From the NCBI GenBank assembly GCA_025517465.1, contig JAOPKE010000001.1:372001-436000 (forward strand): a stretch of 64,000 nt of DNA. The letters are read 5' to 3'. The position numbers and the translations under genes are program-made. The stretch comes from Halobacteria archaeon HArc-gm2 (lineage in GTDB: Archaea > Halobacteriota > Halobacteria > Halobacteriales > Haloarculaceae). Positions 1 to 64,000 of this stretch are shown in pieces (position 1 is the stretch's first letter; every line of letters begins with the position of its first letter). The notes under the pieces were generated by a model that made no database searches, had not been told where the DNA came from, and was given only the letters and a program-made list of their open reading frames with translations.

Positions 1-341
1 TTGCCCGCGTAGTCCCACAGCGCGATGTCGATGGGGCCGATACCCATCCGGTCGTACTTGCGCAGGGCGCGCTTGATCTCCGACCAGTGTTTCTCCCGCT
101 GGAGGGGGTCCTTCCCGACGAGGTAGTCGGCGAAGGTGTTGATCTGGGCGGCGCCGGGGGAGTTGCCGCCGACGTACTCGCCGGTGATCCCCTCGTCGGT
201 GTGGACCGTGACGCCGAACAGTTTGCGTTCGGTGACCGCGCCGGGTTCGTAGACGAGGTTGAACCCGTTCTCGTCGGTGCCCACGTCCGGAATCTCGTAG
301 GCGAACTCGACGCTCTCTATCTTCGTGATTTCGGGCGACAT
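1..341 (-). CDS. Mandelate racemase/muconate lactonizing enzyme family protein (5' part)
   Basis: Only the first 113 codons are in the window; the gene runs off the left edge. The visible part is the N-terminal capping domain of the enolase superfamily, ending in the typical segment GIGPIDIALWDYAG that leads into the barrel. The family abstracts a proton alpha to a carboxylate and includes sugar-acid dehydratases and racemases. The substrate cannot be read because the catalytic barrel residues lie outside. The ATG is at 339-341. On this strand a T-rich box (tttttatcac, around 365-375) lies about 29 nt upstream, which fits a leaderless haloarchaeal promoter. Confidence 0.8.
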   Translation of the reverse strand, partial: MSPEITKIESVEFAYEIPDVGTDENGFNLVYEPGAVTERKLFGVTVHTDEGITGEYVGGNSPGAAQINTFADYLVGKDPLQREKHWSEIKRALRKYDRMGIGPIDIALWDYAG

Positions 342-437
342 ACTAGCCGAGACCGGTGGCGAGGTGATAAAAACAGGGGCGCCGGCCGTTCGGCCGCTCC
401 GGACCGCCTGCGACCCGTGCACAGGTCGTCGCTCGCG

Positions 438-1739
438 TCAGTGCGCCGACTCGGTCACCTCGTGACCCTTCCGCCGGCGGTCGAGCGCGTCCATCACGTA
501 GTTCGCGCTGATGCCGTGAACGACGACGGAGACCAGGACGACGAACCCGAGGATGGCCCAGAGTTCGTCGGCGGCAAGCAGGAGTTCGATCTCCTGGAAC
601 GACGCCTCGTTGAGCGCGTAGGCGAGGTAGTAGAACGAGCCGATCCCCCGGATGCCGAACGCCGAGATGACGAGCCGTTCGGCCATCGAAACGGAGCTGC
701 CGAGGAGGGAGATCATCCCCGCGACGGGCCGGACGACGAAGACGACCACGAGGCCGACCAGCGCACCGGTCCAGGTCAGTGGACCGAGCAACCCACCGGC
801 GATGGCGCCGCCGAACAGTACGAGCACGGCCGCCATCAGCAACCGCTCCGTCGTCACGGCGAAGTCGTGGAGGTCGAAGTAGTAGTCGTGGTCCCACTCG
901 TAGTTCCGGAGGACCAGCGCGGCGACGAACACGGCGATGAACCCGTATCCCCCCATCAGCTCGGCGGCCGCGTACGAGATCAGCGTCGCGGCCAGCGCCT
1001 CGGCGCCCGCCATGACGCGCGCCAGGTCGGTCGTCGCCGGCGAGCCGAAGATGAACCAGGCGAAGACCCGACCGGAGACGTAGCCGATCACCGTGCCGGC
1101 CGCGATCTTGTAGAGCAGTTCGTACAGTGCCCAGTCGGCGAGCCAGGCGAGCGACGACGTGCCGCTGGCGGCGGCCACCGCGATGGCGAGGTACGTGAAC
1201 GGGAACGCCAGCCCGTCGTTGAGGCCCGCTTCCGAGGTCAGCGCGAACCGGATCGTCCCCTCCTGTCTGGTGGCGTCGACGTCCTCGTCGACTTCTTCGG
1301 TCGGCGGCGTCGCCTGGACGTCCGAGGCGAGCACCGGGTCCGTCGGTGCGACGACGGCGCCGAGCAGGATGGCGGTGGCGGTGAGCGTGCGGAGCACGGT
1401 CACCCCGAGCACGGCGGTGACGAAGATGGTGATGGGCATCGCGATCAGGAGCAATCGCCAGGTCGTCGACCAGCCCCGCGGATCGAACGGGCGGTCGATC
1501 TTCAGCCCAGCCCCCATCAGCGCGATGATGACGACCAGTTCCGTCAGGTGTTCGGCGACGAGGACCTGTTCGATCGGGTCCGGGGGCGTCGTCTCCAGGG
1601 GGAGGGCGAACAGGGCGAAGCCGGCGATGACGTACACCAGCGGGAACGACATCGGTTTGTCCGACAGGACGCGAGGCAGCGCGACGGCGCCCATGATCGC
1701 GAGACCGACGAAGAGGAGGGTCACCTCGTAGGAGGCCAT
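438..1739 (-). CDS. Na+/H+ antiporter, CPA1/CPA2-type (cation:proton antiporter)
   Basis: Polytopic membrane protein of 433 residues with about 12 hydrophobic segments. It exchanges Na+ (or K+) for protons across the cytoplasmic membrane. The signature ion-binding regions are present: VVAPTDPVLASD in the middle and LTSEAGLNDGLAFPF soon after, the latter giving the Asn-Asp pair of the family. An acidic loop (EEVDEDVD) separates them. The C-terminus is short, with no TrkA regulatory domain. I chose the ATG at 1739 (MASYEV); an in-frame ATG at 1778 (MKIYVL) would add 13 residues. No operon partner is evident. It may supplement the Mrp antiporter at 48-54 kb. Confidence 0.88.
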   Translation of the reverse strand: MASYEVTLLFVGLAIMGAVALPRVLSDKPMSFPLVYVIAGFALFALPLETTPPDPIEQVLVAEHLTELVVIIALMGAGLKIDRPFDPRGWSTTWRLLLIAMPITIFVTAVLGVTVLRTLTATAILLGAVVAPTDPVLASDVQATPPTEEVDEDVDATRQEGTIRFALTSEAGLNDGLAFPFTYLAIAVAAASGTSSLAWLADWALYELLYKIAAGTVIGYVSGRVFAWFIFGSPATTDLARVMAGAEALAATLISYAAAELMGGYGFIAVFVAALVLRNYEWDHDYYFDLHDFAVTTERLLMAAVLVLFGGAIAGGLLGPLTWTGALVGLVVVFVVRPVAGMISLLGSSVSMAERLVISAFGIRGIGSFYYLAYALNEASFQEIELLLAADELWAILGFVVLVSVVVHGISANYVMDALDRRRKGHEVTESAH

Positions 1740-1888
1740 TGACACGGAATAGTAGTCAACCAACACGTAAATCTTCATTGACCTGTCAAACTTCGGATCC
1801 AGGGGGACGGGCCTTCGTCGCGGAGGCGACGCGCGTGGAACCGTCGCCCGGTACGAACGAATAAGTGACAGACGGCACAAGGGTACGT

Positions 1889-2176
1889 ATGGTTCGATTC
1901 ACCCTGTTCGAGGTCAACCTGGACGGTGCGGAGTTCAACGCCGCGGCCCCATTCAGCGGGGCCGACGCCGAGAGCGCCACGGAGGGCGTCGGTGAGACGA
2001 TCGAGGAGCGACTCCAGGGAGACGCGGAGCCGTCGGGTGTCGGGACGTCGCCCGCCGCACTCTTCGCGGGCCTCGTCCTCGCGGCCGGCGCCATCGCGCT
2101 CGGCCGGAAACTGCTTTCCCGCAGTCGTTCCGACCACTCGGACGCCGAAGCGACCGAGCGGGTCCCGGCGCTCTAG
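1889..2176 (+). CDS. Small single-pass membrane protein, haloarchaeal hypothetical
   Basis: 95 residues. The acidic N-terminal half (residues 1-55) is followed by one hydrophobic segment near residues 58-75 (AALFAGLVLAAGAIALG) and a basic then acidic tail, which suggests a single-pass membrane anchor. No family is recognised. The ATG at 1889 is preferred over an upstream in-frame start because an A/T-rich box (gaataagtg, about 1858-1866) sits about 28 nt before it, as in leaderless haloarchaeal genes. It is transcribed divergently from the antiporter. Confidence 0.6.
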   Translation: MVRFTLFEVNLDGAEFNAAAPFSGADAESATEGVGETIEERLQGDAEPSGVGTSPAALFAGLVLAAGAIALGRKLLSRSRSDHSDAEATERVPAL

Positions 2177-2213
2177 GGAGAAGGCATATCCCGACTGACA
2201 CCAAAACGGTGGT

Positions 2214-3164
2214 ATGGGACTGTATCGGAGCGTCCAGGCCGTCGCGAACGCGTCAGGCGACGGTCCTATCGACTGGAACGCCGTCGCCGAGGCGGCCAAG
2301 GGGTCGGTCGCACCCGGCTCTGTCGACCTGTCCGAGGCGGAACGCGAGGGCTACGCGGGGGACGTCCGCGACGCCCGCGACCGTGTCAGCGACGTCGCCG
2401 CGGTGGAGTTCGACCTCCCCGGGACCGTCGAGGTCCAGGACCGCCACCACTGGATCGACGCCAACGTGACGACGTTCGAGCGCCTCATGCGCCCGCTCGA
2501 ACAGCAGGCGAAGTTCATGCCCGGCCTCGCCCGCCTCGCCAACACCGGGTCGATGGCCTTCGCGCTCTCCTTCCTCGGTAACAACGTGCTCGGTCAGTAC
2601 GACCCGCTCCTCCTGGCCGAGGCCGACGACCACGCGCTGTACTTCGTCCACCCGAACATCGAGCGCGTCGCTGGGCAACTCGACGTGAACCGGGACCGAT
2701 TCCGCCGGTGGATCGCCTTCCACGAGGTGGCCCACGCCGCCGAGTTCGGCGCCGCGCCGTGGCTCTCGACCCACCTCGAGGAGACGATGGAGGAGACCAT
2801 CGGCGCGCTGACCGACGGGCGTCTGGACCGCGACTCGCTGGGCGAACTCGACACGACGATGACCGCCGTCGAGGGGTACGCCGAACTCGTCATGGACCGG
2901 GCGTTCGACGACGAGTACGACGACCTCCGGGCGAAACTGGAGGCCCGCCGGAGCGGTCGCGGACCGATCGCGATGCTCGTCCGCCGCCTGCTCGGCCTGG
3001 GCATGAAGCGTCGCCAGTACGAGCGAGGCAAGGCCTTCTTCGACGTCGTCGCAGACGAACGCGGCGTCGCGGGCGCGAGCAAGGTCTGGGAGGACCCCTC
3101 GCACCTCCCGACCGACGAGGAACTCGACCACCCCCGGCTCTGGCTCGGACGAGTCGCGGAGTAA
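2214..3164 (+). CDS. Zinc-dependent metalloprotease, DUF2342/zincin_2 family
   Basis: 316 residues. It contains the metal-binding helix HEVAH (in AFHEVAHAAEF, about residue 170) followed by a downstream acidic helix (MEETIGAL), which marks the zincin fold of the DUF2342 family. The family was first noted as 'coenzyme F420 biosynthesis-associated' by co-occurrence; its substrate is unknown. There is no signal peptide or clear transmembrane helix. A basic segment (RRLLGLGMKRRQYERG) lies near the C-terminus. It stands 102 bp before the proteasome operon in the same direction, but the palindromic promoter between them argues for separate transcription. Confidence 0.82.
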   Translation: MGLYRSVQAVANASGDGPIDWNAVAEAAKGSVAPGSVDLSEAEREGYAGDVRDARDRVSDVAAVEFDLPGTVEVQDRHHWIDANVTTFERLMRPLEQQAKFMPGLARLANTGSMAFALSFLGNNVLGQYDPLLLAEADDHALYFVHPNIERVAGQLDVNRDRFRRWIAFHEVAHAAEFGAAPWLSTHLEETMEETIGALTDGRLDRDSLGELDTTMTAVEGYAELVMDRAFDDEYDDLRAKLEARRSGRGPIAMLVRRLLGLGMKRRQYERGKAFFDVVADERGVAGASKVWEDPSHLPTDEELDHPRLWLGRVAE

Positions 3165-3214
3165 CTCCTGGTTCGTCGTCCCTCGCGTTCGATACCCGGT
3201 CGTCTCAGCTCACC

Positions 3215-3234
3215 AGCTAAAATATATTTTAGCT
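3215..3234. promoter_or_regulatory. Perfect 20-bp AT-rich palindrome before the proteasome operon
   Basis: agctaaaatatattttagct is identical to its own reverse complement. It lies about 33-52 nt upstream of the first ATG of the proteasome beta gene, in otherwise GC-rich DNA. The centre (aatatatt) and the following acatatttt can act as TATA-like elements, so the palindrome probably overlaps the basal promoter. Inference: a dimeric regulator binding here would block or recruit TBP/TFB and control the operon. Confidence 0.6.
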
Positions 3235-3266
3235 AACATATTTTCCACCCCTGCCCGAAGACCGGG

Positions 3267-3992
3267 GTGATGACGCGACCAGAACTGCGACCGAACTCAC
3301 CCGCACGATCGATTGGCTCGCCAGCAGACGCCGAACTGATCCCCGGAGCATCCATAGCGAAACGTCCGTCGTCCGGTAGTCAGGCGAACGACGTGTCGCT
3401 CGACGCTCCGAGATTCGAAACCGGGACGACCATCGTCGCGCTGCGAGCGGCGGACGGCGTCGTGATGGCCGCCGACCAGCGCATGAGCCTTGGCGGTCAG
3501 TTCACAGCGAACAAGGACGTCCAGAAGATAGAACAGGTCCACCCGACGGCGACGATGGCCATCGCCGGGTCCGTCGGCCCAGCACAGGACCTGATCCGGT
3601 CGCTCCGGGCCGAGGCGAGCCTGTACGAATCGCGACGCGACGAACCCATGAGTATGACGGCGCTCTCGAACGCCGCCGGAGCGCTCGTTCGAGGCCTGCC
3701 CGTCGCCCCGCTGCTCGCCGGCGTCGACGAGTCAGGTGGACACGTGTTCGAACTCGACGGGGGCGGAAGCGTGATGGCGGATAGCTACGCCGCGGGCGGC
3801 AGCGGAATGCAGGTCGCTTACGGCGTGCTCGAACGGCGTGTCGACGCCGACGCGGACGTCGAGGCGGCCGCCGACACGGCCGTCGCTGCCGTCGAGGCGG
3901 CGTGCGAACGAGACACGGCCAGCGGTAACGGGGTCACTCTCACCACGGTCACCCGCGACGGAGTCGCCTTCGACGAACGGAGGGCCAGCTAA
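3267..3992 (+). CDS. psmB: Proteasome beta subunit (divergent paralogue)
   Basis: 241 residues with an unusually long propeptide. Cleavage at ETG|TTIV would expose Thr54 as the catalytic N-terminal threonine. The mature chain keeps Asp17 (AADQR) and the lysine of KDVQK, equivalent to Lys33 but shifted by one residue. It also keeps the C-terminal SGNG segment. It forms the inner rings of the 20S particle, which degrades unfolded proteins delivered by PAN/Cdc48-type ATPases. The sequence differs clearly from the main haloarchaeal PsmB (for example GGSGMQVAYGVLE instead of the usual GSGSQYALGVLE form), so it is probably an accessory beta subunit. The stop codon TAA at 3990-3992 overlaps the alpha-subunit ATG. 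The start is either 3267 or 3270. Confidence 0.88.
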   Translation: MMTRPELRPNSPARSIGSPADAELIPGASIAKRPSSGSQANDVSLDAPRFETGTTIVALRAADGVVMAADQRMSLGGQFTANKDVQKIEQVHPTATMAIAGSVGPAQDLIRSLRAEASLYESRRDEPMSMTALSNAAGALVRGLPVAPLLAGVDESGGHVFELDGGGSVMADSYAAGGSGMQVAYGVLERRVDADADVEAAADTAVAAVEAACERDTASGNGVTLTTVTRDGVAFDERRAS

Positions 3993-4720
3993 TGCAGTCC
4001 GATCGCCAGCGTGCCTACGACCGGGGCAGTACCATCTTCTCGCCGGACGGGCGCCTCTACCAGGTCGAGTACGCACGCGAGGCCGTCGAACGCGGGAGTT
4101 CGACCGTCGGCGTTCGCACGAACGAGGGCGTCGTTCTCGCGACGCACAGGCGCCGCCGGTCGTCACTGGTCGAACCGGAGAGCATCGAGAAACTCCACGA
4201 CGTGGACGGGCGCCTGGGAATGGCCACGGCGGGTCACGTCGCGGACGGCCGCCATCTCGTCGACTACGGCCGACAGTACGCCCAGCGCGAGCGCCTGCGG
4301 TACGGGGAAGCCCCGGGCGTGGAACCCGTCGCGAAAGCTCTCGCCGACTACGTCCAGGAGTCGACTCAGACCGGTGGAACCCGGCCATTCGGGGCGGCAG
4401 TGCTTCTCGGGGGTGCCGTCGACGCCGTTCCATCCCTCTACGAACTCGACCCGTCTGGGACGCCCACCGAGTGGCGGGCGACGGCCGTCGGCGCCGGGAG
4501 CGAGGCGATTCGATCGCACCTCGAAGCCGAGTACGACCGGGACGCCGACGTCGAGACCAGATTCACGCTGGCACTCCGGTCGCTCGCCGAGGGAATCGAC
4601 CGCGACCTGACGGCGTCGGACCTCGACCTCGCGTCCGTCGACGCCGACGGGTTCGAATCGTTCGACCGGGGCCGCCGCCAGCGTGCACTCGACGAGGCCG
4701 GGCTCTCCCAGGCGTCGTAA
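3992..4720 (+). CDS. psmA: Proteasome alpha subunit (divergent paralogue)
   Basis: 242 residues. The alpha-type N-terminal extension is well preserved (AYDRGSTIFSPDGRLYQVEYAREA), which supplies the H0 helix that gates the outer ring. The DPSGT turn and the GTRPFGAAVLLGG strand of alpha subunits follow. The central strand reads ATHRRRRSSLVE, more basic than usual alpha subunits. The acidic C-terminal tail typical of haloarchaeal PsmA is short here, and the HbYX-pocket lysine was not assigned. It overlaps the beta gene by one base, so the two are co-translated and presumably co-assembled. It is likely a second, condition-specific 20S particle or ring component. Confidence 0.88.
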   Translation: MQSDRQRAYDRGSTIFSPDGRLYQVEYAREAVERGSSTVGVRTNEGVVLATHRRRRSSLVEPESIEKLHDVDGRLGMATAGHVADGRHLVDYGRQYAQRERLRYGEAPGVEPVAKALADYVQESTQTGGTRPFGAAVLLGGAVDAVPSLYELDPSGTPTEWRATAVGAGSEAIRSHLEAEYDRDADVETRFTLALRSLAEGIDRDLTASDLDLASVDADGFESFDRGRRQRALDEAGLSQAS

Positions 4721-4732
4721 GCCGGTTACCGC

Positions 4733-5758
4733 TCACGCAGTGGCGTCGTCTTCTCGCATCTCGTCGGCGGGCCCATTCTCGCCACCTGCCGAACCGGTGG
4801 CGTCCGAGTTCGCACGGTTCGAGCCGAGACCGGCGTCGCTAACGGTGCGTCGACGGTGTTCGACGACGTTTCCGTCGACGGAAACGTACAGGTCGAGGAC
4901 GTCGTTGTCGAGACGAGTACTGACCAGTACGCACCATGGCTCGCGTGAGACGACGTGTTCGCGCCACTCGGGGCCGACGTTCCACACCGGCCGGTCGCGG
5001 ACGTCCTCGTCGTGGTCACGGTAGAACGAGACGACGGCGGGGTGGTCGAGGACTGTCAGCGACAGCGGACAGCGGAGGTCCCTCCCGCACCCCTCGCAGT
5101 CGAAGGTCGCCTGCACCGGTCCATGTGCCGTTTCGTCCCGGTCCCGCTCGTCGCCGTCCGCGAGTTCGCTTCCGGACGCGGGTTCGACAGCCACGGTGAC
5201 TGCTCCCCCGCAGTCCGGACAGATGCCGTCGCCGTACGAGCGGATCCGGTGGCGATAGAACGTGTCGAGCGCGGCCGGGAGCGACCCGTCGTCTCGCGTG
5301 GCGTATCCACTGGGCGGAAGTGACAGGCCCAGTATCGGCGTCTCACAGTCCTCGCAGGCAACCTCCGTCACGTTGTCCGCCGCGTGCGCGATGAGACTGG
5401 TCTCCTGGCAGAACGGGCATCGTTCGTCGAGTTCGACCGGACCGACGTCCACGCTATCGGTGTAGACGCCGGCACGAATTCCGCGCGCGACTTCCCGGCC
5501 GGCCGAGGTCAGTTCGTACCTGTCGTCCGCGCGCTTGCGGACGAAATGGCCGTCCAGTTGCCGGAGGTGATAGGCGAAACCGGCAGAGGTGTCGACGCCG
5601 CTGGCGTCGTGCAGTTCGGAGAAGGGCTGTGGTCCGTCGGCGGCGAGCGCCCGGAGGACGGCGGTCCGCGCCTCGTCGCCGAGGCCCTGGAACGCGTCGC
5701 TCGGCGTGAACACGTCCGTCTCGGCCGCGTCCTCGTCGTCCTCCAGGTGGTCGGTCAC
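4733..5758 (-). CDS. ArsR-like winged-helix regulator with two zinc ribbons
   Basis: 341 residues, GTG start at 5758. An N-terminal winged helix (about residues 20-95; DAFQGLGDEARTAVLRAL, then LRQLDGHFVRK) is followed by two four-cysteine zinc ribbons: CPFC with CEDC (about 125-150) and CPDC with CEGC (about 185-240). The C-terminal region holds a beta-rich segment (CVLVSTRLDNDVLDLYVSVDG) and a low-complexity tail. This layout is a known haloarchaeal HTH/zinc-ribbon family of unknown effector. The gene converges on the proteasome operon with 12 bp between the stop codons. Transcriptional control is inferred from the fold only. Confidence 0.78.
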   Translation of the reverse strand: MTDHLEDDEDAAETDVFTPSDAFQGLGDEARTAVLRALAADGPQPFSELHDASGVDTSAGFAYHLRQLDGHFVRKRADDRYELTSAGREVARGIRAGVYTDSVDVGPVELDERCPFCQETSLIAHAADNVTEVACEDCETPILGLSLPPSGYATRDDGSLPAALDTFYRHRIRSYGDGICPDCGGAVTVAVEPASGSELADGDERDRDETAHGPVQATFDCEGCGRDLRCPLSLTVLDHPAVVSFYRDHDEDVRDRPVWNVGPEWREHVVSREPWCVLVSTRLDNDVLDLYVSVDGNVVEHRRRTVSDAGLGSNRANSDATGSAGGENGPADEMREDDATA

Positions 5759-5878
5759 GTCACGGAACTGTGGCCGGCGGACGCAAAGAGCTATCGGCGG
5801 GTACGCGAGCCGTAGCGGCTACCGTCCGTGCGATAGCAACGAGCCCGGTGGTGGCGCCTCTCTCGGCTCTGGCCCCGT

Positions 5879-6106
5879 CTACCGCCGTCTGCGGGGGCCC
5901 ATCCCCATGCTGTCCGGGAACACCCACCACGCGAGTGCGGCCCCGACGGCGGAGCCAGCCAGAAACGCCCCGGCCATCGTCGTCGCGCCGCCGTCGCCTG
6001 CCAGCACGACCAGGGCCATCGACGCGCCGACGAACAGCGAGAACCCGACGCGGAGGCGAAAGAGGAACTGTTCGCGCTCCTCGTCGGTGATGGACGGGCC
6101 GACCAT
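5879..6106 (-). CDS. Two-helix small membrane protein
   Basis: 75 residues. A short acidic N-terminus precedes two hydrophobic segments (FRLRVGFSLFVGASMALVVLA, then AGAFLAGSAVGAALAWWVF) and a basic RRRR tail. The basic tail suggests a cytoplasmic C-terminus. Its start codon at 6104-6106 overlaps the stop of the NTF2-like gene, so the two are translationally coupled. The function is unknown. Confidence 0.6.
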   Translation of the reverse strand: MVGPSITDEEREQFLFRLRVGFSLFVGASMALVVLAGDGGATTMAGAFLAGSAVGAALAWWVFPDSMGMGPRRRR

Positions 6107-6531
6107 CAGATATCGCCCGCCGTGGAGACGTGCATCCCGACGACGCGCCAGTCGCCGTCGACGGCTGGGTCGTCGGCACCACCGCGACGTTCGAGCGTCC
6201 CGCTCCAGCGCGTCTCGAACTCGAACCGTATCGGGGGGTCGGAACCGGTCCAGCCCACGAACACCTCGTCCGAGAACCAGGCGTGATCGTCGCGTTCTGT
6301 GACTCGCAGCGCACGACTGTCGACCGTCCAGCCGCTGGTCGTCTCGGTCTGTTCGCGCAGTCCGTCGGCCACCGCCTCCCCGCCGACGAGTCGCTCGGAG
6401 ATGCCGAACTTGACCAGGTCCTCGTCGTCCGCGAAGAACGGTCCCAGCGGGTCACCGTTGCGGAGCGCGTCGTAGTACGCGCGGACCGTCTCCCGCGCGC
6501 TGGACTCCGTCCCGACGGCGTCGTCGCTCAT
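6106..6531 (-). CDS. NTF2-like/SnoaL-like domain protein
   Basis: 141 residues with the cone-shaped NTF2-like fold pattern: an N-terminal helix (ARETVRAYYDALRNGD), a short acidic loop (FFADDEDLVKFG), then alternating beta strands ending in GDWRVVGMHVS. Members bind small hydrophobic ligands or act as calcium/oligomerisation modules; no catalytic residue can be assigned. It heads a two-gene unit with the small membrane protein downstream. Confidence 0.68.
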   Translation of the reverse strand: MSDDAVGTESSARETVRAYYDALRNGDPLGPFFADDEDLVKFGISERLVGGEAVADGLREQTETTSGWTVDSRALRVTERDDHAWFSDEVFVGWTGSDPPIRFEFETRWSGTLERRGGADDPAVDGDWRVVGMHVSTAGDI

Positions 6532-6561
6532 ACGATATCAGAGTAATCCCGGCGGTATAAA

Positions 6562-7107
6562 TCAGTAGAATCCGCGGTCGACGTCCTCCTCGACCACGTC
6601 GTCGAACTCGGCTTCGAGCAGTTCCTCGGCCTCTTCGAAGGTGTCGGCCAGGTCGTCCATCTGCTCGGGGCGGTCGTACTGGTCGAACTCCATCGGGCCG
6701 TAGGCCGGCGAGTCCATCGCGTCCATCACGTCCTCGAAGAGGGCGTCCGGGGTCGTCGGCGCGTCGGCGTGGGCCTCCAGTACGCTCTCCAGTTTCCCGG
6801 CCACCGCCTCGGCTTCGTCCTCGTCTTCGACGGGCTGCTGGACGCCGAACCCACCCGCGCCTCGGTCGGGAAAGAGCGGCTCGAGTTCGTCGTCGATCTT
6901 CCGGGCGACCTGTGACCCGACGCCCTGGACCTCGAAGGGGTTCTTCGCGTAGGTCTTCAGCTGGAAGACGCCGGCCGAGGGGTGGCCCAGGTAAAGGTCC
7001 TCGCCGATACCGCTCGCGCGGTCCCCGCCCACCGCGCGCCACTGCCCGGCGTCGGCGTTCGATTCGACCACGTCGTCGAGGATGTCCTGCCAGTCGCGAA
7101 CGCGCAT
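6562..7107 (-). CDS. Haloarchaeal conserved hypothetical protein, acidic
   Basis: 181 residues, soluble and strongly acidic, especially after residue 85. The N-terminal 80 residues look like a small mixed fold (YLGHPSAGVFQLKTYAKNPF, then VGSQVARKIDDEL). The remainder is helical with many Asp and Glu. No enzyme motif is visible. The start at 7107 gives MRVRDWQ. It is divergent from the DUF4129 module across about 220 bp. Confidence 0.6.
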   Translation of the reverse strand: MRVRDWQDILDDVVESNADAGQWRAVGGDRASGIGEDLYLGHPSAGVFQLKTYAKNPFEVQGVGSQVARKIDDELEPLFPDRGAGGFGVQQPVEDEDEAEAVAGKLESVLEAHADAPTTPDALFEDVMDAMDSPAYGPMEFDQYDRPEQMDDLADTFEEAEELLEAEFDDVVEEDVDRGFY

Positions 7108-7328
7108 AGATATCGCATGCGTCCCGGCAGAAAAGTACGTGTCGGTTCCCGCGACGGCGCGCTCCAGGCGACCGTCGACTGCACAGCCAGCATCGAGACC
7201 CGTGGCTTCTTTACCACCGAAAGTGACAGTGGGACTAGTTCCAGTACGCCGCCGTTCGGTCGGTCTCCCGTCGTGGGTGCGGGAGTCAGACGAGCGAGCG
7301 CCGAATCGGCGGCGTGCACACTACGCCA

Positions 7329-9383
7329 ATGTCACACACCAACCCGACTGGATCCCTCCCCAGGCAGGCAGGCGAGCCCCGACAGCTCGTCTTCCTCGCG
7401 CTGTGTAGCCTCGCGCTCGTCGTCGCTGCCTTCGCGGCCCCGCCGACCACTCAGGGGTCGTCCTCCCCCGACGTCCCCCTCGGGGACCTGTTCGGCAACG
7501 AGTCCGGGCAGACCGGCGACTGCGTCGTCCTCCTCTCCGAAAATCCCGTGCCGGGACGGGACGTGACGGTCGCCGTCCGTCGCGGCGGCGAACCACTCCA
7601 GGACGTTCGCGTGTGGTTCGACGACCGGTCTATCGGCGTCACGAACCGCTCGGGCCAGGTCACTGGCACGGTGCCCTACGTCCGGAAACTGGCGGTGAAA
7701 GTGGGGCTGCCCGGTGGCGGGTCCTGCGAGTTCGAAACGGTGACCGGGGGAGCCGCGGTGCAGCACCAGTCCGCCGCGCTCGCCGCCCCCGCCGACTCGT
7801 CGAGTCTCGTCGGGAACGCCGCGCCAGAGTTGGGCCAGTCCACGGGCCAGGCCGCCGCGCAGGCGACCGACAGTCCGACCTCCACGCAGCCGACAGACAC
7901 GGTCAACGTCTCGGACTCGTTTCGCTTCCTCGGTCCCATCGGCGTCGACGTGGTGGGGGAACCCAACCCCGGCGAGACCGTGACGCTCGTCGCCACCATC
8001 CGGGGCGACCCGGTCCCCGCGGCGACGGTGTCCGTCGACGGCGACCGGGTCGGACGGACCGACGAGAACGGCGAGTACGCGCTGACGATACCCGACGACG
8101 GGACCGAACGGCTCCGGGTGAACGTCCAGCGCGGGGAGATAGAGGGCCGGACGTTCGTCGACGTCAGGCTGTTGCGCGTGGGGGTCCAGGGCGAGCGGTT
8201 CCCCCTCCCGGGCCAGTCCGCGACGGTCCGGGCGGCCATCGGCACCGACGCGGCCGCGGACGCCGCGGTGACGCTCGACGGTGAGCGGGTCGCCACGACG
8301 AACGCGACGGGGCAGGCGGCGATCACCCTCCCCGGGGATCCGCTGGCGACGGTGACCGTGACCACCGGCGACCGGACCGCGAGCAGGTCGATGCTGTCGG
8401 TGTTCGCGCCGACGATCGTCACCCCCATCACCGCCCTCCTCCTGCTCGTCGGGAGTCCGCTCGCGGTCTACTGGGCAGACGGCCGGCGCGGCCTCGCCGT
8501 GCTCGTCGCCCTCGCCGCCACCCTTATCGCCGGGACCGCTGGCTACGTCGTGGCCGGCCGCGACGGTGCCCTCGTCGCCGTCGGTTCGACGCTGTTACTG
8601 CTGGCGCTCGTCCTCGCCGTCCGCCGGCCCGACCTGGTCTCCGCGGCGGGCGACCGATTCACGTCGCTAGTGACGCCCGGCGGATCGGCGGGTGACGTCG
8701 CCCGTTCGTGGATCGACCGCGTGACCGATGGCGTGCTCTGGATCACGCGGCGCGTCGAGCGCTTCGTGGACCGGATCGAGACGAGTCTGGGCGAGGTCCT
8801 CCGTCGGCTTCGCGACTTCGAACTCGCAGCGCTCGTCGTCGACGCCCGGGTCTGGATCGGCGGACTCCCTCGACGGTTCGTGGCCGGGATCCGGTTCCTC
8901 GTCGGCCTTCCCCGACGCCTCCTCGGCTGGCTCCGACCCGGAACGGCCGAAGTCGAGGCGAACTCGTCCGGTGACGGGCCCGCCCCGGCGTCGTCGAGTC
9001 ACACACCGGGCCCGGCGATTCGCGAACTCTGGCGCAGCTTCGCCCGGCGCGTCGTTCCGGACCGCTGGCCCCAGCGGACGCCGGGAGAGGTGTCACGCCA
9101 GGCCATCGACGCTGGATTCCCGCGAGATTCCGTTGTCGAACTCACGGCGGTGTTCCGCGACGTCGAATACGGCGGCGAGCCCCTCTCCGACGACCGGTAC
9201 CTGCAGGCACAGCGCGCCTACGACACCCTCGACGCCGAGGAGACGGCGTCTGACGCGGCCGACGGCGCCGATGGGACGAATCCCGGCCAGGGTGATGGAA
9301 CGGCCACCCGAAACGGCGACGAACCGACCGATGGCGCCGGCCCGACCGGTGGCGACGATGACAGAGAGGTGAGTGGGTCGTGA
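7329..9383 (+). CDS. DUF4129-domain membrane protein with Ig-like N-terminal repeats
   Basis: 684 residues from the ATG at 7329; a GTG at 7314 is the alternative. A signal-type hydrophobic stretch (residues about 21-40) is followed by three beta-sandwich repeats with the carboxypeptidase-regulatory-like motif TDENGEYALTIP and relatives. Two or three central transmembrane segments come next (ITALLLLVGSPLAVYW, LAVLVALAATLIAG, VAVGSTLLLLALVLAV). The C-terminal DUF4129 domain (DSVVELTAVFRDVEYGGEPLS) is cytoplasmic. It heads a coupled operon; its TGA overlaps the next GTG (GTGA at 9380-9383). DUF4129 proteins accompany MoxR ATPases and DUF58 proteins, probably in envelope maturation; this role is inferred from family context. 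Confidence 0.8.
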   Translation: MSHTNPTGSLPRQAGEPRQLVFLALCSLALVVAAFAAPPTTQGSSSPDVPLGDLFGNESGQTGDCVVLLSENPVPGRDVTVAVRRGGEPLQDVRVWFDDRSIGVTNRSGQVTGTVPYVRKLAVKVGLPGGGSCEFETVTGGAAVQHQSAALAAPADSSSLVGNAAPELGQSTGQAAAQATDSPTSTQPTDTVNVSDSFRFLGPIGVDVVGEPNPGETVTLVATIRGDPVPAATVSVDGDRVGRTDENGEYALTIPDDGTERLRVNVQRGEIEGRTFVDVRLLRVGVQGERFPLPGQSATVRAAIGTDAAADAAVTLDGERVATTNATGQAAITLPGDPLATVTVTTGDRTASRSMLSVFAPTIVTPITALLLLVGSPLAVYWADGRRGLAVLVALAATLIAGTAGYVVAGRDGALVAVGSTLLLLALVLAVRRPDLVSAAGDRFTSLVTPGGSAGDVARSWIDRVTDGVLWITRRVERFVDRIETSLGEVLRRLRDFELAALVVDARVWIGGLPRRFVAGIRFLVGLPRRLLGWLRPGTAEVEANSSGDGPAPASSSHTPGPAIRELWRSFARRVVPDRWPQRTPGEVSRQAIDAGFPRDSVVELTAVFRDVEYGGEPLSDDRYLQAQRAYDTLDAEETASDAADGADGTNPGQGDGTATRNGDEPTDGAGPTGGDDDREVSGS

Positions 9384-10351
9384 GAGCGGCCCTCGCTGCG
9401 GTGCTCGGGGTCGCGACTATCGTCGGTGCGGTCGTCGCGCTCCTGGCGAGTTCCGGGACGGTCTCGGACAGCGCCCTGCTCCTCTCGCTGGCCGTCCTCG
9501 TCGGCGTCGTCGGCGTCATCGGCGCGCTCGTGAAGGTCGCGGGTACAGACTCGGACGACGTGGCGTCCGCGCCCTGGGAGGAGTCCGGCGTCCTCGTCGA
9601 ACGCGCGCCCGAGCGCTCGCCGGCGGCGTACGACCTCTCGGGAGAGGCGCTCGCCGACGTCGTCGCGGCGGCCGGCGAGGCGGCACGTGAAGACGGCACG
9701 GTGGCCGCCGGCGTCGACGTGGTTCGACCCCACCTTCGCGAGGCGCTCCTGGGCGTGTTCGTCCAGGGTGGCACCGACCGGTCCACGGCGGAGGCCCTGC
9801 TCGCTCGGGGAAGCTGGACGGACGACGCGACGGCTGCCGCCGTGCTCGACGACGCGGTGGACCACCCGGGCTGGAGCGTGCTGCAACGGTTCGAGGCGTG
9901 GCTCTTTCCCGAACAGGTCCTCCGTGAGGAGGTCAGGCGGGCGATGCAGGCCATCGCGACGGTCGCGGACCGTGAACTCCCGACCGTTCCCGGCCAGCAC
10001 GCTCCCCGGACCGTGCCGGTCCTCGCGCCGACGCTCGAAGATCTCCGTCGCGGTGCCGATGGCCACCTCCAGCGCGCAGTCGAACCGCTCGGGGGACGTA
10101 CCCGCGGCGACGTCGACGACGGACGGGCGGCCCACCACACTGGCAGTACCACCGGCGAGCTGGTCGGAGACGGACTCAGCCAGTCACAGCAGGACGACCC
10201 GCCGGTGGCGGAGCCCCGTCGCGACTCGGCGACCGATTCGCTGGGCGATATTCGGATCGGCGGCCGGCGGGGCGAGGCGGCGGCCGACGACGTAGTCGCC
10301 GACGAAGCGGCGGACGAGGACCAGGAGGGAGAGGAGGTGTCCCGTCGATGA
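9380..10351 (+). CDS. DUF7269-type membrane protein of the MoxR/DUF58 cluster
   Basis: 323 residues with a GTG start overlapping the previous stop. Two N-terminal transmembrane helices (residues about 2-25 and 32-53) precede a cytoplasmic helical domain with WSVLQRFEAWLFPEQVLREE. After about residue 225 the protein is low-complexity and acidic. Its position between DUF4129 and DUF58 is what identifies it; I see no catalytic motif. The stop overlaps the next ATG (ATGA at 10348-10351). Confidence 0.66.
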   Translation: MRAALAAVLGVATIVGAVVALLASSGTVSDSALLLSLAVLVGVVGVIGALVKVAGTDSDDVASAPWEESGVLVERAPERSPAAYDLSGEALADVVAAAGEAAREDGTVAAGVDVVRPHLREALLGVFVQGGTDRSTAEALLARGSWTDDATAAAVLDDAVDHPGWSVLQRFEAWLFPEQVLREEVRRAMQAIATVADRELPTVPGQHAPRTVPVLAPTLEDLRRGADGHLQRAVEPLGGRTRGDVDDGRAAHHTGSTTGELVGDGLSQSQQDDPPVAEPRRDSATDSLGDIRIGGRRGEAAADDVVADEAADEDQEGEEVSRR

Positions 10352-11676
10352 GCGACCCGACGCTGCGCTGGCGCGGTGGCGTCGCGGCGACTATCGTGCT
10401 CGCCGTCGTCGGCCTCGCGACCAGCAACGGACCGATACTGCTATCGGCGGTGGTTCCGCTCGCCTACGTCGCGTACGGCTCGCTCGCGACCGCGGAGCTC
10501 CCGACGGAGCTGACGGCGAGCCGGACCGTCGAGCCGACGCCGGCACCCCCGGGCCGTCCGGTGGCCGTCACGCTGACCGTGACGAACGACTCCGACCGGA
10601 CGCTCTCGGACGTCCGCGTCGTCGACGGCGTTCCCGGGGACCTGGCCGTGATGGACGGCTCCCCGCGCGTCGGCACGACGCTGGAGCCCGGCGAGACCGT
10701 GACCCTGGAATACACGATGGTTGCCCGACGCGGGGACCACGACTTCGACCCGCCGCGCGTCCGCCTCCGGAGTCTCGGCGCCGGCGCGGCGGCGACGGCT
10801 GCGCTCCCGGTCGACGGCGACGTCGAACTGGTCTGCCGGCTCGACGCAGAGGCGCCGCCGCTCGCCGACGACGCCAGCAACCACGTGGGTCAGATTACGA
10901 CCGACAGCCCGGGCCGCGGCCTCGAGTTTCACTCGACGCGCGAGTATCGTCACGGCGACGACGCGAACCGGATCGACTGGCGCCACTACGCCAAGCGCGG
11001 CACCCTCGCGACTGTCAACTACCGGGAACACCGGTCGGCCTCGATCGTCGCCGTCGTCGACGCCCGCGAGGTGTGTCGCGTCGTCCCCGGACCGGGTCGG
11101 CCGACTGCGGTCGAACTGGAAGCCTACGCCGCGACCCACGCCGTCGGCGAGTTCCTGCGCACCGGCCACGACGTCGCCGTCGCCGTCGTCGGCCTCGACG
11201 GGCCGGGGCCCGCGGGACTCCACTGGCTCCCGCCGGGCGGTGGCGACGGCCAGCGCTCGCGCGCACTCGACCGGTTCGAACTGGCGGCCGACGCGGAGAC
11301 GACGGTGGAGGACCCCGAAGCGCAGTTCACGCAACTGCTCGGGCTCGCGCCGCCGGGCGCCCAGATCGCGCTGTTCTCGCCGCTGCTCGACGACGCGCCG
11401 GTCGACGCCGTCGAGGCGTGGCTCGCTCACGACCACTCGGTCGTCGTGCTGTCGCCGGACGTGATCACTGGCAACACCGTCAGTGGCCAGTACGAACAGG
11501 TCCGCAGGGGGACCCGGCTGGCGCGCTGTCAGGCCGCTGGCGCTCGCGCGCTCGACTGGCGTCGCGGGACGCCGCTCCCGGTCGCGCTGGAGTACGCCTT
11601 CGCCGCCGACGCGGGCCACGCGGCGCGCCGCCGTGCGGACGCTGGTACCGGCGCCGGCACTGGAGGTGACGCCTGA
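10348..11676 (+). CDS. DUF58-domain protein
   Basis: 442 residues. Two short N-terminal membrane segments are followed by an Ig-like stretch (VAVTLTVTNDSDRTLSDVRV) and the DUF58 core (GRGLEFHSTREYRHGDDANRIDWR, HYAKRGTLATVNYREHRS), which leads into a vWA-like domain (VAVVDAREVCR). DUF58 proteins are the usual partners of MoxR AAA+ ATPases, here encoded two genes downstream. Translational coupling on both sides (ATGA upstream, TGATG at 11674-11678) indicates a stoichiometric complex. Confidence 0.88.
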   Translation: MSDPTLRWRGGVAATIVLAVVGLATSNGPILLSAVVPLAYVAYGSLATAELPTELTASRTVEPTPAPPGRPVAVTLTVTNDSDRTLSDVRVVDGVPGDLAVMDGSPRVGTTLEPGETVTLEYTMVARRGDHDFDPPRVRLRSLGAGAAATAALPVDGDVELVCRLDAEAPPLADDASNHVGQITTDSPGRGLEFHSTREYRHGDDANRIDWRHYAKRGTLATVNYREHRSASIVAVVDAREVCRVVPGPGRPTAVELEAYAATHAVGEFLRTGHDVAVAVVGLDGPGPAGLHWLPPGGGDGQRSRALDRFELAADAETTVEDPEAQFTQLLGLAPPGAQIALFSPLLDDAPVDAVEAWLAHDHSVVVLSPDVITGNTVSGQYEQVRRGTRLARCQAAGARALDWRRGTPLPVALEYAFAADAGHAARRRADAGTGAGTGGDA

Positions 11677-13124
11677 TGCCGCTGTTCGGTCCGCGACTCG
11701 ACAGGCCATCGGCCATCGGCGACGAGGGGCGACCGCGTGCGACCAGTCTCACCATCGCCTCGGTGGTCGTCTTCGCCGTCGTCGCCGCGACCGGCTGGGC
11801 CGGTGGGTTCCTGCGCCTGACGCTCGCGCTCGGGACGCTCGTCGGGCTCTTCACCGTCGGACTCTCGCTGCTGAACCGCGAGCGGTTCCTCGCGCTGTTC
11901 CTCGGTCAGCTCTGTTACGTGCTCGGCGGGACGGGACTGGTCGGGTTCGCCCTGTTGGTGCTCCTACTCGCGCCGGCGTACGGGCTCGTGCTCACCGGCT
12001 TCGCGCTCGCGCTGACCGGGCTGGCGACGACCTGGGCCGACGTCGCTGACGCCGAGAGTACCAAAACCGCGCTGTTCCAGGGTGGGGCCTCCTTCGTGTC
12101 GATGATCGTCTGGTTCGTCTGTCTGATCGTCGTCGCCGGGACAGTGCTGGCTCTGTGGACGTTCCTCACCGGCCCGGCGACGTCGGTTCCGCCGACGCCG
12201 TCGCTGATCGTCTTCCTGTTCGCGCTCTGTGTCTCCGGCGTCCTGGTCTGGCTCGGGACGCGGTGGCTCCCGTTCCGACAGCTCACGCCGCGGGACCGTC
12301 GCCCGCGTCTGGAACGCACCCTCGGCCGGTTTCGTCTGGTGACCGCCGTCGTCGCGCTCGTCGCCTTCGCCGGGGTCGTCTTCGGGCTCGTCGCCTGGCT
12401 TCTGGGCGGCTTCGACCGGCTGTACGCGGCGCTCCCGCCGTCCTCGGCCGTGTTCGGCGGCCTCTCTTCGCCGTTCGTCCTCGGGCCGCTGTTGCTCGTC
12501 GGTGTCGCCGTCCTCGCCACCGCGGTCGTCGCGCTCGCGCTCCGCCGGGTGACCCGGCCGACCGACAGGCGGGCCAACCAGCTGCTCGCCGCCGTCGTCG
12601 CCGGGTTCGCGTTTACGGTGCTCACCATCCCGTTCTACTTCTCCGTCGTACCGGGCATGCCCCTGCTTCGCGTCGTGGTGGCGGTCCTCCTCGTTATCCT
12701 CGGCCCGCCAGCGCTGTTCGTCGCGGGACTCGCCTTCCTCGGCGGCGTGACCGTTGGCATCTTGCCCGAGCGCGCCGGCGGCCCGGCCGTGGCCTCGGCG
12801 GGGATGGTCGTCGCCACCGTGGGCGCGGGTCTCGCCGGCGTCCCGCCGGTCGCCGTCTTCGCCTGCATCACCGCCGGCATGGTCGCCTGGGACGTCTCGG
12901 CGTTCGGCCTCGGCGTGACGGCCGACCTGGGCCACATCCCCGAGACGCGCCGCCTCGAACTGTTCCACGGGGTCCTCGGCGTGGGCGTTGGTATCGTCGT
13001 CGTCGCCGTCCTGGCGGGGGTCGACCTCCTGCGGACGGCGGTCGCCGGCGGCCTCGTGGCCGGCCCCGCTATCTTGCTCGCCGTGGTCGCCGTTCTCCTG
13101 CTCCTGATCCCCGTCCGCGGGTGA
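11676..13124 (+). CDS. Polytopic membrane protein, DUF7519-type
   Basis: 482 residues with about 11-12 hydrophobic segments and almost no soluble domains. The only polar islands are RRVTRPTDRRANQ and HIPETRRLELFHG. It is the last gene of the coupled DUF4129-DUF7269-DUF58 unit and lies 70 bp before moxR. Probably it forms the membrane base of that complex; transport or channel activity cannot be inferred from motifs. Confidence 0.7.
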   Translation: MPLFGPRLDRPSAIGDEGRPRATSLTIASVVVFAVVAATGWAGGFLRLTLALGTLVGLFTVGLSLLNRERFLALFLGQLCYVLGGTGLVGFALLVLLLAPAYGLVLTGFALALTGLATTWADVADAESTKTALFQGGASFVSMIVWFVCLIVVAGTVLALWTFLTGPATSVPPTPSLIVFLFALCVSGVLVWLGTRWLPFRQLTPRDRRPRLERTLGRFRLVTAVVALVAFAGVVFGLVAWLLGGFDRLYAALPPSSAVFGGLSSPFVLGPLLLVGVAVLATAVVALALRRVTRPTDRRANQLLAAVVAGFAFTVLTIPFYFSVVPGMPLLRVVVAVLLVILGPPALFVAGLAFLGGVTVGILPERAGGPAVASAGMVVATVGAGLAGVPPVAVFACITAGMVAWDVSAFGLGVTADLGHIPETRRLELFHGVLGVGVGIVVVAVLAGVDLLRTAVAGGLVAGPAILLAVVAVLLLLIPVRG

Positions 13125-13194
13125 GGTTCCGTCGCCACTTCTCGACTCGAAGTTAGTCACGGGATTGATAGTGGTCGGCATAGAGGTCGTTCGT

Positions 13195-14340
13195 ATGACA
13201 GACGAGCTGCAGGGTCGGACGGTCGAGGCCGCCGCCGACACCTGCCTCGACGTGGTCGAACGGGTGGAAGAAGCCGCGGTGGTCGAGCGGGGGGTCCTGC
13301 TGGCTATCCTGGCCGCCGTCGTCTCGAAGGGTCACGTCCTCCTCGAAGACGTCCCCGGGACGGGCAAGACCGTCACGGCGCGGGTGTTCGCCGAGGCGCT
13401 GGGCCTGGAGTTCCAGCGCATCCAGTTCACCCCGGACCTGTTGCCCGCCGACGTCACCGGGTCGAACGTCTACGACGAGCACACGAAGGAGTTCGAGTTC
13501 TCGAAGGGGCCGGTGTTCGCCAACGTCGTGCTGGCCGACGAGATCAACCGGGCGCCGCCGAAGACCCAGGCTGCCCTGCTCGAAGCAATGGAGGAGGGGC
13601 AGGTCAGCGTCGACGGGACGACCTACGACCTCCCCGAGCCGTTCGTCGTCATCGCGACGCAGAACCCCATCGAGCAGGAGGGAACCTTCCGTCTCCCCGA
13701 GGCCCAGCGCGACCGTTTCAGCGTGAAGACCTCGTTCGGCTACCCGGACGTCGACGGGGAGATGGCCCTGCTCGATCGTCGGGCCAGTCGTCGGACGCTC
13801 TCGCCCAGCGTCGAATCGGTCGTCGACCGCGAGCGCGTCGTCGAGTTACAGGACCTGGCCGAGGACGTCCGCGTCGACGAGAAGGTCCGCCGCTACATCG
13901 TCGACGTCGCACGAGCGACGCGGAGTGACGACCGGGTCGACGTCGGCGTCTCGCCTCGCGGCGTCCAGCGCGTGTTCGAGGCCGCCCGCGCCGCGGCGCT
14001 CATCGCCGGACGGCGGTACGTCGCCCCCGACGACGTCAAGCGCCTCGCCGAGACGACGATGGCCCACCGACTCGTGCTCACGACCGAAGCGACCGTCGAG
14101 GGAGTCCAGCCTGGAGACGTGATCCGGGACGCGCTCGATGCCCTCGACGTCCCCGCGGTGTCGCCGGACGCGAGCGAGTCAGCGGACGGGAGCGAGTCGA
14201 CGGACGCAGCAGCCTCTGCAGGCGACGCCGACGCGGCCCAACCGACCACGGACCAGCCCGACTCCGACGGGTCGACCGAGACCGACGGCTCGCCCGGCGA
14301 GGGAGACACGTTCGCCGACAGCCCGTCCCAGGTAGATTAA
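13195..14340 (+). CDS. moxR: MoxR-family AAA+ ATPase
   Basis: 381 residues from the ATG at 13195. Walker A is VPGTGKT, Walker B/MoxR signature is LADEINRAPPKTQAALLEAMEE, sensor 1 is IATQNPIEQEGTF, and an arginine finger is in LPEAQRDRF. The C-terminal lid includes SPRGVQRVFEAARAAAL. Residues after about 325 are a low-complexity Ser/Asp/Glu tail. MoxR ATPases act as chaperone-like remodelers for vWA/DUF58 partners. The 70-bp gap after DUF7519 leaves room for its own promoter. Confidence 0.93.
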   Translation: MTDELQGRTVEAAADTCLDVVERVEEAAVVERGVLLAILAAVVSKGHVLLEDVPGTGKTVTARVFAEALGLEFQRIQFTPDLLPADVTGSNVYDEHTKEFEFSKGPVFANVVLADEINRAPPKTQAALLEAMEEGQVSVDGTTYDLPEPFVVIATQNPIEQEGTFRLPEAQRDRFSVKTSFGYPDVDGEMALLDRRASRRTLSPSVESVVDRERVVELQDLAEDVRVDEKVRRYIVDVARATRSDDRVDVGVSPRGVQRVFEAARAAALIAGRRYVAPDDVKRLAETTMAHRLVLTTEATVEGVQPGDVIRDALDALDVPAVSPDASESADGSESTDAAASAGDADAAQPTTDQPDSDGSTETDGSPGEGDTFADSPSQVD

Positions 14341-14393
14341 CGCCCCATCCGACGACCGACAGGGTTTTTCCGACCGCTCTCTTGCCTTCGCCC

Positions 14394-17060
14394 GTGCAAT
14401 TACGCGGGGTCGTCGTGGACGTATCCGACGCCAAGACGGTGAACACCCAGTACGGCGAGAGCGACCTCTGCGAGGTGACGTTCAAACCCGAGGGCGGCGT
14501 CGCCGAACCGGTCACGGCGACGCTGTGGGGCAAGTGGGCGGAGACAACCGACTACCTCGAACCGGGGATGGAGGTGGCCGTCTACGACCCCGAGGAGCGC
14601 GAGTACCAGGGCGAGACCCAGTACTCCGTCGGCGGCGACGCCACCCTGGTCGTGGAACCGACCTTCCTCGTCGACGTGACCGACGTCCGCTCGTGGGTGC
14701 AGTGCCCGCGGATGTACTACCTCAACAAGATCGGCGGCACCGACCACGCATACCCGGTCGTGAAAGGGACCATCGTCCACGAGGTGTTCGGCGACCTGCT
14801 CCGCGGACGCGACCTGGAGGACGCCATCGACGACCACGTCGACGACGCCGGCCTGGATCTGGGCCTGCTCGGACGGGACGCCGACGAGGTACGCCAGGAG
14901 GTCCGGGACCACGCCTCCGCCATCGAGGGGTGGCTCCAGCAGGGACTCCTCACCGAAGAAGACGAGTGGCGCTCCGAGATGACGCTCGTCTCCGAGCGAT
15001 TCGGGATGAAGGGGCGGGCCGACGCCGTCCGTCGCGGGATGCCGGTCGAACTGAAGACCGGGAAGAACACCAAGCGGGACCCGCGCTTCCAGGACAAGAT
15101 CCAGGCTGCCTGTTACGCGCTCATCCTCGAAGAGCGAAACGGGGAGACGCCCGACACCGGGACGCTGCTGTACACCAAGAACGCCGCCGTCGAGCGCACC
15201 GAGGAGTCGGGCGACCTCTCGCCGGCCAAGGAGTTCTCCATCAACGGCGGCCTGCTGAACTTCGTCGTCCGGACGCGCAACGAGATCGCGGCGATGGAGT
15301 ACGACGCCAGCGTCCCGACGGGCTACGAGGCCGACGCCAAGTGCGAGTACTGCTTCGAGCAGGACACCTGCATGGTGGTCTCCGGCCGCCTCGACCAGGA
15401 GTCCAAGGCCGGCAAGATCGGGTCGGCGATTCCCGAGGAAGAACGGGAGTACTTCGACCGGTTCTACCAGGCCATCGAGCAGGAGCGCCGGGCCGTCCAC
15501 CGCGAGTACGCGAAGCTCTGGGACCAGACGCCCCAGGAGCGGGCCGACGACGACCGCGCGCTCGTGGACCTCGAACCGGCCGGCCAGACGCAGCTCGACG
15601 ACGGCCAGTGGGAACTGCGGGCGACGGGCACCAGCGCCGTCTCGAAGATCCGCGAGGGCGACCTCGCGCTGGCGAGCGACGGCGATCCGATCACGGGCGC
15701 GGCTGAACTCTGTCGGATCGAGAGACTGGACGAAGACGAGATCATCGTCAGCTCAGACGAACCGGTCGAACTCCGCCGGCTCGACGTCTACCCCTCCGAG
15801 ATCGGGACCGACCGGATGCTCACGGCGCTCCACGACGCCGTGCTCACCCGCCCACCGGAACAGAAGGACGTGCTCTTCGGGCGGAGAGGGCCGGAGTTCC
15901 AACCCGTCGAGGAGACTTTCGTCGACAACAACGACGCCCAGAACGAGGCCGTCCGGCTGGCCGTCGGTGCCGAGGACTTCGCGCTCGTTCACGGCCCGCC
16001 GGGGACCGGCAAGACCTACACCCTCGCTCAGATTGTCCGGGCGTGCGTCGACCGCGGTGATACGGTCCTCCTCTCGGCCTTTACCAACCGCGCGGTCGAC
16101 AACTGCCTCGAAGCGCTGGAGGACCAGGGATTCGAAGACATCGTCCGCGTCGGCACCGAGAGCGGTGTCCGCGACGACATGCAGCAGTACCGCCTCGACA
16201 CCGCCGGCGACCCGGACGAGTGCGTGAGTCAACTCGAAGACGCCGCCGTCGTCGCCGCGACGACGGCCTCGTGCAGTTCGCGCATCATGCGCACCCAGGA
16301 GTTCGACACCGCCGTCGTCGACGAGGCCGGCCAGCTAACTGAGCCGGGCACGCTCGCCGCGACGGCGCGGGCCGACCGCTTCGTGCTGGTCGGCGACCAC
16401 CAGCAACTACCCCCCGTCGTCAGTTCCGAGAAGGCCAACGAGGTGCTCGGCCGGTCGCTGTTCGAGCGCCTCATCGACGAGTACCCCGACGCCAGCGTCC
16501 TGCTCGACCGCCAGTACCGGATGGCCCAGCGCATTCAAGCGTTCTCTTCGCGGGAGTTCTACGACAACCAGTTGCGCCCCGCCACCGGTGAGGTCGCCGC
16601 CCAGCGTATCGGCGACCTGCCGGACGTCGACCCCGAGTCGCTCCCCGAGAACCTCCGGGACGGCGCGGCGTTCGTCGACCCGGACGGGAGCGCCGAGGGG
16701 AACACCAACCCGACGGAGGCCGCCGAGGTCGCCCGCGTCGTCTCCGCGTATGTGGACGCCGGCCTGGATCCGGGTGACGTCGGCGTCATCGCACCCTACC
16801 GCGCCCAGGTCGCCGAAATCGGCAAGCACGTCCCGGAGGACGTCGCCGTCGACACCGTCGACCGGTTCCAGGGATCCAGCAAGGAGGTCATCATCGTCTC
16901 GTTCACCGCGACTGGGTCGCTCGACGGCCCCATCTTCGAGGACTACCGGCGGATCAACGTCGCGCTGACCCGGGCGAAGAAGGCGCTCGTCCTCGTCGGC
17001 GACGCGGACGCGCTGGCGACCGACGAGGTGTACGGCCGCATGGTCGGGTGGGCGCGCTGA
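14394..17060 (+). CDS. dna2: Dna2-type nuclease-helicase (RecB/Cas4-like nuclease + SF1B helicase)
   Basis: 888 residues from the GTG at 14394, chosen because a T-rich box (gggttttt, about 14363-14370) lies about 28 nt before it. Order: OB-like domain (1-95); RecB/Cas4 nuclease with Fe-S cysteines (VQCPRMYYL, then CEYCFEQDTC), HEVFGDLL and PVELKTGKN; SF1 helicase with Walker A PPGTGKT, DEAGQ, GDHQQLPPV, QYRM, DRFQGS and NVALTRAKK. Such enzymes process flaps and resect DNA ends. Transcribed in the same direction as moxR, but functionally unrelated. Confidence 0.92.
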   Translation: MQLRGVVVDVSDAKTVNTQYGESDLCEVTFKPEGGVAEPVTATLWGKWAETTDYLEPGMEVAVYDPEEREYQGETQYSVGGDATLVVEPTFLVDVTDVRSWVQCPRMYYLNKIGGTDHAYPVVKGTIVHEVFGDLLRGRDLEDAIDDHVDDAGLDLGLLGRDADEVRQEVRDHASAIEGWLQQGLLTEEDEWRSEMTLVSERFGMKGRADAVRRGMPVELKTGKNTKRDPRFQDKIQAACYALILEERNGETPDTGTLLYTKNAAVERTEESGDLSPAKEFSINGGLLNFVVRTRNEIAAMEYDASVPTGYEADAKCEYCFEQDTCMVVSGRLDQESKAGKIGSAIPEEEREYFDRFYQAIEQERRAVHREYAKLWDQTPQERADDDRALVDLEPAGQTQLDDGQWELRATGTSAVSKIREGDLALASDGDPITGAAELCRIERLDEDEIIVSSDEPVELRRLDVYPSEIGTDRMLTALHDAVLTRPPEQKDVLFGRRGPEFQPVEETFVDNNDAQNEAVRLAVGAEDFALVHGPPGTGKTYTLAQIVRACVDRGDTVLLSAFTNRAVDNCLEALEDQGFEDIVRVGTESGVRDDMQQYRLDTAGDPDECVSQLEDAAVVAATTASCSSRIMRTQEFDTAVVDEAGQLTEPGTLAATARADRFVLVGDHQQLPPVVSSEKANEVLGRSLFERLIDEYPDASVLLDRQYRMAQRIQAFSSREFYDNQLRPATGEVAAQRIGDLPDVDPESLPENLRDGAAFVDPDGSAEGNTNPTEAAEVARVVSAYVDAGLDPGDVGVIAPYRAQVAEIGKHVPEDVAVDTVDRFQGSSKEVIIVSFTATGSLDGPIFEDYRRINVALTRAKKALVLVGDADALATDEVYGRMVGWAR

Positions 17061-17069
17061 ATCCCGTCT

Positions 17070-17077
17070 GTTTAAGC
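17070..17077 (+). promoter_or_regulatory. TATA-like box for the PAP2 gene
   Basis: gtttaagc is centred about 28 nt before the ATG at 17101 and just after the dna2 stop. The spacing fits a leaderless haloarchaeal transcript. Confidence 0.5.
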
Positions 17078-17100
17078 CGCTCCCATCGGACAGGCCGGCT

Positions 17101-17946
17101 ATGTACCGGCTCGAAGCACTCTCGCGGCTGATCTGGGAGTCGGTCCCGGCGGGCGCGGCGGAGCCGTTCGGGGTGATAACGGCGTTCGGGAGCGCGACGT
17201 TCCTGCTGTTCGCGCTGTCGCTCCTCTACTGGCTCGACGAGCGGCGGTCGACGGCCGCCGTGGTCAGCTACGCGCTGATCGCGCTGGCAGTCGTCATCGG
17301 ACTCAAGGCCGCGATGGGGCTCCCACGACCGCCCGAGACGGTTCGACTGATCCCCCTCGAAGCGGACCCGCACGGATTTCCGAGCGGCCACACCGTCGCG
17401 GCCGTGGTCGTCTACGGTGGCCTCCTGGCCGTCCGGGACCGCCTCGACGACCACCGGGCCGTCGTCGCCGTCGCTGTCCTCGTCGGACTCGTCGGACTCT
17501 CCAGAGTCGTCCTCGGGATGCACTACCTCGGCGACGTGGTCGTCGGGACAGCGCTCGGACTCGTCCTGCTCGCCGTCTGCGTGCGCGTGGTCGGCGACGA
17601 CCCGACTCGCGGGTTCGCGCTCGCGGCGGTCGTCTCGGTCCCGGCAGTGGTCGTCACGGCGCTCGGTGCCGAGGCGTTGCTCGCCTTCGGCGGGAGCCTC
17701 GGTGGTGCGGTCGGGAGTCTCCGTCTGGACGGCCTGGCAGAACTCCAGTCTCGCTTCCACGGCGTCGTCCTGACTGCAGTCGGCGTTCCGTTCGTCTTCT
17801 TGACCGACGAACTGGCCGACGGACTCGCCGAACCGGCGCTCGTCGTATTCGCGTACGCGCTTCTCGTGGCGGGGATACTCCGCTTGCCCGCGCTCGTCCG
17901 CCGCCTCCCGCTGGACGCTGTCCGGCGAGCGTCGAAGCCGCGATAA
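17101..17946 (+). CDS. PAP2-family phosphatase, membrane
   Basis: 281 residues, about 8 hydrophobic segments. All three motifs of the PAP2/vanadium haloperoxidase superfamily are intact: KAAMGLPRP (KX6RP), PSGHT, and SRVVLGMHYLGDV (SRX5HX3D). The enzyme probably dephosphorylates isoprenoid diphosphates or phosphatidate at the outer membrane face. The C-terminal third adds three helices not needed for catalysis. A single-gene unit. Confidence 0.92.
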   Translation: MYRLEALSRLIWESVPAGAAEPFGVITAFGSATFLLFALSLLYWLDERRSTAAVVSYALIALAVVIGLKAAMGLPRPPETVRLIPLEADPHGFPSGHTVAAVVVYGGLLAVRDRLDDHRAVVAVAVLVGLVGLSRVVLGMHYLGDVVVGTALGLVLLAVCVRVVGDDPTRGFALAAVVSVPAVVVTALGAEALLAFGGSLGGAVGSLRLDGLAELQSRFHGVVLTAVGVPFVFLTDELADGLAEPALVVFAYALLVAGILRLPALVRRLPLDAVRRASKPR

Positions 17947-18071
17947 TACCGGGCATCGAACACTCGTCCGTCCGGACGCGGTGGACACGCCGTCCGGAGA
18001 ACTCGTCTTTTCGAACCCGCGAACGCTCGACGAGGGGTGCGTGTTCGGGGATCCGACTCGTCCCGGCGGAG

Positions 18072-19754
18072 TCACCGGAGCGCGTCGGTGCTCCCGTCGC
18101 TCCCTTCGGCGCGTCGACGCTGGATGTCCTCCCCGAGACGCGTGCGAAGGGCGTCGTGGAGCGCCCGGGCCGTCGCGTCGTCCACGTCGTGGGCCGTCGC
18201 GTCGCCGCCCATCAGGCTCGAGGTGCTGGCGGTGTCGGCGGTGACGCTGGCCAGGTCGCGGTACCGCTGGAACACGCTCCGGCTTCCGATGACCGTCTGG
18301 ACGCGGTAGTAGGGGACCGCCCGCGTCGTCCGGGTCCAGAATCCGCTGCGGGCGACGAAGACGTCGTCTGTCGTCGCGTGTCCGCGGTGCTTCCACGTGA
18401 GGTGGCCGGCAACTGGTGCGAGGACCAGCAGCGCCAGCGGCGCGTACCACCAGCCGACGCCGACCAGCAACCGGTCGACGAGGAGGAGGGCGGCCGTGAG
18501 CGCGAGCGGCAGGAGCGCGAACCTGACGACGTATCGCCGGCGCGCGCGTCGGGGTGGCCGCTCGACCGCCGGCGTCTCGAACTCCCCGAGCGATTCGGCC
18601 AGCGCGGTGACGGTCGCTCTGTCGTCGAGCGGGATGGCCGTGTTCGACGCCTGTCCGTCGTTCGCGCCGGGCCCGTAGCCTGCCGTCTCCACGGAGAGGC
18701 CGGCGTAGCCGAGCGCCCGCATCGGCGCCGTCTCCTTTATCGACACCGTCTGTATCTTCTCGACGGGGATCGACCCGCTGTATCGGTTGAGAAAGCCCCG
18801 CTCGTAGCGGAGTTCGTCGCCGACGCGCCTGAGCCGGAAGTCGTAGAACTCGATCATCGTGAGGACGGCACTCACTACCAGCGTGGCGAGGGCGAACTCG
18901 ACGAGCGTCACCGCTACCACGATGGCGAGTTCTGTCGGCGAGTAAGTCGGCAGCAGTTCGAACGCCACCGTCTCGGGACCGCCGAGGGCCGCGGTCGTCG
19001 CGGACAGGACGGCGAGGGCCAGGTCGCCGAAGAAGGGCGTCCCGACGACGACGAGAACCGGCGCGCCCGGTTTCGCCGTCATCGCACCGAGCCGGAGCAA
19101 GTCGGCGTGGTCGAGGCGGTAGAGATCTTCTTCCTCCGGCGAGCGTCGCCGAGCCGTCGTTGCCCCGTCGCTCGATGCGTCACAGGCCACGCCACCGCCG
19201 GCCGCTCCGTCGCCACCTGTCTCGACAGCGCCTGCTCTGTCGGCGCCGGCCGATGCCGTCGACGGCGCCGATTCGCCGTCCTCGCTGATGGTTCCGCTGG
19301 CTTCCTCGACCGCCTCGCGACCGTGGGCAGCGACGAACTCCTGGAGTCGTCGCGCCTCCGCCAGGTCGACGGCGTTCAGGACCGCCTCCGTCGAGCCGCC
19401 GCCCGCCGTCTCGAAGTTGACGACGGCGAGGCCGAGCGCCCGCTGGATCAGGTTCCGGCTGACGTCGACGTTCTGGACCCGACCGAGGGGAATCTCCCGT
19501 TCCTGGCGGTTGAACACGCCCGACGAGACGGCGAGGGTGTCGCCGGCCGTCTCGTAGGTGAATCGTAGATAGCGGGCGACGCCGTAGGCGGCGCCGCCGA
19601 GCAGGCCCGCGCCGCCGAGCGCGAACGTGACCCAGAACGGGGCGAGTCCCAGCGGCCCTGTCAACATCACGCCGAGGAAGAACCCGGTGCTTCCGAACTG
19701 GAAGGCCGTCCCGATCACCCGCTGGACGGCGCTGAGGGGGTGGAGTCGCCTCAT
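18072..19754 (-). CDS. Membrane protein with three bPH2 (YdbS/YdbT-like) PH domains
   Basis: 560 residues from the ATG at 19754. Three repeats each comprise paired transmembrane helices plus a bacterial PH domain. Each repeat carries the same core (GVFNRQEREIPLGRVQNVDV; GFLNRYSGSIPVEKIQTVSI; GFWTRTTRAVPYYRVQTVIG). A Ser/Gly/Ala/Asp-rich linker (about residues 150-215) follows the first repeat. YdbT homologues in Bacillus have the same triple layout and are linked to envelope stress, but their biochemical role is unknown. The start codon overlaps the stop of the upstream bPH2 gene, forming a YdbS-YdbT-like pair. Confidence 0.82.
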   Translation of the reverse strand: MRRLHPLSAVQRVIGTAFQFGSTGFFLGVMLTGPLGLAPFWVTFALGGAGLLGGAAYGVARYLRFTYETAGDTLAVSSGVFNRQEREIPLGRVQNVDVSRNLIQRALGLAVVNFETAGGGSTEAVLNAVDLAEARRLQEFVAAHGREAVEEASGTISEDGESAPSTASAGADRAGAVETGGDGAAGGGVACDASSDGATTARRRSPEEEDLYRLDHADLLRLGAMTAKPGAPVLVVVGTPFFGDLALAVLSATTAALGGPETVAFELLPTYSPTELAIVVAVTLVEFALATLVVSAVLTMIEFYDFRLRRVGDELRYERGFLNRYSGSIPVEKIQTVSIKETAPMRALGYAGLSVETAGYGPGANDGQASNTAIPLDDRATVTALAESLGEFETPAVERPPRRARRRYVVRFALLPLALTAALLLVDRLLVGVGWWYAPLALLVLAPVAGHLTWKHRGHATTDDVFVARSGFWTRTTRAVPYYRVQTVIGSRSVFQRYRDLASVTADTASTSSLMGGDATAHDVDDATARALHDALRTRLGEDIQRRRAEGSDGSTDALR

Positions 19755-20224
19755 ACCGCGTCGGACCCCTCGCTCTCGATGGCGAGGTCGCGCAGGCGTT
19801 CGCGCAGTCGATTCGCCCGCTCCGGCGTGAGGCCGGGGATCGAGATGTCCGCGCCGCGGGTCCCGGCCGTGTAGACGACGAGACTCGACAGGCCGACCAG
19901 ACGCTCGACGGGGCCTCGCTGGGTGTCGACGTGCTGGACGCGGACGTAGGGGACGGCGGTCTCGACTTCGGTGACGACGCCTCTGACGAGGTACAGCGCG
20001 TCGTCCTGTATCTCGAAGCGCCAGCTCCGGTAGTACAGCAGCGCGTGGACAGCGCCGAGGAGAGTGGCGGCGACCCATATCGCCGCGACGAGTGCGGTAC
20101 TCACGGTGAAGAACCGCTCGGGGACCACCCGACCGACGACGAACGCGACGACGGCCAGCACCGCGGCGGTCAGGAGGGCGCGACCGATCCACAGCAGCCG
20201 GACCCGCGAGTGAGGGCGTTCCAT
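19751..20224 (-). CDS. Small bPH2 PH-domain membrane protein (YdbS-like)
   Basis: 157 residues from the ATG at 20224 (MERPHS). An in-frame ATG at 20309-20311 would add 29 residues and begin only 3 nt after the lhr stop, so the start is uncertain. Two transmembrane helices (GRALLTAAVLAVVAFVVG, ALVAAIWVAATLLGAVHALLYY) precede one PH domain containing GVVTEVETAVPYVRVQHVDT. It overlaps the three-PH-domain gene by 4 bp. A T-rich stretch (cctttttgacc on this strand) lies about 25 nt upstream of the shorter start and supports it. Confidence 0.75.
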   Translation of the reverse strand: MERPHSRVRLLWIGRALLTAAVLAVVAFVVGRVVPERFFTVSTALVAAIWVAATLLGAVHALLYYRSWRFEIQDDALYLVRGVVTEVETAVPYVRVQHVDTQRGPVERLVGLSSLVVYTAGTRGADISIPGLTPERANRLRERLRDLAIESEGSDAV

Positions 20225-20314
20225 GGGCCGAACGGCGCAGGGGAGGTCAAAAAGGGTTGCCGTCGGTCGCGGCGGATCGGCCGGTTTGCGGGCAGCCGTC
20301 CGGTCGCTCATACC

Positions 20315-23068
20315 TCACTCGCTCTCGACTGGCGGGCTCTGTCCGGCGCTCCCGTCGCCGTCTATCTCGTCGAGGACGCAGCGGTGGAACTCCTGCAGGA
20401 CGGCCGACTCGTCCTCGGCGAGGACGACGTCCGTCGCGGCCAGCGTCGCCAGACCGAACGCGCGCGGTGACGGCGAGTCGACGCGGACCGTCTCGACCGA
20501 GAGGTCGCCGCGCTGGATGGCGCCGGTCACCTCCTCGATGCCGGCGACGTTGAGTTTGTCCTCCAGGATCTCGCGGTAGGTCTCCTCGATGACGGCGAAC
20601 TCCTCCAGGTCTTCCGCGAAGCTCAGCAGCATCTCGGAGCTGACCTGCTGTTCGGCGGCCGATTTCTCGTAGCCCTTGTACCGCTTGAGGATCATCAGCG
20701 AGCGCGTCGCGTTGATACGGAAGTACCGCTGGAGGAGGTCCGTTCCCTGGAGCGCTCGCCGGAGGTCGTTTCTCACGCCGTCCGGTTCGATGTCGGTGAG
20801 CAGTCCCTCCACGTCGACCTTCCGGTTGAGCGGCATCGAGAGGGTGAACCCGTTGTCCGCGACGGCGACCTTGACGTTGGCGCTGGTAGCCTGGGCGACG
20901 CGGTAGGCCAGCAGGCGCGAGAAACCGTCGTTGAACCGCCGGCCGTAGCCCGAGTGGACGTAGTAGTGCCGTTCGTACTCGTCGTGGTCCAGCGCCTCCT
21001 CGACGACGAGGCGCTCGTCCGTCGACAGCGAGTTCGATCCCGCGTAGGCGACCTGCTCGGAGAGCATCCGCGTGATAGCGCGGACGCTGTTCTCGTCCAG
21101 TGGGTACTCCCGGAGCCAGTGTCTGATCGCCGGCGGGCCGCCCTGGCCCAGTTTGTCCAGGAACTCCCGCTGGAACTGGAGTATCTCCTGGCCCAGGTCG
21201 TACGAGAGCGGGAGACGCTCGGAGAACCACGAGGGGACCGTGGGGCGGGCGCTCGTCCGGTCGACGTACACCTTCGACCCGCGCCGGTAGCTGTACTGGA
21301 AGTGGTCACCGCCGAGGACGAAGACGTCGCCCTTCTCCAGCGTGTCGAGGTACTCCTCGTCGAGCTGACCGACCCAGTCGTCGCCGCTCCGGGTGTAGAC
21401 GTCGCAGGTGAACGAGTCCGGGATGGTGCCGATGTTGGTCATGTAGATGACCCGGGCGAGCCGGCCGCGCTTGCCGATCAGCGGCTCGCCGACGGGGAAC
21501 TGGTCGTAGTGGTGCTCGCCGTCGGGCGCGTCGTTCTCGTCGCGCCATATCTTGGCGTAGACGTTCTTGTCCTCCATCCCGGCGTAGTCGGCCGTCAGGT
21601 AGCGCAGCAACTGCTCCCAGTCGGCGTCGTCGTAGTTCCGGTAGGGGTACGCGCGCTGGAGGATGGCCTTGATATCTGCCTCGCGGCGGACGTCGTTGAT
21701 CGCCATCCCGTAGACGTGCTGGGCGGCGACGTCCTGTGCGTTCTCGGGGACGAACACTCTGTCGACGAACCCCTCGTGGGCCTTCTTCAGCATCACCGCA
21801 CACTCGATCAGTTCGTCGCGGTCGAGCGCGACGACCCGGCCGGTGACAGTCTGGCCGAGCTGGTGCCCGGCGCGACCGATGCGCTGGAGCAGGGACGCCA
21901 CGGACTTCGGGGAACCGACCTGCACGACGAGGTCGATGTGGGGCATGTCGATGCCCAGTTCCAGACTCGTGGAGGTCGTCACCACGTCGAGGCTCCCCTC
22001 CTTCAGTTGCTCCTCTATCTCCTGGCGCCGGTCCTTCGAGAGGCTGCCGTGGTGGCAGCCGGAGTTCTCCTCGTCGTACCCGTCGTAGTCCTCTCGTAGG
22101 TTGTGCAGGACTCGTTCGGCGCCCGAGCGCGTGTTGGTGAAGACGAGCGTGTTCGTGTGGCGCTGGATCAGGTCGTGAAGCTGGCCGTAGAACCGACCCT
22201 GGACGACGTCGCGGGGCGTGTTGATGAGGTCGTCCGTCGGACAGGTCAGCTCCACGTCGAATTCGCGGGCGAAACGGGCGTCGACGATCTCGTAGTCGCG
22301 ACTGTCCTCCCCAGGTTCTTCCTGGCCCACCAGATACTCCGCCATCGTCGACAGCGGCTCGACCGTCGCCGAACAGCCGATGCGGGTCGGCGAACCGTGG
22401 GCCATCTCCTCCAGCCGTTCCAGCGACACCGAGAGGTGCGTACCGCGCTTGTTTTCGGCGAGACTGTGTATCTCGTCGACGACGACGTACTCCACCGTCC
22501 GGAGTTTCTCGCGGAACTTCGGACTGTTGAGCAGGATAGCGAGCGTCTCCGGCGTCGTGTTGAGGATGTGGGGCGTCGTCTCCAGCATCTTGCTGCGCTC
22601 TGCATCGCTCGTGTCGCCGTGGCGGATGGCGTGACGTAGCTCGACGTCCTCGCCACGCTCGTCGAGTTTCTCAGTGATGCCGGCGAGGGGCACCTCCAGA
22701 TTCCGGTGGATGTCGTTGGCCAGGGACTTCAGCGGCGAGACGTAGAGGCAGTAGACGCTGTTTTCGAGTTCTTCCTCCCGGGCCTTGCAGAATAGCTCGT
22801 TGATGATGCCGGTAAAGCTGGCGAGCGTCTTTCCCGACCCCGTCGGCGCGGCGATGAGGGCGTTCTCCCGCTCGTGGATGAGCGGGATGGCTTCCTTCTG
22901 GGGCGGCGTGAAGAAGCCGCCGTTGTCGGGGACGAACTCGCCGAATTGCTCGGACCACCACTCCTGGACCACCGGCTCCAGCAGTTCGAGCACGTCCGCG
23001 TCGTCGATGGCGACGTCACTGGGATCGAAAGTTGGTTCGACCGCTGCGAGTCGCTCTCGTCCGCCCAT
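20315..23068 (-). CDS. lhr: Lhr-type ATP-dependent DNA helicase
   Basis: 917 residues from the ATG at 23068 (MGGRERL). SF2 motifs are complete: Q-motif region FTPPQKEAIP, Walker A APTGSGKT, Walker B DEIHSLAENKRG, motif III SATVEPL, TNTRSGAERV, TSTSLELGID and QRIGRAGH. The winged-helix and Lhr-core C-terminal regions follow. Lhr is a 3'-5' DNA translocase acting on DNA:RNA hybrids and branched DNA in repair. The predicted start could be extended upstream to 23149, but that overlaps the divergent DapA-family promoter. The bPH2 genes lie immediately downstream, possibly on the same transcript. Confidence 0.92.
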   Translation of the reverse strand: MGGRERLAAVEPTFDPSDVAIDDADVLELLEPVVQEWWSEQFGEFVPDNGGFFTPPQKEAIPLIHERENALIAAPTGSGKTLASFTGIINELFCKAREEELENSVYCLYVSPLKSLANDIHRNLEVPLAGITEKLDERGEDVELRHAIRHGDTSDAERSKMLETTPHILNTTPETLAILLNSPKFREKLRTVEYVVVDEIHSLAENKRGTHLSVSLERLEEMAHGSPTRIGCSATVEPLSTMAEYLVGQEEPGEDSRDYEIVDARFAREFDVELTCPTDDLINTPRDVVQGRFYGQLHDLIQRHTNTLVFTNTRSGAERVLHNLREDYDGYDEENSGCHHGSLSKDRRQEIEEQLKEGSLDVVTTSTSLELGIDMPHIDLVVQVGSPKSVASLLQRIGRAGHQLGQTVTGRVVALDRDELIECAVMLKKAHEGFVDRVFVPENAQDVAAQHVYGMAINDVRREADIKAILQRAYPYRNYDDADWEQLLRYLTADYAGMEDKNVYAKIWRDENDAPDGEHHYDQFPVGEPLIGKRGRLARVIYMTNIGTIPDSFTCDVYTRSGDDWVGQLDEEYLDTLEKGDVFVLGGDHFQYSYRRGSKVYVDRTSARPTVPSWFSERLPLSYDLGQEILQFQREFLDKLGQGGPPAIRHWLREYPLDENSVRAITRMLSEQVAYAGSNSLSTDERLVVEEALDHDEYERHYYVHSGYGRRFNDGFSRLLAYRVAQATSANVKVAVADNGFTLSMPLNRKVDVEGLLTDIEPDGVRNDLRRALQGTDLLQRYFRINATRSLMILKRYKGYEKSAAEQQVSSEMLLSFAEDLEEFAVIEETYREILEDKLNVAGIEEVTGAIQRGDLSVETVRVDSPSPRAFGLATLAATDVVLAEDESAVLQEFHRCVLDEIDGDGSAGQSPPVESE

Positions 23069-23157
23069 CTGCTCTATCGGAAGGGCCGCGCAGTCAAGTG
23101 GGTTTGGTCCCCGGAGTGAAAGTGAAACCATATGCGGGTAGCCCCGCAACCGCTCCC

Positions 23158-24033
23158 ATGACCGATTCCTTCGATCTGCGCTGTCCGGTCGTGACGCCGA
23201 TGAACGAGACCGGATCCGTCGACCTCGACGGCCTCGAAACGCTCGTCGACCACCTCGTGGATTCCGGCGTCGACGGCCTGGTGCCCTGCGGGACGACGGG
23301 CGAGTTCTCGGCGCTCACCGACGAGGAGCGTCGCGCCGTCGTCGAGACGACCGTCGACGCCGCCGACGATCGGGTCCCGGTGATGGCCGGCGTCGGGGGA
23401 ACCGCCGTCGGCGAGGTTCGCCGGCACATTACGGAAGCGGCGGCTGTCGGTGCGGACTCGGTGCTCGTCGTCCCCCCGTACTTCGGCGGCCAGTCGTCGG
23501 CCGACGGTAACGAGGCGTTCTTCCGGGCCGTCCTCGACGACTCCCCGCTGCCGGCGTACCTGTACAACATCCCCCAGACCGTTGGACAGGAGCTCCAGGT
23601 CGACGCCGTCGCCGAACTCGCCGACCACGAGTCGGTCGTCGGTATCAAGGACTCTGGCGGCGACCTCACGTACTTCGGGGACCTCCTGCGGCGGACCCCC
23701 GACGACTTCGAGGTCTACCAGGGCTGGGACGCCGCGTACCTGCCGTCGCTGGCGATGGGCGCCGACGGCGGGATCAACGCCCTCTCTCACGTCTCCCCTG
23801 ACGCGTTCCACGAGGTGGCCGAGGCGGTGACCGAGGGTGACCTGGAATGCGCTCGCCGTCATCAGCGCGAGACCATCGATCCCGCCTTCGAGTTCTGCCG
23901 GGACCACGGGTTCGCCCCGTCGGTGAAGGCCGCGCTGGCCCACCGCGACCGCATCGACTCCCGGACCGTTCGGCCGCCCCAGGAGTCGCTGGACAGTCAG
24001 GCGCTCGACGAACTCGGGGCCGTCCTCGACTGA
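23158..24033 (+). CDS. Dihydrodipicolinate synthase/N-acetylneuraminate lyase family protein
   Basis: 291 residues from the ATG at 23158. A TIM barrel with the class I aldolase signature: pyruvate-binding GTTGEFSALT, catalytic tyrosine in YNIPQ, and Schiff-base lysine in GIKDSGGD. Possible reactions are DapA (lysine pathway) or 2-keto-3-deoxy sugar-acid aldolase. The lack of lysine-pathway neighbours, and haloarchaeal use of such proteins in semi-phosphorylative Entner-Doudoroff steps, leave it open. Divergent from lhr with only 89 bp between the starts. Confidence 0.87.
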   Translation: MTDSFDLRCPVVTPMNETGSVDLDGLETLVDHLVDSGVDGLVPCGTTGEFSALTDEERRAVVETTVDAADDRVPVMAGVGGTAVGEVRRHITEAAAVGADSVLVVPPYFGGQSSADGNEAFFRAVLDDSPLPAYLYNIPQTVGQELQVDAVAELADHESVVGIKDSGGDLTYFGDLLRRTPDDFEVYQGWDAAYLPSLAMGADGGINALSHVSPDAFHEVAEAVTEGDLECARRHQRETIDPAFEFCRDHGFAPSVKAALAHRDRIDSRTVRPPQESLDSQALDELGAVLD

Positions 24034-24083
24034 CCGGGACCGCCACCCGCGAAAGGTCAAATCGTGACTGAGCGTCCACGAGA

Positions 24084-24091
24084 TACTTAAC
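24084..24091 (+). promoter_or_regulatory. TATA-like box for the membrane-anchored HTH gene
   Basis: tacttaac is centred about 28 nt before the ATG at 24115, consistent with a leaderless start. Confidence 0.5.
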
Positions 24092-24114
24092 GGCGGACGT
24101 TCCTCTACTGCTGT

Positions 24115-24948
24115 ATGTCGCTGTTGCCCTCGCGAGGTCCGGACGTCAGCACGGCCCAGGAGGGCGAGATGGAGGTGGTCGGCGTCGACGAGGACGTCGA
24201 CGGCGTGCTCGACGCCCTCGCCTCCGACACCGCCCGGGCCGTGCTGAACGCGATCTACGACGACCCCGGGACCCCGTCCGAGATAGCCGACCGGCTCGAC
24301 ATGTCGATCCAGAAGGTCTCCTACCACCTGGAGAAACTGGAAGACGAGGAACTCATCGCCGTCGCCGGCACCCGCTACTCCGAGAAGGGCCAGGAGATGA
24401 ACGTGTACGAGCCGCCGGAGGACCCCCTGGTGCTGTTCGTCGGGACCCGCGAGCGCAAGGACTCGCTGCGGACGATGATCAAGCGGTTGCTGCCGACGGT
24501 CGGTATCCTCGCCCTTGCGAGCGTCGCCGTCCAGCGGTTCCTCGGCCGCGACGGCGGCGGCGGAGTAGTGTCGCTGTCGTCGGGGGCAGGCGGGGCCGAC
24601 TCCGGGGACGGTGGTGACCCCGACGTCGAATTCAGTGGTGCCGAGGACCAGGCCGCGACTCAGACCGAGGCGGCCACGTCGACACTCACGGAATCGGGGG
24701 CCGACACTGGCGACGGCGGCGGGAACTTCACTATCGAGAGCGCCGACACGACCGAAACCGCGACTCAAACCGTGACCGAGGCGCCGACACAGACGCCCGT
24801 CGGCGAGTCGCTCGACACCACCACGCAAGTGACCGAAGCCGTCGCCGGAAGCGCCGGCATCTCGCCCGGTGTGGCCTTCTTCCTCGGTGGCCTGCTCGTC
24901 GTCGCACTACTGGTCGGCTGGTGGGGCTACCAGACGTACGGCCGCTGA
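24115..24948 (+). CDS. Membrane-anchored ArsR-like winged-helix regulator
   Basis: 277 residues. An N-terminal winged helix (about 28-95; PSEIADRLDMSIQKVSYHLEKLEDEELI) is followed by a basic stretch with a hydrophobic segment (RLLPTVGILALASVAVQRFLG, about 122-142). A long Gly then Thr/Glu-rich linker follows (about 143-245, with many TQT/TET motifs), then a second transmembrane helix (PGVAFFLGGLLVVALLVGWWGY). The topology predicts a cytoplasmic DNA-binding head tethered to the membrane by two helices with an extracytoplasmic Thr-rich loop, so it may couple an envelope signal to transcription. A single-gene unit. Confidence 0.82.
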   Translation: MSLLPSRGPDVSTAQEGEMEVVGVDEDVDGVLDALASDTARAVLNAIYDDPGTPSEIADRLDMSIQKVSYHLEKLEDEELIAVAGTRYSEKGQEMNVYEPPEDPLVLFVGTRERKDSLRTMIKRLLPTVGILALASVAVQRFLGRDGGGGVVSLSSGAGGADSGDGGDPDVEFSGAEDQAATQTEAATSTLTESGADTGDGGGNFTIESADTTETATQTVTEAPTQTPVGESLDTTTQVTEAVAGSAGISPGVAFFLGGLLVVALLVGWWGYQTYGR

Positions 24949-24962
24949 CGGCCGCCGAACCG

Positions 24963-25093
24963 CTGCCCCTCTGGCGTCGCTCGACCGGGCTGCCACTCTG
25001 GCGTCTCTCGACCGGGCTGCCCCTCTGTCGTCACTCGACTGGGCTGCCTCTCGACGCTCTCGACTGGACTGCCTCTCGACGTTCTCGACCGGA
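24963..25093. repeat. Degenerate tandem repeat, five units of 27/25 bp, in a 398-bp gene-free stretch
   Basis: Three 27-bp units (24963-24989, 24990-25016, 25017-25043; consensus ctgcccctctggcgtcnctc + gaccggg) are followed by two 25-bp units (25044-25068, 25069-25093) and a decayed sixth. The array starts 15 bp after the HTH stop codon. The rest of the gap to 25346 holds A/T-rich runs (taaaaatccgtttt, about 25125-25138, and gttttgatat, about 25152-25161) that could be a terminator or promoter; no gene was recognised there. Confidence 0.75.
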
Positions 25094-25346
25094 CCGTCTT
25101 TCGACGTGCCCCGCTATCGGTCGCTAAAAATCCGTTTTGAGTCTTGCGCGGTGTTTTGATATGCCGGTGTGTACACTGAATCGCGCCACCGTGGGCCCTC
25201 CCCCAGACCCAGACTGCCCGCTGGGTCTGTCGGCCGCTGACACCGCGGCCCGCGGCCGGCCACCTGCGCCCGTCGACGGCGTGGGTCCCTGAGTACGGTT
25301 CCCGCTGACGCCAACTGCTTTGGCCCTCCCACGAGTCGGTCCTCGT

Positions 25347-26126
25347 ATGCGCGTCACGTTTCTCGGCACTGGTTCCGCGATGCCAACTGGCCACCGCTTC
25401 CAGACGGGTCTCCTCGTCGAGTCCGGCGACCACAGCCTGCTCGTCGACTGCGGCAGCGGCGTCCTCCACGCGCTCGAACGGACGGAGACGGGCTACGAGG
25501 GCGTCGACGCCGTCCTCCTGACGCACCACCACCTCGACCACGTCTCGGACCTGGACGTTCTGCTCAAGGCTCGCTGGCTGGCCGGGGCGACGGAACTGAC
25601 CGTCGCTGGACCGCCCGGGACTGGGGAGTTCGTCGAGGGGCTGTTCGACCTCCACGAGTACATGCAGGGCCGCCTCGATCTGACGGTCCGCGACGTCGAG
25701 AACTCGTTCTCCCTCGCCGGGTTCGACGTGGACTCGATGGCGGTTCGCCACTCGATGCAGTGTTTCGCGTACCGGTTCGTGAGCGGTGACGGTGGCCCGC
25801 CGTTCGTCTTCAGCGGCGACACGGAGGCGTTTCCCGAACTGGTCGAGTTCGCGGACGGGTCGGCGGTGCTGGCCCACGACTGCTCGTTCCCCGACGACGT
25901 CGACGTGTCGAACCACCCGACGCCGTCCCAGCTCGGCGGGGCCCTGGCCGCGGCCGACGCAGACCTGGGTCGCGTGTACCTGACCCACCTCTATCCGCAT
26001 ACGGAGGGCCGTCACGAGGAGATGCTGGACTCCGTGGGCGACCACTACGACGGGGACGTGCGCTTCGCCGAGGACGGGCTCTCCGTAACCCTCGACGAGG
26101 CCGACGGCGCTCACTCCAGTTCGTAG
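25347..26126 (+). CDS. MBL-fold hydrolase, RNase Z/PhnP-like
   Basis: 259 residues from the ATG at 25347 (MRVTFLGTGSAMPT). Metal ligands: THHHLDHVSD, VRHS, FSGDTE and the C-terminal THLYPH. The start motif LGTGSAMPT is typical of RNase Z-like and arylsulfatase-like hydrolases. The flexible exosite arm of tRNase Z was not recognised, so a small-molecule phosphodiesterase is as likely as tRNA processing. It overlaps the convergent histidine kinase gene by 16 bp at the 3' ends. Confidence 0.85.
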   Translation: MRVTFLGTGSAMPTGHRFQTGLLVESGDHSLLVDCGSGVLHALERTETGYEGVDAVLLTHHHLDHVSDLDVLLKARWLAGATELTVAGPPGTGEFVEGLFDLHEYMQGRLDLTVRDVENSFSLAGFDVDSMAVRHSMQCFAYRFVSGDGGPPFVFSGDTEAFPELVEFADGSAVLAHDCSFPDDVDVSNHPTPSQLGGALAAADADLGRVYLTHLYPHTEGRHEEMLDSVGDHYDGDVRFAEDGLSVTLDEADGAHSSS

Positions 26127-28249
26127 GCCCTGACCGTCGAGAACCTCGCTTCGCACGGGTCGCCGGGGACGGCGCTTGAGACGGCGAGGCCGGGACGCAC
26201 CGGGTCCGCGAGCGCGACCCGCCGCTGGTCGAGGGCCACCCAGTCCGTCCCGTCGACGGAGACGGAGCAGGTGAGTGTCTCGCCCGTGCGTTCCAGGCGG
26301 AACCACTCGTGGGGCTCGTCGTCGACCAGCACCGTCCGCGCGACGTCGCCACCGGGCTCGGGCCGGTAGACGAGTTCCGTCTGCCCGCCGACAGTGCGGC
26401 CGACGTACCCGAACGCGTCTGTCTCGCCGAGACCGTCTCCGATCCACAGGCCGGCGCTGCTCCGGTCGTGGACGTGGTCGACGGTCCGCAGTCGAGCCTG
26501 GATCCGGACCGAGCCGTCCGTCACGGCGTGAGCGACGTAGAACGACCGTGGTCCAGTCTCCGCGGCCGTGTCGCCCCGGAGCGTCCACGTATCGGAACTC
26601 GGGTCGTAATCCGCGCTCCCAGCGACCTCGGCGCCGGAGACGGCCGATTCCTCGGTCAGTCGAATGCTGGGGCCGGTCTGGTGTTCGCTCTCGGGCTCCG
26701 TAACGACGAGGGCGTCGCGAAACTCGAATCGGGCACCGCCGTCGGCGCTCTCGGTTATCCGGATCGACCAGCCGTTCCGCTCGGCGACCTCCGCGACCAG
26801 TGCGAGGCCGGTTCCGCTCCCGTCCTCGGCCGTCGTGTACCCCCGCTGGAGGACCTTCTCCCGCTCCGACGGCGGGATGCCGGGCCCGTCGTCGCTCACG
26901 TAGAACCCGTCGTCGAGGGCGCCGACCCGGACGGTGACGTCGGCGCCGTCGTGAATCACGGCGTCCTCCTGAGCGTGCGAAGGGGGGCTCGTGGAGCTAT
27001 GCTCCACGGCGTCTCCGGGAGTATCACGACCGGAGGCTCGTCGAGCGCCGTGCTCGACGGCGTCGTCACGAGTCGCAGACGAGTGACGGCTTGTCGAACT
27101 ATGTTCGACAGCGTTCCTGAGGAGGTTCTCGAGCAACGGCCGCAGTTCCCGTGCGGGTGCCCTGATGCGCGTGGGTTCGGGCATCTCCACGACCAGTTCG
27201 GCGTCCTCGGTCGCGACGAACGACCAGAGCTGTCGGGCGACGAACGGGACCTCGACGTACTCCCCGCCTCCGGCCCGCGGCGGCTGGCGGGCGAGATGAT
27301 CCAGGTCGGTGAGCATCTCGTCGACGCGGTCGAGGGCCGCCGCGGCCGTGTCGAGGGCGGCCTCGTCCCCGCGCTCTCTTCCCATCTCCAGGTGGCCGCT
27401 GGCGAGGTTGAGGGGGTTCTGCAGGTCGTGACTGATGTAGCTCGCGAACTGTTCGAGGCGGTCGCGCAACTGTTCGGCGCGGCGTTCCTTCTCCTTGAGG
27501 TCCGTGACGTCCATCGCGACGCCGATCAGTCCCTTGTTCGACCCGTCGTCGGCTGGCCAGGGAACCTTGCTGACGCGGGTCCAGTGTCGGTTCCCCGGCG
27601 GGCCGGACGCCTCGTCCTGCTGGTGTATCGAAACTCCCTGCTCGACGACGCGCATGTCGTCGGCGTAGAACTCGGCGGCGGCCTCCGGGTCGTAGCTGTA
27701 CACCTCGCGGTCGGTCTTGCCGACGATGGCGTCCTGGTCGGCGCCGCCCGGGACGTCCGTCATTCGCAGGTGTCGGCCCGCCTCGTCCTTGACGAAGACG
27801 GGGATCTCGAGCTCAGAGGTGAACGCCCGCAGCATGTCGCTCTCTTCGGCGGTCACGCGCTTACGGTAGTAGCGCTCTCGCGATTCCTCGAGTACCTCTC
27901 GCAGTGTCGACTCGGCGACCGGGCGCGGGAGGTACGTCGTGGACTCGAACCGCGAGAGGCGACTGAGCAGCTCTCGGTCGGCCTCGGGAGCGAGGTACAC
28001 GACCGGCAGCAGGTCGTCCCGTTCGGCGAGTTCAGCCCGGAAGGGGGCGACGTCGGGCACGCTCTCGTCGAGGACGACGCAGCCGATATCGTCGTGGTCC
28101 TCGAACGTGTCCAGCGCGTCGCCGGGGTCTGGTTCGTGTTGGACGGCGGTATCGGACGCGTCGGCGAGCGCCGTTCGAATCGTCGCTACCGTCTCCACGT
28201 TCTCGCTGACGACGAGGACGGACGACGGTTGCTGGAGTATGACGTTCAT
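26111..28249 (-). CDS. PAS sensor histidine kinase with pseudo-receiver and C-terminal lectin-like domain
   Basis: 712 residues. Order: receiver-like domain (8-120, Asp61 in VVLDESVPD); PAS (about 140-250); HisKA with phospho-acceptor His274 (YISHDLQNP); HATPase with N-box at NLLRNAVEH (about 375-383), then DDGPGIPP and GSGTGLAL; and a C-terminal domain (about 530-712) resembling DUF1349/concanavalin-like lectins (WFRLERTGETLTCSVSVDGTDW). Between N-box and D-box the segment AVEH is repeated every 17 residues (379, 396, 413, decayed at 429), an expansion absent from the other kinases here. No transmembrane helix. No partner regulator is adjacent. Confidence 0.88.
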   Translation of the reverse strand: MNVILQQPSSVLVVSENVETVATIRTALADASDTAVQHEPDPGDALDTFEDHDDIGCVVLDESVPDVAPFRAELAERDDLLPVVYLAPEADRELLSRLSRFESTTYLPRPVAESTLREVLEESRERYYRKRVTAEESDMLRAFTSELEIPVFVKDEAGRHLRMTDVPGGADQDAIVGKTDREVYSYDPEAAAEFYADDMRVVEQGVSIHQQDEASGPPGNRHWTRVSKVPWPADDGSNKGLIGVAMDVTDLKEKERRAEQLRDRLEQFASYISHDLQNPLNLASGHLEMGRERGDEAALDTAAAALDRVDEMLTDLDHLARQPPRAGGGEYVEVPFVARQLWSFVATEDAELVVEMPEPTRIRAPARELRPLLENLLRNAVEHSSTSRHSSATRDDAVEHGARRASGRDTPGDAVEHSSTSPPSHAQEDAVIHDGADVTVRVGALDDGFYVSDDGPGIPPSEREKVLQRGYTTAEDGSGTGLALVAEVAERNGWSIRITESADGGARFEFRDALVVTEPESEHQTGPSIRLTEESAVSGAEVAGSADYDPSSDTWTLRGDTAAETGPRSFYVAHAVTDGSVRIQARLRTVDHVHDRSSAGLWIGDGLGETDAFGYVGRTVGGQTELVYRPEPGGDVARTVLVDDEPHEWFRLERTGETLTCSVSVDGTDWVALDQRRVALADPVRPGLAVSSAVPGDPCEARFSTVRAYELE
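26960..27115 (-). repeat. In-frame 51-bp tandem repeat of the kinase N-box with hairpin-forming copies
   Basis: Units begin at codons 379, 396, 413 and 429 of the kinase. Three contain 8-bp perfect stems: 27092-27099/27103-27110 (loop tat), 27039-27046/27052-27059 (5-nt loop) and 26990-26997/27001-27008 (loop tat). The first and third stems differ at three positions, and each change is compensated on the other arm (tgtcgaac/gttcgaca versus cgtggagc/gctccacg). Confidence 0.85.
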
Positions 28250-28416
28250 CGGAACGCGGGCTGGCGGATGCTACGCACAACGGCACGCGTCTCGGTATTA
28301 ACTCTTGTTACACGGCCTGGCCCCGGAGAATAATCTCCCGACCGCCCCCGAACCGCGTTTCTGGACGCGCCGCTCACCATCGATCCCCGTTCAGTCCGAC
28401 CGTCACTGGTCCCCGT

Positions 28417-29574
28417 TCAGACCCGCTCTAATCGCACGCGGAACGCCGCCCCACCCAGGTCGCTGTCCCCGACGCTGACGCCGCCGCCGTAGGATTCGGT
28501 GAGCGCGCGGACGAAGCCCAGCCCGAACCCGGTCCCCGTGCTCTCGGAGCCCTTGGCGCCCATCGCGAAGACGTCGTCGCGAACTCCGTCGGGGATGCCG
28601 CTCCCGTCGTCGTCGACGCTCACGACCACGTCACTGGGGCCGGTCTCGTCGACGGACACTCGAACGGTCACCGGCCCGTCGTTGTGGACGGCCGCGTTCG
28701 AGAGGAGGTTACTGAACACCGATTCGAGCAGTTCGCCGCCGTAGGTTCGGTACTCGCATGTTGCCGGGTCGAACTCGACGGTGAGGTCGTCGAACTGCGA
28801 CCGATTGTCCTCGACGACTTTCGTGAGGATGGCCCGCAGGTTCCGCGGTTCGGGTTCGTCCTGCGCTTCGAGCGTCGAGACGAGATCGCCGACGCGGTCG
28901 ATGAGGTCGGCCGAACTCTCTGCCGCTCGGTGGATTCGCTCGGCGTGCTCGCGAGCCTCGCCGTCGAGGTCGGAGACGAGCGCGTCCGAGAACCCCGTGA
29001 TGACCTGGAGGTCGTTGCCCAGGTCGTGGCGCAACAGCCGGTCGTACAGTTCGATCATCTCCTTGCGGCTCTCCAGGTCCTGGTGGGCCCGCTGGAGGTG
29101 CTCCCGGGACCGGATGTTGCTGATCGCCGTCGCCGCGTGAGACGCGAGGATGCCCATCGGCCGGACGTGCGCGTCGCCGAACGCTTCGTGGGAGGTCGAC
29201 CGCATCACGAGGACTGCGGTCACCTCGTCGACTATCTGCGCCGGCACTGCCATCGCCGCCGTCACGCCGGAGTCGGGGTCGACGCGTGCCGCCGCACCGT
29301 CGCGGACGACGGTCTCGCGGCTTTCGAAGGCCTCGACGGCCATCTCGCCAGCTTCGTCCCCGGGCGAGAGACTGGGGTTCGTGCTGTGGCTCACGCGGAG
29401 GGCACGATCGTCTACCTCGACGAAGGTGGAGTGGGCGGTGCCGAACAGGAGCGTCATCGCTTCCAGGGTGAGCGAGACGACTTCTTCGACTGTCTCACAC
29501 CGGTTGAGCGCCTGGCCGTACTTGTTGAGGTCGGCTACCTGGCTCGCGAAGTCCGCCTGTTCCTCGAATGTCAT
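28417..29574 (-). CDS. GAF-domain sensor histidine kinase
   Basis: 385 residues, soluble. A GAF domain (about 20-155; TAAMAVPAQIVDEVTAVLVMRS) leads through a coiled linker to a HisKA-like segment with the phospho-acceptor in LLRHDLGNDLQVI. The HATPase follows (NLLSNAAVHN, VDDDGSGIP, GTGFGLGFV). This is the LRHDLGN type common in haloarchaea. It probably senses a cytosolic ligand or redox cue. It lies 167 bp upstream of the PAS kinase on the same strand. Confidence 0.9.
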   Translation of the reverse strand: MTFEEQADFASQVADLNKYGQALNRCETVEEVVSLTLEAMTLLFGTAHSTFVEVDDRALRVSHSTNPSLSPGDEAGEMAVEAFESRETVVRDGAAARVDPDSGVTAAMAVPAQIVDEVTAVLVMRSTSHEAFGDAHVRPMGILASHAATAISNIRSREHLQRAHQDLESRKEMIELYDRLLRHDLGNDLQVITGFSDALVSDLDGEAREHAERIHRAAESSADLIDRVGDLVSTLEAQDEPEPRNLRAILTKVVEDNRSQFDDLTVEFDPATCEYRTYGGELLESVFSNLLSNAAVHNDGPVTVRVSVDETGPSDVVVSVDDDGSGIPDGVRDDVFAMGAKGSESTGTGFGLGFVRALTESYGGGVSVGDSDLGGAAFRVRLERV

Positions 29575-29663
29575 GTGGTGACGTGGCCCTCCTGAAAGCC
29601 CGAATTACCTGAACGAAGCTGTACCGGTAAAAAACGGTTTCGCCGCCGGTATCAGAAACTGAA

Positions 29664-30728
29664 CTACTCGATGCGGTAGCGCAACAGCGCGGCGATGCCG
29701 CCGAGGTTCGCGAGTTGCTGCCCGGGGTCGAACTCGCCGGAGAAGACGATTACCTCCCCGCCCTTCTGTTCGGTCGTCTCGATTATCTCGTCGACGTCGA
29801 CGTCCCACTCCGCCGCCGAGCGCTCGCGCCGGAGGTGTTCGTCGAGGACCAGCAGCTCCTCGATGGCGCCGAAGTCGGCCGCTTCGGCGACGGACTCGGG
29901 GCCGTAGGCCACCTTGGCCCCCTCGGCGATGCGCTTCGTCAGTTCGTCTATCTTGTCCGCCTCCTCCGCGATGCGAGTCTCGGCCTGGACCTCCTCGACG
30001 GCGCCGCGCTTGAGCACCTCGTGGACGCCGCGGTCGCCGACGCCGCTGGTGTCGACGACGCTCATCTTCTCCGCGACTTCTGGCGCCTCGTCCTGGATGT
30101 AGTCGAGCGCGTCCTGTTTGGTGAAGCCCGGCCCAGCCAGGATGTAGGCGTCGACGTCCTGCCGGCGGAGCACGTCGGTCAGTTCGGCGAACAGTTCGTC
30201 GCGCGGGCGAGCGTAGTCGCCCTTGCCGGTCGTCGCCGTGATGGTCGCCCGCTCCTCGGTCCCATACTGGGCGACGGTGTGGAGGTGGGCTTCGCCCTCT
30301 TCGACGGTGGCGATGGCGACGTCGGGGTTCTCCGTCGCCTCGACGGCGTCCTGCAGGCGCTCCTCCTGGTCGGGCTTCCACCACTTCTCGACCTCAATCT
30401 CGGTGTTCGGTTCGACGTTGAGCGTGTGGTGAAAGCCGAGCTGGTCCTCCCGGGAGCAGCCCACGAGCTCGCCGCTGACCCGCAGGCGGTTGGCGAACTT
30501 CGCGAACTCGACGTCCTCGACGCGGAGCGCGACCCACATGTGCTCGCGCTCGCCGCCGGTGTCGCGCATCTGGTCGTCGTTGCGCTGGATGCGCCGGGTG
30601 GTGTCCCCCGAGACGGTGTCGCCGGGTTCGAGAACGTAGGTGAGGTGCCAGAGGTCGTCGAGCGTCTCCGGCACGAGCTCGACGCGCTCGCGACCCTGCT
30701 CCGTCTGCTCCCGGCCCTGGATACGCAT
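29664..30728 (-). CDS. pelA: mRNA surveillance protein Pelota
   Basis: 354 residues, the normal length. Three eRF1-like domains: N-terminal Sm-like ([14 protein letters not shown]), central ([16 protein letters not shown]) and C-terminal ([15 protein letters not shown], ending [12 protein letters not shown]). It lacks the GGQ motif of eRF1, as expected for Pelota, which rescues stalled ribosomes with aEF1A/ABCE1 without hydrolysing peptidyl-tRNA. The RqcH gene is 1.4 kb away on the same strand. Confidence 0.95.
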
Positions 30729-30780
30729 ATAGAGTGACTTCCGGTTCGCAAAACAAGTGTGCTGTTATTCGGGCCGGGAC

Positions 30781-31494
30781 CTACGCGGCCGACTCGTCGA
30801 TGGCCACCTCTTCGCGCTCAGCCACGACGGGCAGGTCGCTGATCCCCTCGCCGATGGCGTAGGCGGCCGCGATGGTGCCGTAGTAGACGACGAAGGCGCC
30901 CAGGATGGCGCCGATCCCGGTCGCGGACAGGGCGCCGCTGATAGCCGAAGCGACCAGCGTCACCGCGAAGGCGACGACCCAGGCGACCGCGAAGCCGCGG
31001 TGGCCGCCGATGGACCGGAGCTCCCGGAGCGAGAACGCCGAGCCGAGGCGGTCGGTCCGGGCGAACGCCGCGATGGCGGCGGGCACGAGGTACGCGAACG
31101 CGAGCGCGACGACCATCGAGAGCAGGAACACCACCAGGCCGACCAGGAAGCCGAGGGCCGCCAGGCCGCCGCTGGGTTCACCGCCGTTCGACGCGACTAC
31201 CGGCACGAACCAGCTGAACACCGCGAAGGCGACCAGAGCGGCCGGGATCAGCGAGTAGACGACCGAGATGACGAACACCTTCAGGCCGTCGACGAACAGC
31301 GTCCCCCAGTCCTCCCAGGCCGGCGGTTCCGCCACGTCGCCCCTGCTCACGCGCCGGATGACTTCGAGCCCGTAGCCGAGCACGAAGAACATCGGCAGGA
31401 GGAACACGCCGAGGAGGGTAAGGATACCTCCGATTGCGACGTTCTTCACGTTGTCTGCTCCCTTCCACGGATAGCGAATGGCTTCTTCGAACAT
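30781..31494 (-). CDS. DUF4013 membrane protein
   Basis: 237 residues. The starting motif FEEAIRYPWKGADNVKNVAIGG is diagnostic for DUF4013 in archaea. About six transmembrane segments follow, with a short cytoplasmic loop RTDRLGSAFSLRELRSI. The function is unknown. It lies 52 bp upstream of pelA on the same strand and may be co-transcribed. Confidence 0.8.
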   Translation of the reverse strand: MFEEAIRYPWKGADNVKNVAIGGILTLLGVFLLPMFFVLGYGLEVIRRVSRGDVAEPPAWEDWGTLFVDGLKVFVISVVYSLIPAALVAFAVFSWFVPVVASNGGEPSGGLAALGFLVGLVVFLLSMVVALAFAYLVPAAIAAFARTDRLGSAFSLRELRSIGGHRGFAVAWVVAFAVTLVASAISGALSATGIGAILGAFVVYYGTIAAAYAIGEGISDLPVVAEREEVAIDESAA

Positions 31495-31681
31495 TGTGTG
31501 TCTCCGTTAACTCCGGGAGGCCGTCACCGACCGCGGTGGCGCTGCTGCCGACCAGTAATTAACGTCTAGTGATAGGTACGGTGAGGAGATAAAGCTAGCT
31601 GACCCTGTGCTGTCTCATCGCACGATTCAGTTCACGGACAGACTCGCGCCCAGCGTGGGGGAATCGGCGTTAGTTCACGTG

Positions 31682-31690
31682 AATTTATTT
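31682..31690 (+). promoter_or_regulatory. TATA-like box of the small membrane-protein gene
   Basis: aatttattt is centred about 29 nt before the ATG at 31715, in a GC-rich background. It supports the shorter start and a leaderless transcript. Confidence 0.55.
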
Positions 31691-31714
31691 CGCCTCGACA
31701 CCGGATCGAATGGT

Positions 31715-32080
31715 ATGGCTGCGTCTCTGCGACGCGTCAAACTCGGACTGGTCGGGGTGATTTCGCTCCCGGTCGTCTTCGTGGTCATGCGCGCGGGCCT
31801 CGCGGAGGGTGGACCGTGGGACCCGTTCGAAGCCGCCGCTGTCGCGATTACGATAGTCGCGATTCTCGTCTTCAAGGCGACCGAGGCAGAACTTTCGACC
31901 CAACAGGGAGGCGTCGCCCTGGCGCTGTTGCTCCTGCTGGTCCTCGGGATGGTCGTCCTCAACGCGATTATCACGGGCGAGCGCGTGAGCCGTGCGTTGC
32001 TCGGCAAGTTCGGTATCGGGCTCACAGTCGCAACGGCGTTTATCGGTTGGCCGTTCCCGTCTGGCAGCGGCGACGAGTGA
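31715..32080 (+). CDS. Four-helix small membrane protein
   Basis: 121 residues with four hydrophobic segments: LVGVISLPVVFVVMRAGLA, FEAAAVAITIVAILVFKA, GVALALLLLLVLGMVVLNAII and GIGLTVATAFIGWPF. No family recognised. The start at 31715 is chosen from the TATA-like box rather than the upstream start at 31607. It is divergent from DUF4013 and converges on rqcH with about 30 bp between the stops. Confidence 0.6.
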   Translation: MAASLRRVKLGLVGVISLPVVFVVMRAGLAEGGPWDPFEAAAVAITIVAILVFKATEAELSTQQGGVALALLLLLVLGMVVLNAIITGERVSRALLGKFGIGLTVATAFIGWPFPSGSGDE

Positions 32081-32110
32081 GGACTGGTCGGCCGTACTTC
32101 TCTCGTTCGC

Positions 32111-34282
32111 TCACTCCACGGACCGACTACCGCCCGGTGGCAGGAACTCCTGGATGCGGTCCGGGCTGGCGACCTTGCGCACGAAGGAGTCGTCCGCGAA
32201 GCGGGTCTTGAACTCCCGGTAGAGGCGCTTGGCGATGTCGTTCTGTGCGAACTGTCCGGGTTCGACCCGGATGGTCGTCTCGGCCTTGGGAACGATGGCG
32301 GGTGTCGGGCCACCGATTACCTGCGTCTCGTCCTCGCAGGTGATGCCCACCGAGACGTCGACTTCCTGGTCGCGGAAGTAGGTGCGGTCGCCGCGGACGG
32401 CGAAACCGCCCTTCTCCAGGTACTCGCCGCTCTCGGGCGTCTTCGACACCTGGTCGGGGTCGACCATGTACACGTCGCCAGCGTGTTTCCCGTCCTTCCA
32501 GACGGAGGAGTAGGAGACCGCGAACGTGGCCGCCTGGTCGAGGCTGGTATCTGGGAGGTCGACGTCCTTCGCCGCCTCGCTCGGCCCGGTGGCCTTGAGC
32601 ACGGTGATCGGTCCGCCGTGTGCCTGGGCGTGGAACACCTTGTCCCCGTTGTCGAGGTACTTCTTGACGAGTTCCTCGTTCTGGTCGGCGTTGCGGCCGC
32701 CGATGACGAGGAAGCCGTCGCTGGTGTGGAACCAGCGGAACCGCTCGTACCACTGCTCGGTCTGGCGGACCGGGATGGAGTTCATGCCGAGCCAGTCGAC
32801 GTCTTCGGCCTCCTCGTCCCCGTCGTCTCCGTCGCCTGCGCCGTTCTCCTCCCCCTGGTCCTCGGCTTCCCACCGGTCCCGGCGCGCTTTGGCGTCCTCC
32901 AGGTCCTCGCGCGTGTCCTCGATGGCCGCCTGGGCGCCCTCCTTCTTCCCCTCGACGCGTTTGGCCTCCTGGTAGAGCAGGTCGGCGTTCTTCTCGACGC
33001 CCATCGAGGCGTCCACGGTGACGCGGGTGTCGTCTATCTGGAGGGTGACCGTCCCCTCGCTGCCGTCGAGGCCGACGACGGCCTCGGCTTCGGGGATGCC
33101 CTGCTCTTTCCCCGCCTCGAACTTCGCCTCGATGTCCTCCCACGGGACGTCCTCGTCGCGCGCGCCCTGGACGGTCGAGAGGATCTCGGCGACCAGATCG
33201 TAGCGGGCGTACAGCAGTTCGGCCTTCTCGCGCTCGGCGTCTGCCTGGGCCTCGAAGTCGTCGATGGCCTCCTGCTGCTGGCGGATGATGTGCTCGTACT
33301 TGTTGATCTCCGCCTCGAAGTCGGGCCGGTCGCGCCCCCCGCCACCGCTCTCGGCCGCGTCGCTCTCGAAGTTGTAGAAGTAGTCGTCCAGCGCCGCGGT
33401 GAACGTGTCGAAGGCCTCGCTCCGGAGGTGCGAGTACTCCTCAAGCGAGATGGGCGTCGCGTCGACGCGCCGACCGCTGTCGTCGTCGTTATCCTTGTCG
33501 GCGTCGCCCTCGTCGCCGTCCTCGTCGTCCGTCTCGTAGTAGACTCGCGGGTCGAGATCCGACTCCCGCAACTGCGTCGCGAGCCCGTCGACGGCGTCGT
33601 ACAGCGCCTCGAACTCCTCCTCGGTGGTGTCCTCGATGGCCTGGTTGTACTCGACGCCGGCCCGACTGCAGAGTTCCTCGCCGTAGAGCCCGCCGAAGTT
33701 GAGTTGCGTCGCGAGCGTCCGCACCACGTCGGCGTCGGACTGCTTCAGCCGGGCGACGAACCCCTCGTAGTCCACCGTCAGGGGGTTGAACCGTGCCGAC
33801 GGGAACTCGTAGGTCGCGCCCGGGGCGACGGTCCGGGACTTGAGCCGGATCGTTTCGAGGCAGTCGACGACCTCGCCGTGTTCGTCCAGCACGGCGACGT
33901 TACCGTCGCCGAACAGTTCCGCGACGACAGTCGTCGAGTTGTCCTCGCGCTCGAAGTGGAACTGGATGATGCGGTCGAACTCGAACTGCTCGACGCCGAC
34001 GAGGTCCGCGCCCGAGAGCCGGTTCCGGAGCATCATCGCGAAGTTGGGCGGCCGCCCCGGCGCGTCGGGGACATGCTCCTGTGCGACGACGTGGGCGCGC
34101 TTCGTCTCGCCGACCTCTATCAGCAGTTCGACCCGCCCCTCGTCGTAGTCCCGCAGCTTCAGCCGGAGGAGTTCGTCGTCCTCGTAGAGGTAGGCCTTGT
34201 CGAGTTTGGCCCCCTCGTACCGTCGCAACTCGCCGACCAGCGCCGCGAGGTCGACGCTCGTCAGTTCCCGCTTCTGGTCCAT
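32111..34282 (-). CDS. rqcH: Ribosome rescue factor RqcH/NEMF (NFACT family)
   Basis: 723 residues from the ATG at 34282 (MDQKRELTSVDLAALVGEL). NFACT-N (1-210) with AMMLRNRLSGA; helix-hairpin-helix (FGGLYGEELCSRAG); long coiled coil (about 310-480, with acidic loop EENGAGDGDDGDEEAEDVDW); NFACT-R (WYERFRWFHTSDGFLVIGGRNADQNE). A highly acidic insert (DDEDGDEGDADKDNDDD) precedes the coiled coil. RqcH binds 60S/50S-nascent-chain-tRNA complexes after splitting and adds alanine tails. Possible TATA (tataaag, 34345-34351) lies inside the adjoining palindromic element. Confidence 0.93.
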   Translation of the reverse strand: MDQKRELTSVDLAALVGELRRYEGAKLDKAYLYEDDELLRLKLRDYDEGRVELLIEVGETKRAHVVAQEHVPDAPGRPPNFAMMLRNRLSGADLVGVEQFEFDRIIQFHFEREDNSTTVVAELFGDGNVAVLDEHGEVVDCLETIRLKSRTVAPGATYEFPSARFNPLTVDYEGFVARLKQSDADVVRTLATQLNFGGLYGEELCSRAGVEYNQAIEDTTEEEFEALYDAVDGLATQLRESDLDPRVYYETDDEDGDEGDADKDNDDDSGRRVDATPISLEEYSHLRSEAFDTFTAALDDYFYNFESDAAESGGGGRDRPDFEAEINKYEHIIRQQQEAIDDFEAQADAEREKAELLYARYDLVAEILSTVQGARDEDVPWEDIEAKFEAGKEQGIPEAEAVVGLDGSEGTVTLQIDDTRVTVDASMGVEKNADLLYQEAKRVEGKKEGAQAAIEDTREDLEDAKARRDRWEAEDQGEENGAGDGDDGDEEAEDVDWLGMNSIPVRQTEQWYERFRWFHTSDGFLVIGGRNADQNEELVKKYLDNGDKVFHAQAHGGPITVLKATGPSEAAKDVDLPDTSLDQAATFAVSYSSVWKDGKHAGDVYMVDPDQVSKTPESGEYLEKGGFAVRGDRTYFRDQEVDVSVGITCEDETQVIGGPTPAIVPKAETTIRVEPGQFAQNDIAKRLYREFKTRFADDSFVRKVASPDRIQEFLPPGGSRSVE

Positions 34283-34328
34283 GGTTGGTGGTACGGTGCG
34301 CGACGCAAAACCGCTTCGAACCCGGCTC

Positions 34329-34410
34329 ATAGTGGTGGTTGTAACTTTATACCGGCGTTCGACGGCACTGGCCACGTCGAACGCCGGTACGGGCTTACAA
34401 CCACCACTAT
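34329..34410. repeat. 82-bp nested inverted repeat between rqcH and the FAD oxidoreductase gene
   Basis: The outer arms are perfect 16-bp inverted repeats (atagtggtggttgtaa, 34329-34344, with its complement at 34395-34410). The inner arms are perfect 15-bp inverted repeats (taccggcgttcgacg, 34350-34364, with its complement at 34375-34389), leaving a 10-nt loop. The right end overlaps the first base of the oxidoreductase stop codon. It could be a MITE-like insertion, a bidirectional terminator or both; no target-site duplication is obvious. Confidence 0.85.
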
Positions 34411-35450
34411 CAGAAGTGGTCCGCGACCGCGTCGCCGGTCTCCAGGCCGCTCCGGACCGCCGCGTGGAGTCGCGCGTCGCCCGCGACCCAGTCGCCCGCG
34501 AAAAAGAGGTCGTGCTCGGTGGCGTCGTCGAGCGCGCCCACGGCCGGCCCGCCGTTCGGCAGCGCGTAGCGCCAGTGCTGGTGATCCGTCCAGTCGGGCG
34601 TGTCGAGGCGCTCGTCGTCCAGCAGCGCCGCGGTCTTCTCCGCCGCGGCGTCGACGATCGAGGGCGCCGGCTGGTGGTAGTACTCGGCCGACCAGTCGGG
34701 CGCCATCTGGACGAGCAAGAGGCTCTCGCCGTCGGGGACGTGACCGGTCTTGCACTCCTCCCGGGCGACCCAGCCGACGTCGTGCCCCTCACCCTCGCCC
34801 TCGTTGACGAGCGCGTAGTAGGGTACGTCGAGTTCGAAGGGGTAGTGGAGGACGATCGAGATGACCGTCCGGAACGGGACCTGGGCGATGGACTTCCGGA
34901 GGTCGCGACAGTCGCCGTGCTCCCACTCCGCTTGCCCGAGCAGGTCCGCCGTCTGTGGCGCCGGCGGCGTCAGGACGAGCGCGTCGAACGTCCCCCGGTC
35001 GTCCCCTTCGTCGTCGACGACGCGCCACGTCTCGTCGTCGCGTACGAGCGTCTCGACCTGCGTGTGGCGGTGGACGCTTGCGTCCGTCGCCGCGAACAGC
35101 CGCTTTGCGAGTTGCGTCAGCCCAGACTCGTAGGTCCACATTTGGTCGTTCGTCTCCTCGCCCTCGCTGACCTTTCCGTCGTCGTCGAAGGTCCACACCG
35201 GCTCTGTCACGTCGACCAGCCCGTCGGTCGACAGTTCCTCCGTGACGAGTTCGCTCACCCGCTCGTCGTCGCTCTTCAGGTAGTTCGCCCCGTACTCGTA
35301 GGTACAGCCGCTGGCCCGACGGGTGGCGGCCCGTCCGCAGACGCCGCCGCTCTTCTCGAACACCGTCACGTCGACCGGGGAATCGCGCAACGCGTACGCC
35401 GCGGCGGCGCCCGCCGCTCCGGCGCCGACGACGGCCACCGTGGAACTCAT
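34410..35450 (-). CDS. FAD-dependent oxidoreductase (renalase/amine oxidase-like)
   Basis: 346 residues. N-terminal Rossmann ADP-binding motif VAVVGAGAAGAAAAYALR, followed by FEKSGGVCGRAATRR, the second FAD contact in amine oxidase/renalase-type flavoproteins. The C-terminal FAD-binding motif is DLFFAGDWVAGDARLHAAVRSG. The substrate is unknown. The stop codon lies at the end of the 82-bp palindrome. Confidence 0.85.
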   Translation of the reverse strand: MSSTVAVVGAGAAGAAAAYALRDSPVDVTVFEKSGGVCGRAATRRASGCTYEYGANYLKSDDERVSELVTEELSTDGLVDVTEPVWTFDDDGKVSEGEETNDQMWTYESGLTQLAKRLFAATDASVHRHTQVETLVRDDETWRVVDDEGDDRGTFDALVLTPPAPQTADLLGQAEWEHGDCRDLRKSIAQVPFRTVISIVLHYPFELDVPYYALVNEGEGEGHDVGWVAREECKTGHVPDGESLLLVQMAPDWSAEYYHQPAPSIVDAAAEKTAALLDDERLDTPDWTDHQHWRYALPNGGPAVGALDDATEHDLFFAGDWVAGDARLHAAVRSGLETGDAVADHF

Positions 35451-35671
35451 GTGCCCGACGACGGCCGGGTCACACTAAAATACCCCTTCTATCGAACGTT
35501 CGGCGACTGCCCCGCTTCTCGCGATGTGTTCGTCCCGCCGCTCCACTGAGGTCTGTCCGTTCATCACCGTCGTTGCAGTGAACGCGCCGGTACACTACCG
35601 AGCGCGAGGCCGTCACGGCTCTGGCGGGCAACGACCGCCGACGGCCCGGGAGAGCAAGGACCCGAGATCGG

Positions 35672-36673
35672 CTAGGAACACCCCGATGGTGCGGAAACGC
35701 CGAGAAACTCGAACGGTTCCGTCTCGACGAGTTCGTCGGCGACGTCACCGGCGAACGCGTTCGCCTGCTCCTCACCGAGCGACAGCCGTCGGACTCCCGA
35801 ATCCGCGCCGAAGTCGACCCCATCGAGCTCCAACCAGAAGACGTTCGGCGAAAGCGCCGACTCGAAGTAGTAGCGTCGGTCTCGGTGATCGGCGACCGTG
35901 CGCCAGCGCGTCGAGGAGATATTCGGTTCGGCCGGTGTACTGATGCCGTACGGGACGGAGACGTTACGGATCACGCCGAAGACGCTCGCCGTCGCTTTTC
36001 GGCGCTCTCGCGTCTGCGGAATTGCGTCCACGTAGAAACTCGCTCGGGCGAATCGGTCTGCCGGGCGATTCGTCCCCGGTAACATGACTGTGCCACCGAT
36101 CTCCGACCAGTACTCGTCGAGTGCGAGTTGCTGGTCGAACACGGGGGAGTTCGTCATCACCTGATACTCTCGGCCGTGGTGGATCGTCAACTCGCCATCG
36201 ACGTACTCGATGACGGCGCTGTCACCCGTGGCGTCCGACATGGAGAGGTGCAAGGTGGCAAGCCTGCCTTCGTCCGGGATTTCCTCGGAGACGACGACGA
36301 ACTCCTCTTCGCGGTGGTTCTCGACCGCTTCGGCGACCGTCGCGAAGTTGTCGAGGACGTACTGTGCCCACAGAGAGATCGACAATCCGGGCGTGTCACC
36401 GGTCCATTCGGGATAGTCGGATTCGCTGAGCCAGAGGACGTTCGCGACCAGACCAGCCTCGTTCATTCCGTCGGTCGTCGCGATGTCGTACGCGGAAGCG
36501 ATGACACTGCCGTACTCGCTGGTCCACTCTATCGAGGCCGGACCGACGTTGCCGGTTCGCGTTATTCCCTCCGGAAATACCCAGAGGTTGGTCCCGATCT
36601 CGCTGTGCCAGTCCATCGACCGAGCGGTGAGCACGACGTCCTCGGGTCCGAGATACACCAGTCGGGTGCACAT
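35672..36673 (-). CDS. Linear amide C-N hydrolase, choloylglycine hydrolase/penicillin acylase (Ntn) family
   Basis: 333 residues. Removing Met1 exposes Cys2 (MCTRLVYLG), the N-terminal nucleophile. Arg18 and Asp21 in ARSMDW match the catalytic/binding residues of bile salt hydrolase, as do the TDGMNEAGL and VMTNSPVF segments. No signal peptide is present, so it is cytosolic. Substrates in the family include bile salts, penicillin V and N-acyl homoserine lactones; none can be selected. Upstream (36674-36950) is an A/T-rich promoter region (for example aataagaataattt, about 36742-36755) without a gene. Confidence 0.87.
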   Translation of the reverse strand: MCTRLVYLGPEDVVLTARSMDWHSEIGTNLWVFPEGITRTGNVGPASIEWTSEYGSVIASAYDIATTDGMNEAGLVANVLWLSESDYPEWTGDTPGLSISLWAQYVLDNFATVAEAVENHREEEFVVVSEEIPDEGRLATLHLSMSDATGDSAVIEYVDGELTIHHGREYQVMTNSPVFDQQLALDEYWSEIGGTVMLPGTNRPADRFARASFYVDAIPQTRERRKATASVFGVIRNVSVPYGISTPAEPNISSTRWRTVADHRDRRYYFESALSPNVFWLELDGVDFGADSGVRRLSLGEEQANAFAGDVADELVETEPFEFLGVSAPSGCS

Positions 36674-36950
36674 CTACGGACTCCCTCTCGTCTCTCGAAA
36701 GTTATGAATTTCCAACACGTCTCGTGGTACGTCGACCGGGAAAATAAGAATAATTTAGAAATAGTTACATTTCAGGAGAGTAGCGCCGTCTCCCGAATTT
36801 GGAACCGAATTCGACGAGTTGACCGCCTGCGCGGTCAGCGTATTCCACACGATTCGGTCGTGATCTCGTGCGAGCGTTTGTTTTATCGGAACGACGGGCT
36901 GCGTTCCGGTTCGGCACCGAGCGGGCGACGGTTCCACTTCCCGGTTCCAG

Positions 36951-37673
36951 TCACAGTCGTTCAGCCAGCGCGAGCAAGGCATCGTCGCCACCAGATAGAA
37001 TCGGTTCGCCGTGGGCCATCGCCGCGATGTCGAACGGGCCCGATCGCTCAGAGAGGTCACGAATGCTCTCCCGTAGTTCTCGCATATCGTACGAATCCAG
37101 CCAGAACGGCGGCGTGAGCGCGCCCTCTTCCTCCCAGACGAGGTCGCCGAGCAGCGCGACGCCGCTGTCGTGGACGTAGACGGCATGTCCGGGGTTGTGT
37201 CCCGGCGTCAGGTAGACCGTGAACTTCCCGACCCGGTCGCCGTCGTCGACGGGCTGGACGTCCATCTCGCCGGGGAGCGGAAACAGCCGACGCGTCACGC
37301 GGTGGAACAGGCCCTTGTGATGGGCCCACTGGGGGTGTGAGTCGTGCTGGAGGAAGTCGTAGTCCGGTCGACCGAGATATACGGGGCCGTCGAATTCGGG
37401 GAGGAGGCGCTTCAGGCCGCCGACGTGGTCCAGGTCGTAGTGGGTGATCAGAACTCTGTCCAGATCACCGACGGCGTAGCCCGCGTCGGCGAGTTCGTCA
37501 CGGACTGAGGGGCGGTTCCACCAGAGGCCGACGTCGACGAGCGTCAGGTCGCCGTCGGTCTCGGACTCGTCGGTCGCCATCTCCCCGTCGTCGACGAGAA
37601 AGGAGTTGGAGGCGAACGGCGGGATCAGTCCCAGGTCCAGGTACCAGACGCCGTCCGCCAACTTCCGTGCCAT
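36951..37673 (-). CDS. MBL-fold metallo-hydrolase
   Basis: 240 residues from the ATG at 37673 (MARKLADGVWYLDLG). The metal site reads THYDLDHVGG, so the second His of the usual HxHxDH motif is Asp. Other ligands are present: TPGHNPGH, LGDLV and AMAHGEPI. HxDxDH variants exist in other MBL families and may bind only one tight metal. The enzyme is probably a thioester or lactone hydrolase; this is a family-based guess. It is transcribed towards the Ntn hydrolase on the same strand, 277 bp away. Confidence 0.83.
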   Translation of the reverse strand: MARKLADGVWYLDLGLIPPFASNSFLVDDGEMATDESETDGDLTLVDVGLWWNRPSVRDELADAGYAVGDLDRVLITHYDLDHVGGLKRLLPEFDGPVYLGRPDYDFLQHDSHPQWAHHKGLFHRVTRRLFPLPGEMDVQPVDDGDRVGKFTVYLTPGHNPGHAVYVHDSGVALLGDLVWEEEGALTPPFWLDSYDMRELRESIRDLSERSGPFDIAAMAHGEPILSGGDDALLALAERL

Positions 37674-37774
37674 TGCGACGTGTCTACCGTGTCCACGCTG
37701 AAAACCTCCGCGTCTGCTGTAGTGGACCGCCCGGACCGAAAGGTTCTGGTGTGAACCGTCTGTCACTCTGAACG

Positions 37775-38149
37775 ATGGAATCGACCGGCCAGACCGCGAT
37801 AGGGACGTTCATCGTCGCAGGTTCGGCGGTGATGGTCGCCGTCTCGCTCGTCGCCGGAGACGGTTTTATCGGAATCCTTCCGTTTCTCGGCGACGCACTC
37901 GCTGGCGTGCTGTTCATACTCGCCGGAATCGGGCGCACGATAGACGCGGCCGGCCGAACGATAGCGCGGCCGCAACTCGACGGTGCGGCGTGCGTCGTCA
38001 TCGGCGTCTCTTTCGCTCCGTTCGCCGTCCATGCACTCGACGGCGGCGTCGCGAGTCGTGCTTGGGGGGTCGCGGCCGGTGCCGGCGCCGCGACGATGGT
38101 CTGGGTCGGTGTGAGTTTCCTGACCGGTCGGATAGAACCGGCTGCGTAG
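37775..38149 (+). CDS. Four-helix membrane protein
   Basis: 124 residues, four hydrophobic segments in two hairpins (FIVAGSAVMVAVSLVAG, LAGVLFILAGIG; AACVVIGVSFAPFAVHAL, GVAAGAGAATMVWVGVSFL). No family recognised. Divergent from the MBL gene with about 100 bp between the starts. Confidence 0.55.
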   Translation: MESTGQTAIGTFIVAGSAVMVAVSLVAGDGFIGILPFLGDALAGVLFILAGIGRTIDAAGRTIARPQLDGAACVVIGVSFAPFAVHALDGGVASRAWGVAAGAGAATMVWVGVSFLTGRIEPAA

Positions 38150-38372
38150 TCGTCGACGCTACCCCATAGTTACTTGCTCACGTGCGGCCCAGGTCTCACT
38201 TTTTCTTCATCAGGTATCCTTGCCGGCCAGCGGCTGGCTGCGGGCACCGCTCTCTATTCACGGGCGTGGTGCGCCCGTTCGCAGGGTCAGCGTGATCGAT
38301 TGCCCCGCCCGACCCGAAAATCTGGGCCAAAAGAGGGCTCTCACACAGTTCGAGCCCGCACGTCAGATCCGT

Positions 38373-40064
38373 TTACAACCGCTTGCTCACGTACGGGCCG
38401 TCCTGGCGATAGCCGAGCTTCTCGCGGTAGTACTCGCGCACGCCGATGCCGGAGATGACGGCGAGCTTCGAGTAACCCGCGTCGGCGGCCAGCTCTTCGG
38501 CCTTCGCCAGCAGGCGGCGACCGTAGCCGCGGTGCTGGTGCTGGCCCACGGCGTCGTCGCCAGACTGGTCCGCCGCGTTCTGCGCTGCGCTCCCGACTCC
38601 CACCTGACTCCCGTAGACGTGCAGTTCCCGGACGATCGCGGCGTCGTCGAGTTCCCGCCGCACCGGGTCGTTGGGGAACCGGAGCCGGCAGAAGCCCACG
38701 AGGAGGTCCTTCTCGAAGTCCTCGAAGGAGATGAAGTGCTCCGTGCCGCCGCCGGACTCGTAGGTCATGACGTCGAGTTCGACCTTCTCGGGGTCCTCGT
38801 CGTTCATCCCGACCTCGCGACAGCGGATGCAGTCGCAGGTCCACCCGTGCTCGTCCATGCGCTGGCGGGCGAGCTGGCGGAGGTTGGACTTCCAGACGCC
38901 GCCCTCGATGAAGTCCGCGGGGATGTCCCGCTGGACGCGCTGGAGGCGCGTGTAGCGGGGGATCATGTCCTTGATCTCGGCGACGAGTTCGGCGGCCTCC
39001 TCGTTCTCCAGGGGCTGGAACTCGTCCTTGCGGTACCAGTCGTAGGTGACGGTGCCCTCGACGACGAGGGTGGGGTATATCTTGAGGTAGTCGGGTCGCC
39101 AGTCGGCGTTATCGAAGATGCGCCGGAAGTCCTCCAGGCACATCTCCTTGGACATCCCGGGCTGGCCTGGCATCATGTGGAAGCCGACCTTGAACCCGGA
39201 GTCGCGCAGGCGGCGGTTGGCGTCGATGGAGTCCTGGGTGCCGTGGCCGCGGTGCATCTCCCGGTTGATGCGTTCGAATGTGGTCTGGACGCCGACTTCG
39301 ACCTTGGTTCCCCCCAGATCGAGCATCCGGTCGATCTGCTCGGGGTCACACCAGTCGGGCTTGGTCTCGAACGTCGTCGCCACGTTGCGCACGTCGGACG
39401 TCTCGTTCTCGGCGACGACGTCCTCCAGGTAGCGGAACTCGTACTCGTCGGGGTCCTCGGCGAAGCTGACCTCCTCGGCGGGTTCCGGCGGCGCGTCGAC
39501 GTCGAAGTCGTTCATCGCCTCCAGCGCGCGCTTGACGAACCACTCCTGGTAGTCGTGCGAGCGAGCGGTCATGGTTCCGCCCATGAGGATCAACTCGGCC
39601 TTGTCGACGGGGTGACCGATCTGTCGCAACTGGTTGAGCCGCAGCGTCACCTGGCCGTAGGGGTCGTAGTCGTTCTGCTCGCCGCGCGCGGCCGCGGGCT
39701 CGTGGCCCGTGTAGGACTGCGAGGACGAGAACTCCGAGTCGGGCCCGCCGGGGCAGTAGAGGCACTTCCCGTGGGGACACCGCTTCGGCGAGGTCATGAT
39801 GGCGATGGGGGAGACCCCCGACGCGGTCCGGACGGGCTTGCGCTGCAGAACCTCCTCCAGTTCCTCGCGCTGCTCGTTCGGAACGTAGTCCATCAGCTCC
39901 GAGTTCTTCGGGACCTTCGGCGCGGAGTACTCCGAGCACACCTCCATCTTCGCGCTCTCGACGTCGCCGCGTTCGAGGTCGCCCGCGAGGATTCGACTCA
40001 CGAGTTCCTCACAGACCTGCTCGAACGCCTCCGTCTCCGTGGGCTCGGTCGTCTCGGTGCTCAT
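38373..40064 (-). CDS. elp3: Elp3: radical SAM/acetyltransferase for tRNA U34 modification
   Basis: 563 residues from the ATG at 40064 (MSTETTEPTE). The radical-SAM cluster is CPHGKCLYC, preceded by IAIMTSPKR. The motif GGTMTARSHDYQ and the C-terminal GNAT domain (GYGRRLLAKAEELAADAG, then GIGVREYYREKLGY) complete the family plan. Cysteines in CDCIRCREVG form the zinc site between domains. Archaeal Elp3 works alone to make 5-carboxymethyl-uridine at wobble U34. A short Gln/His-rich stretch (DQSGDDAVGQHQHRG) before the GNAT core is an insertion. The upstream 155 bp hold no gene and then the structured repeat begins. Confidence 0.95.
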   Translation of the reverse strand: MSTETTEPTETEAFEQVCEELVSRILAGDLERGDVESAKMEVCSEYSAPKVPKNSELMDYVPNEQREELEEVLQRKPVRTASGVSPIAIMTSPKRCPHGKCLYCPGGPDSEFSSSQSYTGHEPAAARGEQNDYDPYGQVTLRLNQLRQIGHPVDKAELILMGGTMTARSHDYQEWFVKRALEAMNDFDVDAPPEPAEEVSFAEDPDEYEFRYLEDVVAENETSDVRNVATTFETKPDWCDPEQIDRMLDLGGTKVEVGVQTTFERINREMHRGHGTQDSIDANRRLRDSGFKVGFHMMPGQPGMSKEMCLEDFRRIFDNADWRPDYLKIYPTLVVEGTVTYDWYRKDEFQPLENEEAAELVAEIKDMIPRYTRLQRVQRDIPADFIEGGVWKSNLRQLARQRMDEHGWTCDCIRCREVGMNDEDPEKVELDVMTYESGGGTEHFISFEDFEKDLLVGFCRLRFPNDPVRRELDDAAIVRELHVYGSQVGVGSAAQNAADQSGDDAVGQHQHRGYGRRLLAKAEELAADAGYSKLAVISGIGVREYYREKLGYRQDGPYVSKRL

Positions 40065-40219
40065 CGGTTCGGTTGCTCGTGAATGGTCGTTTCGCGCGAA
40101 TAAGGGTATCGCTCCTCTGGAAGGTGTTCTCAGACTCGGTTCGAACTGTTCAGTCGAGGGTGTGTACTGAGCGAGTGGTTCCGTGATTTTCGCTGGAAGA
40201 AACGAGACTGCCATCAACC

Positions 40220-40737
40220 AGAAAGCCCTCGGCAGGCTGGGGTCGCGGGGACCGCCCTGCGCTCCTCGCTCACTCCGTTCGCTCCGGTGCCCTCAGCGAA
40301 AGCTGAGGACTATGCGAGAGCTTCGCTCTCGCGGTCGCTTGGGAGTCCCGGCTTCCCCCAGCCTGCCTCGCCCTTTCAGTCCTCCAGGACCACACGGCAG
40401 CCCTGCCCTTCCCCGGGTTCTCGCGGTTACACCGCGAGGTACGGGGGACCTTCGGTCCCCCGGCACGCTCGGGCGCGGCAGTGGCCACGCCCCTCGCTCC
40501 CGGCCGGGCGGTTGCGGTCAGGAAGCGGGATTCGGCGCGTCCGCGCCGAATCCGGGGAGGAGTGGTGGTCTAATCGCGAGCCCGGGCCGAACGGAGTGAG
40601 GCCGGGAGAGCAATGCGGGACCTGGTGGACTGAAAGGGCGAGGCGGGGTGGCGACGGAGTGCAGTCGCTCAGCGGGCGCTACCCGAACGCAGTGAGGGTA
40701 TCCCGCTGAGCGACCGCGAGCCCGCCGAGGGCTTTCT
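40220..40737. repeat. Structured repeat element, copy A (518 bp, nested palindromes)
   Basis: Bounded by a 14-bp perfect inverted repeat (agaaagccctcggc, 40220-40233, with complement at 40724-40737). Inside is an 18-bp perfect inverted repeat (gcctcgccctttcagtcc, 40365-40382 with 40627-40644) and a central 12-bp stem with 2-nt loop (40528-40553; ggattcggcgcg tc cgcgccgaatcc, stated here in arms). Smaller hairpins lie between (for example gagagcttcgctctc around 40316-40330, and gggggaccttcggtcccc around 40443-40460). Its ORFs are Arg/Pro/Gly-rich and not credible as genes. A second, inverted copy lies at 61100-61472. Confidence 0.85.
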
Positions 40738-40835
40738 ACCTCTTGCTACCTTCAGTCACGTCGGCAATTCGAACTCATCCAATCGCTCAGTCCTTCCCCT
40801 ACACTGACCGACTCATTCAGCCACGACGTCTCAGA
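40738..40835. other. Gene-free spacer between repeat A and the cupin remnant
   Basis: No gene seen. It shares tcttgct just outside the repeat boundary with copy B (61476-61482), so the repeat may extend slightly beyond its inverted ends. Confidence 0.5.
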
Positions 40836-41110
40836 TCACTCCGCGTCCCAGTAAGGGACCTCGGCGTCGGTTCCCAGCACGTCCGTCCCGTCGCTGTCGA
40901 GCACGAACCTCACCTCCTCGTTGCCCCCGTGATAGTGCCGGAGCCAGGCCTGCTTTCAACCTGTACTCCGTGGAGGCTGCGGCAGAGTTCCTCGGCCGTG
41001 GTGGCGGCGGCGAGTTGCGTCCGGTGGAACTCATGGTCGCCGTGGTCGTGTTCAGTCCAGTCGAGGTTGCCCTCGTCGACGATCAGGTCCGTCTCGTCCG
41101 ACAGTGCCGG
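40836..41110 (-). pseudogene. Broken cupin gene, paralogue of the intact cupin at 43302-43796
   Basis: Reading from the right, the first part matches the intact cupin: SDETDLIVDEGNLDW, then HDHGDHEFHRTQLAAATTAEELCRSL. A frameshift near 40955-40960 moves the match to AWLRHYHGGNEEVRFVL in another frame. Then the core beta-barrel (about 80 residues in the intact copy) is missing, and the sequence jumps to GTDAEVPYWDAE, equal to the intact C-terminus DAEVPYWDEA. The start codon position reads CTG instead of ATG. Evidence for decay is therefore threefold. It lies right beside structured repeat A. Confidence 0.85.
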
Positions 41111-41212
41111 AGCGAGTCCTCGACGGGGGAATACGTTCGCCACTCACCGTAAGGTCGAATCAATCCGAAGTGACTGGGAAACAAACTTGTACGCTCCTGC
41201 ATACAGCCCGGC

Positions 41213-41218
41213 AAGGAG
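41213..41218 (+). promoter_or_regulatory. Shine-Dalgarno site for the MscS-linked ATPase-like gene
   Basis: aaggag, 9 nt before the GTG at 41228. It decides the GTG as start, since no ATG is near. Confidence 0.6.
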
Positions 41219-41227
41219 TCACCGAAC

Positions 41228-42244
41228 GTGGACGTCACACCGGAGCAACTCCGCGACACTGGCTTCGCGGTCCAGTTCGACGCCGTCGCCGAGACCGTTT
41301 CAGTCGCCGACTGGGACCGCGGGCCGAACCTCGCGGTCGTCTCGGACCCGTACGCTGGCCGGGACCTGCTGGTCGACCACGCCGTGACCCGACTCGATGA
41401 CCCGACCCGCGTCGCCCTCGAGGGCGTGGCCAGCGGGGAAGAGCTACCCGAGCTTGCGAGCCGGGACGCCGGCGACGCCGTCGTCGTCGAGAACTGTCAC
41501 TACCTGTTCTCGCGGGAGGTCGGCGGTTTCGGCTGCCTGGAAGGGTTCCTCGAAGCGATCGCACTCTCGGCACCGACGGTCGTCACGTCGTGGAACGCGG
41601 CCGCGTGGTCGTACCTGGACGCGGTCAGGGACGTCTCGCAGTCGTTCGACAGCGTGGTCCACCTCCCGCCAATCGACGCCGTCGACCTCGCGAGACTCGT
41701 CGAGGCCCACCACGACGGCTCGCTTCCCGAGTTCGTCCAGACGTCTGCCGACGGCCGGGTCAAGACCGTCTCGTTCGACCGCGCGACGGTGTCCCCGCTG
41801 GGCGGTCGGGAGGTGACGGTGCCGATGCCGAACCTCAACACGGAGTACCTCCTGTCCCGTGACGCGACGGAGACCGTGGGCGACGTCGAGGCGGTCGTGT
41901 TCCAGAAACTGGTCCAGGTCGCGGGCGGGAATCCCGGCGTCGCGACGGCCTGCTGGGACGAGAGCGTCCGCGACGGTCAGGTAGCTCCGGGATTCGTCGC
42001 GGAGTACGATCCGCAGTTCTCGCTGGACGACGACGCGGCCTTCGTCCTCGAACTGGTCGTGTCGAACGACCGGATCCGACGCCAGACCCTCGACCAGATC
42101 CGACCGACCGTCCAGGTCGACAAGGCGCTCCAGACGCTCGCCGAGTCGGGACTCGTTGCCGTCGACGGCGAGTGGGCGCGCGTGGCACCCACTCACTGGC
42201 GGGCGGCGAAGGAGCACCTCGAAGGGAGGCAGTTACTGTGGTGA
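41228..42244 (+). CDS. ATPase-like protein lacking a clear P-loop, coupled to MscS
   Basis: 338 residues, GTG start. I recognise no named family. The order of elements resembles a STAND/ORC-type AAA+ domain: LAVVSDPYAGRDLLVDHAVTRL where a Walker A would be, but without GK[ST]; AVVVENCHYLFSREVGG in the Walker B place (Asp-Asp/Glu replaced by Glu-Asn); APTVVTSWN as sensor 1; and a C-terminal winged helix (VQVDKALQTLAESGLVAVDGEW). It therefore may have lost ATPase activity. Its last codons overlap the mscS start (ctgtggtga), so the two are translationally coupled and probably interact. Confidence 0.65.
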   Translation: MDVTPEQLRDTGFAVQFDAVAETVSVADWDRGPNLAVVSDPYAGRDLLVDHAVTRLDDPTRVALEGVASGEELPELASRDAGDAVVVENCHYLFSREVGGFGCLEGFLEAIALSAPTVVTSWNAAAWSYLDAVRDVSQSFDSVVHLPPIDAVDLARLVEAHHDGSLPEFVQTSADGRVKTVSFDRATVSPLGGREVTVPMPNLNTEYLLSRDATETVGDVEAVVFQKLVQVAGGNPGVATACWDESVRDGQVAPGFVAEYDPQFSLDDDAAFVLELVVSNDRIRRQTLDQIRPTVQVDKALQTLAESGLVAVDGEWARVAPTHWRAAKEHLEGRQLLW

Positions 42245-43059
42245 CGCTCCTCCAGACCGTCACCGACGGGTTCTCGCTCGACCCCGCTGTCGTCGTACAG
42301 GCCCTCCTCGTACTGGTCGGCGCATACGTGGCCGGGCGGACAGTCAGCGGCGCGCTCACGCGCATCGCCGACCGGTTCCTCGCTCAGCGGTTCCGGGTCA
42401 CGCTTTTGATCCCGATCGTCAAGTTCGTCATCTACGGCGGTGCGTTGTACGTCACGGCTACCCTCCTGTTCAAACTCACGACCGCACAGCTGGTGGCTTT
42501 CTCCGGCGTCCTGGGCGTCGCCGTCGGCCTCGGTCTGAAGGACCTGTTCGCGGACATCGTCGGCGGCCTCGTGCTCGTCACCGAGCAGCCCTACCAGATC
42601 GGCGATATGGTGACTATCGGCAACCACTACGGTGAGGTCGTCGACATCGGCATTCGCTCGACGAAGCTGTACACGCTCGACGACACGATGGTCACCGTCC
42701 CCAACTACCTGTTTTTCAACGAGGCGATCGCCAACGCGAACGACGGCAACGCCGAGATGCTCGTCACGGTGACGTTCCAGGTCGACCCCGGTTCCGACGC
42801 GAACCGGGCGCGAGACATCGTCGAGGAGGCCCTGCTCAGTTCGCAGTACGTCTACGTCTCGGATGCGGCGCCGGTGGAAGTGTTCGTCTCGGACGAACTC
42901 CACTACCGGATGGTCGAGGGGCGGGCCTACGTCAACGACCTGCGCAACCAGTTGCGCTTCGAGTCTGACGTCTCCGAACGCGTCCTCGCTGCGTTCGCGG
43001 CCGCGGACATCGAGTCGCCGCAAGTGCCGGCCAGCGTCGCGGACGGTGCGGAGGGCTAG
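42238..43059 (+). CDS. mscS: Small-conductance mechanosensitive channel, MscS family
   Basis: 273 residues from the GTG at 42238 (a second GTG follows at 42241). Three transmembrane helices (about 12-32, 55-75, 78-95) lead into the pore helix GVLGVAVGLGLKDLFADIVGGLVL and the beta-domain motif EQPYQIGDMVTIG, followed by TVPNYLFFNEAIAN and the C-terminal alpha/beta domain. It opens under membrane tension to release solutes after hypo-osmotic shock, a relevant stress for a halophile. Encoded in overlap with the ATPase-like gene. Confidence 0.92.
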   Translation: MVTLLQTVTDGFSLDPAVVVQALLVLVGAYVAGRTVSGALTRIADRFLAQRFRVTLLIPIVKFVIYGGALYVTATLLFKLTTAQLVAFSGVLGVAVGLGLKDLFADIVGGLVLVTEQPYQIGDMVTIGNHYGEVVDIGIRSTKLYTLDDTMVTVPNYLFFNEAIANANDGNAEMLVTVTFQVDPGSDANRARDIVEEALLSSQYVYVSDAAPVEVFVSDELHYRMVEGRAYVNDLRNQLRFESDVSERVLAAFAAADIESPQVPASVADGAEG

Positions 43060-43172
43060 CGGTCACACACGCTCGGTCGCGGGCGGAGTCTGGCGCGCTC
43101 AACGGAGTAACGGTCGTGTTCGCGGTGCGCACGGCCGTGAGTCTGAATAGCAGGGAACGACGAATCACGGGT

Positions 43173-43301
43173 ATGGCAGCCGAGACCGAAGCGGACGACG
43201 ACCTCTCGAAGCCACCCTTCCGTGGCTGCGTCTTCTGCTACACGGCGGAGATGGGCGTCTATGGCCTCAGGAAGGGGCTCAGACGCGTCACGGACGACTG
43301 A
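43173..43301 (+). CDS. 42-residue CxxC microprotein
   Basis: MAAETEADDD then FRGCVFCYTAEMGVYGLRKG, ending VTDD. A single CxxC pair (GCVFC) suggests metal binding as a dimer or a redox role. The ATG at 43173 is chosen over an upstream in-frame start at 43116. Its TGA abuts the TCA (reverse stop) of the convergent cupin gene with no base between, making tgatca. No known family. Confidence 0.5.
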   Translation: MAAETEADDDLSKPPFRGCVFCYTAEMGVYGLRKGLRRVTDD

Positions 43302-43796
43302 TCACGCCTCGTCCCAGTAGGGGACCTCGGCGTCGCGGTCCAGGTAGGTCGACAGCGTCCGTTCGTCCCTGTCACCGCCCGGAGCACTCCCGGCGTACAG
43401 CCCGACTTTGTCGTCGTCAGGATACACCGTAATATCGGGCTCGTTCATCGTCGAGACCATCAGGTAGCGCAGCCCGCCTTCGCCCCCCTCGATGGCGTGG
43501 GTTCCCGCTTCGCCGCGCGGGAGTGCGACGAAGTCGCCGGCCGAGAGGTCGTGTACCTCGGCGTCGGGCCCGAGAGCGATAGTCCCCGTCCCGGAGAGGA
43601 CGAAGACGGCCTCCGCGTTCCCCTCGTGGTAGTGGCGGAGCCAGTCCTGCTTGCCCTCGGGTAGCTCGTACAGACTACAGCCGAGTTCGTCGCCGGCAGT
43701 CGCCGCCCCGAGTTGCTTCCGACGGAACTCGTGGTCGCCGTGTTCCACGTCGTCCCACTCCAGGTCGTCCTCGTCCACTAGCTGGTCGTCTGACAT
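43302..43796 (-). CDS. Cupin-domain protein
   Basis: 164 residues. Cupin motif 1: HYHEGNAEAVFVLSGTGTIAL; motif 2: GDFVALPRGEAGTHAIEGG. Metal ligands are probably the two His and a Glu of HYHEGNAEAVF and the His of THAIEGG. The N-terminal WDDVEHGDHEFRRKQLGAA is shared with the pseudogene at 40836-41110. Sugar-phosphate isomerase, dioxygenase or binding roles are all possible. A single-gene unit. Confidence 0.85.
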   Translation of the reverse strand: MSDDQLVDEDDLEWDDVEHGDHEFRRKQLGAATAGDELGCSLYELPEGKQDWLRHYHEGNAEAVFVLSGTGTIALGPDAEVHDLSAGDFVALPRGEAGTHAIEGGEGGLRYLMVSTMNEPDITVYPDDDKVGLYAGSAPGGDRDERTLSTYLDRDAEVPYWDEA

Positions 43797-43915
43797 GCCG
43801 AGACGGTACCGGGCAGGACCTCTTGAATCATTCCCCGGGCTGGGAACCGTTCACTCCCGTCCGCGATCGGGAGCGTCGCCACTGGCGTGGAAGCGAATCG
43901 GAGGAAGGTGGTCCG

Positions 43916-46162
43916 TTACTGCTCGCTGGCGACGACGTCGAGCGTCGCGTCGAGCACGTCGTCGCGCTCGCCCGCGAGGAAGCGGATGCTCTGCTCGCGC
44001 GCGCTCCGGGCGCTCACGCCCGCGTCGGGGACGCGCTCGGCGACGTCCCAGGCGACCTGGTGGACGTCGACGTGGTCGTCGGTGCGGACGTACAGCGTGT
44101 CAGTGTCGACGCCGACCAGGACGTCGACGTCCTCGTCCTGCTGACGGTACAGTTCGTCGAGCAGGAGCGTCGACGGCGGGAAGTCGTAGCCGTGGGTGAA
44201 CGCCGCCGTGTCGAGGATGGCGACGGAGGTGTCGCCCACCTCGTCCACGTCGAGGTTCGCGCTGGCCGTCTCGACTTCGGTGTCGAGTTTCGTCCGGAAC
44301 TGCTCGGCGATGTTGGCGGCGAGGCCGCCGACGTCAGTCTCGTCGTCGCCGAACAGCAGGTCGATGACGAGTTCGCGCTTGTCCTCGTAGGACTGGTAGA
44401 ACGCCTCCAGCGCGACGGCCTCGCGGAGCTGACGGACGGCGTCCGCGTCGTAGCCCGCGTCGGCCGCGGCGTCGAGGTACGCCTCGGGCGTGTCGTCCCA
44501 GAAGCTCACCGCGGGGAGGTGGGTGAGGTCGGAACGCACGTCCTCGTTGACGTGGGCGGCGACGTTGGCGGCCAGCGCAGCCGCAGTGGTCTCGGGCGAC
44601 TCGGACAGCGCCGGGCTGAGGATGGTGTCGACGGAGTCGACCACCTCGTCGTCGGCGTCGGCGTCGTCGAGGACGACGCGCGGCGCGCCGTAGACGTCCA
44701 GCAGTTCGAAGCCGTCGAGGCTCTCACGGGTGCCACCGGCGGCGACGAAGACGAACAGCGGCACCTTCTCGTCGTGGCGCTCGCGGTTCTCCAGCATCTG
44801 GGTGGCGTCCTTGGTGGCGTCGTCCATGTCGTAGACGCCGCCCTCCAGGGGTCGCCGGTCGAAGTAGTGGTACTCGGCGTCGGCGCGGCGGTGCTCCTCG
44901 CGGACGAGGGGCAGGGTCGCGCGCTCGATGGCGACGCCGGCGACGTAGCCGTCGGCCGTCGCGGAGTGGCGGACGATGACCGGGCGGTCGGTGATGACGG
45001 CCTTCCGGATGGCCGTCGCGGCCTCGACGAGACTGTCGCTCAGTCCCTCGATGGCCGTGTCGTCTGCCAGCGGGTCGACGGCGTCGGGCCGGGCCCGCGC
45101 GTCGAGTGCGTCGGCCATCCGCTCCTCGACCGTCTCGCGCTCGTCGGCTTCGAGCGCCTCGAGCGATTCGGTCTCGACCTGCAGTTCGCCGCGGCGGTCC
45201 CGGACCTCGCCGTCGAGGCGGACGACGTCGGCTTCCTCGACTTCGGGATAGGCGCGGACGCCGGCCTCGACGAAGGCGGCGCAGTCGACCGTCCCCGTCT
45301 CGTCGCGGACCTCGAACACCGTCGGGCCGCTCGTCTGGCGCACGTTGGTCACCTCGCCCTCGAGGCGGACGTCGTCGCCGACGCTGTCCTCGAGGTCGCC
45401 GATCTGGACGCGTTCGTACTCGCGCTCCTGGACGACGGCGCCGCCGGCCGTCGCGGACTCGGCGGCGTCGGAGCCGTCACGGTCGTCGGCTGAACTGGCG
45501 CCCTCACTCGCAGCGTCGCCGGTACTGCTCTCAGCGATAGCGCTCGCTGCCTGCTCCACGCGCTCGTCGTCGGTGTCGCCGACCGCGCCGTTCTCGACGT
45601 CGGCCGCGCCGGTCGAAACGGTCTGACCGGATTCGTCCGCGTCAGTCGACCCCTGTCGGGAGTCGTCGCGCTCGGACTGCTCGGGGGGAGACGACTGGGT
45701 GACCGTTACCTGGCTGGCGTCGTCCTCCGACGCGTCCGTGCCAGCCGCCTCACTCCCGTTTCCCGCTCCGTCCACCTCGTCGGCGAGACGGGCGTGGTCG
45801 AACTCGGGGTCGTCGACGAGGACGCCGCGGAACTCGCGGTCCTCCTGTCGGATCGACCAGCCCAGGTCGATGTTGCCGTTGTCGCGGACGTTCTTGACCT
45901 TCACGAACACCTCGTCGCCCGGCTCCCAGTCGAGGGAGTCCAGGCGGCGGTCCAGTTCGCTCCGGTGAAGCAGGCCGGTGACGCTGTCACCGATGTCGAC
46001 GAAGACGCCGAACTCGGCGAAGCCGTCTACGGAGCCGCGATAGTAGCGGTTGTTGGTCAGTTGATTCGGGTGGTCGCCGCGGAACTCGAACAGCACGTCT
46101 TCCTGGTGAAGGTCGCAAATGTGACCGTCGACAGACGTGCCGCAGATGATACACGAACCCAT
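43916..46162 (-). CDS. DHH-family phosphoesterase/RecJ-like protein with zinc finger, S1 and OB domains
   Basis: 748 residues from the ATG at 46162 (MGSCIICGTSVDGHICDLHQ). Order: small zinc finger (CIIC ... ICDLH); S1 domain (YYRGSVDGFAEFGVFVDIGDSVTGLLHRSELD); long acidic low-complexity linker (about 130-255); OB-fold (VRLEGEVTNVRQTSGPTVFEVRDETG); then a DHH-type domain starting IVRHSATADGYVAGVAIERA. In that segment the canonical RecJ aspartate/histidine ligands (DHD, DHH) are only partly kept, so nuclease activity is uncertain. Such proteins are conserved in haloarchaea and tied to DNA repair or replication (GAN/RecJ complexes) by homology. Confidence 0.8.
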   Translation of the reverse strand: MGSCIICGTSVDGHICDLHQEDVLFEFRGDHPNQLTNNRYYRGSVDGFAEFGVFVDIGDSVTGLLHRSELDRRLDSLDWEPGDEVFVKVKNVRDNGNIDLGWSIRQEDREFRGVLVDDPEFDHARLADEVDGAGNGSEAAGTDASEDDASQVTVTQSSPPEQSERDDSRQGSTDADESGQTVSTGAADVENGAVGDTDDERVEQAASAIAESSTGDAASEGASSADDRDGSDAAESATAGGAVVQEREYERVQIGDLEDSVGDDVRLEGEVTNVRQTSGPTVFEVRDETGTVDCAAFVEAGVRAYPEVEEADVVRLDGEVRDRRGELQVETESLEALEADERETVEERMADALDARARPDAVDPLADDTAIEGLSDSLVEAATAIRKAVITDRPVIVRHSATADGYVAGVAIERATLPLVREEHRRADAEYHYFDRRPLEGGVYDMDDATKDATQMLENRERHDEKVPLFVFVAAGGTRESLDGFELLDVYGAPRVVLDDADADDEVVDSVDTILSPALSESPETTAAALAANVAAHVNEDVRSDLTHLPAVSFWDDTPEAYLDAAADAGYDADAVRQLREAVALEAFYQSYEDKRELVIDLLFGDDETDVGGLAANIAEQFRTKLDTEVETASANLDVDEVGDTSVAILDTAAFTHGYDFPPSTLLLDELYRQQDEDVDVLVGVDTDTLYVRTDDHVDVHQVAWDVAERVPDAGVSARSAREQSIRFLAGERDDVLDATLDVVASEQ

Positions 46163-46282
46163 TGCACGGTGAAAGAATGCCGCCACTAAAACGGTTGTCG
46201 AATCTCCGCGAGGCCGGCGCGGGGAAGTTCGGCCCGAATTCGACGCCGGGATCCCCGTTCCGTCACTCGAATATCGCCCCTG

Positions 46283-46546
46283 TCACTCGAAAACGGGACT
46301 GTCCTCCTCCAGCATCTCCACGCCGCGGGCGATCTCCCGGGCTTGCTCGGGAAAGAGGGCCACCTCGATCTCCGACCCGTCCTCGTCGGTGAAGCCGATC
46401 TTCACCCGCTTGTCGCCGTACTCGCGGACGTCGACGCCCTCGACGTCGTAGAGTTTCGCCGTCGCCGTGCGGTTCGAGGGGCCGACGTGCTTGATCGCGC
46501 CGTCCTTGAGTTCGAACATGAAGTCGTCGAGGTCGAGCGTGAGCAT
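46283..46546 (-). CDS. Small conserved haloarchaeal protein
   Basis: 87 residues from the ATG at 46544-46546. An all-beta-then-helix pattern: MLTLDLDDFMFELKDGAIKH, strands VKIGFTDEDGSEIEVALF, then helix QAREIARGVEMLEED. Soluble and acidic; no motif. It lies between the DHH/S1 gene and the Yip1 gene on the same strand. Confidence 0.6.
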   Translation of the reverse strand: MLTLDLDDFMFELKDGAIKHVGPSNRTATAKLYDVEGVDVREYGDKRVKIGFTDEDGSEIEVALFPEQAREIARGVEMLEEDSPVFE

Positions 46547-46626
46547 GGTATCGATTGCGCGTGGGGCGACCGTAAAGCTGGCCGTCGGGGAAACAGAGAA
46601 CAGGGGCGACGCCGCTGGAGAACCAC

Positions 46627-47244
46627 TCAGATCAGCATCTGGACGGCGGCGACGCCGCGGAAGGCGTAGCCGAACACGAGCAACGCGGGGACGGCCCCGA
46701 GCAGTGCGGCCCTGGGAACCGAGAGGTCGTGGATCACGCTCGTCCCGACGACGTATAGCGCGCTGCCCCAGAGCGCACAGGCGATCCGCAGTTCCGGGAA
46801 CGGCAGGCCCGCGAGCACGCACGGCGCGGTGGCGTACGCGATGACCTGGACCGTCTGGCTCACGCCGCCCCGATCGGGCGCGAACGGCGCGAGCAAGAGC
46901 GTCTGGAGGGCGGCCGTCAGGTGCAACACCGCCGGCGCGACGAAGACGACGACGGCCAGTAGCGCGAGCAGGGACTCCAGCGGTCCCAGGTCGCCGATGA
47001 GGGGGTACGGAAACGGACCCGTCGAGAGGGCGCCCCGGGCGGCGAGATCGACGACGGCGAACCGGCTGGCCTCCTCGACGAGGACGACGACCGAGGCGAA
47101 CACGAGGCCGGGCGCCTGGTCGCCGGGGGCGACGCCGCGCTCGAAGAAGCGTCGTGGCCGGGTCAGTACTTCGAACCACGCGCGCGCGAGAGCCGTCGGT
47201 CCGCGGTCGCGTCCGCCCGTCGGGTCCTCGATCCACTGTGTCAT
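46627..47244 (-). CDS. Yip1-family membrane protein
   Basis: 205 residues. The N-terminal LARAWFEVLTRPRRFFERGVAPGDQAPGLVFA is the typical Yip1 entry motif before five hydrophobic segments. The archaeal version is of unknown function. It lies 25 bp from the FMN reductase gene on the same strand, possibly as an operon. Confidence 0.8.
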   Translation of the reverse strand: MTQWIEDPTGGRDRGPTALARAWFEVLTRPRRFFERGVAPGDQAPGLVFASVVVLVEEASRFAVVDLAARGALSTGPFPYPLIGDLGPLESLLALLAVVVFVAPAVLHLTAALQTLLLAPFAPDRGGVSQTVQVIAYATAPCVLAGLPFPELRIACALWGSALYVVGTSVIHDLSVPRAALLGAVPALLVFGYAFRGVAAVQMLI

Positions 47245-47269
47245 CGACGTTGAAGCGTTTCCGGTCCCA

Positions 47270-47848
47270 TTAGTCGTCTGCTCCGACGTTCTCCTCGCTC
47301 TCCATGCTCGCCGGGTCGGGCGTGATGCCGGCGTACTGGACCGCTTCCTTGCCGAGCGTGGTGACGCGTCGGCGAACCGAGTCGTCGACCAGTTCCTCGC
47401 CGCGGAAGGCGCTGCTCGCGCGCGGAATGGCGGCCTGGTGGGGGATGACCCAGCAATCCAGCGAACGGCACACCGACCGGAGGTGGTCGAGCGCAGTGAT
47501 GGGGAAGCTCCCGCCCGCGACGCACAGCAGGCCGACGGTCTTCTTCTCGAACTCGTCGAAGCCGCAGTAGTCCAGCGCGTTCTTCAGCGGCGCGGAGTAG
47601 GAGCCGTGGTACACCGGCGTCCCGAGGAGGATGGAGTCGGCCGCTTGCACCGCTTCGCGGAACGCCTCGCCGTCGCCGGCGTCCTCGTCGTCGGGGTCGA
47701 GCACCGGCAGGTCCCACTCGCGGAGATCCAGTAACTTGGTCGTCGCGCCGAGTTCCTCGGCCGCGTCGAGGGCGATCTGGAGCGCCTTTCGCGTGTGGCT
47801 GTCGTCGCGGAGGCTCCCACAGAGGGCCACGACGTGCGTCTCGGTCAT
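47270..47848 (-). CDS. NADPH-dependent FMN reductase
   Basis: 192 residues from the ATG at 47848. A flavodoxin-like fold: CGSLRDDSHTRKALQIAL (FMN phosphate loop), TPVYHGSYSAPLKNALDYC and LLCVAGGSFPITALDHLRSV. Members reduce FMN, quinones or chromate, or act as azoreductases. No obvious redox partner is adjacent. Confidence 0.87.
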   Translation of the reverse strand: MTETHVVALCGSLRDDSHTRKALQIALDAAEELGATTKLLDLREWDLPVLDPDDEDAGDGEAFREAVQAADSILLGTPVYHGSYSAPLKNALDYCGFDEFEKKTVGLLCVAGGSFPITALDHLRSVCRSLDCWVIPHQAAIPRASSAFRGEELVDDSVRRRVTTLGKEAVQYAGITPDPASMESEENVGADD

Positions 47849-48095
47849 TACGTCGTCCGAGGGCGCGCCGGGATAAAAGCCCGGCCACTTTGCACCGGCG
47901 ACCTGCTCTGTCGAGTCGGTTACCGGGCCACACCGCCGATTGCAGCAGTTATTCAACCCTGGAACCCTCAATACGCATACAATCAGCGTTCGCTCACCCC
48001 GACGGCGATAGCGACCTGCCCCCGAGGACAGGCGGCCTGAGCGCCCTCGAGGTGGAAACTGCCTGCGATCGAAACCCCTGCGGTAGTTCACTCAG

Positions 48096-50450
48096 ATGAG
48101 TCCGGAACTGTCGGTGGTGACGACGGCGATCGCCCTCCCGTTCGTCGGTGCTGCAGCCACGCCACTGATCTACCGGTGGTTCGGCGAGCGGACGGGGTAC
48201 GCGGCCGCCGCGCTCGCGCTCGTGAGCTTCGGCCTGCTCGCGACGCAACTCGGGGAGTACGGCACGGTCGCCGCCCCGTGGATACCCTCGATCGGCGTCG
48301 CACTGCGATTCACCGTCGACGGCTGGGCGCTCCTGTTCGCACTCCTGGCCAGCGGTATCGGCGTGCTCGTCTTCACCTACTCGGCGGCATACATGCACGG
48401 TGGTCACAACTTGCAGCGGTACTACGCCGCCCTGCTCGCGTTCATGGGTTCCATCCTCGGCGTCGCGCTGGCCGCGGATCTGGTCGTCGTCTTCCTCTTC
48501 TGGGAGCTGACGAGCCTCGCCTCGTTCGTCCTCATCGGTCACCACACGACCGACGGCGAGTCGCGATACGCCGCCCGAATGGCGATGCTCGTCACCGTCG
48601 GCGGCGGGCTCTGCCTGCTCGCCGGCCTGCTCGTCCTCTCCATCGCGGCGCGACAGGCGCTCGGCACGGCCTCCTTCGACCTGGCGACGATGCTCGCCAA
48701 CGACGAGGCGATGCGAAGCGCCCTGCGCGACCAGGGGCTGTTCGTCCCGGCACTGGTCCTGATCGCTATCGCGGCCGCTGCCAAGTCCGCCCAGGTCCCG
48801 CTACACTTCTGGCTCCCCAACGCGATGGTCGCGCCGACGCCCGTCTCGGCGTTCCTCCACTCCGCGACGATGGTGAAGGTCGGCGTCTACTTCGTCGGCC
48901 GACTCCGTCCGCTCCTGAGCGGGCCGGAGTGGACGCTACTGTTCGCGACGCTCGGGCTGGTGACGATGACGGTCGGTGCGTTGCTCGCCGTCGCCTCGAC
49001 GGACACGAAGGAGTTGCTGGCCTACTCCACCGCGAGCCACCTCGGTCTGATGGTCGCTGGCTTCGGGTTCGGTGCCGTCGCTGGCGGCGAAGCCGGCGCG
49101 TTCCACTTGCTCAACCACGCGCTGTTCAAGGCGCCGCTGTTCCTCGTCGCCGGCATCCTGGCTCACGAGGCGGGCTCGCGCAGTCTCGACAACATGAGCG
49201 GCCTCCGGCGAGAACTCCCGGTCACAGCGGCCATCGCCGTCGTCGCCGGCCTCAGCATGGCTGGGATTCCGCCCTTCAACGGCTTCTACTCCAAGGAGCT
49301 CCTCTTCGAGGCGGCTTACGAGTTCGGCCACGAGGCGGGGGGACTGGCGTGGCTCTATCCGGCAGTGGCCACCGTCGCGAGTATCTTCACCGTCCTGTAC
49401 TCGCTCAAGTTCCTCGCCGTCTTCTTCGGCGAGCGCCGCGCGCCCCAGAAGACGGTCCCGCGACCGCCCACAGCGCTCGTGGTCCCGCCCGCAGTGCTCG
49501 CCCTCGGCGTGCTGGTCGTCAGCGCCGTCCCGCAGTTCGCCGTCGACCTGATCGTCCAGGGCGCCGTCGACGCCACTGCCCGCGGGCAGCCGGAATTCAG
49601 CGTCCACTTCCCGCCGGAACACGTCACGCCACCGCTCCTGATGTCCGGCGTCGCCATCGTCGGTGGCGTCGCCGCGTACCCGGTCACGGACCGCGTCGCG
49701 CGCGCTATCGAGACGGTGCGTGACTCGACGGTGCTGATCAGGCCGAGCGGCTGGTACGACCGTGCGCTCTCCGAAACCGAACGCGCTGGCGCCCATGTCG
49801 GTCCGCTCGTCCACACCGGCGTCCTCAGGACGTACGTCGTCTGGGGACTCGCGACGGTGAGTGCGCTCGTCCTCGCGGGCTACGTCGCGACCAGTGCCAG
49901 TGTCCCCGCCGTCGACGGCCTCGGCGTTCCACTGATCGTCGCGCTCGTCCTGTTGATCGCGCTGCTCGCCGGGTTCGCCGTTCCCACGGCGCCCTCGCAC
50001 GTCGCGGGCGTGCTCACCCTCTCCATCCTGGGATTCGTGCTGGCGATCTTCTACATCGTCGCGAGCGCTCCGGACCTGGCGCTGACCCAGCTCGTCGTCG
50101 AGACGCTCGTCCTGTTGATCTTCCTGCTCGTCCTCCAGCGACTGCCGGAGTTCTACGCGGACCTCGACCGGTTCGTCGTCGGTCGCGACGTGGTCCTCTC
50201 GCTCGTCGTCGGCGTGATGGCCTTCGTCTCGACGCTGCTCGTCAGCCCGGACCCGGCGGCAGATCCGACGGAACTGGCCCGCTACTACGTGACGGAAGCC
50301 GTCCCGGAGGGCGGCGGGACGAACGTCGTCAACGTCGTCCTCGTGGACTTCCGCGGCTTCGACACGATGGGGGAACTCGTCGTGATCACCATCGCGGCCG
50401 TCTCGGTCCTCGTGCTCGTAACGATGCGGACGCGGGGTGAGACGCAGTGA
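48096..50450 (+). CDS. mrpA: Mrp Na+/H+ antiporter subunit A (fused with DUF4040/MbhE-like C-terminus)
   Basis: 784 residues. The N-terminal 14-helix NuoL-like unit carries FLFWELTSLASFVLIG, KSAQVPLHFWLPNAM and HSATMVKVGVYFVGRL. After about residue 600 the DUF4040 segment (LSILGFVLAIFYIVASAPDLALTQLVVETLV) and an MbhE-like tail complete the subunit. With MrpD it forms the ion-translocating core of the multi-subunit antiporter, expelling Na+ in exchange for protons. First gene of a seven-subunit operon; TGA overlaps mrpB GTG (50447-50450). Confidence 0.95.
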   Translation: MSPELSVVTTAIALPFVGAAATPLIYRWFGERTGYAAAALALVSFGLLATQLGEYGTVAAPWIPSIGVALRFTVDGWALLFALLASGIGVLVFTYSAAYMHGGHNLQRYYAALLAFMGSILGVALAADLVVVFLFWELTSLASFVLIGHHTTDGESRYAARMAMLVTVGGGLCLLAGLLVLSIAARQALGTASFDLATMLANDEAMRSALRDQGLFVPALVLIAIAAAAKSAQVPLHFWLPNAMVAPTPVSAFLHSATMVKVGVYFVGRLRPLLSGPEWTLLFATLGLVTMTVGALLAVASTDTKELLAYSTASHLGLMVAGFGFGAVAGGEAGAFHLLNHALFKAPLFLVAGILAHEAGSRSLDNMSGLRRELPVTAAIAVVAGLSMAGIPPFNGFYSKELLFEAAYEFGHEAGGLAWLYPAVATVASIFTVLYSLKFLAVFFGERRAPQKTVPRPPTALVVPPAVLALGVLVVSAVPQFAVDLIVQGAVDATARGQPEFSVHFPPEHVTPPLLMSGVAIVGGVAAYPVTDRVARAIETVRDSTVLIRPSGWYDRALSETERAGAHVGPLVHTGVLRTYVVWGLATVSALVLAGYVATSASVPAVDGLGVPLIVALVLLIALLAGFAVPTAPSHVAGVLTLSILGFVLAIFYIVASAPDLALTQLVVETLVLLIFLLVLQRLPEFYADLDRFVVGRDVVLSLVVGVMAFVSTLLVSPDPAADPTELARYYVTEAVPEGGGTNVVNVVLVDFRGFDTMGELVVITIAAVSVLVLVTMRTRGETQ

Positions 50451-50911
50451 CGACGACGATCATGAAGACGACGGCGCGGATCGCGGTCCCGATCATCCTG
50501 GTGCTGGCGGTCTCGCTGTTCTTCCAGGGCCACAACCTGCCCGGTGGCGGGTTCATCGGCGGCGTGCTGACGACGACCGCGTTCGTCCTCGTCTACGTCG
50601 CCTACGGGCTGGACTACCTCGAGGCCGGTGTCCTCGACCGCGAGGTCGACCCGGGGACCGGTATCTTCGAACACCGCTCGGTCACCGCCTACAGGCGGAC
50701 GTTCGTGCTCGGGCTCACTATCGTCGTCGGGAGCGGTCTCGCCGGCCTGCTACTCGGCGGGTCGTTCCTGGCCCAGGACTACGTCATCCTCCACGACGTC
50801 CCCATCTACCACGAGGTCGAACTCGCGAGCGCGCTGGTGTTCGACCTGGGGGTCTACCTCGTCGTGGTTGGCGGGCTCCTCACGATACTCTCGGTGGTGG
50901 GTGCGGAATGA
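50447..50911 (+). CDS. mrpB: Mrp antiporter subunit B
   Basis: 154 residues, GTG start. MnhB domain with IILVLAVSLFFQGHNLPGGGFIGG, the family hallmark, and four transmembrane helices. Overlaps mrpC by 4 bp. Confidence 0.93.
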   Translation: MTTTIMKTTARIAVPIILVLAVSLFFQGHNLPGGGFIGGVLTTTAFVLVYVAYGLDYLEAGVLDREVDPGTGIFEHRSVTAYRRTFVLGLTIVVGSGLAGLLLGGSFLAQDYVILHDVPIYHEVELASALVFDLGVYLVVVGGLLTILSVVGAE

Positions 50912-51258
50912 GCGTCGCGCTGGCCGCCGTCGTCGGCGGGCTGTTCGCCGTCGGCACGTTCCTCCTGTTGCGCCGCAATCTGGTCCGGGTCGTCTGGGGC
51001 ATCGCGGTCATCACCCAGGCGGCGAACGTCTACCTCATCGCGATGGGCGGGGTCCAGGCCCCGACCCACGACCTGGTCCCGGTCCTCGAAGGCCACGGGA
51101 GTGAGGTGCCACAGACGGCCGACCCGGTCGTCCAGGCGCTCGTGCTGACGGCCATCGTCATCAGCTTCGGGACAACGGCGCTGGCGCTGGCGCTCTCGTT
51201 CCGCGCCTACGAGGAGAACGGGTCCATCGACGTCGCGGAGTGGGGTGAAGAGGGATGA
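50908..51258 (+). CDS. mrpC: Mrp antiporter subunit C (NuoK-like)
   Basis: 116 residues, three helices, including GIAVITQAANVYLIAMGG and the acidic tail. The C-terminal helix has VVQALVLTAIVISFGTTALALALSFR. The start ATG overlaps the mrpB stop; its own stop overlaps mrpD (51255-51258). Confidence 0.93.
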   Translation: MSVALAAVVGGLFAVGTFLLLRRNLVRVVWGIAVITQAANVYLIAMGGVQAPTHDLVPVLEGHGSEVPQTADPVVQALVLTAIVISFGTTALALALSFRAYEENGSIDVAEWGEEG

Positions 51259-52856
51259 GTTTCCTCGTCGTCGCGCCGGTCGTGGTCGCCATCGCCGGCG
51301 TCGTCCTGGCGTTCCTGGTCTCTCGGTGGCCGCGGGTCCAGCGCGCGACGAGCGCCGCGACGGGCGCCGTCTACGCCGGGACCGTGGCGACTGCGGTGTG
51401 GCGGCTCGTGCTCGGTCCGGACGCACCCGGCGCGGCGGCCTACCAGCTCGGCGGCCACCCGGCACCGTTCGGCATCACGCTCGTCCTGGACGGGCTCTCG
51501 GCGTTCATGCTCGTCGTCGCCGCCGTCGTGGGGCTCGCGTCGATAACGTTCTCCGTCGTCTTCGTCGAGCGGGACAACCAGCGGGTGTACTACCACCCGC
51601 TCTTTCACTGCCTCCTCCTGGGTGTCACCGGCGCGTTCCTCACCGGCGACCTGTTCAACCTCTTCGTCTGGTTCGAGGTGATGCTGATGGCCAGCTACGT
51701 GTTCGTCGCCTTCTACGGCGGCGCTCGCCACACCGCGGCGGCCGTCCGGTACCTCGTCCTCAACGTCGTCGGCAGCGCGTTGATGCTGCTCGGCATCGGC
51801 GGCCTGTACGCGGTGACGGGGACGCTCAACATGGCCGACATGGCGCGCAGACTCGCCGACCCCGCGGCCTCCGGCATCGACCCGGCGCCGGTCGTCGGGC
51901 TCTCGGCGCTCCTGCTGGTCGTCTTCGCGCTCAAGGCCGGCCTGGTCCCCTTCCAGTTCTGGGTCCCCGCCGCGTACACCACCGCGCCGCTGCCGGTGAC
52001 GGCGATGCTCGCCGGCGTGACGAAGAAGGTCGGCGTCTACGCCATCGTCCGCCTCTACTTCACCGTGCTGGCGGGCGCCGCGATTCCGGTCGACGTCCTC
52101 GGCGTCGCGGGCGACTCGCCGCTTTCGTTCCTGGCGCCGGTGCTCGCCGCGATGGGCGTCGCGAGCATCGTCGTCGGCGGCCTCGGCGCCGTCTCCAGGG
52201 ACACCCTGGAAGGAACCTTCGCGTACTCGAGCGTGGGACAGGTGGGCTTCATCGTCGTTCCCGTCGCGATCGCGGCCGCCAGTACCGGTCAACTCCGGCA
52301 GATAGCCCTCGTCGCCGCGCTCGTGTACGCCCTCCACCACTCGCTGGCCAAGAGCCTGCTCTTCCTGTCGGCCGCCGCCGTCTCCGACGCGACCGGGACG
52401 AACCGCGTGCGAGACGTCGGTGGACTCGCTGGACGATCGCCCGTGCTCGCCGGCGCGTTCTTCGTCGGCATCCTGTCGCTCGTGGGGCTCCCGCCGCTGG
52501 CCGGCTTCTTCGGGAAGTTCTTCGTCTTCGACGTCTCGATCCGGTGGTACGCGACGGCGCCGGGCTGGGCTCCCCTCGCCGTCTTCCTCTCGCTGCTGGC
52601 AGGCGCGCTGCTCACCATCGTCTACACGACCAGGACCTGGACGGGCTGTTTCTGGGGCGCCGAGACGCCGGCCGTCGAGGGGTCGGTCGTCGACGGGAGA
52701 CAGCTGGCCGTCCTCGTCGCGCTCGCGGCGGTCGTCGTCGCCGTCGGCGTCGGGTTCGACCCGGTGTACCGCTTCGCCGAGACGGCCGCCACGGCCGCGA
52801 CGGAGCGCGGCGACTACGTCGAGGTCGTCTTCCCCGACGGAGGTGGGGCGGCGTGA
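51255..52856 (+). CDS. mrpD: Mrp antiporter subunit D (NuoM/N-like)
   Basis: 533 residues, 14 helices. Key polar residues lie in LFVWFEVMLMASYVF, ALKAGLVPFQFWVPAAY and GVTKKVGVYAIVRLYF. Conserved lysines and the glutamate resemble the complex I antiporter subunits. It carries half of the translocation core with MrpA. GTGA overlap with mrpE. Confidence 0.94.
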   Translation: MSFLVVAPVVVAIAGVVLAFLVSRWPRVQRATSAATGAVYAGTVATAVWRLVLGPDAPGAAAYQLGGHPAPFGITLVLDGLSAFMLVVAAVVGLASITFSVVFVERDNQRVYYHPLFHCLLLGVTGAFLTGDLFNLFVWFEVMLMASYVFVAFYGGARHTAAAVRYLVLNVVGSALMLLGIGGLYAVTGTLNMADMARRLADPAASGIDPAPVVGLSALLLVVFALKAGLVPFQFWVPAAYTTAPLPVTAMLAGVTKKVGVYAIVRLYFTVLAGAAIPVDVLGVAGDSPLSFLAPVLAAMGVASIVVGGLGAVSRDTLEGTFAYSSVGQVGFIVVPVAIAAASTGQLRQIALVAALVYALHHSLAKSLLFLSAAAVSDATGTNRVRDVGGLAGRSPVLAGAFFVGILSLVGLPPLAGFFGKFFVFDVSIRWYATAPGWAPLAVFLSLLAGALLTIVYTTRTWTGCFWGAETPAVEGSVVDGRQLAVLVALAAVVVAVGVGFDPVYRFAETAATAATERGDYVEVVFPDGGGAA

Positions 52857-53509
52857 CGCGCCGCTGGCCGGTCGCCGGCGTACTGTTCGGCGTCCTCTGG
52901 GTGTTCGTCCGGGGCGTCCCCCTCTCGCCGGACCCGATGCTCGGGCAGTTCCTCTTCGGCCTCGTCGTCGGGATGCCCATCGCGTTCGTGTTCAGGCGGC
53001 TGTACAGCGAGGGGATCGACCTCCGGCGGACGCTGCGGTCGATCCCGTACGCGTTCCTGTACGTAAGCCTGTTCACCAGAGAGGTCGTCGTCGGTAACAT
53101 CGACGTCACGTACCGCGTCCTCGCGCCGTCCCAGCCCATCGAACCGGAGGTCATCCTCATCCCGCTCCGGGTCCGGACAGACCTCGGTGTGACCACTATC
53201 GCCAACAGCATCACCATCACGCCCGGGACGATAACGCTTGACTACGACGAGGCGGAGAACGCGCTGTACGTCCACGTCATCGACGGCCGCGACCCCGAGG
53301 CGATCGTTCGACCCATCAGAAACTGGGAGGACTACGCCCTCCGGATTTTCGACGAGGAACTGTCGCCCGGCGACCCCGCGCCTGACTTCGCCGTCTACCC
53401 GCCGGACCAGACCCACCCGGTCCTCGAACAGGCCGGCGGCGGGCCGGACGCCCAGCCCGCAGATCCGGACGAGCACGCTGAATACGGAGGTGAGACCGAT
53501 GGTCGCTGA
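52853..53509 (+). CDS. mrpE: Mrp antiporter subunit E
   Basis: 218 residues from the GTG at 52853. MnhE domain: two N-terminal helices, then FLYVSLFTREVVVGNIDVTYRVL and TIANSITITPGTITLDYDE. The C-terminal 50 residues are acidic and low-complexity. Overlaps mrpF by 11 bp. Confidence 0.92.
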   Translation: MTRRWPVAGVLFGVLWVFVRGVPLSPDPMLGQFLFGLVVGMPIAFVFRRLYSEGIDLRRTLRSIPYAFLYVSLFTREVVVGNIDVTYRVLAPSQPIEPEVILIPLRVRTDLGVTTIANSITITPGTITLDYDEAENALYVHVIDGRDPEAIVRPIRNWEDYALRIFDEELSPGDPAPDFAVYPPDQTHPVLEQAGGGPDAQPADPDEHAEYGGETDGR

Positions 53510-53795
53510 GAGCGGACTGGTGACCACCGCCGCAGACGTCGCCATCGTCCTCGTGACGCTCCTGAGCCTCCTCTGTGGCTACCGGGTCGTCCGCGGGCCG
53601 ACCGTCCCCGACCGCGTCGTCGGCCTCGACGCCATCGCGACCAACGTCGTCGCCATCGCCGTCCTGTTCGCGCTCCGGACCGGCCGCGGCCTGTTCGTGA
53701 CGGTGAGTCTCGTGCTCGCGGTCATCGGCTTCCTCTCGACGGTCGCCGTCGCGAAGTTCGTCACGGAGGGCGACATCATCGTCCGTCAGGAGTAA
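53499..53795 (+). CDS. mrpF: Mrp antiporter subunit F
   Basis: 98 residues, three helices; the motif YRVVRGPTVPDRVVGLDAIATN is diagnostic. The last codons (caggagtaa) supply an SD-like aggag for the next small ORF. Confidence 0.93.
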   Translation: MVAESGLVTTAADVAIVLVTLLSLLCGYRVVRGPTVPDRVVGLDAIATNVVAIAVLFALRTGRGLFVTVSLVLAVIGFLSTVAVAKFVTEGDIIVRQE

Positions 53796-53797
53796 CC

Positions 53798-53911
53798 ATG
53801 CACTGTCAGACCCCACTCGACGACCGTTCGACGCCCTCGCCCAGTGAGCGAGCGGCAACCACCGGCAGCGAGATACTCGGCGGTTCGACGGTTGCGGAGA
53901 GGTGGATCTGA
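53798..53911 (+). CDS. Unannotated 37-residue ORF coupled between mrpF and mrpG
   Basis: ATG 2 nt after the mrpF stop, aggag 5 nt before it (53788-53792). It ends with TGA at 53909-53911 whose last base is the A of the mrpG ATG. Reads MHCQTPLDDRSTPSPSERAA then TTGSEILGGSTVAERWI. No hydrophobic helix. The precise coupling on both sides, in an operon where every other junction overlaps, supports translation. It may be a leader for mrpG translation or a structural microprotein; no homologue is known to me. Confidence 0.5.
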   Translation: MHCQTPLDDRSTPSPSERAATTGSEILGGSTVAERWI

Positions 53912-54246
53912 TGGTCGGGCAGATCGAATCGCTCCTCGTCGTCGGCCTCGTCGCCGTCGGCTGTTTCTTCCTCACGGTCGGGACCATCGGCCTGCTCCGG
54001 TTGCCGAACGTCTACAATCGGATGCACGCGACGAGCAAACCCACGACGCTGGGCACCGTCTCCATCTTCCTCGCGGGATTCGTCTACTTCGGTCCCGGCG
54101 GCGCAGGTCTGCCGTCGCTCGTCGGCATCGCCTTCCTCTTCCTGACGGTGCCGACCGGTGCGCACATGATTTCCCGTGCGGCGGAGCGGACGGGGGTCCC
54201 GTTCCTGGGGGGCGTCACCTGGCCGGGGAAATCGGACGAGGAGTGA
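53911..54246 (+). CDS. mrpG: Mrp antiporter subunit G
   Basis: 111 residues from the ATG at 53911, preferred over the GTG at 53902. MnhG motif VGTIGLLRLPNVYNRMHATSK with three helices. Last gene of the operon; it converges on the sensor kinase with 25 bp between stops. Confidence 0.93.
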   Translation: MVGQIESLLVVGLVAVGCFFLTVGTIGLLRLPNVYNRMHATSKPTTLGTVSIFLAGFVYFGPGGAGLPSLVGIAFLFLTVPTGAHMISRAAERTGVPFLGGVTWPGKSDEE

Positions 54247-54271
54247 CCAGTCTGGGCCCCGACTCGCCGCG

Positions 54272-56038
54272 TCAGAGTTCGGAGTTCGTGGGCGCCACCT
54301 GTCCGACGCCGTCGGTCTGCACGGTGGCCGAGGAGGGGCCGTCGACGAGGTCGACGTCGGAGAAGACGAACCGGGCACCGCCGTCGTGGCCGTCGGTCAC
54401 GTGGACCGACCAGCCGTGCGCGCTGGCGATGGAGTCGACGATGGCGAGACCGAGGCCCGTTCCGTCGCTGTCGGTCGTGTACTCGTACTCGAACACTCTC
54501 TCCCGCTCGGCCGGGGCGATTCCGGGCCCGTCGTCCTCGACGTAGAACCCGTCGTCCTCGGGGCCCACGCGGATCGTGACGCCGGCGCCTCCGAACGACA
54601 GGGCGTTCCTGAACAGGTTCTCGAAGACGTTCTGCAACCGCGTCTCGTCGGCGAACACGCCGGTGCTCGGGTCCAGTTCGACCTCGAGGGTCGCGTCCGC
54701 CGTCGCGGTCGTCTGCCACGCCGCCTCGGCGACGTCGGTCAGGTCGACGAACTGCCGGTCGTCTATCGTGCGCCCCTCGCGGGACAGCGTCAGCAGGTCG
54801 TCGATTATCTGCTCGATGCGCTCGACGGCGTCGTCTGCCCGTTCGAGCCGCTCGGTCGCGCCCGCGTCCATCGCCAGTTGGATGTTCCCCTGTGCGACGT
54901 TCAGCGGGTTCCGGAGGTCGTGCGACAGCGTGCTCGCGAACCGTTCGAGCTGCGTGGTCTGCTGTTCGAGGTCGCGGATCCGCCGTCGCCGCTCGGTGAC
55001 GTCGTGGATGATGAGCCCGTAGCCGTGACAGTTCTCCTCGCTGGGGAGGTGGGACACCGTCACGTCGTAGACGCGCGGTTCGCCGTCCCTGTAGGACGTA
55101 AACGAGGACGGAACCGGGCCGTCGTCGTCCGACTCCTCGTCGCCGGCGAGTGCGGGAACGAGGTCAGCGACGTCCGAACCTATCTGTCCCTCCAGTCCCG
55201 GGAAGGTGGCGATGGCGACGTTGTTGTAGTCTAGCAGCCGGAGATCGCGGTCGACGACGACGACGGCGTCGTTCAGTTCGTCGAACACCATCTCGCGCGC
55301 GAGTGGAACCAGGTCGAAGAGGTTGTACCGGTACACCCCCAGTCCGATGAAGAGCCCGGATACGACCGCACCGAACAGGAAGGCCGCGTCGGCAGGGACC
55401 GGGAGTATCTGGCCCAGCCAGAGGAACATGACCAGAAATGGGACGGTGAACGCCGCGAACAGCGCCACCGTCTGTGCGCGCGTCACACCGGTGTCCGACA
55501 TCGCTCTGGCACCCAGCAGCGCCGGCGGGGCCACCATGAACAGCCAGAGCGGGAGCGAGACGATGCTGTAGAGACCAGTCGGCATCCCGTAGACGTACGT
55601 GATGGGTCCCGCCACGACCTGGTACTCGGTGTACGCCAGCCCGAACACGGGGTTGGTAATGGTCATCGCCGCGAGCAGGAGGTACCAGGCGGCGAAGACG
55701 CCGACGACGCGACGCGACAGCCATCGCGCGCGGCCGGTGTACGCGAGCGTGAACAGAAAGACGAGGAGCGGCACGCCGGAACTGATGGAGACGCTCACGT
55801 TGTAGAGGTACTTGGCGTACTGTATGTTCGGGGCAAGAGCGTGTGCGATGGCGAGGACTCCGAGAACCGGGTACGTGGCCGCCCAGTAGACGATGAGATT
55901 TGCGGCAAAGCTCTCGGCGTTCGACCGAATCCACACCGCTAGTGACAGCATAAACGTACTCGACAGGAGCACCGCGACGACGAACGTGGTTTCGGCGACG
56001 GTCGGACTCACTGCTGATAACAATGCCTGTCTTTCCAT
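54272..56038 (-). CDS. 7TM-PAS sensor histidine kinase
   Basis: 588 residues. Seven N-terminal hydrophobic segments (1-235, histidine-kinase N-terminal 7TM type) are followed by a PAS domain (about 240-355; DVTVSHLPSEENCHGYGLIIHDVTERR). HisKA has FASTLSHDLRNPLNVAQGN; the HATPase has NLFRNALSF, EDDGPGIAP and GTGLGLAIV. The C-terminus is a short disordered tail. A membrane-embedded ligand or physical state is probably sensed. It lies 105 bp downstream of the carbamoyltransferase gene on the same strand. Confidence 0.91.
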   Translation of the reverse strand: MERQALLSAVSPTVAETTFVVAVLLSSTFMLSLAVWIRSNAESFAANLIVYWAATYPVLGVLAIAHALAPNIQYAKYLYNVSVSISSGVPLLVFLFTLAYTGRARWLSRRVVGVFAAWYLLLAAMTITNPVFGLAYTEYQVVAGPITYVYGMPTGLYSIVSLPLWLFMVAPPALLGARAMSDTGVTRAQTVALFAAFTVPFLVMFLWLGQILPVPADAAFLFGAVVSGLFIGLGVYRYNLFDLVPLAREMVFDELNDAVVVVDRDLRLLDYNNVAIATFPGLEGQIGSDVADLVPALAGDEESDDDGPVPSSFTSYRDGEPRVYDVTVSHLPSEENCHGYGLIIHDVTERRRRIRDLEQQTTQLERFASTLSHDLRNPLNVAQGNIQLAMDAGATERLERADDAVERIEQIIDDLLTLSREGRTIDDRQFVDLTDVAEAAWQTTATADATLEVELDPSTGVFADETRLQNVFENLFRNALSFGGAGVTIRVGPEDDGFYVEDDGPGIAPAERERVFEYEYTTDSDGTGLGLAIVDSIASAHGWSVHVTDGHDGGARFVFSDVDLVDGPSSATVQTDGVGQVAPTNSEL

Positions 56039-56143
56039 ATGGCTCTTCGGGCCTCATGCATCCTGAGAGAGAGGAACTTGCAGCAATCTGGTCGCGGTTT
56101 TTCATCGTTCTGACCGAAACCGGTCGTTCGCCCGGTTGCGTCC

Positions 56144-57916
56144 TCAGGCGCCGTCGACTGATAGCCGCTCGGACGCGTCCTCACCCACGCGTTCGGTCGC
56201 TTCGGCCTTCTCGACCACGACGTCTTCGAGGACGAGAACGTCCAGGCCCATCCCGAAGAAATCCTTCAGCGCCTCGGTGGGTGTCGTGACGATCGGTTCT
56301 GCGTGGTCGTTGAACGACGTGTTCAGGAGGACCGGGACGCCCGTGATCGACTCGAACTCGGATATCAGATCGTGATACCTGGGGTTCTGTCGGTCCGAGA
56401 CCGTCTGTGGTCGCGTCGACCCGTCCGCCGGGTGGAGGACTGCGGGAATCTCCTCGCGCCTGGACGGCTCGACGTCGGCCGCAGTTATCATGAACGGCGC
56501 AACTTCGCCATCGGCCAGGTACTCGTCGGCCGCTTCCTCGAGTAGCGACGGGGCGAACGGTCGCCACTCCTCGCGGTGTTTGACGAACCGGTTCACCCTG
56601 TCGCGGGACTCCGCTGTTCGCGGGTCGGCAAGGATGCTCCGGTTGCCGAGAGCCCGTGGACCGAGTTCGAGGCGGCCCTGGAACCACCCGACCAGCGCGC
56701 CCTCTGTGAGTCGCTCGGCGACGTACGCCTCGACGTCGGCTGGTTCCGCGTAGGGGATCTTGTTGGTGGCGAGCAGCGACCGGATCTCGCTGCCGTCGTA
56801 CTCGGGCCCGTAGGACACCGTCTCCATCTCGGGGACGTCACCGGGTGACCGTTCGAGCATCCCCGCGCCGAGGGCGAGTCCGGCGTCGTGGGCGACGGGC
56901 TGGACGAACAGGTCGTCGACGGCGTCGGACTCGCGGAGCCGCTTGTTCAGCTTGCAGTTGAGAGCGACGCCACCGGCGACGGCGAGGTTGCTCGTCTCCT
57001 CCATCCAGGTGTACGTCTCCGCGATGCGGACGACCGTCTCTTCGAGGAGTTTCTGGGCGGTGTACGCCAGGTCCTTCTCCCACTGGGTGAACGATTTGGG
57101 CGTCTCCTTCCGGTCGCGGCCGAAGGCGTCCTCGAGACGCTCCACGCCGTAGCCGGTACCCCACCGTTGCGTGAGGTCGGTGACGTCGTAGTCGACGCCC
57201 GTGTCGACGAGGGACCTGAGCGTCCGCTCGATCTCCGGGTTCTCGTTCCCGTAGGGCGCGAGCCCCATCACCTTCCCCTCGCCGTTGAACATCCGGTACC
57301 CGAGGAACTCGGTGACGACGGCGAAGAAGAGCCCGAGGCTGTTGGGATGTTCGTACGTGCGGACGCGTTCGAGCCCGTTCTGGTGGCCACGCCAGACGAC
57401 CGTCGCGTCGTACTCGCCCTTCGCGTCGACGGTGAGGACGACGGCGTCATCGAAGCCCGAGGGGTGGAACGCGCTCGCGGCGTGACACAGGTGGTGCGAG
57501 CGGGTCTCTATCGGCGGGACGGCGTCGCCCAGCGCCGCGAGTCTGGACTCGATCTGGCGCGTCGGGAACAGCTGGGCCTGGAGCTGCGTCTTCGCCGTGT
57601 TCTCGACCGCCGCGAGTTTGCGGACCGGGTCGCGTACTCTCACCGCGTCCCGCAGGTAGTGAGAGAGCACCTTCGACCGAAGCCGCGGGTCGTAAGGCAG
57701 TATCACCTTCTCGACGTCCGAGAGCGCGAGGTCGCGGAAGTCCAGGCAGGCCTGGATGGCTTCCTCGGGAAACGTGTTCACGGCGTGTTTGTCGCGCGTG
57801 AGCCGCTCTTCCTCGACGCCGTAGACGAACTGCCCGTCCTCGAAGAGCGCGGCACTGGGGTCGTGTTGCCCGTAGAGACCGATGGCGGGCTTGAACGTGA
57901 GCACGTGCGTAGGCAT
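56144..57916 (-). CDS. NodU/TobZ-family carbamoyltransferase
   Basis: 590 residues. The N-terminal YgjD-like domain has LYGQHDPSAALFEDG, EEERLTRDKH and HHLCHAASAFHPSGF (metal/adenylate site); the C-terminal carbamoyltransferase domain has GRLELGPRALGNRSILADPR and GVPVLLNTSFNDHAEPI. It transfers carbamoyl from carbamoyl phosphate via carbamoyladenylate to a hydroxyl of a sugar or natural product. No nearby glycosyltransferase gene indicates the acceptor. The last 10 residues are acidic. Confidence 0.92.
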   Translation of the reverse strand: MPTHVLTFKPAIGLYGQHDPSAALFEDGQFVYGVEEERLTRDKHAVNTFPEEAIQACLDFRDLALSDVEKVILPYDPRLRSKVLSHYLRDAVRVRDPVRKLAAVENTAKTQLQAQLFPTRQIESRLAALGDAVPPIETRSHHLCHAASAFHPSGFDDAVVLTVDAKGEYDATVVWRGHQNGLERVRTYEHPNSLGLFFAVVTEFLGYRMFNGEGKVMGLAPYGNENPEIERTLRSLVDTGVDYDVTDLTQRWGTGYGVERLEDAFGRDRKETPKSFTQWEKDLAYTAQKLLEETVVRIAETYTWMEETSNLAVAGGVALNCKLNKRLRESDAVDDLFVQPVAHDAGLALGAGMLERSPGDVPEMETVSYGPEYDGSEIRSLLATNKIPYAEPADVEAYVAERLTEGALVGWFQGRLELGPRALGNRSILADPRTAESRDRVNRFVKHREEWRPFAPSLLEEAADEYLADGEVAPFMITAADVEPSRREEIPAVLHPADGSTRPQTVSDRQNPRYHDLISEFESITGVPVLLNTSFNDHAEPIVTTPTEALKDFFGMGLDVLVLEDVVVEKAEATERVGEDASERLSVDGA

Positions 57917-58067
57917 CGGAGATCAGTTACCGTCGCCGGCGTCCTGCCGGGGGAGTGGTCGCTTCGAGCGGTTCGAGTCACGAACGAACTGACGGGAGAT
58001 TTGTGGTGTCATCGGTGTAGCTATCTATTCTGATGCCACGTCGGTATTCGGAATAAACGTTGTAGCA

Positions 58068-58088
58068 CGTTCGCAGCCGCTGCGAACG
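58068..58088. other. 9-bp hairpin in the divergent promoter region
   Basis: cgttcgcag (58068-58076), loop ccg, then ctgcgaacg (58080-58088). It lies between the divergent carbamoyltransferase and HTH genes, so it is more likely an operator than a terminator. The 257-bp region holds no other gene. Confidence 0.4.
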
Positions 58089-58173
58089 CGCTGGAATCAC
58101 TGAGCCATCAGCGGAACCTACCTGACTATTCACCGCCTAAGTAAGGGCTCAGGAGGGTTCGTTCCGTCACGCC

Positions 58174-58533
58174 GTGGTAGAAACCGACCCGCGAAACGAC
58201 CAGATACTCGAACTGCTCAGCGACGACGTCGTCAAGCGGATTCTCACCGTGACGGACCAGCGGGCCACGTCGGCTCAGGGGCTCGACGACTACTGCGACG
58301 CGTCGCTCGCGACGATCTACCGACGCATCGAGGACCTGCTGGAACTGGGCCTGCTCAGGGAGCGGACGGAGTTCCAGGCCGACGGGAACCACTTCAAGAA
58401 GTTCGAGTCCAACCTTGAGTGTCTCGCCGTGAGCCTGGACGACGGAACGTTGCAGGTAGCCGTGGACAGACGCGACGACGCGCCCGACCGATTGCGGACG
58501 ATCTGGGACGCGATGCAACCGGGGTGGGAGTGA
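58174..58533 (+). CDS. Winged-helix transcriptional regulator
   Basis: 119 residues from the GTG at 58174. A winged helix: DQILELLSDDVVKRILTVTD, SLATIYRRIEDLLELGLL, then strands in FKKFESNLECLAVSLDDGTLQVAVD. This pairs with the small membrane protein immediately downstream (stop and start adjacent), a repeated haloarchaeal gene pair. Confidence 0.8.
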   Translation: MVETDPRNDQILELLSDDVVKRILTVTDQRATSAQGLDDYCDASLATIYRRIEDLLELGLLRERTEFQADGNHFKKFESNLECLAVSLDDGTLQVAVDRRDDAPDRLRTIWDAMQPGWE

Positions 58534-58815
58534 GTGTACGTCTGGCTGCTGGCGGTGAAAGCAGTCGTCGTCCTCCTCGGACTGGTCGTCGCGTTCCAGG
58601 GGTTTCGCGCGGCGCGGCGCGAACGGAGCCAGCGGATGTTGCTCACCGCCGGCGGGTTCACGTTCCTCAGCGTCGGGTCCGTCCTCGGCGGCGTCTGTTA
58701 CGACGCCTTTCAGCTGTCGCGACCGCTCTCCGGGACGATCCAGAGCGGCGTCGTCGGCGTCGGGATGGTCCTCATCTTCCTCTCGGTGTTCCTCCCCGGC
58801 TCGGCGCCGCAGTGA
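58534..58815 (+). CDS. Three-helix membrane protein, DUF7521-type
   Basis: 93 residues from the GTG that directly follows the HTH stop codon (no spacer). Three hydrophobic segments; a conserved QGFRAARRERSQRMLLTAGGFTFLS between helices 1 and 2. Probably the sensor or target of the coupled HTH regulator, by genomic pairing only. Confidence 0.68.
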   Translation: MYVWLLAVKAVVVLLGLVVAFQGFRAARRERSQRMLLTAGGFTFLSVGSVLGGVCYDAFQLSRPLSGTIQSGVVGVGMVLIFLSVFLPGSAPQ

Positions 58816-58871
58816 GCCCGGTGGCGTTCCGTCGAATGGCATCCGAGTGACGCGCTCACAGCCCGTACCCG

Positions 58872-59879
58872 CTAGATGCCCTGGACGGTCTCGATCATGC
58901 CGACAGACTCCAGCGTCATCCAGACGAGAAACAGTGCGTACAGTCCCAGGAAGCCGTAGGCCTCGAGGTTCGTGAGTTCCAGGTCCGTCCGCGTGAAGAC
59001 GACGAAGACGAGCGTCGCGAACGCCAGAAACCCCATCGTCGGGATGGCGGCGAGGAAGTTGATGGTCGCCGACCCGGCCAGGAGGACGCCCACGGGGATG
59101 GCGACGAGGAGATTGAACGTGTTGCTTCCCAGGACGTTCGTGATGCTGGTGACGTCCTCGTCGTTGCGCGCGGCGCGGACGCTGACGATGGCGTCCGGGA
59201 GGCTCGTCGCCGCGGCGATGACGGTCAGCCCCCACAGGAAACTCGGCGTGCCGAATATCTCGCCGAGGGAGAGCGCGGCGATGACGATGCCCTCGACGCC
59301 GCCGGCGATGAGCACCAGGGCCACCGCGAGTATCGCCCACTCGCGACCCGGACGGACGTCGACGGATTCGGTGGCCACGTGCTCGCTGGCGTCCTGCTGG
59401 TGGAGGAAGACGTAGATGCCGTAGGTCGCCAGCGGCAGGACGGCGAGGGGCGGCGTCAGTATCGCCGCCTCGTTCGTCCCGCCGGGGACGTACGTCGCCC
59501 CGAGCGCGAAGACGATGAACAGGACGAGCACGCTGATGATGTAGAACTGGGCGTCCTTGTGGACGATGTCCCGGGTCGCCTGCAAGCGGTCGCTGACCAG
59601 CGCCGACAGCGCCGGAATGACCAGCAAGTTGAAGATGGCGCTGCCGACGATAGCGCCGACGCCGAGCGAGAACTCGTCGTGGACCACCGTGCTAATGACG
59701 ACAGAACTGAGTTCGGGGAAGCTAGAGCCGATCGCGATGACGATGGCACCGTGGACGGCCACCGGGAGTCCATAGTACTTGCTCAGCCGCTCGGCGGCGC
59801 GTTCGAGGAGCACGCTCCCCTTCCAGATGACGGCGGTGCCGACGACCGCCAGCCCGAGGGGGACGAGGAGGCCGTTCAC
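58872..59879 (-). CDS. Na+/Ca2+ exchanger family (CaCA) membrane antiporter
   Basis: 335 residues from the GTG at 59879. Two homologous halves of five helices carry the alpha repeats: HGAIVIAIGSSFPELSSVV with GAIVGSAIFNLL, and LTVIAAATSLPDAIVSV with NVLGSNTFNLLVAIPVGVL. The central cytoplasmic loop is short. Cation specificity (Ca2+ or other) cannot be set. Confidence 0.91.
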   Translation of the reverse strand: MNGLLVPLGLAVVGTAVIWKGSVLLERAAERLSKYYGLPVAVHGAIVIAIGSSFPELSSVVISTVVHDEFSLGVGAIVGSAIFNLLVIPALSALVSDRLQATRDIVHKDAQFYIISVLVLFIVFALGATYVPGGTNEAAILTPPLAVLPLATYGIYVFLHQQDASEHVATESVDVRPGREWAILAVALVLIAGGVEGIVIAALSLGEIFGTPSFLWGLTVIAAATSLPDAIVSVRAARNDEDVTSITNVLGSNTFNLLVAIPVGVLLAGSATINFLAAIPTMGFLAFATLVFVVFTRTDLELTNLEAYGFLGLYALFLVWMTLESVGMIETVQGI

Positions 59880-59971
59880 GACTCCCTGTTGTCGTGAACA
59901 GGTGAAAGGCGTGTTCCCTCCCGGAACCCGTCGTTCGCCGCACCCGGCAGGGAGGCGAAGGTCGGCGGCGG

Positions 59972-60949
59972 TCAGCGCCGGAGGCGGGCGACGACCTCGC
60001 CCTCGCCTTCGCCGTCGCGCTCGTCGACGTCGACGAGACCGTCGTCCGACAGGTCCGAGAGTAGCCCCCGAAGCCACTCGCGGCCGTACTCGCCGTTGGG
60101 GGCGTAATCGACGCGGATCCGCGGGCCGAGGTCGTCGAGCGCCTGCTCGTCGTACTCCTTCAGCACCGAGACGACCTTGCCGCGCATCTGCCGGCGACTC
60201 CCCTCGAAACTCGGCTGCGTGGGTACGTCCGGTGCGGTGAAATCGCCCGTCTCGTAGGCGTGACACCACTCACGCCAGGGACACTGCGCCCCGTCGCAGG
60301 CCGGCGTCTTCTCGCAGGCCACGCCGCCGAGCTCCATGACGGCGTTGTTCCAGACGCGCGACTCGCCCTGAGGCATGAGCGCCTGGGCCACCTGCTCGAA
60401 TGCCGCGTCGTCGTCGGGCACGTCGAAGGCGCGGTAGAGCACCCGCTTGACGTTGGTGTCGACCACGGCGTCGCCGTTGTTGAACGCGAACGACGCGACG
60501 GCGTTGGCGGTGTAGGGACCCACGCCCATCAGCTCCTGGAGTTCGTCAGGGGTCTCGGGGAACTCGCCGTCGACTTCGGCGGCTTCACCGCCTTCGTGAG
60601 GTCGGTCCGATGGACCGACCTCTCCCTCGGTCACCTGCCGGGCGGCCTCGTGGAGGTACTTCGCCCGGTTGTTGTACCCCAGCGAGTGGCTGGTCCAGAA
60701 GCCGACGACGTCGGCCCGGTCGGCCTCGGCCAGGTCCGCCGCCGTCGGCCAGCGGTCCAGAAAGTCGTTCCAGGCCTCGACGACGCGGCCCAGCTGGGTC
60801 TGCTGGCTCATGACCTCCGAGACCAGTATCTCGTAGGGGTCCTCGGTCACCCGCCACGGGAACTCGCGGTGGTCGTCCTCGTACCACGCTACCAGGGCGT
60901 CCCTGACCGCCTCGACGTCGTCGGGTACCTCCCCCGCCAGCTCGCTCAT
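59972..60949 (-). CDS. mutY: A/G-specific adenine DNA glycosylase
   Basis: 325 residues from the ATG at 60949. Catalytic Glu region REFPWR with SEVMSQQTQLGRV; helix-hairpin-helix LMGVGPYTANAVASFA with catalytic Asp in VVDTNVKRV; Fe-S cysteines CEKTPACDGAQCPWREWC (CX5CX4CX5C). It removes adenine opposite 8-oxoguanine. The C-terminal region is an archaeal-type wing without a complete NUDIX domain. Between the Q-rich helix and the HhH lies an extra stretch (EVGPSDRPHEGGEAAEVDG) encoded partly by a perfect palindrome at 60598-60622. Confidence 0.93.
   Translation of the reverse strand: MSELAGEVPDDVEAVRDALVAWYEDDHREFPWRVTEDPYEILVSEVMSQQTQLGRVVEAWNDFLDRWPTAADLAEADRADVVGFWTSHSLGYNNRAKYLHEAARQVTEGEVGPSDRPHEGGEAAEVDGEFPETPDELQELMGVGPYTANAVASFAFNNGDAVVDTNVKRVLYRAFDVPDDDAAFEQVAQALMPQGESRVWNNAVMELGGVACEKTPACDGAQCPWREWCHAYETGDFTAPDVPTQPSFEGSRRQMRGKVVSVLKEYDEQALDDLGPRIRVDYAPNGEYGREWLRGLLSDLSDDGLVDVDERDGEGEGEVVARLRR
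60598..60622. repeat. 25-bp palindromic insertion inside mutY
   Basis: gaggtcggtcc (60598-60608), loop gat, then ggaccgacctc (60612-60622): an 11-bp perfect inverted repeat that encodes EVGPSDRP on the minus strand. It appears as a loop extension relative to the compact MutY fold. Confidence 0.65.
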
Positions 60950-61099
60950 CGAACCTAGGATTGCGATGGTTCGGTTTGGGTTTAGCGATTCCGTCTGATC
61001 GTTTTGAACTTGGACGAGTGCTTTCTGGTCAGTACAGTGTGTAGACGTATCGTTTGGTGTGGTTCGAACTGGTGACGTAACTGAAGACGACAATACCTC
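60950..61099. other. Gene-free spacer upstream of mutY
   Basis: No gene seen. It holds A/T-rich runs that can serve as the mutY promoter and the decamer ggttcgaact (61061-61070), which also occurs at 40138-40147 between elp3 and repeat A. Confidence 0.5.
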
Positions 61100-61472
61100 G
61101 AAAGCCCTCGGCCCGCTCGACTCGCGCGGGCCCGCTGCGCGCCGTCGGTGCTTGCGGGTCCGTGCTTCGCCGACCGCGCCTCGCCCTTTCATTCCTCCAG
61201 GCTCAGCATCGCTCGCGCGATAAAACGCGCTCGCGATTGAGTCCGCCAATCCTCCCCGGATTCGGCGCGTCCGCGCCGAATCACGCTTCCTGACCGCTCG
61301 GCAACCGCCCGGCCGGGAGGCCGTCTCGTCGGCCGACCAGGGGGAGGGTAGGGCTGCGGTACCTGGGGGACTGAAAGGGCGAGGCGGGCTCCAGGAACCC
61401 CGGCCCCGTAAGCACCGGAACGCAGTGAGAAGCGCAGCGGGGCCGCGGGACCGGAGCCCGCCGAGGGCTTTC
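61100..61472. repeat. Structured repeat element, copy B (373 bp, inverted relative to copy A)
   Basis: Bounded by gaaagccctcggc (61100-61112) and its complement (61460-61472). Inside are a 14-bp inverted repeat (gcctcgccctttca, 61178-61191 with 61372-61385) and the same central palindrome (61259-61282). The core at 61231-61320, reverse-complemented, matches copy A at 40497-40585 with few differences, including ggccgggcggttgc and ggtcaggaagcg. Copy B lacks about 145 bp of arm sequence found in A. No gene is present. Confidence 0.85.
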
Positions 61473-61650
61473 TGGGTCTTGCTGTCGGCATTGGTTTCAC
61501 TGGCACAACCGAGAATCACCCGTTCAACTCACAGATAGAGTGAGTGCGGAAAACGAAAGGCCACTTGAGCTACGACAAATCGACGAACGCACCGACCATC
61601 AGACAACCGTAGTCGAAACTCGTTTCCGCGCTCTCGCAAACACCACGGGT

Positions 61651-61980
61651 ATGACGCTCGACGATCTCTCGGACGACGTTTCGGACCAGTACTCGGACCT
61701 CGGCGACGAACTCGCCGTCTCGCTGGACCGCGAGACGCGGAACGAACTGGCGCTCCTGACGACGGCGCTGGAGCCCGAGAGCACGGACGAACTCGTCCGG
61801 CGCGCGGTGCACATGCTGTTCCAGACGGCCATCGAGACGGGGAACATGGACTTCCACCTCCGGTCGGGCTACGACTGCACCTACGACGAGTACCTCTCGG
61901 GGATGACCTTCGACGAGATGACCGGGGCGAACCAGTTTCCGCAGGCCCAGGAGAAGGACGACCGGCGCTACCAGTTCTGA
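61651..61980 (+). CDS. Small acidic haloarchaeal protein
   Basis: 109 residues from the ATG at 61651. Helical, with DELVRRAVHMLFQTAIETGNMDFHLR and the motif YDCTYDEYLSGMTFDEM. The pattern resembles a regulatory adaptor or ribbon-helix-helix-like protein, but no family is assigned. The preceding 178 bp from repeat B hold no gene. Confidence 0.55.
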   Translation: MTLDDLSDDVSDQYSDLGDELAVSLDRETRNELALLTTALEPESTDELVRRAVHMLFQTAIETGNMDFHLRSGYDCTYDEYLSGMTFDEMTGANQFPQAQEKDDRRYQF

Positions 61981-62114
61981 ACGCCGGCGTCCGAACGAGC
62001 GACGTCACTACTCGACGACTACTCGGCTTGCGATAGCGTAAATCGGGAATTTATCATCCCCTTATTTTATTCGTAGGTGGCTCTCAAGGGGAATTAACAG
62101 GTCCTCGACAGCCA

Positions 62115-63926
62115 ATGGTCCTCCAGCTCGGTTTCGTCGATCCCGCCGGACTCGCCGGTCTGGTAGCGCTGGTGCCGCTCGTGATCCTCTACCTCGTGCG
62201 GCCCGACCCGCGGGAGCTGTCGCTGCCGACGGTCCGGTTCCTGGCCGAGGAACGCGACGACGGCGGCGCACACCCCGTGTTGCGGCGGCTGACGCGGGAC
62301 CTGCTCTTCCTGCTCCAGGTGCTCGTCGTGCTGGCGCTGACGGCGGCGCTGGCCTCGCCGTACGTGATGCTCGACCGCCAGACTGCCGGGAGCTCGACCG
62401 TGGTCGTGCTCGACACCAGCGCGAGCATGGCGACCGAGACGGGCGACGGCAGCCGGTTCGACGCGGCCCGGGCGGCGGCCCGCGACGCCGTCGCCGGCGA
62501 GACGACTGTCGTGACCACTGCGCCGGCGGCAGGGACGCTGGTCGACGCCGGTGGTCCGGCCGACGCGCGGGACGCGCTCCGGACGGTGCCCGTCACCGAT
62601 GCGTCGGGCGACCTTCGGGGCGCTATCTCCCGGGCAGCTACGGCGGCTACGTCGGCCGACGACGGCGCCCGCGTCGTCGTCCTCAGCGACTTCGTCGACG
62701 AGAGCGGCTGGCGGTCGGCGGTGCGGACGGCCCGGGCGAACGGCGTCGACGTCCGGCTCAGGCAGTTCGACGGCGGTGGCGCGGCGAACGTCGGAATCGT
62801 CGGCCACGACGTCACTGAACGCGGCGCGTCGGTCACCGTCCGCAACACCGGGACCGAACGAGCCGAGCGCACCGTCAGTCTCGGCGACCAGTCGACGGAG
62901 GTGACCCTCGAACCCGGCGACGTCCGAGAACTCTCCTTCGGCGTGCCGGCCGGGGGCGGTACCGTGGAACTCTCGCCGGGCGACTCGTTTCCCACCGACG
63001 ATACCGCGCCCGTCGCGGCTCCGGCCGACCCCACCGTGGAGGTACTGCTGGTGACGAACGAACCCGACTCGAACCTCGCGACGGCGCTGGACGTTATCGG
63101 GAGCGTCGACCTCACCGTCGCCCAGCCGCCGGCGTCCGTCGACGGCGACTACGACGTCGCAATCGTGGGCCAGGTGGACGCCGGCGAAGTGCTCGACAGC
63201 ACGGTCGAGACCGTTCGAGCCATCGCAGCCGACGGCGGCGGCGTCGCCGTCGTCGCCCAGCCAGACCTCGCCGACCTCGGATTGGGTCCCATCTCACCGG
63301 TCGAGCCGCGACGGATGACCGCCCAGCCAGGCGTCGAATCGCCGGCGGACCACGACCTCACCCGGAACTTCGAGTTTCCCCGGCCGGAGCGCGCGCTGGC
63401 GGCGAACCTGACGCGCGGTCGGGCGCTCGTGAACTACACCGACGGGTCGCCGCTCCTGGCCACTGCTTCCCACGGCGAGGGGAGGGTGCTGTACTACGGC
63501 TACGTCCCCGACCACTCGTCGTTCCAGCGGGGCGTCCGTTACCCGATCTTCTGGAAACGCGCGGTGTTCCACCTCGCCGACCGGCCGGCCGTCGCCGAGT
63601 TGAACCGCGAGACGGGCGCGAAGTTGCAGTTTCAGTCCGAGCGGACGGTCAGTGGGCCACGGGGCGACCGGACCACGACGGTCGCGACGCTGGACGCCGT
63701 CGGAACGTACGACGTCGACGATCGGCGCTACGCCGCCGTGCTCGCGAACCCCGCGGAGTCCAACGTGACGGCGCCGTCCATCGACGAGGTCCGGTCGGCC
63801 GGACAGTCAGACGGCTCCACTGGTACTGCGTCGGTCCCGGTCGAACTGACGCCGGCGATCGTCGCCCTGGCGACGCTGCTCGTCCTGCTCGAACTGGCCT
63901 ACCTCCGCCGGCGGGGTGACCTCTGA
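62115..63926 (+). CDS. BatA/vWA-type membrane protein
   Basis: 603 residues. The N-terminal BatA motif (LVALVPLVILYLVRPDPRELSLPTVRFLAEE) and a second helix (LLFLLQVLVVLALTAALASP) precede a vWA domain with the MIDAS motif VVVLDTSASM (about 93-102). Then come a CARDB-like stretch (VTVRNTGTERAERTVSL), a glutamine-amidotransferase-like fold (YDVAIVGQVDAGEVLD; ADGGGVAVVAQP) and a final C-terminal helix. This is the usual partner of DUF58/MoxR complexes such as the one at 7-14 kb. The promoter region at 62061-62098 is A/T rich. TGATG overlaps the next gene. Confidence 0.85.
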   Translation: MVLQLGFVDPAGLAGLVALVPLVILYLVRPDPRELSLPTVRFLAEERDDGGAHPVLRRLTRDLLFLLQVLVVLALTAALASPYVMLDRQTAGSSTVVVLDTSASMATETGDGSRFDAARAAARDAVAGETTVVTTAPAAGTLVDAGGPADARDALRTVPVTDASGDLRGAISRAATAATSADDGARVVVLSDFVDESGWRSAVRTARANGVDVRLRQFDGGGAANVGIVGHDVTERGASVTVRNTGTERAERTVSLGDQSTEVTLEPGDVRELSFGVPAGGGTVELSPGDSFPTDDTAPVAAPADPTVEVLLVTNEPDSNLATALDVIGSVDLTVAQPPASVDGDYDVAIVGQVDAGEVLDSTVETVRAIAADGGGVAVVAQPDLADLGLGPISPVEPRRMTAQPGVESPADHDLTRNFEFPRPERALAANLTRGRALVNYTDGSPLLATASHGEGRVLYYGYVPDHSSFQRGVRYPIFWKRAVFHLADRPAVAELNRETGAKLQFQSERTVSGPRGDRTTTVATLDAVGTYDVDDRRYAAVLANPAESNVTAPSIDEVRSAGQSDGSTGTASVPVELTPAIVALATLLVLLELAYLRRRGDL

Positions 63927-64000
63927 TGGCCGTCGAGACCACTCTCGGCGGCGTCCGCGTCGGGCTGGCGCGCTCGCTCGCACTGGTCGTCACCCCACTG
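63926..64000 (+). CDS. Start of the next gene in the BatA/vWA operon (partial)
   Basis: Only the first 25 codons (MAVETTLGGVRVGLARSLAL then VVTPL) before the window ends. The ATG overlaps the BatA-like stop. It probably encodes a membrane vWA protein by analogy with Bat operons, but the sequence is too short to show it. Confidence 0.5.
   Translation, partial: MAVETTLGGVRVGLARSLALVVTPL

Follow-up and report, generated by a model that had tools for sequence, protein, structure and literature searches.

Background

In REP/BIME repeats a hairpin unit occurs singly, in inverted pairs and with tandem end repeats, in intergenic DNA and without genes. Foldback elements, known from eukaryotes, have long inverted ends with tandemly repeated parts. 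REPs themselves are 20–40 bp long and carry GTAG or CGTC tags (PMC3733652). Among haloarchaea, Haloquadratum walsbyi contains the repeats SMR-A and SMR-B of ~80-110 bp, whose within-type identity commonly exceeds 95 %; in this one haloarchaeon catalogued, transposase-free mobile repeats outnumber transposons, and the mobilisation of SMRs was called enigmatic (PMC3119063). In the literature searched, the nearest described elements to the repeat analysed here are the Haloquadratum SMRs and PATEs (PMC3119063). That paper was the sole relevant one found on repeat families, and the motif strings returned only unrelated primer-like matches. No description of the repeat was found in the open-access literature; most subscription journals lie outside it, and an earlier description is possible.

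The repeat was noticed as two copies in a 64,000-nucleotide stretch of the genome of Halobacteria archaeon HArc-gm2 (the window). It resembles the SMRs in being haloarchaeal and non-coding, in having inverted ends without known transposon kin, no target duplication, many copies and strain-specific insertions, and in its likewise enigmatic mobilisation (PMC3119063). It is set apart from SMRs by description, being ~530-720 bp long, highly divergent and composed of paired hairpin units; inverted ends, lack of duplication and lack of genes are common to both, but the homogeneous copies of ~80-110 bp are not. SMRs lie inside other mobile elements, whereas the repeat lies in ordinary intergenic DNA. 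With PATEs it has in common palindromes near the termini, divergent ends that bear a conserved terminal oligonucleotide, and the lack of a target duplication and of a transposase (PMC3119063), but PATEs are without inverted ends and have palindromes common to IS605-type elements, a link which for the repeat amounts to an octamer at the hairpin foot. The organisation as single unit, inverted pair and tandem ends is that of REP/BIME; in contrast to REPs, the units measure ~105 bp, belong to two internally looped hairpin classes and have no RAYT linked to them.

Two inverted copies in the window

The preliminary description had reported a repeat present in two inverted copies, upstream of elp3 (copy A) and of mutY (copy B), and its inverted ends, internal repeat, central palindrome and core were all recovered. 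The end motif T (GAAAGCCCTCGGC) matches exactly at 40221, 40724(-), 61100 and 61460(-); with up to one mismatch it is found 4 times in the window against 0.09 expected, and the internal motif I also has 4 matches, against 0.06 expected. The palindrome ATTCGGCGCGTCCGCGCCGAAT is exact in both copies. As had been claimed, the core of copy A equals the reverse complement of that of copy B with few changes (87 % identity over 89 aligned columns), the alignment score of 118 comparing with a maximum of 29 among 300 random 90-mers. The match between the two copies is far above chance expectation.

The limits originally given to the copies, 40220-40737 and 61100-61472, proved too narrow, as homology with other copies continues ~60-77 bp outside T on both sides (oriented flanks). 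New limits were set using two end models, R1 for class 1 ends and R2 for class 2 ends (Table 1). Those of copy A carry an uncertainty of ~5 bp; the end of copy B was placed near 61554 because its R2 match spans model positions 10-95. The left hemi-unit of copy A consists of a class I body and an extra two-hairpin module of ~55 bp (see arm lengths below), while class alignment assigned a class II body (CTACCCG...GGGTATC) to its right hemi-unit and a class I body (AAGCACCG...GCGCAGCG) to the second hemi-unit of copy B.

Table 1 Features of the two repeat copies, in window coordinates
Feature	Position	Strand	Evidence
Copy A, whole element with outer inverted ends	~40143-40813	+	R2 40143-40233 (+) 66 bits; R1 40724-40813 (-) 58.5 bits
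Copy A left outer end, class 2 flank (...TGTGTACTGAGCGAGTGG...)	40143-40220	+	Alignment of 23 left ends; oriented flanks
Copy A left hemi-unit hairpin, I-to-T on minus strand	40221-40378	-	T 40221-40233, I 40366-40378
Copy A core between hemi-units	40379-40630	+	T/I positions; core similarity
Copy A central palindrome ATTCGGCGCGTCCGCGCCGAAT	40530-40551	.	Exact match; inverted-repeat detection
Copy A right hemi-unit hairpin, I-to-T on plus strand	40631-40736	+	I at 40631, T at 40724
Copy A right outer end, class 1, terminus ...CTACACTGACC	40737-40813	+	R1 match; right-end alignment
Copy B, whole element with outer inverted ends	~61022-61554	-	R1 61022-61112 (+) 59.1 bits; R2 61460-61545 (-) 68.1 bits
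Copy B outer end, class 1 (CAGTACAGTGTGTAGACG...)	61022-61099	-	R1 match; right-end alignment
Copy B hemi-unit hairpin, I-to-T on minus strand	61100-61191	-	T 61100-61112, I 61179-61191
Copy B core, reverse complement of copy A core	61192-61371	-	87 % identity, 89 columns
Copy B central palindrome	61260-61281	.	Exact match
Copy B second hemi-unit hairpin, I-to-T on plus strand	61372-61472	+	I 61372-61384, T 61460-61472
Copy B outer end, class 2	61473-61554	-	R2 match; left-end alignment

No credible ORF or gene lies inside the copies, in agreement with the preliminary description. The spacing of ~150 bp to the gene start, to which it had drawn attention, was measured correctly (157 bp for elp3 and 151 bp for mutY), and the decamer GGTTCGAACT does occur in both gaps, but neither is a feature of the family. 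The 55 dimers parsed from the source genome lie among convergent, divergent and tandem genes, so no such spacing is general. The decamer is not placed equivalently in the two gaps (73 and 29 bp from T) and has one further occurrence in the window. Regulation of elp3 and mutY by the repeat was rejected, since the fixed distance and the shared decamer both failed.

Organisation of the family

A complete copy runs in the order class 2 outer end - T - arm - I - core - I' - arm - T' - class 1 outer end, and constitutes an inverted dimer of a hemi-unit (CCTGGYGGACTGAAAGGGCGAGGC, variable hairpin, GCCGAGGGCTTTC) enclosed by degenerate outer inverted ends of ~77 bp (YGNTCRGTACAG...). The usual form in the source genus has the two hemi-units facing apart around a palindromic core, within the ~530-720 bp given above. 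The hemi-unit of ~105 nt is composed of CCTGGYGGAC-TGAAAGGGCGAGGC, a hairpin body of class I or II and GCCGAGGGCTTTC, and is flanked by a half-core on one side and by an outer end on the other. According to the end alignments and end models for the source genome, the left end is of class 2 and the right end of class 1; as the two outer ends are unlike each other, the element is directional, and this direction agrees with the orientation of the core.

In each arm a hairpin is closed by GAAAG/CTTTC; a 5 x 5 internal loop and GGC/GCC come next. The loops of the two arms have sequences complementary to each other, and therefore the arms can also pair T/T' and I/I'. Arm lengths are bimodal (80-109 and 130-159), and those longer arms that were examined contain a module of two consecutive hairpins. 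Some ends carry additional tandem T copies at steps of 51-57 bp, and one such step (~50-60 bp) is the difference between apparent orthologues. These steps recall foldback elements as an architectural analogy only, the size and sequence being different.

The module of two consecutive near-perfect hairpins was seen at L183 (1580-1700 and 2260-2350), L090:7694 and L158:462, an example being CGAGAGAGC-GAAG-CTCTCTCG with CGAAAGGCGC...GCGCCTTTCG. It is present in the arm loops of several copies and also, at two other loci, apart from T/I motifs, and by analogy with SMR-A in Haloquadratum it may be a smaller, palindrome-targeting mobile repeat. Another insertion was observed in the I region of one copy (L173, source-genome contig C1:278700-282500, at ~1655-1855): a separate element of ~0.2 kb with inverted ends CTGTAGGATCGC...GCGATCCTACAG and with TTTCAGTC on both sides, which would seem to be a MITE nested within the family copy and flanked by an 8-bp target duplication.

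In Halosimplex, Halonotius and Halorussus the hemi-unit is mostly single, as it is in the majority of the named genomes. A second I motif within 650 bp was found in 8 of 42 cases in Halosimplex and 1 of 13 in Halonotius, which is no excess over the 21 % expected by chance, and the single units of these two genera have the layout CCTGGYGGACTGAAAGGGCGAGGC - hairpin - GCCGAGGGCTTTC. Two loci of Natronomonas gomsonensis, recent paralogues, have 278 bp in common at 97 % identity, stretching from CGGCCGGGAG to GTTCCCACGC, beyond which they are unrelated on both sides; judged by this alignment, one hemi-element extends over the 278-bp match. The left end of this hemi-element is equivalent to the midpoint of the dimer core, and the dimer therefore resembles two hemi-elements joined at the core.

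Abundance and distribution

Two copies of the repeat had been noticed at first. The source genome (4.25 Mb) yielded 139 BLAST pieces of it; identity in matches from copy to copy was mostly 67-88 %. The T motif, 13 bases long, was found 238 times (109 + 129) with up to one mismatch, in comparison to 8 times (3 + 5) for the reversed control. Judged from tandem and paired matches, the genome holds an estimated hundred or so loci. From 70 of its loci, 55 complete inverted dimers were parsed.

A search of other haloarchaeal genomes, proposed earlier as a check, did find further copies. The repeat was matched in 30 of 59 genomes (the source genome and 58 relatives), and many copies are present in G006, a member of the same genus, and in G029, from another genus of the same family. 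Among the matches listed, the exact 17-base I motif occurs in Halosimplex, Halorussus, Halonotius, Haloparvum, Natronomonas, Natronolimnohabitans, Haladaptatus, Halapricum, Haloarcula and Salinarchaeum. Five plasmid records showed a partial match, and no match to the repeat came from phage records or from 2.9 million viral contigs. In Rfam there were 0 matches above the gathering score and nothing convincing at a permissive threshold.

Family copies were also observed at contig ends of the source genome (C1:41-53, C3:43-55, C6:154-166, C13:1-89 and C16:43-133), and the repeats are thus probably where the assembly breaks. Such contig-end copies, with the motif matches of C1 and C3 lying in the first 60 bases, are relevant to genome assembly and annotation.

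Hairpin classes and strand preference

Two hairpin classes recur across genera, class I (AAGCAC...GCGCAGC) and class II (CTATC...GGATAT). Examination of the aligned copies for covariation, another check proposed at the outset, revealed compensatory changes in both: RNAalifold predicted 30 and 33 pairs, and at least one pair-keeping double change was found in 19/30 and 16/33 of them, respectively.

Strand preference was determined in aligned units, counting only pairs predicted on both strands. There were 57 G.U cells versus 16 A.C cells, or 23 versus 9 with each combination of pair and type counted once (p about 0.02); the result was clear for class I, and for class II alone it was weak and not significant. 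In 199 of 214 units the I-to-T strand gave the more stable RNA fold, the margin being about 6 kcal/mol, whereas in the control with pieces of the window the plus strand was more stable in 87 of 158. Unpaired positions on the I-to-T strand are 76-86 % purine. The difference in stability survives a pair-side flip control and therefore comes mainly from purine-rich loops and not from the pairs; a few conserved loop sequences carry it.

The aligned test replaces two previous counts. A whole-dimer G.U/A.C symmetry test (77:76), which first suggested structure at the DNA level only, was rejected because the arms are inverted copies and a strand-specific unit gives equality by construction. An unaligned per-arm recount in the source genome, with A.C exceeding G.U, owed its result to a single conserved internal-loop position that occurred 18 times. 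The LSU rRNA control was discarded, as it was probably read in antisense (minus-strand match on the contig, few unpaired purines).

The compensatory changes together with the one-strand fold make a folded single strand, either RNA or ssDNA, the probable form in which the unit is recognised. The argument from sequence that one polarity is recognised is moderate, not conclusive, and does not separate RNA from ssDNA.

Presence and absence among related genomes

The sites occupied in the source genome (G000) were compared with those in its congeners G001-G006, of which G006 is the closest. G000 and G006 have the copy upstream of mutY, and it is missing in G001-G005, where the same genes lie ~590-615 bp closer; as judged by this comparison of sites, the mutY-side copy is an insertion of ~600 bp. 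When 20 further sites were compared with G006 by flank query, L003, L012, L175 and L186 were without a copy, L015 had outer ends only, L190 a core-less remnant and L177 was rearranged, the others being occupied or probably occupied. In G004 the copy is missing at several sites too. At L012 two convergent genes have the copy between their stop codons and are ~12 bp apart in G006.

The missing length usually amounts to T-to-T plus ~110-240 bp, so the outer ends moved too, and T-to-T as the whole mobile unit was rejected as the default on the same grounds. L015 in G006 provides the single base-exact junction, intergenic DNA diverging too fast elsewhere. This junction looks like a T-to-T loss between short GTC repeats rather than an insertion, and hence some absences may be losses. 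The pattern among congeners indicates that the element is mobile, or was so recently. The proposal that the repeat is a non-autonomous mobile element is supported by its many copies, by presence and absence among congeners, by its inverted ends and by its gene-free interior.

At the elp3 site of G006 (L210) the copy is present next to a different upstream gene: the gene upstream of the elp3-side copy (window 40143-41250) is cupin-like in G000 and enolase/racemase-like in G006, which places a rearrangement breakpoint at or near the element. In Halorussus litoreus (L089:1640-1880) a single hemi-unit was observed upstream of the mutY neighbour gene, as in the source genome; given the five empty congeners of the latter, it represents an independent insertion or repeated loss.

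Origin of the repeat

Inverted outer ends on both sides, a gene-free interior and presence/absence among congeners are also the features of an ordinary MITE, i.e. a deletion derivative of a DDE-type IS, whose transposase would act via the terminal inverted repeats and for which the hairpins would be incidental. However, with the R1/R2 end models no transposase turned up within or next to paired ends of the source genome, nor any IS with these ends there. Paired R1/R2 matches span ~270-810 bp there, and the unpaired ones, considered as parts of an autonomous element, were found in or near host genes and not transposases. Thus, the transposase-bearing relative that was to make the repeat an ordinary mobile remnant according to the preliminary description is absent among paired ends in the source genome. 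Target duplication was found in none of 17 copies with two anchored ends, and shared flanking k-mers were no commoner than in shuffled pairs, although many IS families likewise generate no duplication. Single hemi-units are the rule in several other genera, and a MITE is not expected to keep compensatory hairpin changes across families. An origin of this kind seems unlikely.

The repeat could instead be a structured RNA or UTR element (a stability element or terminator) spread by duplication and retained for its RNA function. The strand-specific fold and the compensatory changes in two hairpin classes would agree with this, and the structured RNA proposed in the preliminary description was supported for the hemi-unit at the level of sequence only. 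The copies are intergenic. Among single units, those with both neighbours co-directional mildly outnumber those with both opposite (30 versus 13). In contrast, the 55 dimers of the source genome, classified with gene calls from a simple codon model, are distributed without gene-context bias (15 convergent, 12 divergent, 25 tandem and 3 unassigned), both strands of an inverted dimer carry a sense unit as well as an antisense one, and sites are gained or lost between close relatives. Retention for an RNA function is in our opinion likewise unlikely. The suggested chromosome-organising sequence had no support, as no pattern of orientation or gene context was found among the copies.

The source genome encodes one Y1 transposase (TnpA, C12:183850-184197) and eight TnpB-like loci. 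An IS605 origin was rejected on the basis of the absence of T/I motifs beside the eight TnpB loci and the TnpA locus, save for scattered matches with 1-2 mismatches; no Y1 gene flanked by the repeat was found, only scattered 2-mismatch T/I matches occurring around the single Y1 gene. Upstream of the sole TnpA/TnpB element of IS605 type (L266:1350-1380, contig C12 of the source genome), the left hairpin starts with GAAAGCCC, like T. The octamer is common to the T motif and the IS605-type element at the hairpin foot only; the Y1-side hairpins are otherwise different, and the likeness is therefore a lead only. That the repeat is a PATE, an internally deleted IS605-type element on which a Y1 transposase would act via near-terminal palindromes, is highly improbable: the palindromes, heterogeneous termini, conserved terminal oligonucleotide and lack of target duplication are as in Haloquadratum PATEs (PMC3119063), and the hairpin foot upstream of the one Y1 transposase gene is T-like, but the repeat has inverted ends, absent in PATEs, and the IS605-element hairpins of this genome are short and otherwise unlike its arms.

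Conclusions

The repeat probably represents a family of non-autonomous, transposase-free mobile repeats, similar to BIMEs and SMRs, with the hemi-unit as the building block and moved in trans. The features observed are the copy number, the anatomy, the presence and absence at related sites, the conserved pairing with compensatory changes and the fold favoured on the I-to-T strand. An enzyme encoded elsewhere would recognise the folded single-stranded hemi-unit (ssDNA or RNA), and the copies would enter intergenic DNA without target duplication. Such movement may be likened to that of REP/BIME, thought to be mobilised by Y1 transposases; the genome's one Y1 transposase would be a candidate only, with no direct link to the repeat. 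Against movement in trans stands the fact that neither an autonomous copy nor a mobilising enzyme was found in the source genome.

A more specific version is possible, albeit on the unlikely side: the hemi-unit may be a structured RNA, or a folded ssDNA copy of it, that serves its own spread as substrate or guide. Present singly or in inverted dimers in several haloarchaeal families, it would be moved in trans by a still unrecognised enzyme. If true, the family would be an RNA- or ssDNA-hairpin-based mobile repeat.

For the family as a whole, a defined hairpin of ~105 nt in two classes, the copy-rich Halosimplex pelagicum and Halorussus halobius, and congeners with empty sites provide the material for tests. 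An abundant, many-genus family with a strand-specific fold makes the mobilisation of such repeats testable.

Follow-up and report, generated by a model that had tools for sequence, protein, structure and literature searches.

How do ribosomes reach mrpG in an operon whose preceding genes all overlap, and what is the role of the small open reading frame that lies in front of it? The locus is part of the window, the whole 64,000-nucleotide stretch of haloarchaeal DNA analyzed here. A preliminary description had pointed to a hidden open reading frame between mrpF and mrpG (hereafter the mini-ORF) and had offered two readings of it, a new Mrp accessory peptide or a translational relay. We examined the junction itself, its counterparts across Halobacteria, the constraint acting on the encoded peptides, and the alternatives to a role in translation.

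The mrpF-mrpG junction of the window

The mrp genes lie on the forward strand and are tightly packed. mrpA (48096–50450; Pfam Proton_antipo_M, MbhD, and MbhE) comes first. mrpB (50447–50911; GTG start; NCBIfam MnhB/MrpB models, below their curated cut-offs), mrpC (50908–51258; NCBIfam subunit C models, below their curated cut-offs), mrpD (51255–52856; Pfam Proton_antipo_M), and mrpE (52853–53509; GTG start; Pfam MNHE) each overlap the preceding gene by 4 nt, and mrpF (53499–53795; Pfam MrpF_PhaF) overlaps mrpE by 11 nt. mrpF, whose 3′ end reads ..CAGGAGTAA, stops with TAA at 53793–53795; mrpG (53911–54246; Pfam PhaG_MnhG_YufB) starts with ATG at 53911, leaving a gap of 115 nt. This gap is filled by the mini-ORF (53798–53911, forward strand), an unannotated frame of 37 codons and a putative relay ORF, which begins with ATG at 53798, 2 nt past mrpF, and ends with TGA at 53909–53911. 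A Shine-Dalgarno (SD)-like AGGAG within the 3′ end of mrpF (53788–53792) precedes its ATG by 5 nt; another SD-like motif, GAGGTG, lies within its own 3′ end upstream of mrpG (53899–53904), and its stop codon overlaps the mrpG start in the sequence TGATG (53909–53913). The preliminary description had claimed the overlap of every mrpA-F junction, the exact filling of the only gap, and the 115-nt distance that would separate mrpF from mrpG without the mini-ORF; all of these held when the coordinates were checked.

An in-frame GTG at 53902, also found at locus L003, offers an alternative mrpG start 3 codons earlier, which would give a 10-nt overlap with the mini-ORF; homologues favor 53911 as the start. 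Searched against Pfam and NCBIfam, the mini-ORF matched no family at E ≤ 1. The same genome carries a second, divergent mrpF-mrpG pair (L011, G000:C13:216667-216936), in which the genes overlap by 1 nt.

Bridging frames at mrpF-mrpG junctions of Halobacteria

We collected mrp loci with mrpG as the query, beginning with 64 named loci and the genus of the source genome and adding a family sample (63 of 146 genomes matching mrpG at E ≤ 1e-25), an even draw across the class Halobacteria (161 of 391 genomes matching mrpG), the family of genome G416 (14 of 170 genomes matching mrpG at E ≤ 1e-50), and the remaining listed or tabulated matches. Two records returned by a plasmid search play no further part here. 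The 257 loci searched included 254 with both mrpF and mrpG, which gave 198 distinct junctions once identical ones were merged (the named and unnamed sets overlap); near-identical junctions were retained. Left out of the counts were L001 (a repeat of the window locus), the second Mrp copies L006–L011 (−1 overlaps), and L074, L176, and L237, where mrpF was not found upstream; L176 stops at a contig edge, and L237 corresponds by coordinates to L074 (~1990–2250), an mrpG remnant from Halogeometricum pallidum that lacks its N-terminal part as well as an upstream mrpF.

At 153 of the 198 junctions the genes overlap or lie at most 4 nt apart (−4 to +4), 134 of them at exactly −4; L070 and L101, with an in-frame mrpG ATG at +2, were counted as touching. 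One junction, at +11 (L159, with the same arrangement in L276), is short and unbridged. None falls between 12 and 21 nt, and the remaining 44 have spacers of at least 22 nt (range 22–275 nt). Every one of these 44 spacers contains a bridging ORF, of 7 to 89 codons, which starts between −4 and +11 from the mrpF stop and ends between −8 and +13 from the mrpG start. The bridges of L029 and L030 start with GTG within a GTGA overlap. At the mrpG side, 15 of 44 end in a TGATG-type (+1) and 12 in an ATGA-type (+4) arrangement, an exact 1- or 4-nt overlap in 27 of 44, and the frame relation to mrpG is compatible with such overlaps in 41 of 44 and never in-frame (41:3:0). SD-like motifs accompany both starts: in 91% of the 44 junctions the mini-ORF start has an upstream match of at least 4 nt, vs 35% at random places, and in 91% the mrpG start has one of at least 5 nt, vs 11%.

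The longest bridge, in L242, follows from placing the mrpG start by hand at the in-frame ATG at +275 (our script took +314, which leaves the spacer unbridged); within its 89 codons a 7-residue (21-nt) unit recurs several times in frame. Locus L279, the mrpG match in genome G445, contains one TAG in frame; the gene may be a pseudogene, the codon may be a sequencing error, or it may lie upstream of the real start. Close relatives were examined for stops or frameshifts, named beforehand as evidence that would count against the mini-ORF, and none turned up: L003 (genome G006) has the same 37 codons as the window, and the frame is kept in 12 of 12 Haloferacaceae.

How often such bridges arise by chance was gauged with dinucleotide shuffles of the spacers. 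The window spacer alone is bridged in 0.8% of shuffles with ATG starts and 3% with GTG allowed. Across the 44 spacers, with a bridge scored when both ends fell within the published coupling range of −8 to +10 nt, 43 are bridged with ATG or GTG vs 13.8 expected, and 40 with ATG only vs 7.1 expected; the single miss is L014, whose bridge ends at +13. The 44 gap junctions are related to one another. We also drew one spacer per peptide cluster, the clusters being completed by hand and a link between L264 and the Haloferacaceae cluster being treated as chance. In this test 24 of 24 were bridged vs 8.5 expected, and 22 of 24 vs 4.8 with ATG only. None of 20,000 simulations reached the observed bridging (43 of 44; 24 of 24 per cluster). 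Column permutation of the alignment, which preserves relatedness, gave the same picture for the 12 Haloferacaceae (ATG-to-mrpG distance 68 nt): the full ATG bridge is present in 12 of 12, was recovered in 0 of 20,000 permutations, and appeared in 5 of 20,000 with GTG allowed. In 12 of the 44 junctions the bridge starts inside a 4-nt overlap at the mrpF stop; shuffles of these often bridge (up to 0.97) because the start sits in the unshuffled flank. The spacers are poor in T (11% vs 19–20% in the flanks), which makes open frames likelier, but the shuffles preserve the low T content and it is already inside the null. Bridging of the mrpF-mrpG gap thus exceeds chance, and the comparative evidence for it is far stronger than that from the single locus.

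We also considered whether gaps in this genome are bridged generically, and rejected it. Across 464 kb of the same genome, ATG bridges occur in 3 of 131 co-directional gaps vs 2.8 expected, the mrpF-mrpG gap being among the 3; these gaps (20–150 nt, from a simple gene finder) include gaps within operons, but most of them may separate transcription units, and the set is thus unmatched for operon membership. The gaps of this genome are thus not bridged as a rule. A 25-nt gap at 47244 between two minus-strand genes, bridged by a 9-codon ATG ORF, is one of the cases that occur at the chance rate.

Conservation of frame and ends, and of the peptide

The preliminary description had proposed comparing the spacer across haloarchaea for conserved codons; frame and ends proved to be conserved there, and the amino acid sequence did not. 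In the 12 Haloferacaceae, pN/pS of mini-ORF codons 2–18 is 1.00, vs 0.16 for mrpF and 0.18 for mrpG; it rises to 1.25 for codons 2–10 and drops to 0.18 for codons 19–22, which fall on the SD motif of mrpG. Between the window and G006, the closest pair, the mini-ORF has accumulated 9.5 nonsynonymous and 4.5 synonymous differences (dN/dS 0.73), with no indel and no stop, whereas mrpF has 0 and 7 (dN/dS 0.00) and mrpG 2 and 12 (dN/dS 0.06). In this pair the +2 frame has a pN/pS similar to that of the mini-ORF frame, so that the frame cannot be told from codon statistics alone. Codon 5 encodes His in 12 of 12 Haloferacaceae, with both His codons used; this invariant residue is a hint of local amino acid constraint, and the sole such sign in the alignment.

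Bridging peptides of at least 15 residues form 15 clusters (blastp-short, E < 0.01), many of them mutually unrelated. The 44 bridging peptides are mostly basic (net positive charge in 31) and have few hydrophobic residues. A function of the peptide was tested through pN/pS, position entropy, and peptide clustering, and gained no support. What is conserved in the bridging ORFs is the frame and its ends; the sequence is not. A conserved small ORF thus need not yield a functional peptide, and the combination of a kept frame and kept ends with free amino acids offers a test that separates relays from microproteins.

A structured RNA element was considered and dropped: the predicted fold of the window spacer is somewhat more stable than those of its shuffles (z −1.99), yet the spacers of L002 and L003 fold differently, and six Haloferacaceae yield a weak consensus fold with one weak stem, in which 5 of 7 pairs are broken in at least one sequence. 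No strong A+T-rich box was found 20–42 nt upstream of mrpG in the 44 junctions, the best reaching 6 of 8 A/T in 4 of 44. A scan for sigma-70-type promoters and intrinsic terminators, with models unsuited to archaea, found none.

A putative translational relay

Of the two readings offered beforehand, the relay gained support from the bridging of all 44 spacers, the frame relation, and the SD-like motifs, and the accessory peptide lost ground to the near-neutral substitution pattern and the spread of lengths and unrelated sequences. We infer that the mini-ORF is probably a translational relay that couples mrpF to mrpG. Ribosomes terminating mrpF at 53795 would reinitiate 2 nt downstream at the mini-ORF, aided by AGGAG in the end of mrpF; they would then translate the spacer, terminate at TGATG, and reinitiate on mrpG, aided by GAGGTG in the end of the mini-ORF. 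In this way the synthesis of MrpG would remain linked to that of MrpF even though, without the mini-ORF, the spacer would uncouple the two. The peptide would be a by-product, and selection would keep the start, the open frame, the end, and the SD sites.

This proposal draws on work in Haloferax volcanii, in which coupling is reported to be reduced at distances of 13–14 nt and near zero at 22–23 nt (Huber et al. 2023, PMC10666635), a premature upstream stop abolishes downstream translation, and the SD motif is inactive in de novo initiation (Huber et al. 2019, PMC6728339). For two E. coli gene pairs, the last 15 nt of the upstream gene suffice for coupling (PMC10666635). A bare spacer of 115 nt would be expected to silence mrpG on a shared mRNA because coupling in H. 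volcanii fades within ~20 nt, and a reading frame with coupling at each end would reopen the path for ribosomes. mrpG, with its own SD-like site, may also undergo some independent initiation.

That the mini-ORF instead specifies a peptide with a function of its own, as a small Mrp subunit or a regulator, seems to us improbable. Its conserved position, His5, and the net positive charge of most bridging peptides would suit such a role; the freely changing codons 2–18, the low value at codons 19–22 that coincides with an SD site, and lengths from 7 to 89 codons in unrelated, scarcely hydrophobic clusters speak against it, as do the missing family match and the 153 junctions at which mrpF and mrpG touch and no bridging ORF is present. 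It is quite improbable, too, that the mini-ORF is translated mainly to hold ribosomes on the mRNA, preventing FttA-type termination, and not for hand-over to mrpG. Archaeal polarity has been linked to FttA (review PMC12548453), and T-poor spacers also fit an avoidance of U-rich terminators, but this account leaves unexplained the precise ends at the mrpG start and the SD motif before it. Polarity and relay roles may act together.

We judge it very improbable that the spacer serves as an independent start for mrpG (its own promoter, a leaderless mRNA) or as a structured RNA in which the ORF is incidental: the folding score of the window spacer points that way, but the fold is not shared by L002 and L003 and is weak in the Haloferacaceae, the A/T boxes are poor, and bridging lies far beyond chance. 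The suggestion that GC-rich DNA simply contains few stops, and that an open frame means little, can draw on the 3% of window shuffles that bridge and on a +2 frame that is open in 29 of 32 cases; it is almost certainly wrong, given a bridging frequency far above that in the shuffles, the column permutations, and the other gaps of the genome.

The proposed relay has relatives among described systems. Coupled overlapping pairs of H. volcanii and E. coli (PMC6728339, PMC10666635) share with mrpF-mrpG the ATGA or TGATG overlap, an SD motif inside the upstream gene, products that are subunits of one complex, and the need for a very short distance. As described there they are two ordinary genes, whereas mrpF and mrpG have a non-conserved mini-ORF between them and would require two coupling steps in series. 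Mycobacterial MIRU elements, as reviewed in PMC12548453, likewise place a short ORF for coupling to the next gene at a junction, where insertion does little harm; they are a repeated, apparently mobile family, whereas the peptides encoded in mrpF-mrpG spacers mostly show no recognizable sequence similarity from lineage to lineage and the 151-nt region of the window matches once in its own genome, as a single copy. Salmonella mgtQ, a short ORF located between mgtC and mgtB (PMC8092293), promotes translation of the gene that follows, reportedly by means of alternative stem-loops and acidic residues that destabilize ribosomes; the mini-ORF, unlike mgtQ, showed no conserved fold, and hardly any of its residues are conserved. 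Ribosome-delivering upstream ORFs (review PMC12548453) also function in translation and not through their product, but they are described as preceding a gene, and the mini-ORF sits between two operon genes and would receive its ribosome from mrpF. Ribosome delivery by a short ORF is thus a known principle, and a relay cistron between genes of an archaeal operon is apparently new; a literature search, with subscription journals mostly outside it, found no report of this mini-ORF, of archaeal intra-operon relay ORFs, or of experimental work on the mrp genes considered here.

Chances seem about even that haloarchaea more broadly use product-free relay cistrons, selected only as a ribosome path, which would appear whenever DNA grows between coupled genes and be lost once those genes come back into contact. 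In that case such operons would follow a rule of continuous ribosome passage, and some of the small ORFs without annotation that ribosome profiling detects in archaea would represent relays and not microproteins. The mrpF-mrpG junction amounts to a natural experiment on haloarchaeal operon translation, since in the sampled genomes a gap of at least 22 nt always comes with a bridging frame, and it lends evolutionary support to the laboratory result that a gap without translation all but stops haloarchaeal ribosomes.

Spacer length and ancestry

A FastTree reconstruction from 189 mrpF+mrpG rows, with the mrpF tail excluded, requires 9 changes of the gap label, 3 of them forced by starred branches; the direction of change is not given by the tree. 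The gap lineages are a single large group, interspersed with touching junctions, a group from genus g66 (L242, L257, and L264), and L123. The spacers of L125 and L126 differ by 39 nt, or 13 codons, and keep the frame; together with the in-frame repeat of L242, they indicate at the sequence level that changes in spacer length kept the reading frame.

The mrpF-mrpG pair of the window falls in a clade of 18 (support 94) with sequences from Haloferacaceae and Halobacterium, and two genus relatives, L004 and L005, carry more distant mrpF-mrpG versions in which the genes touch. The mrp operon of the window (48096–54246) was probably acquired by horizontal transfer.
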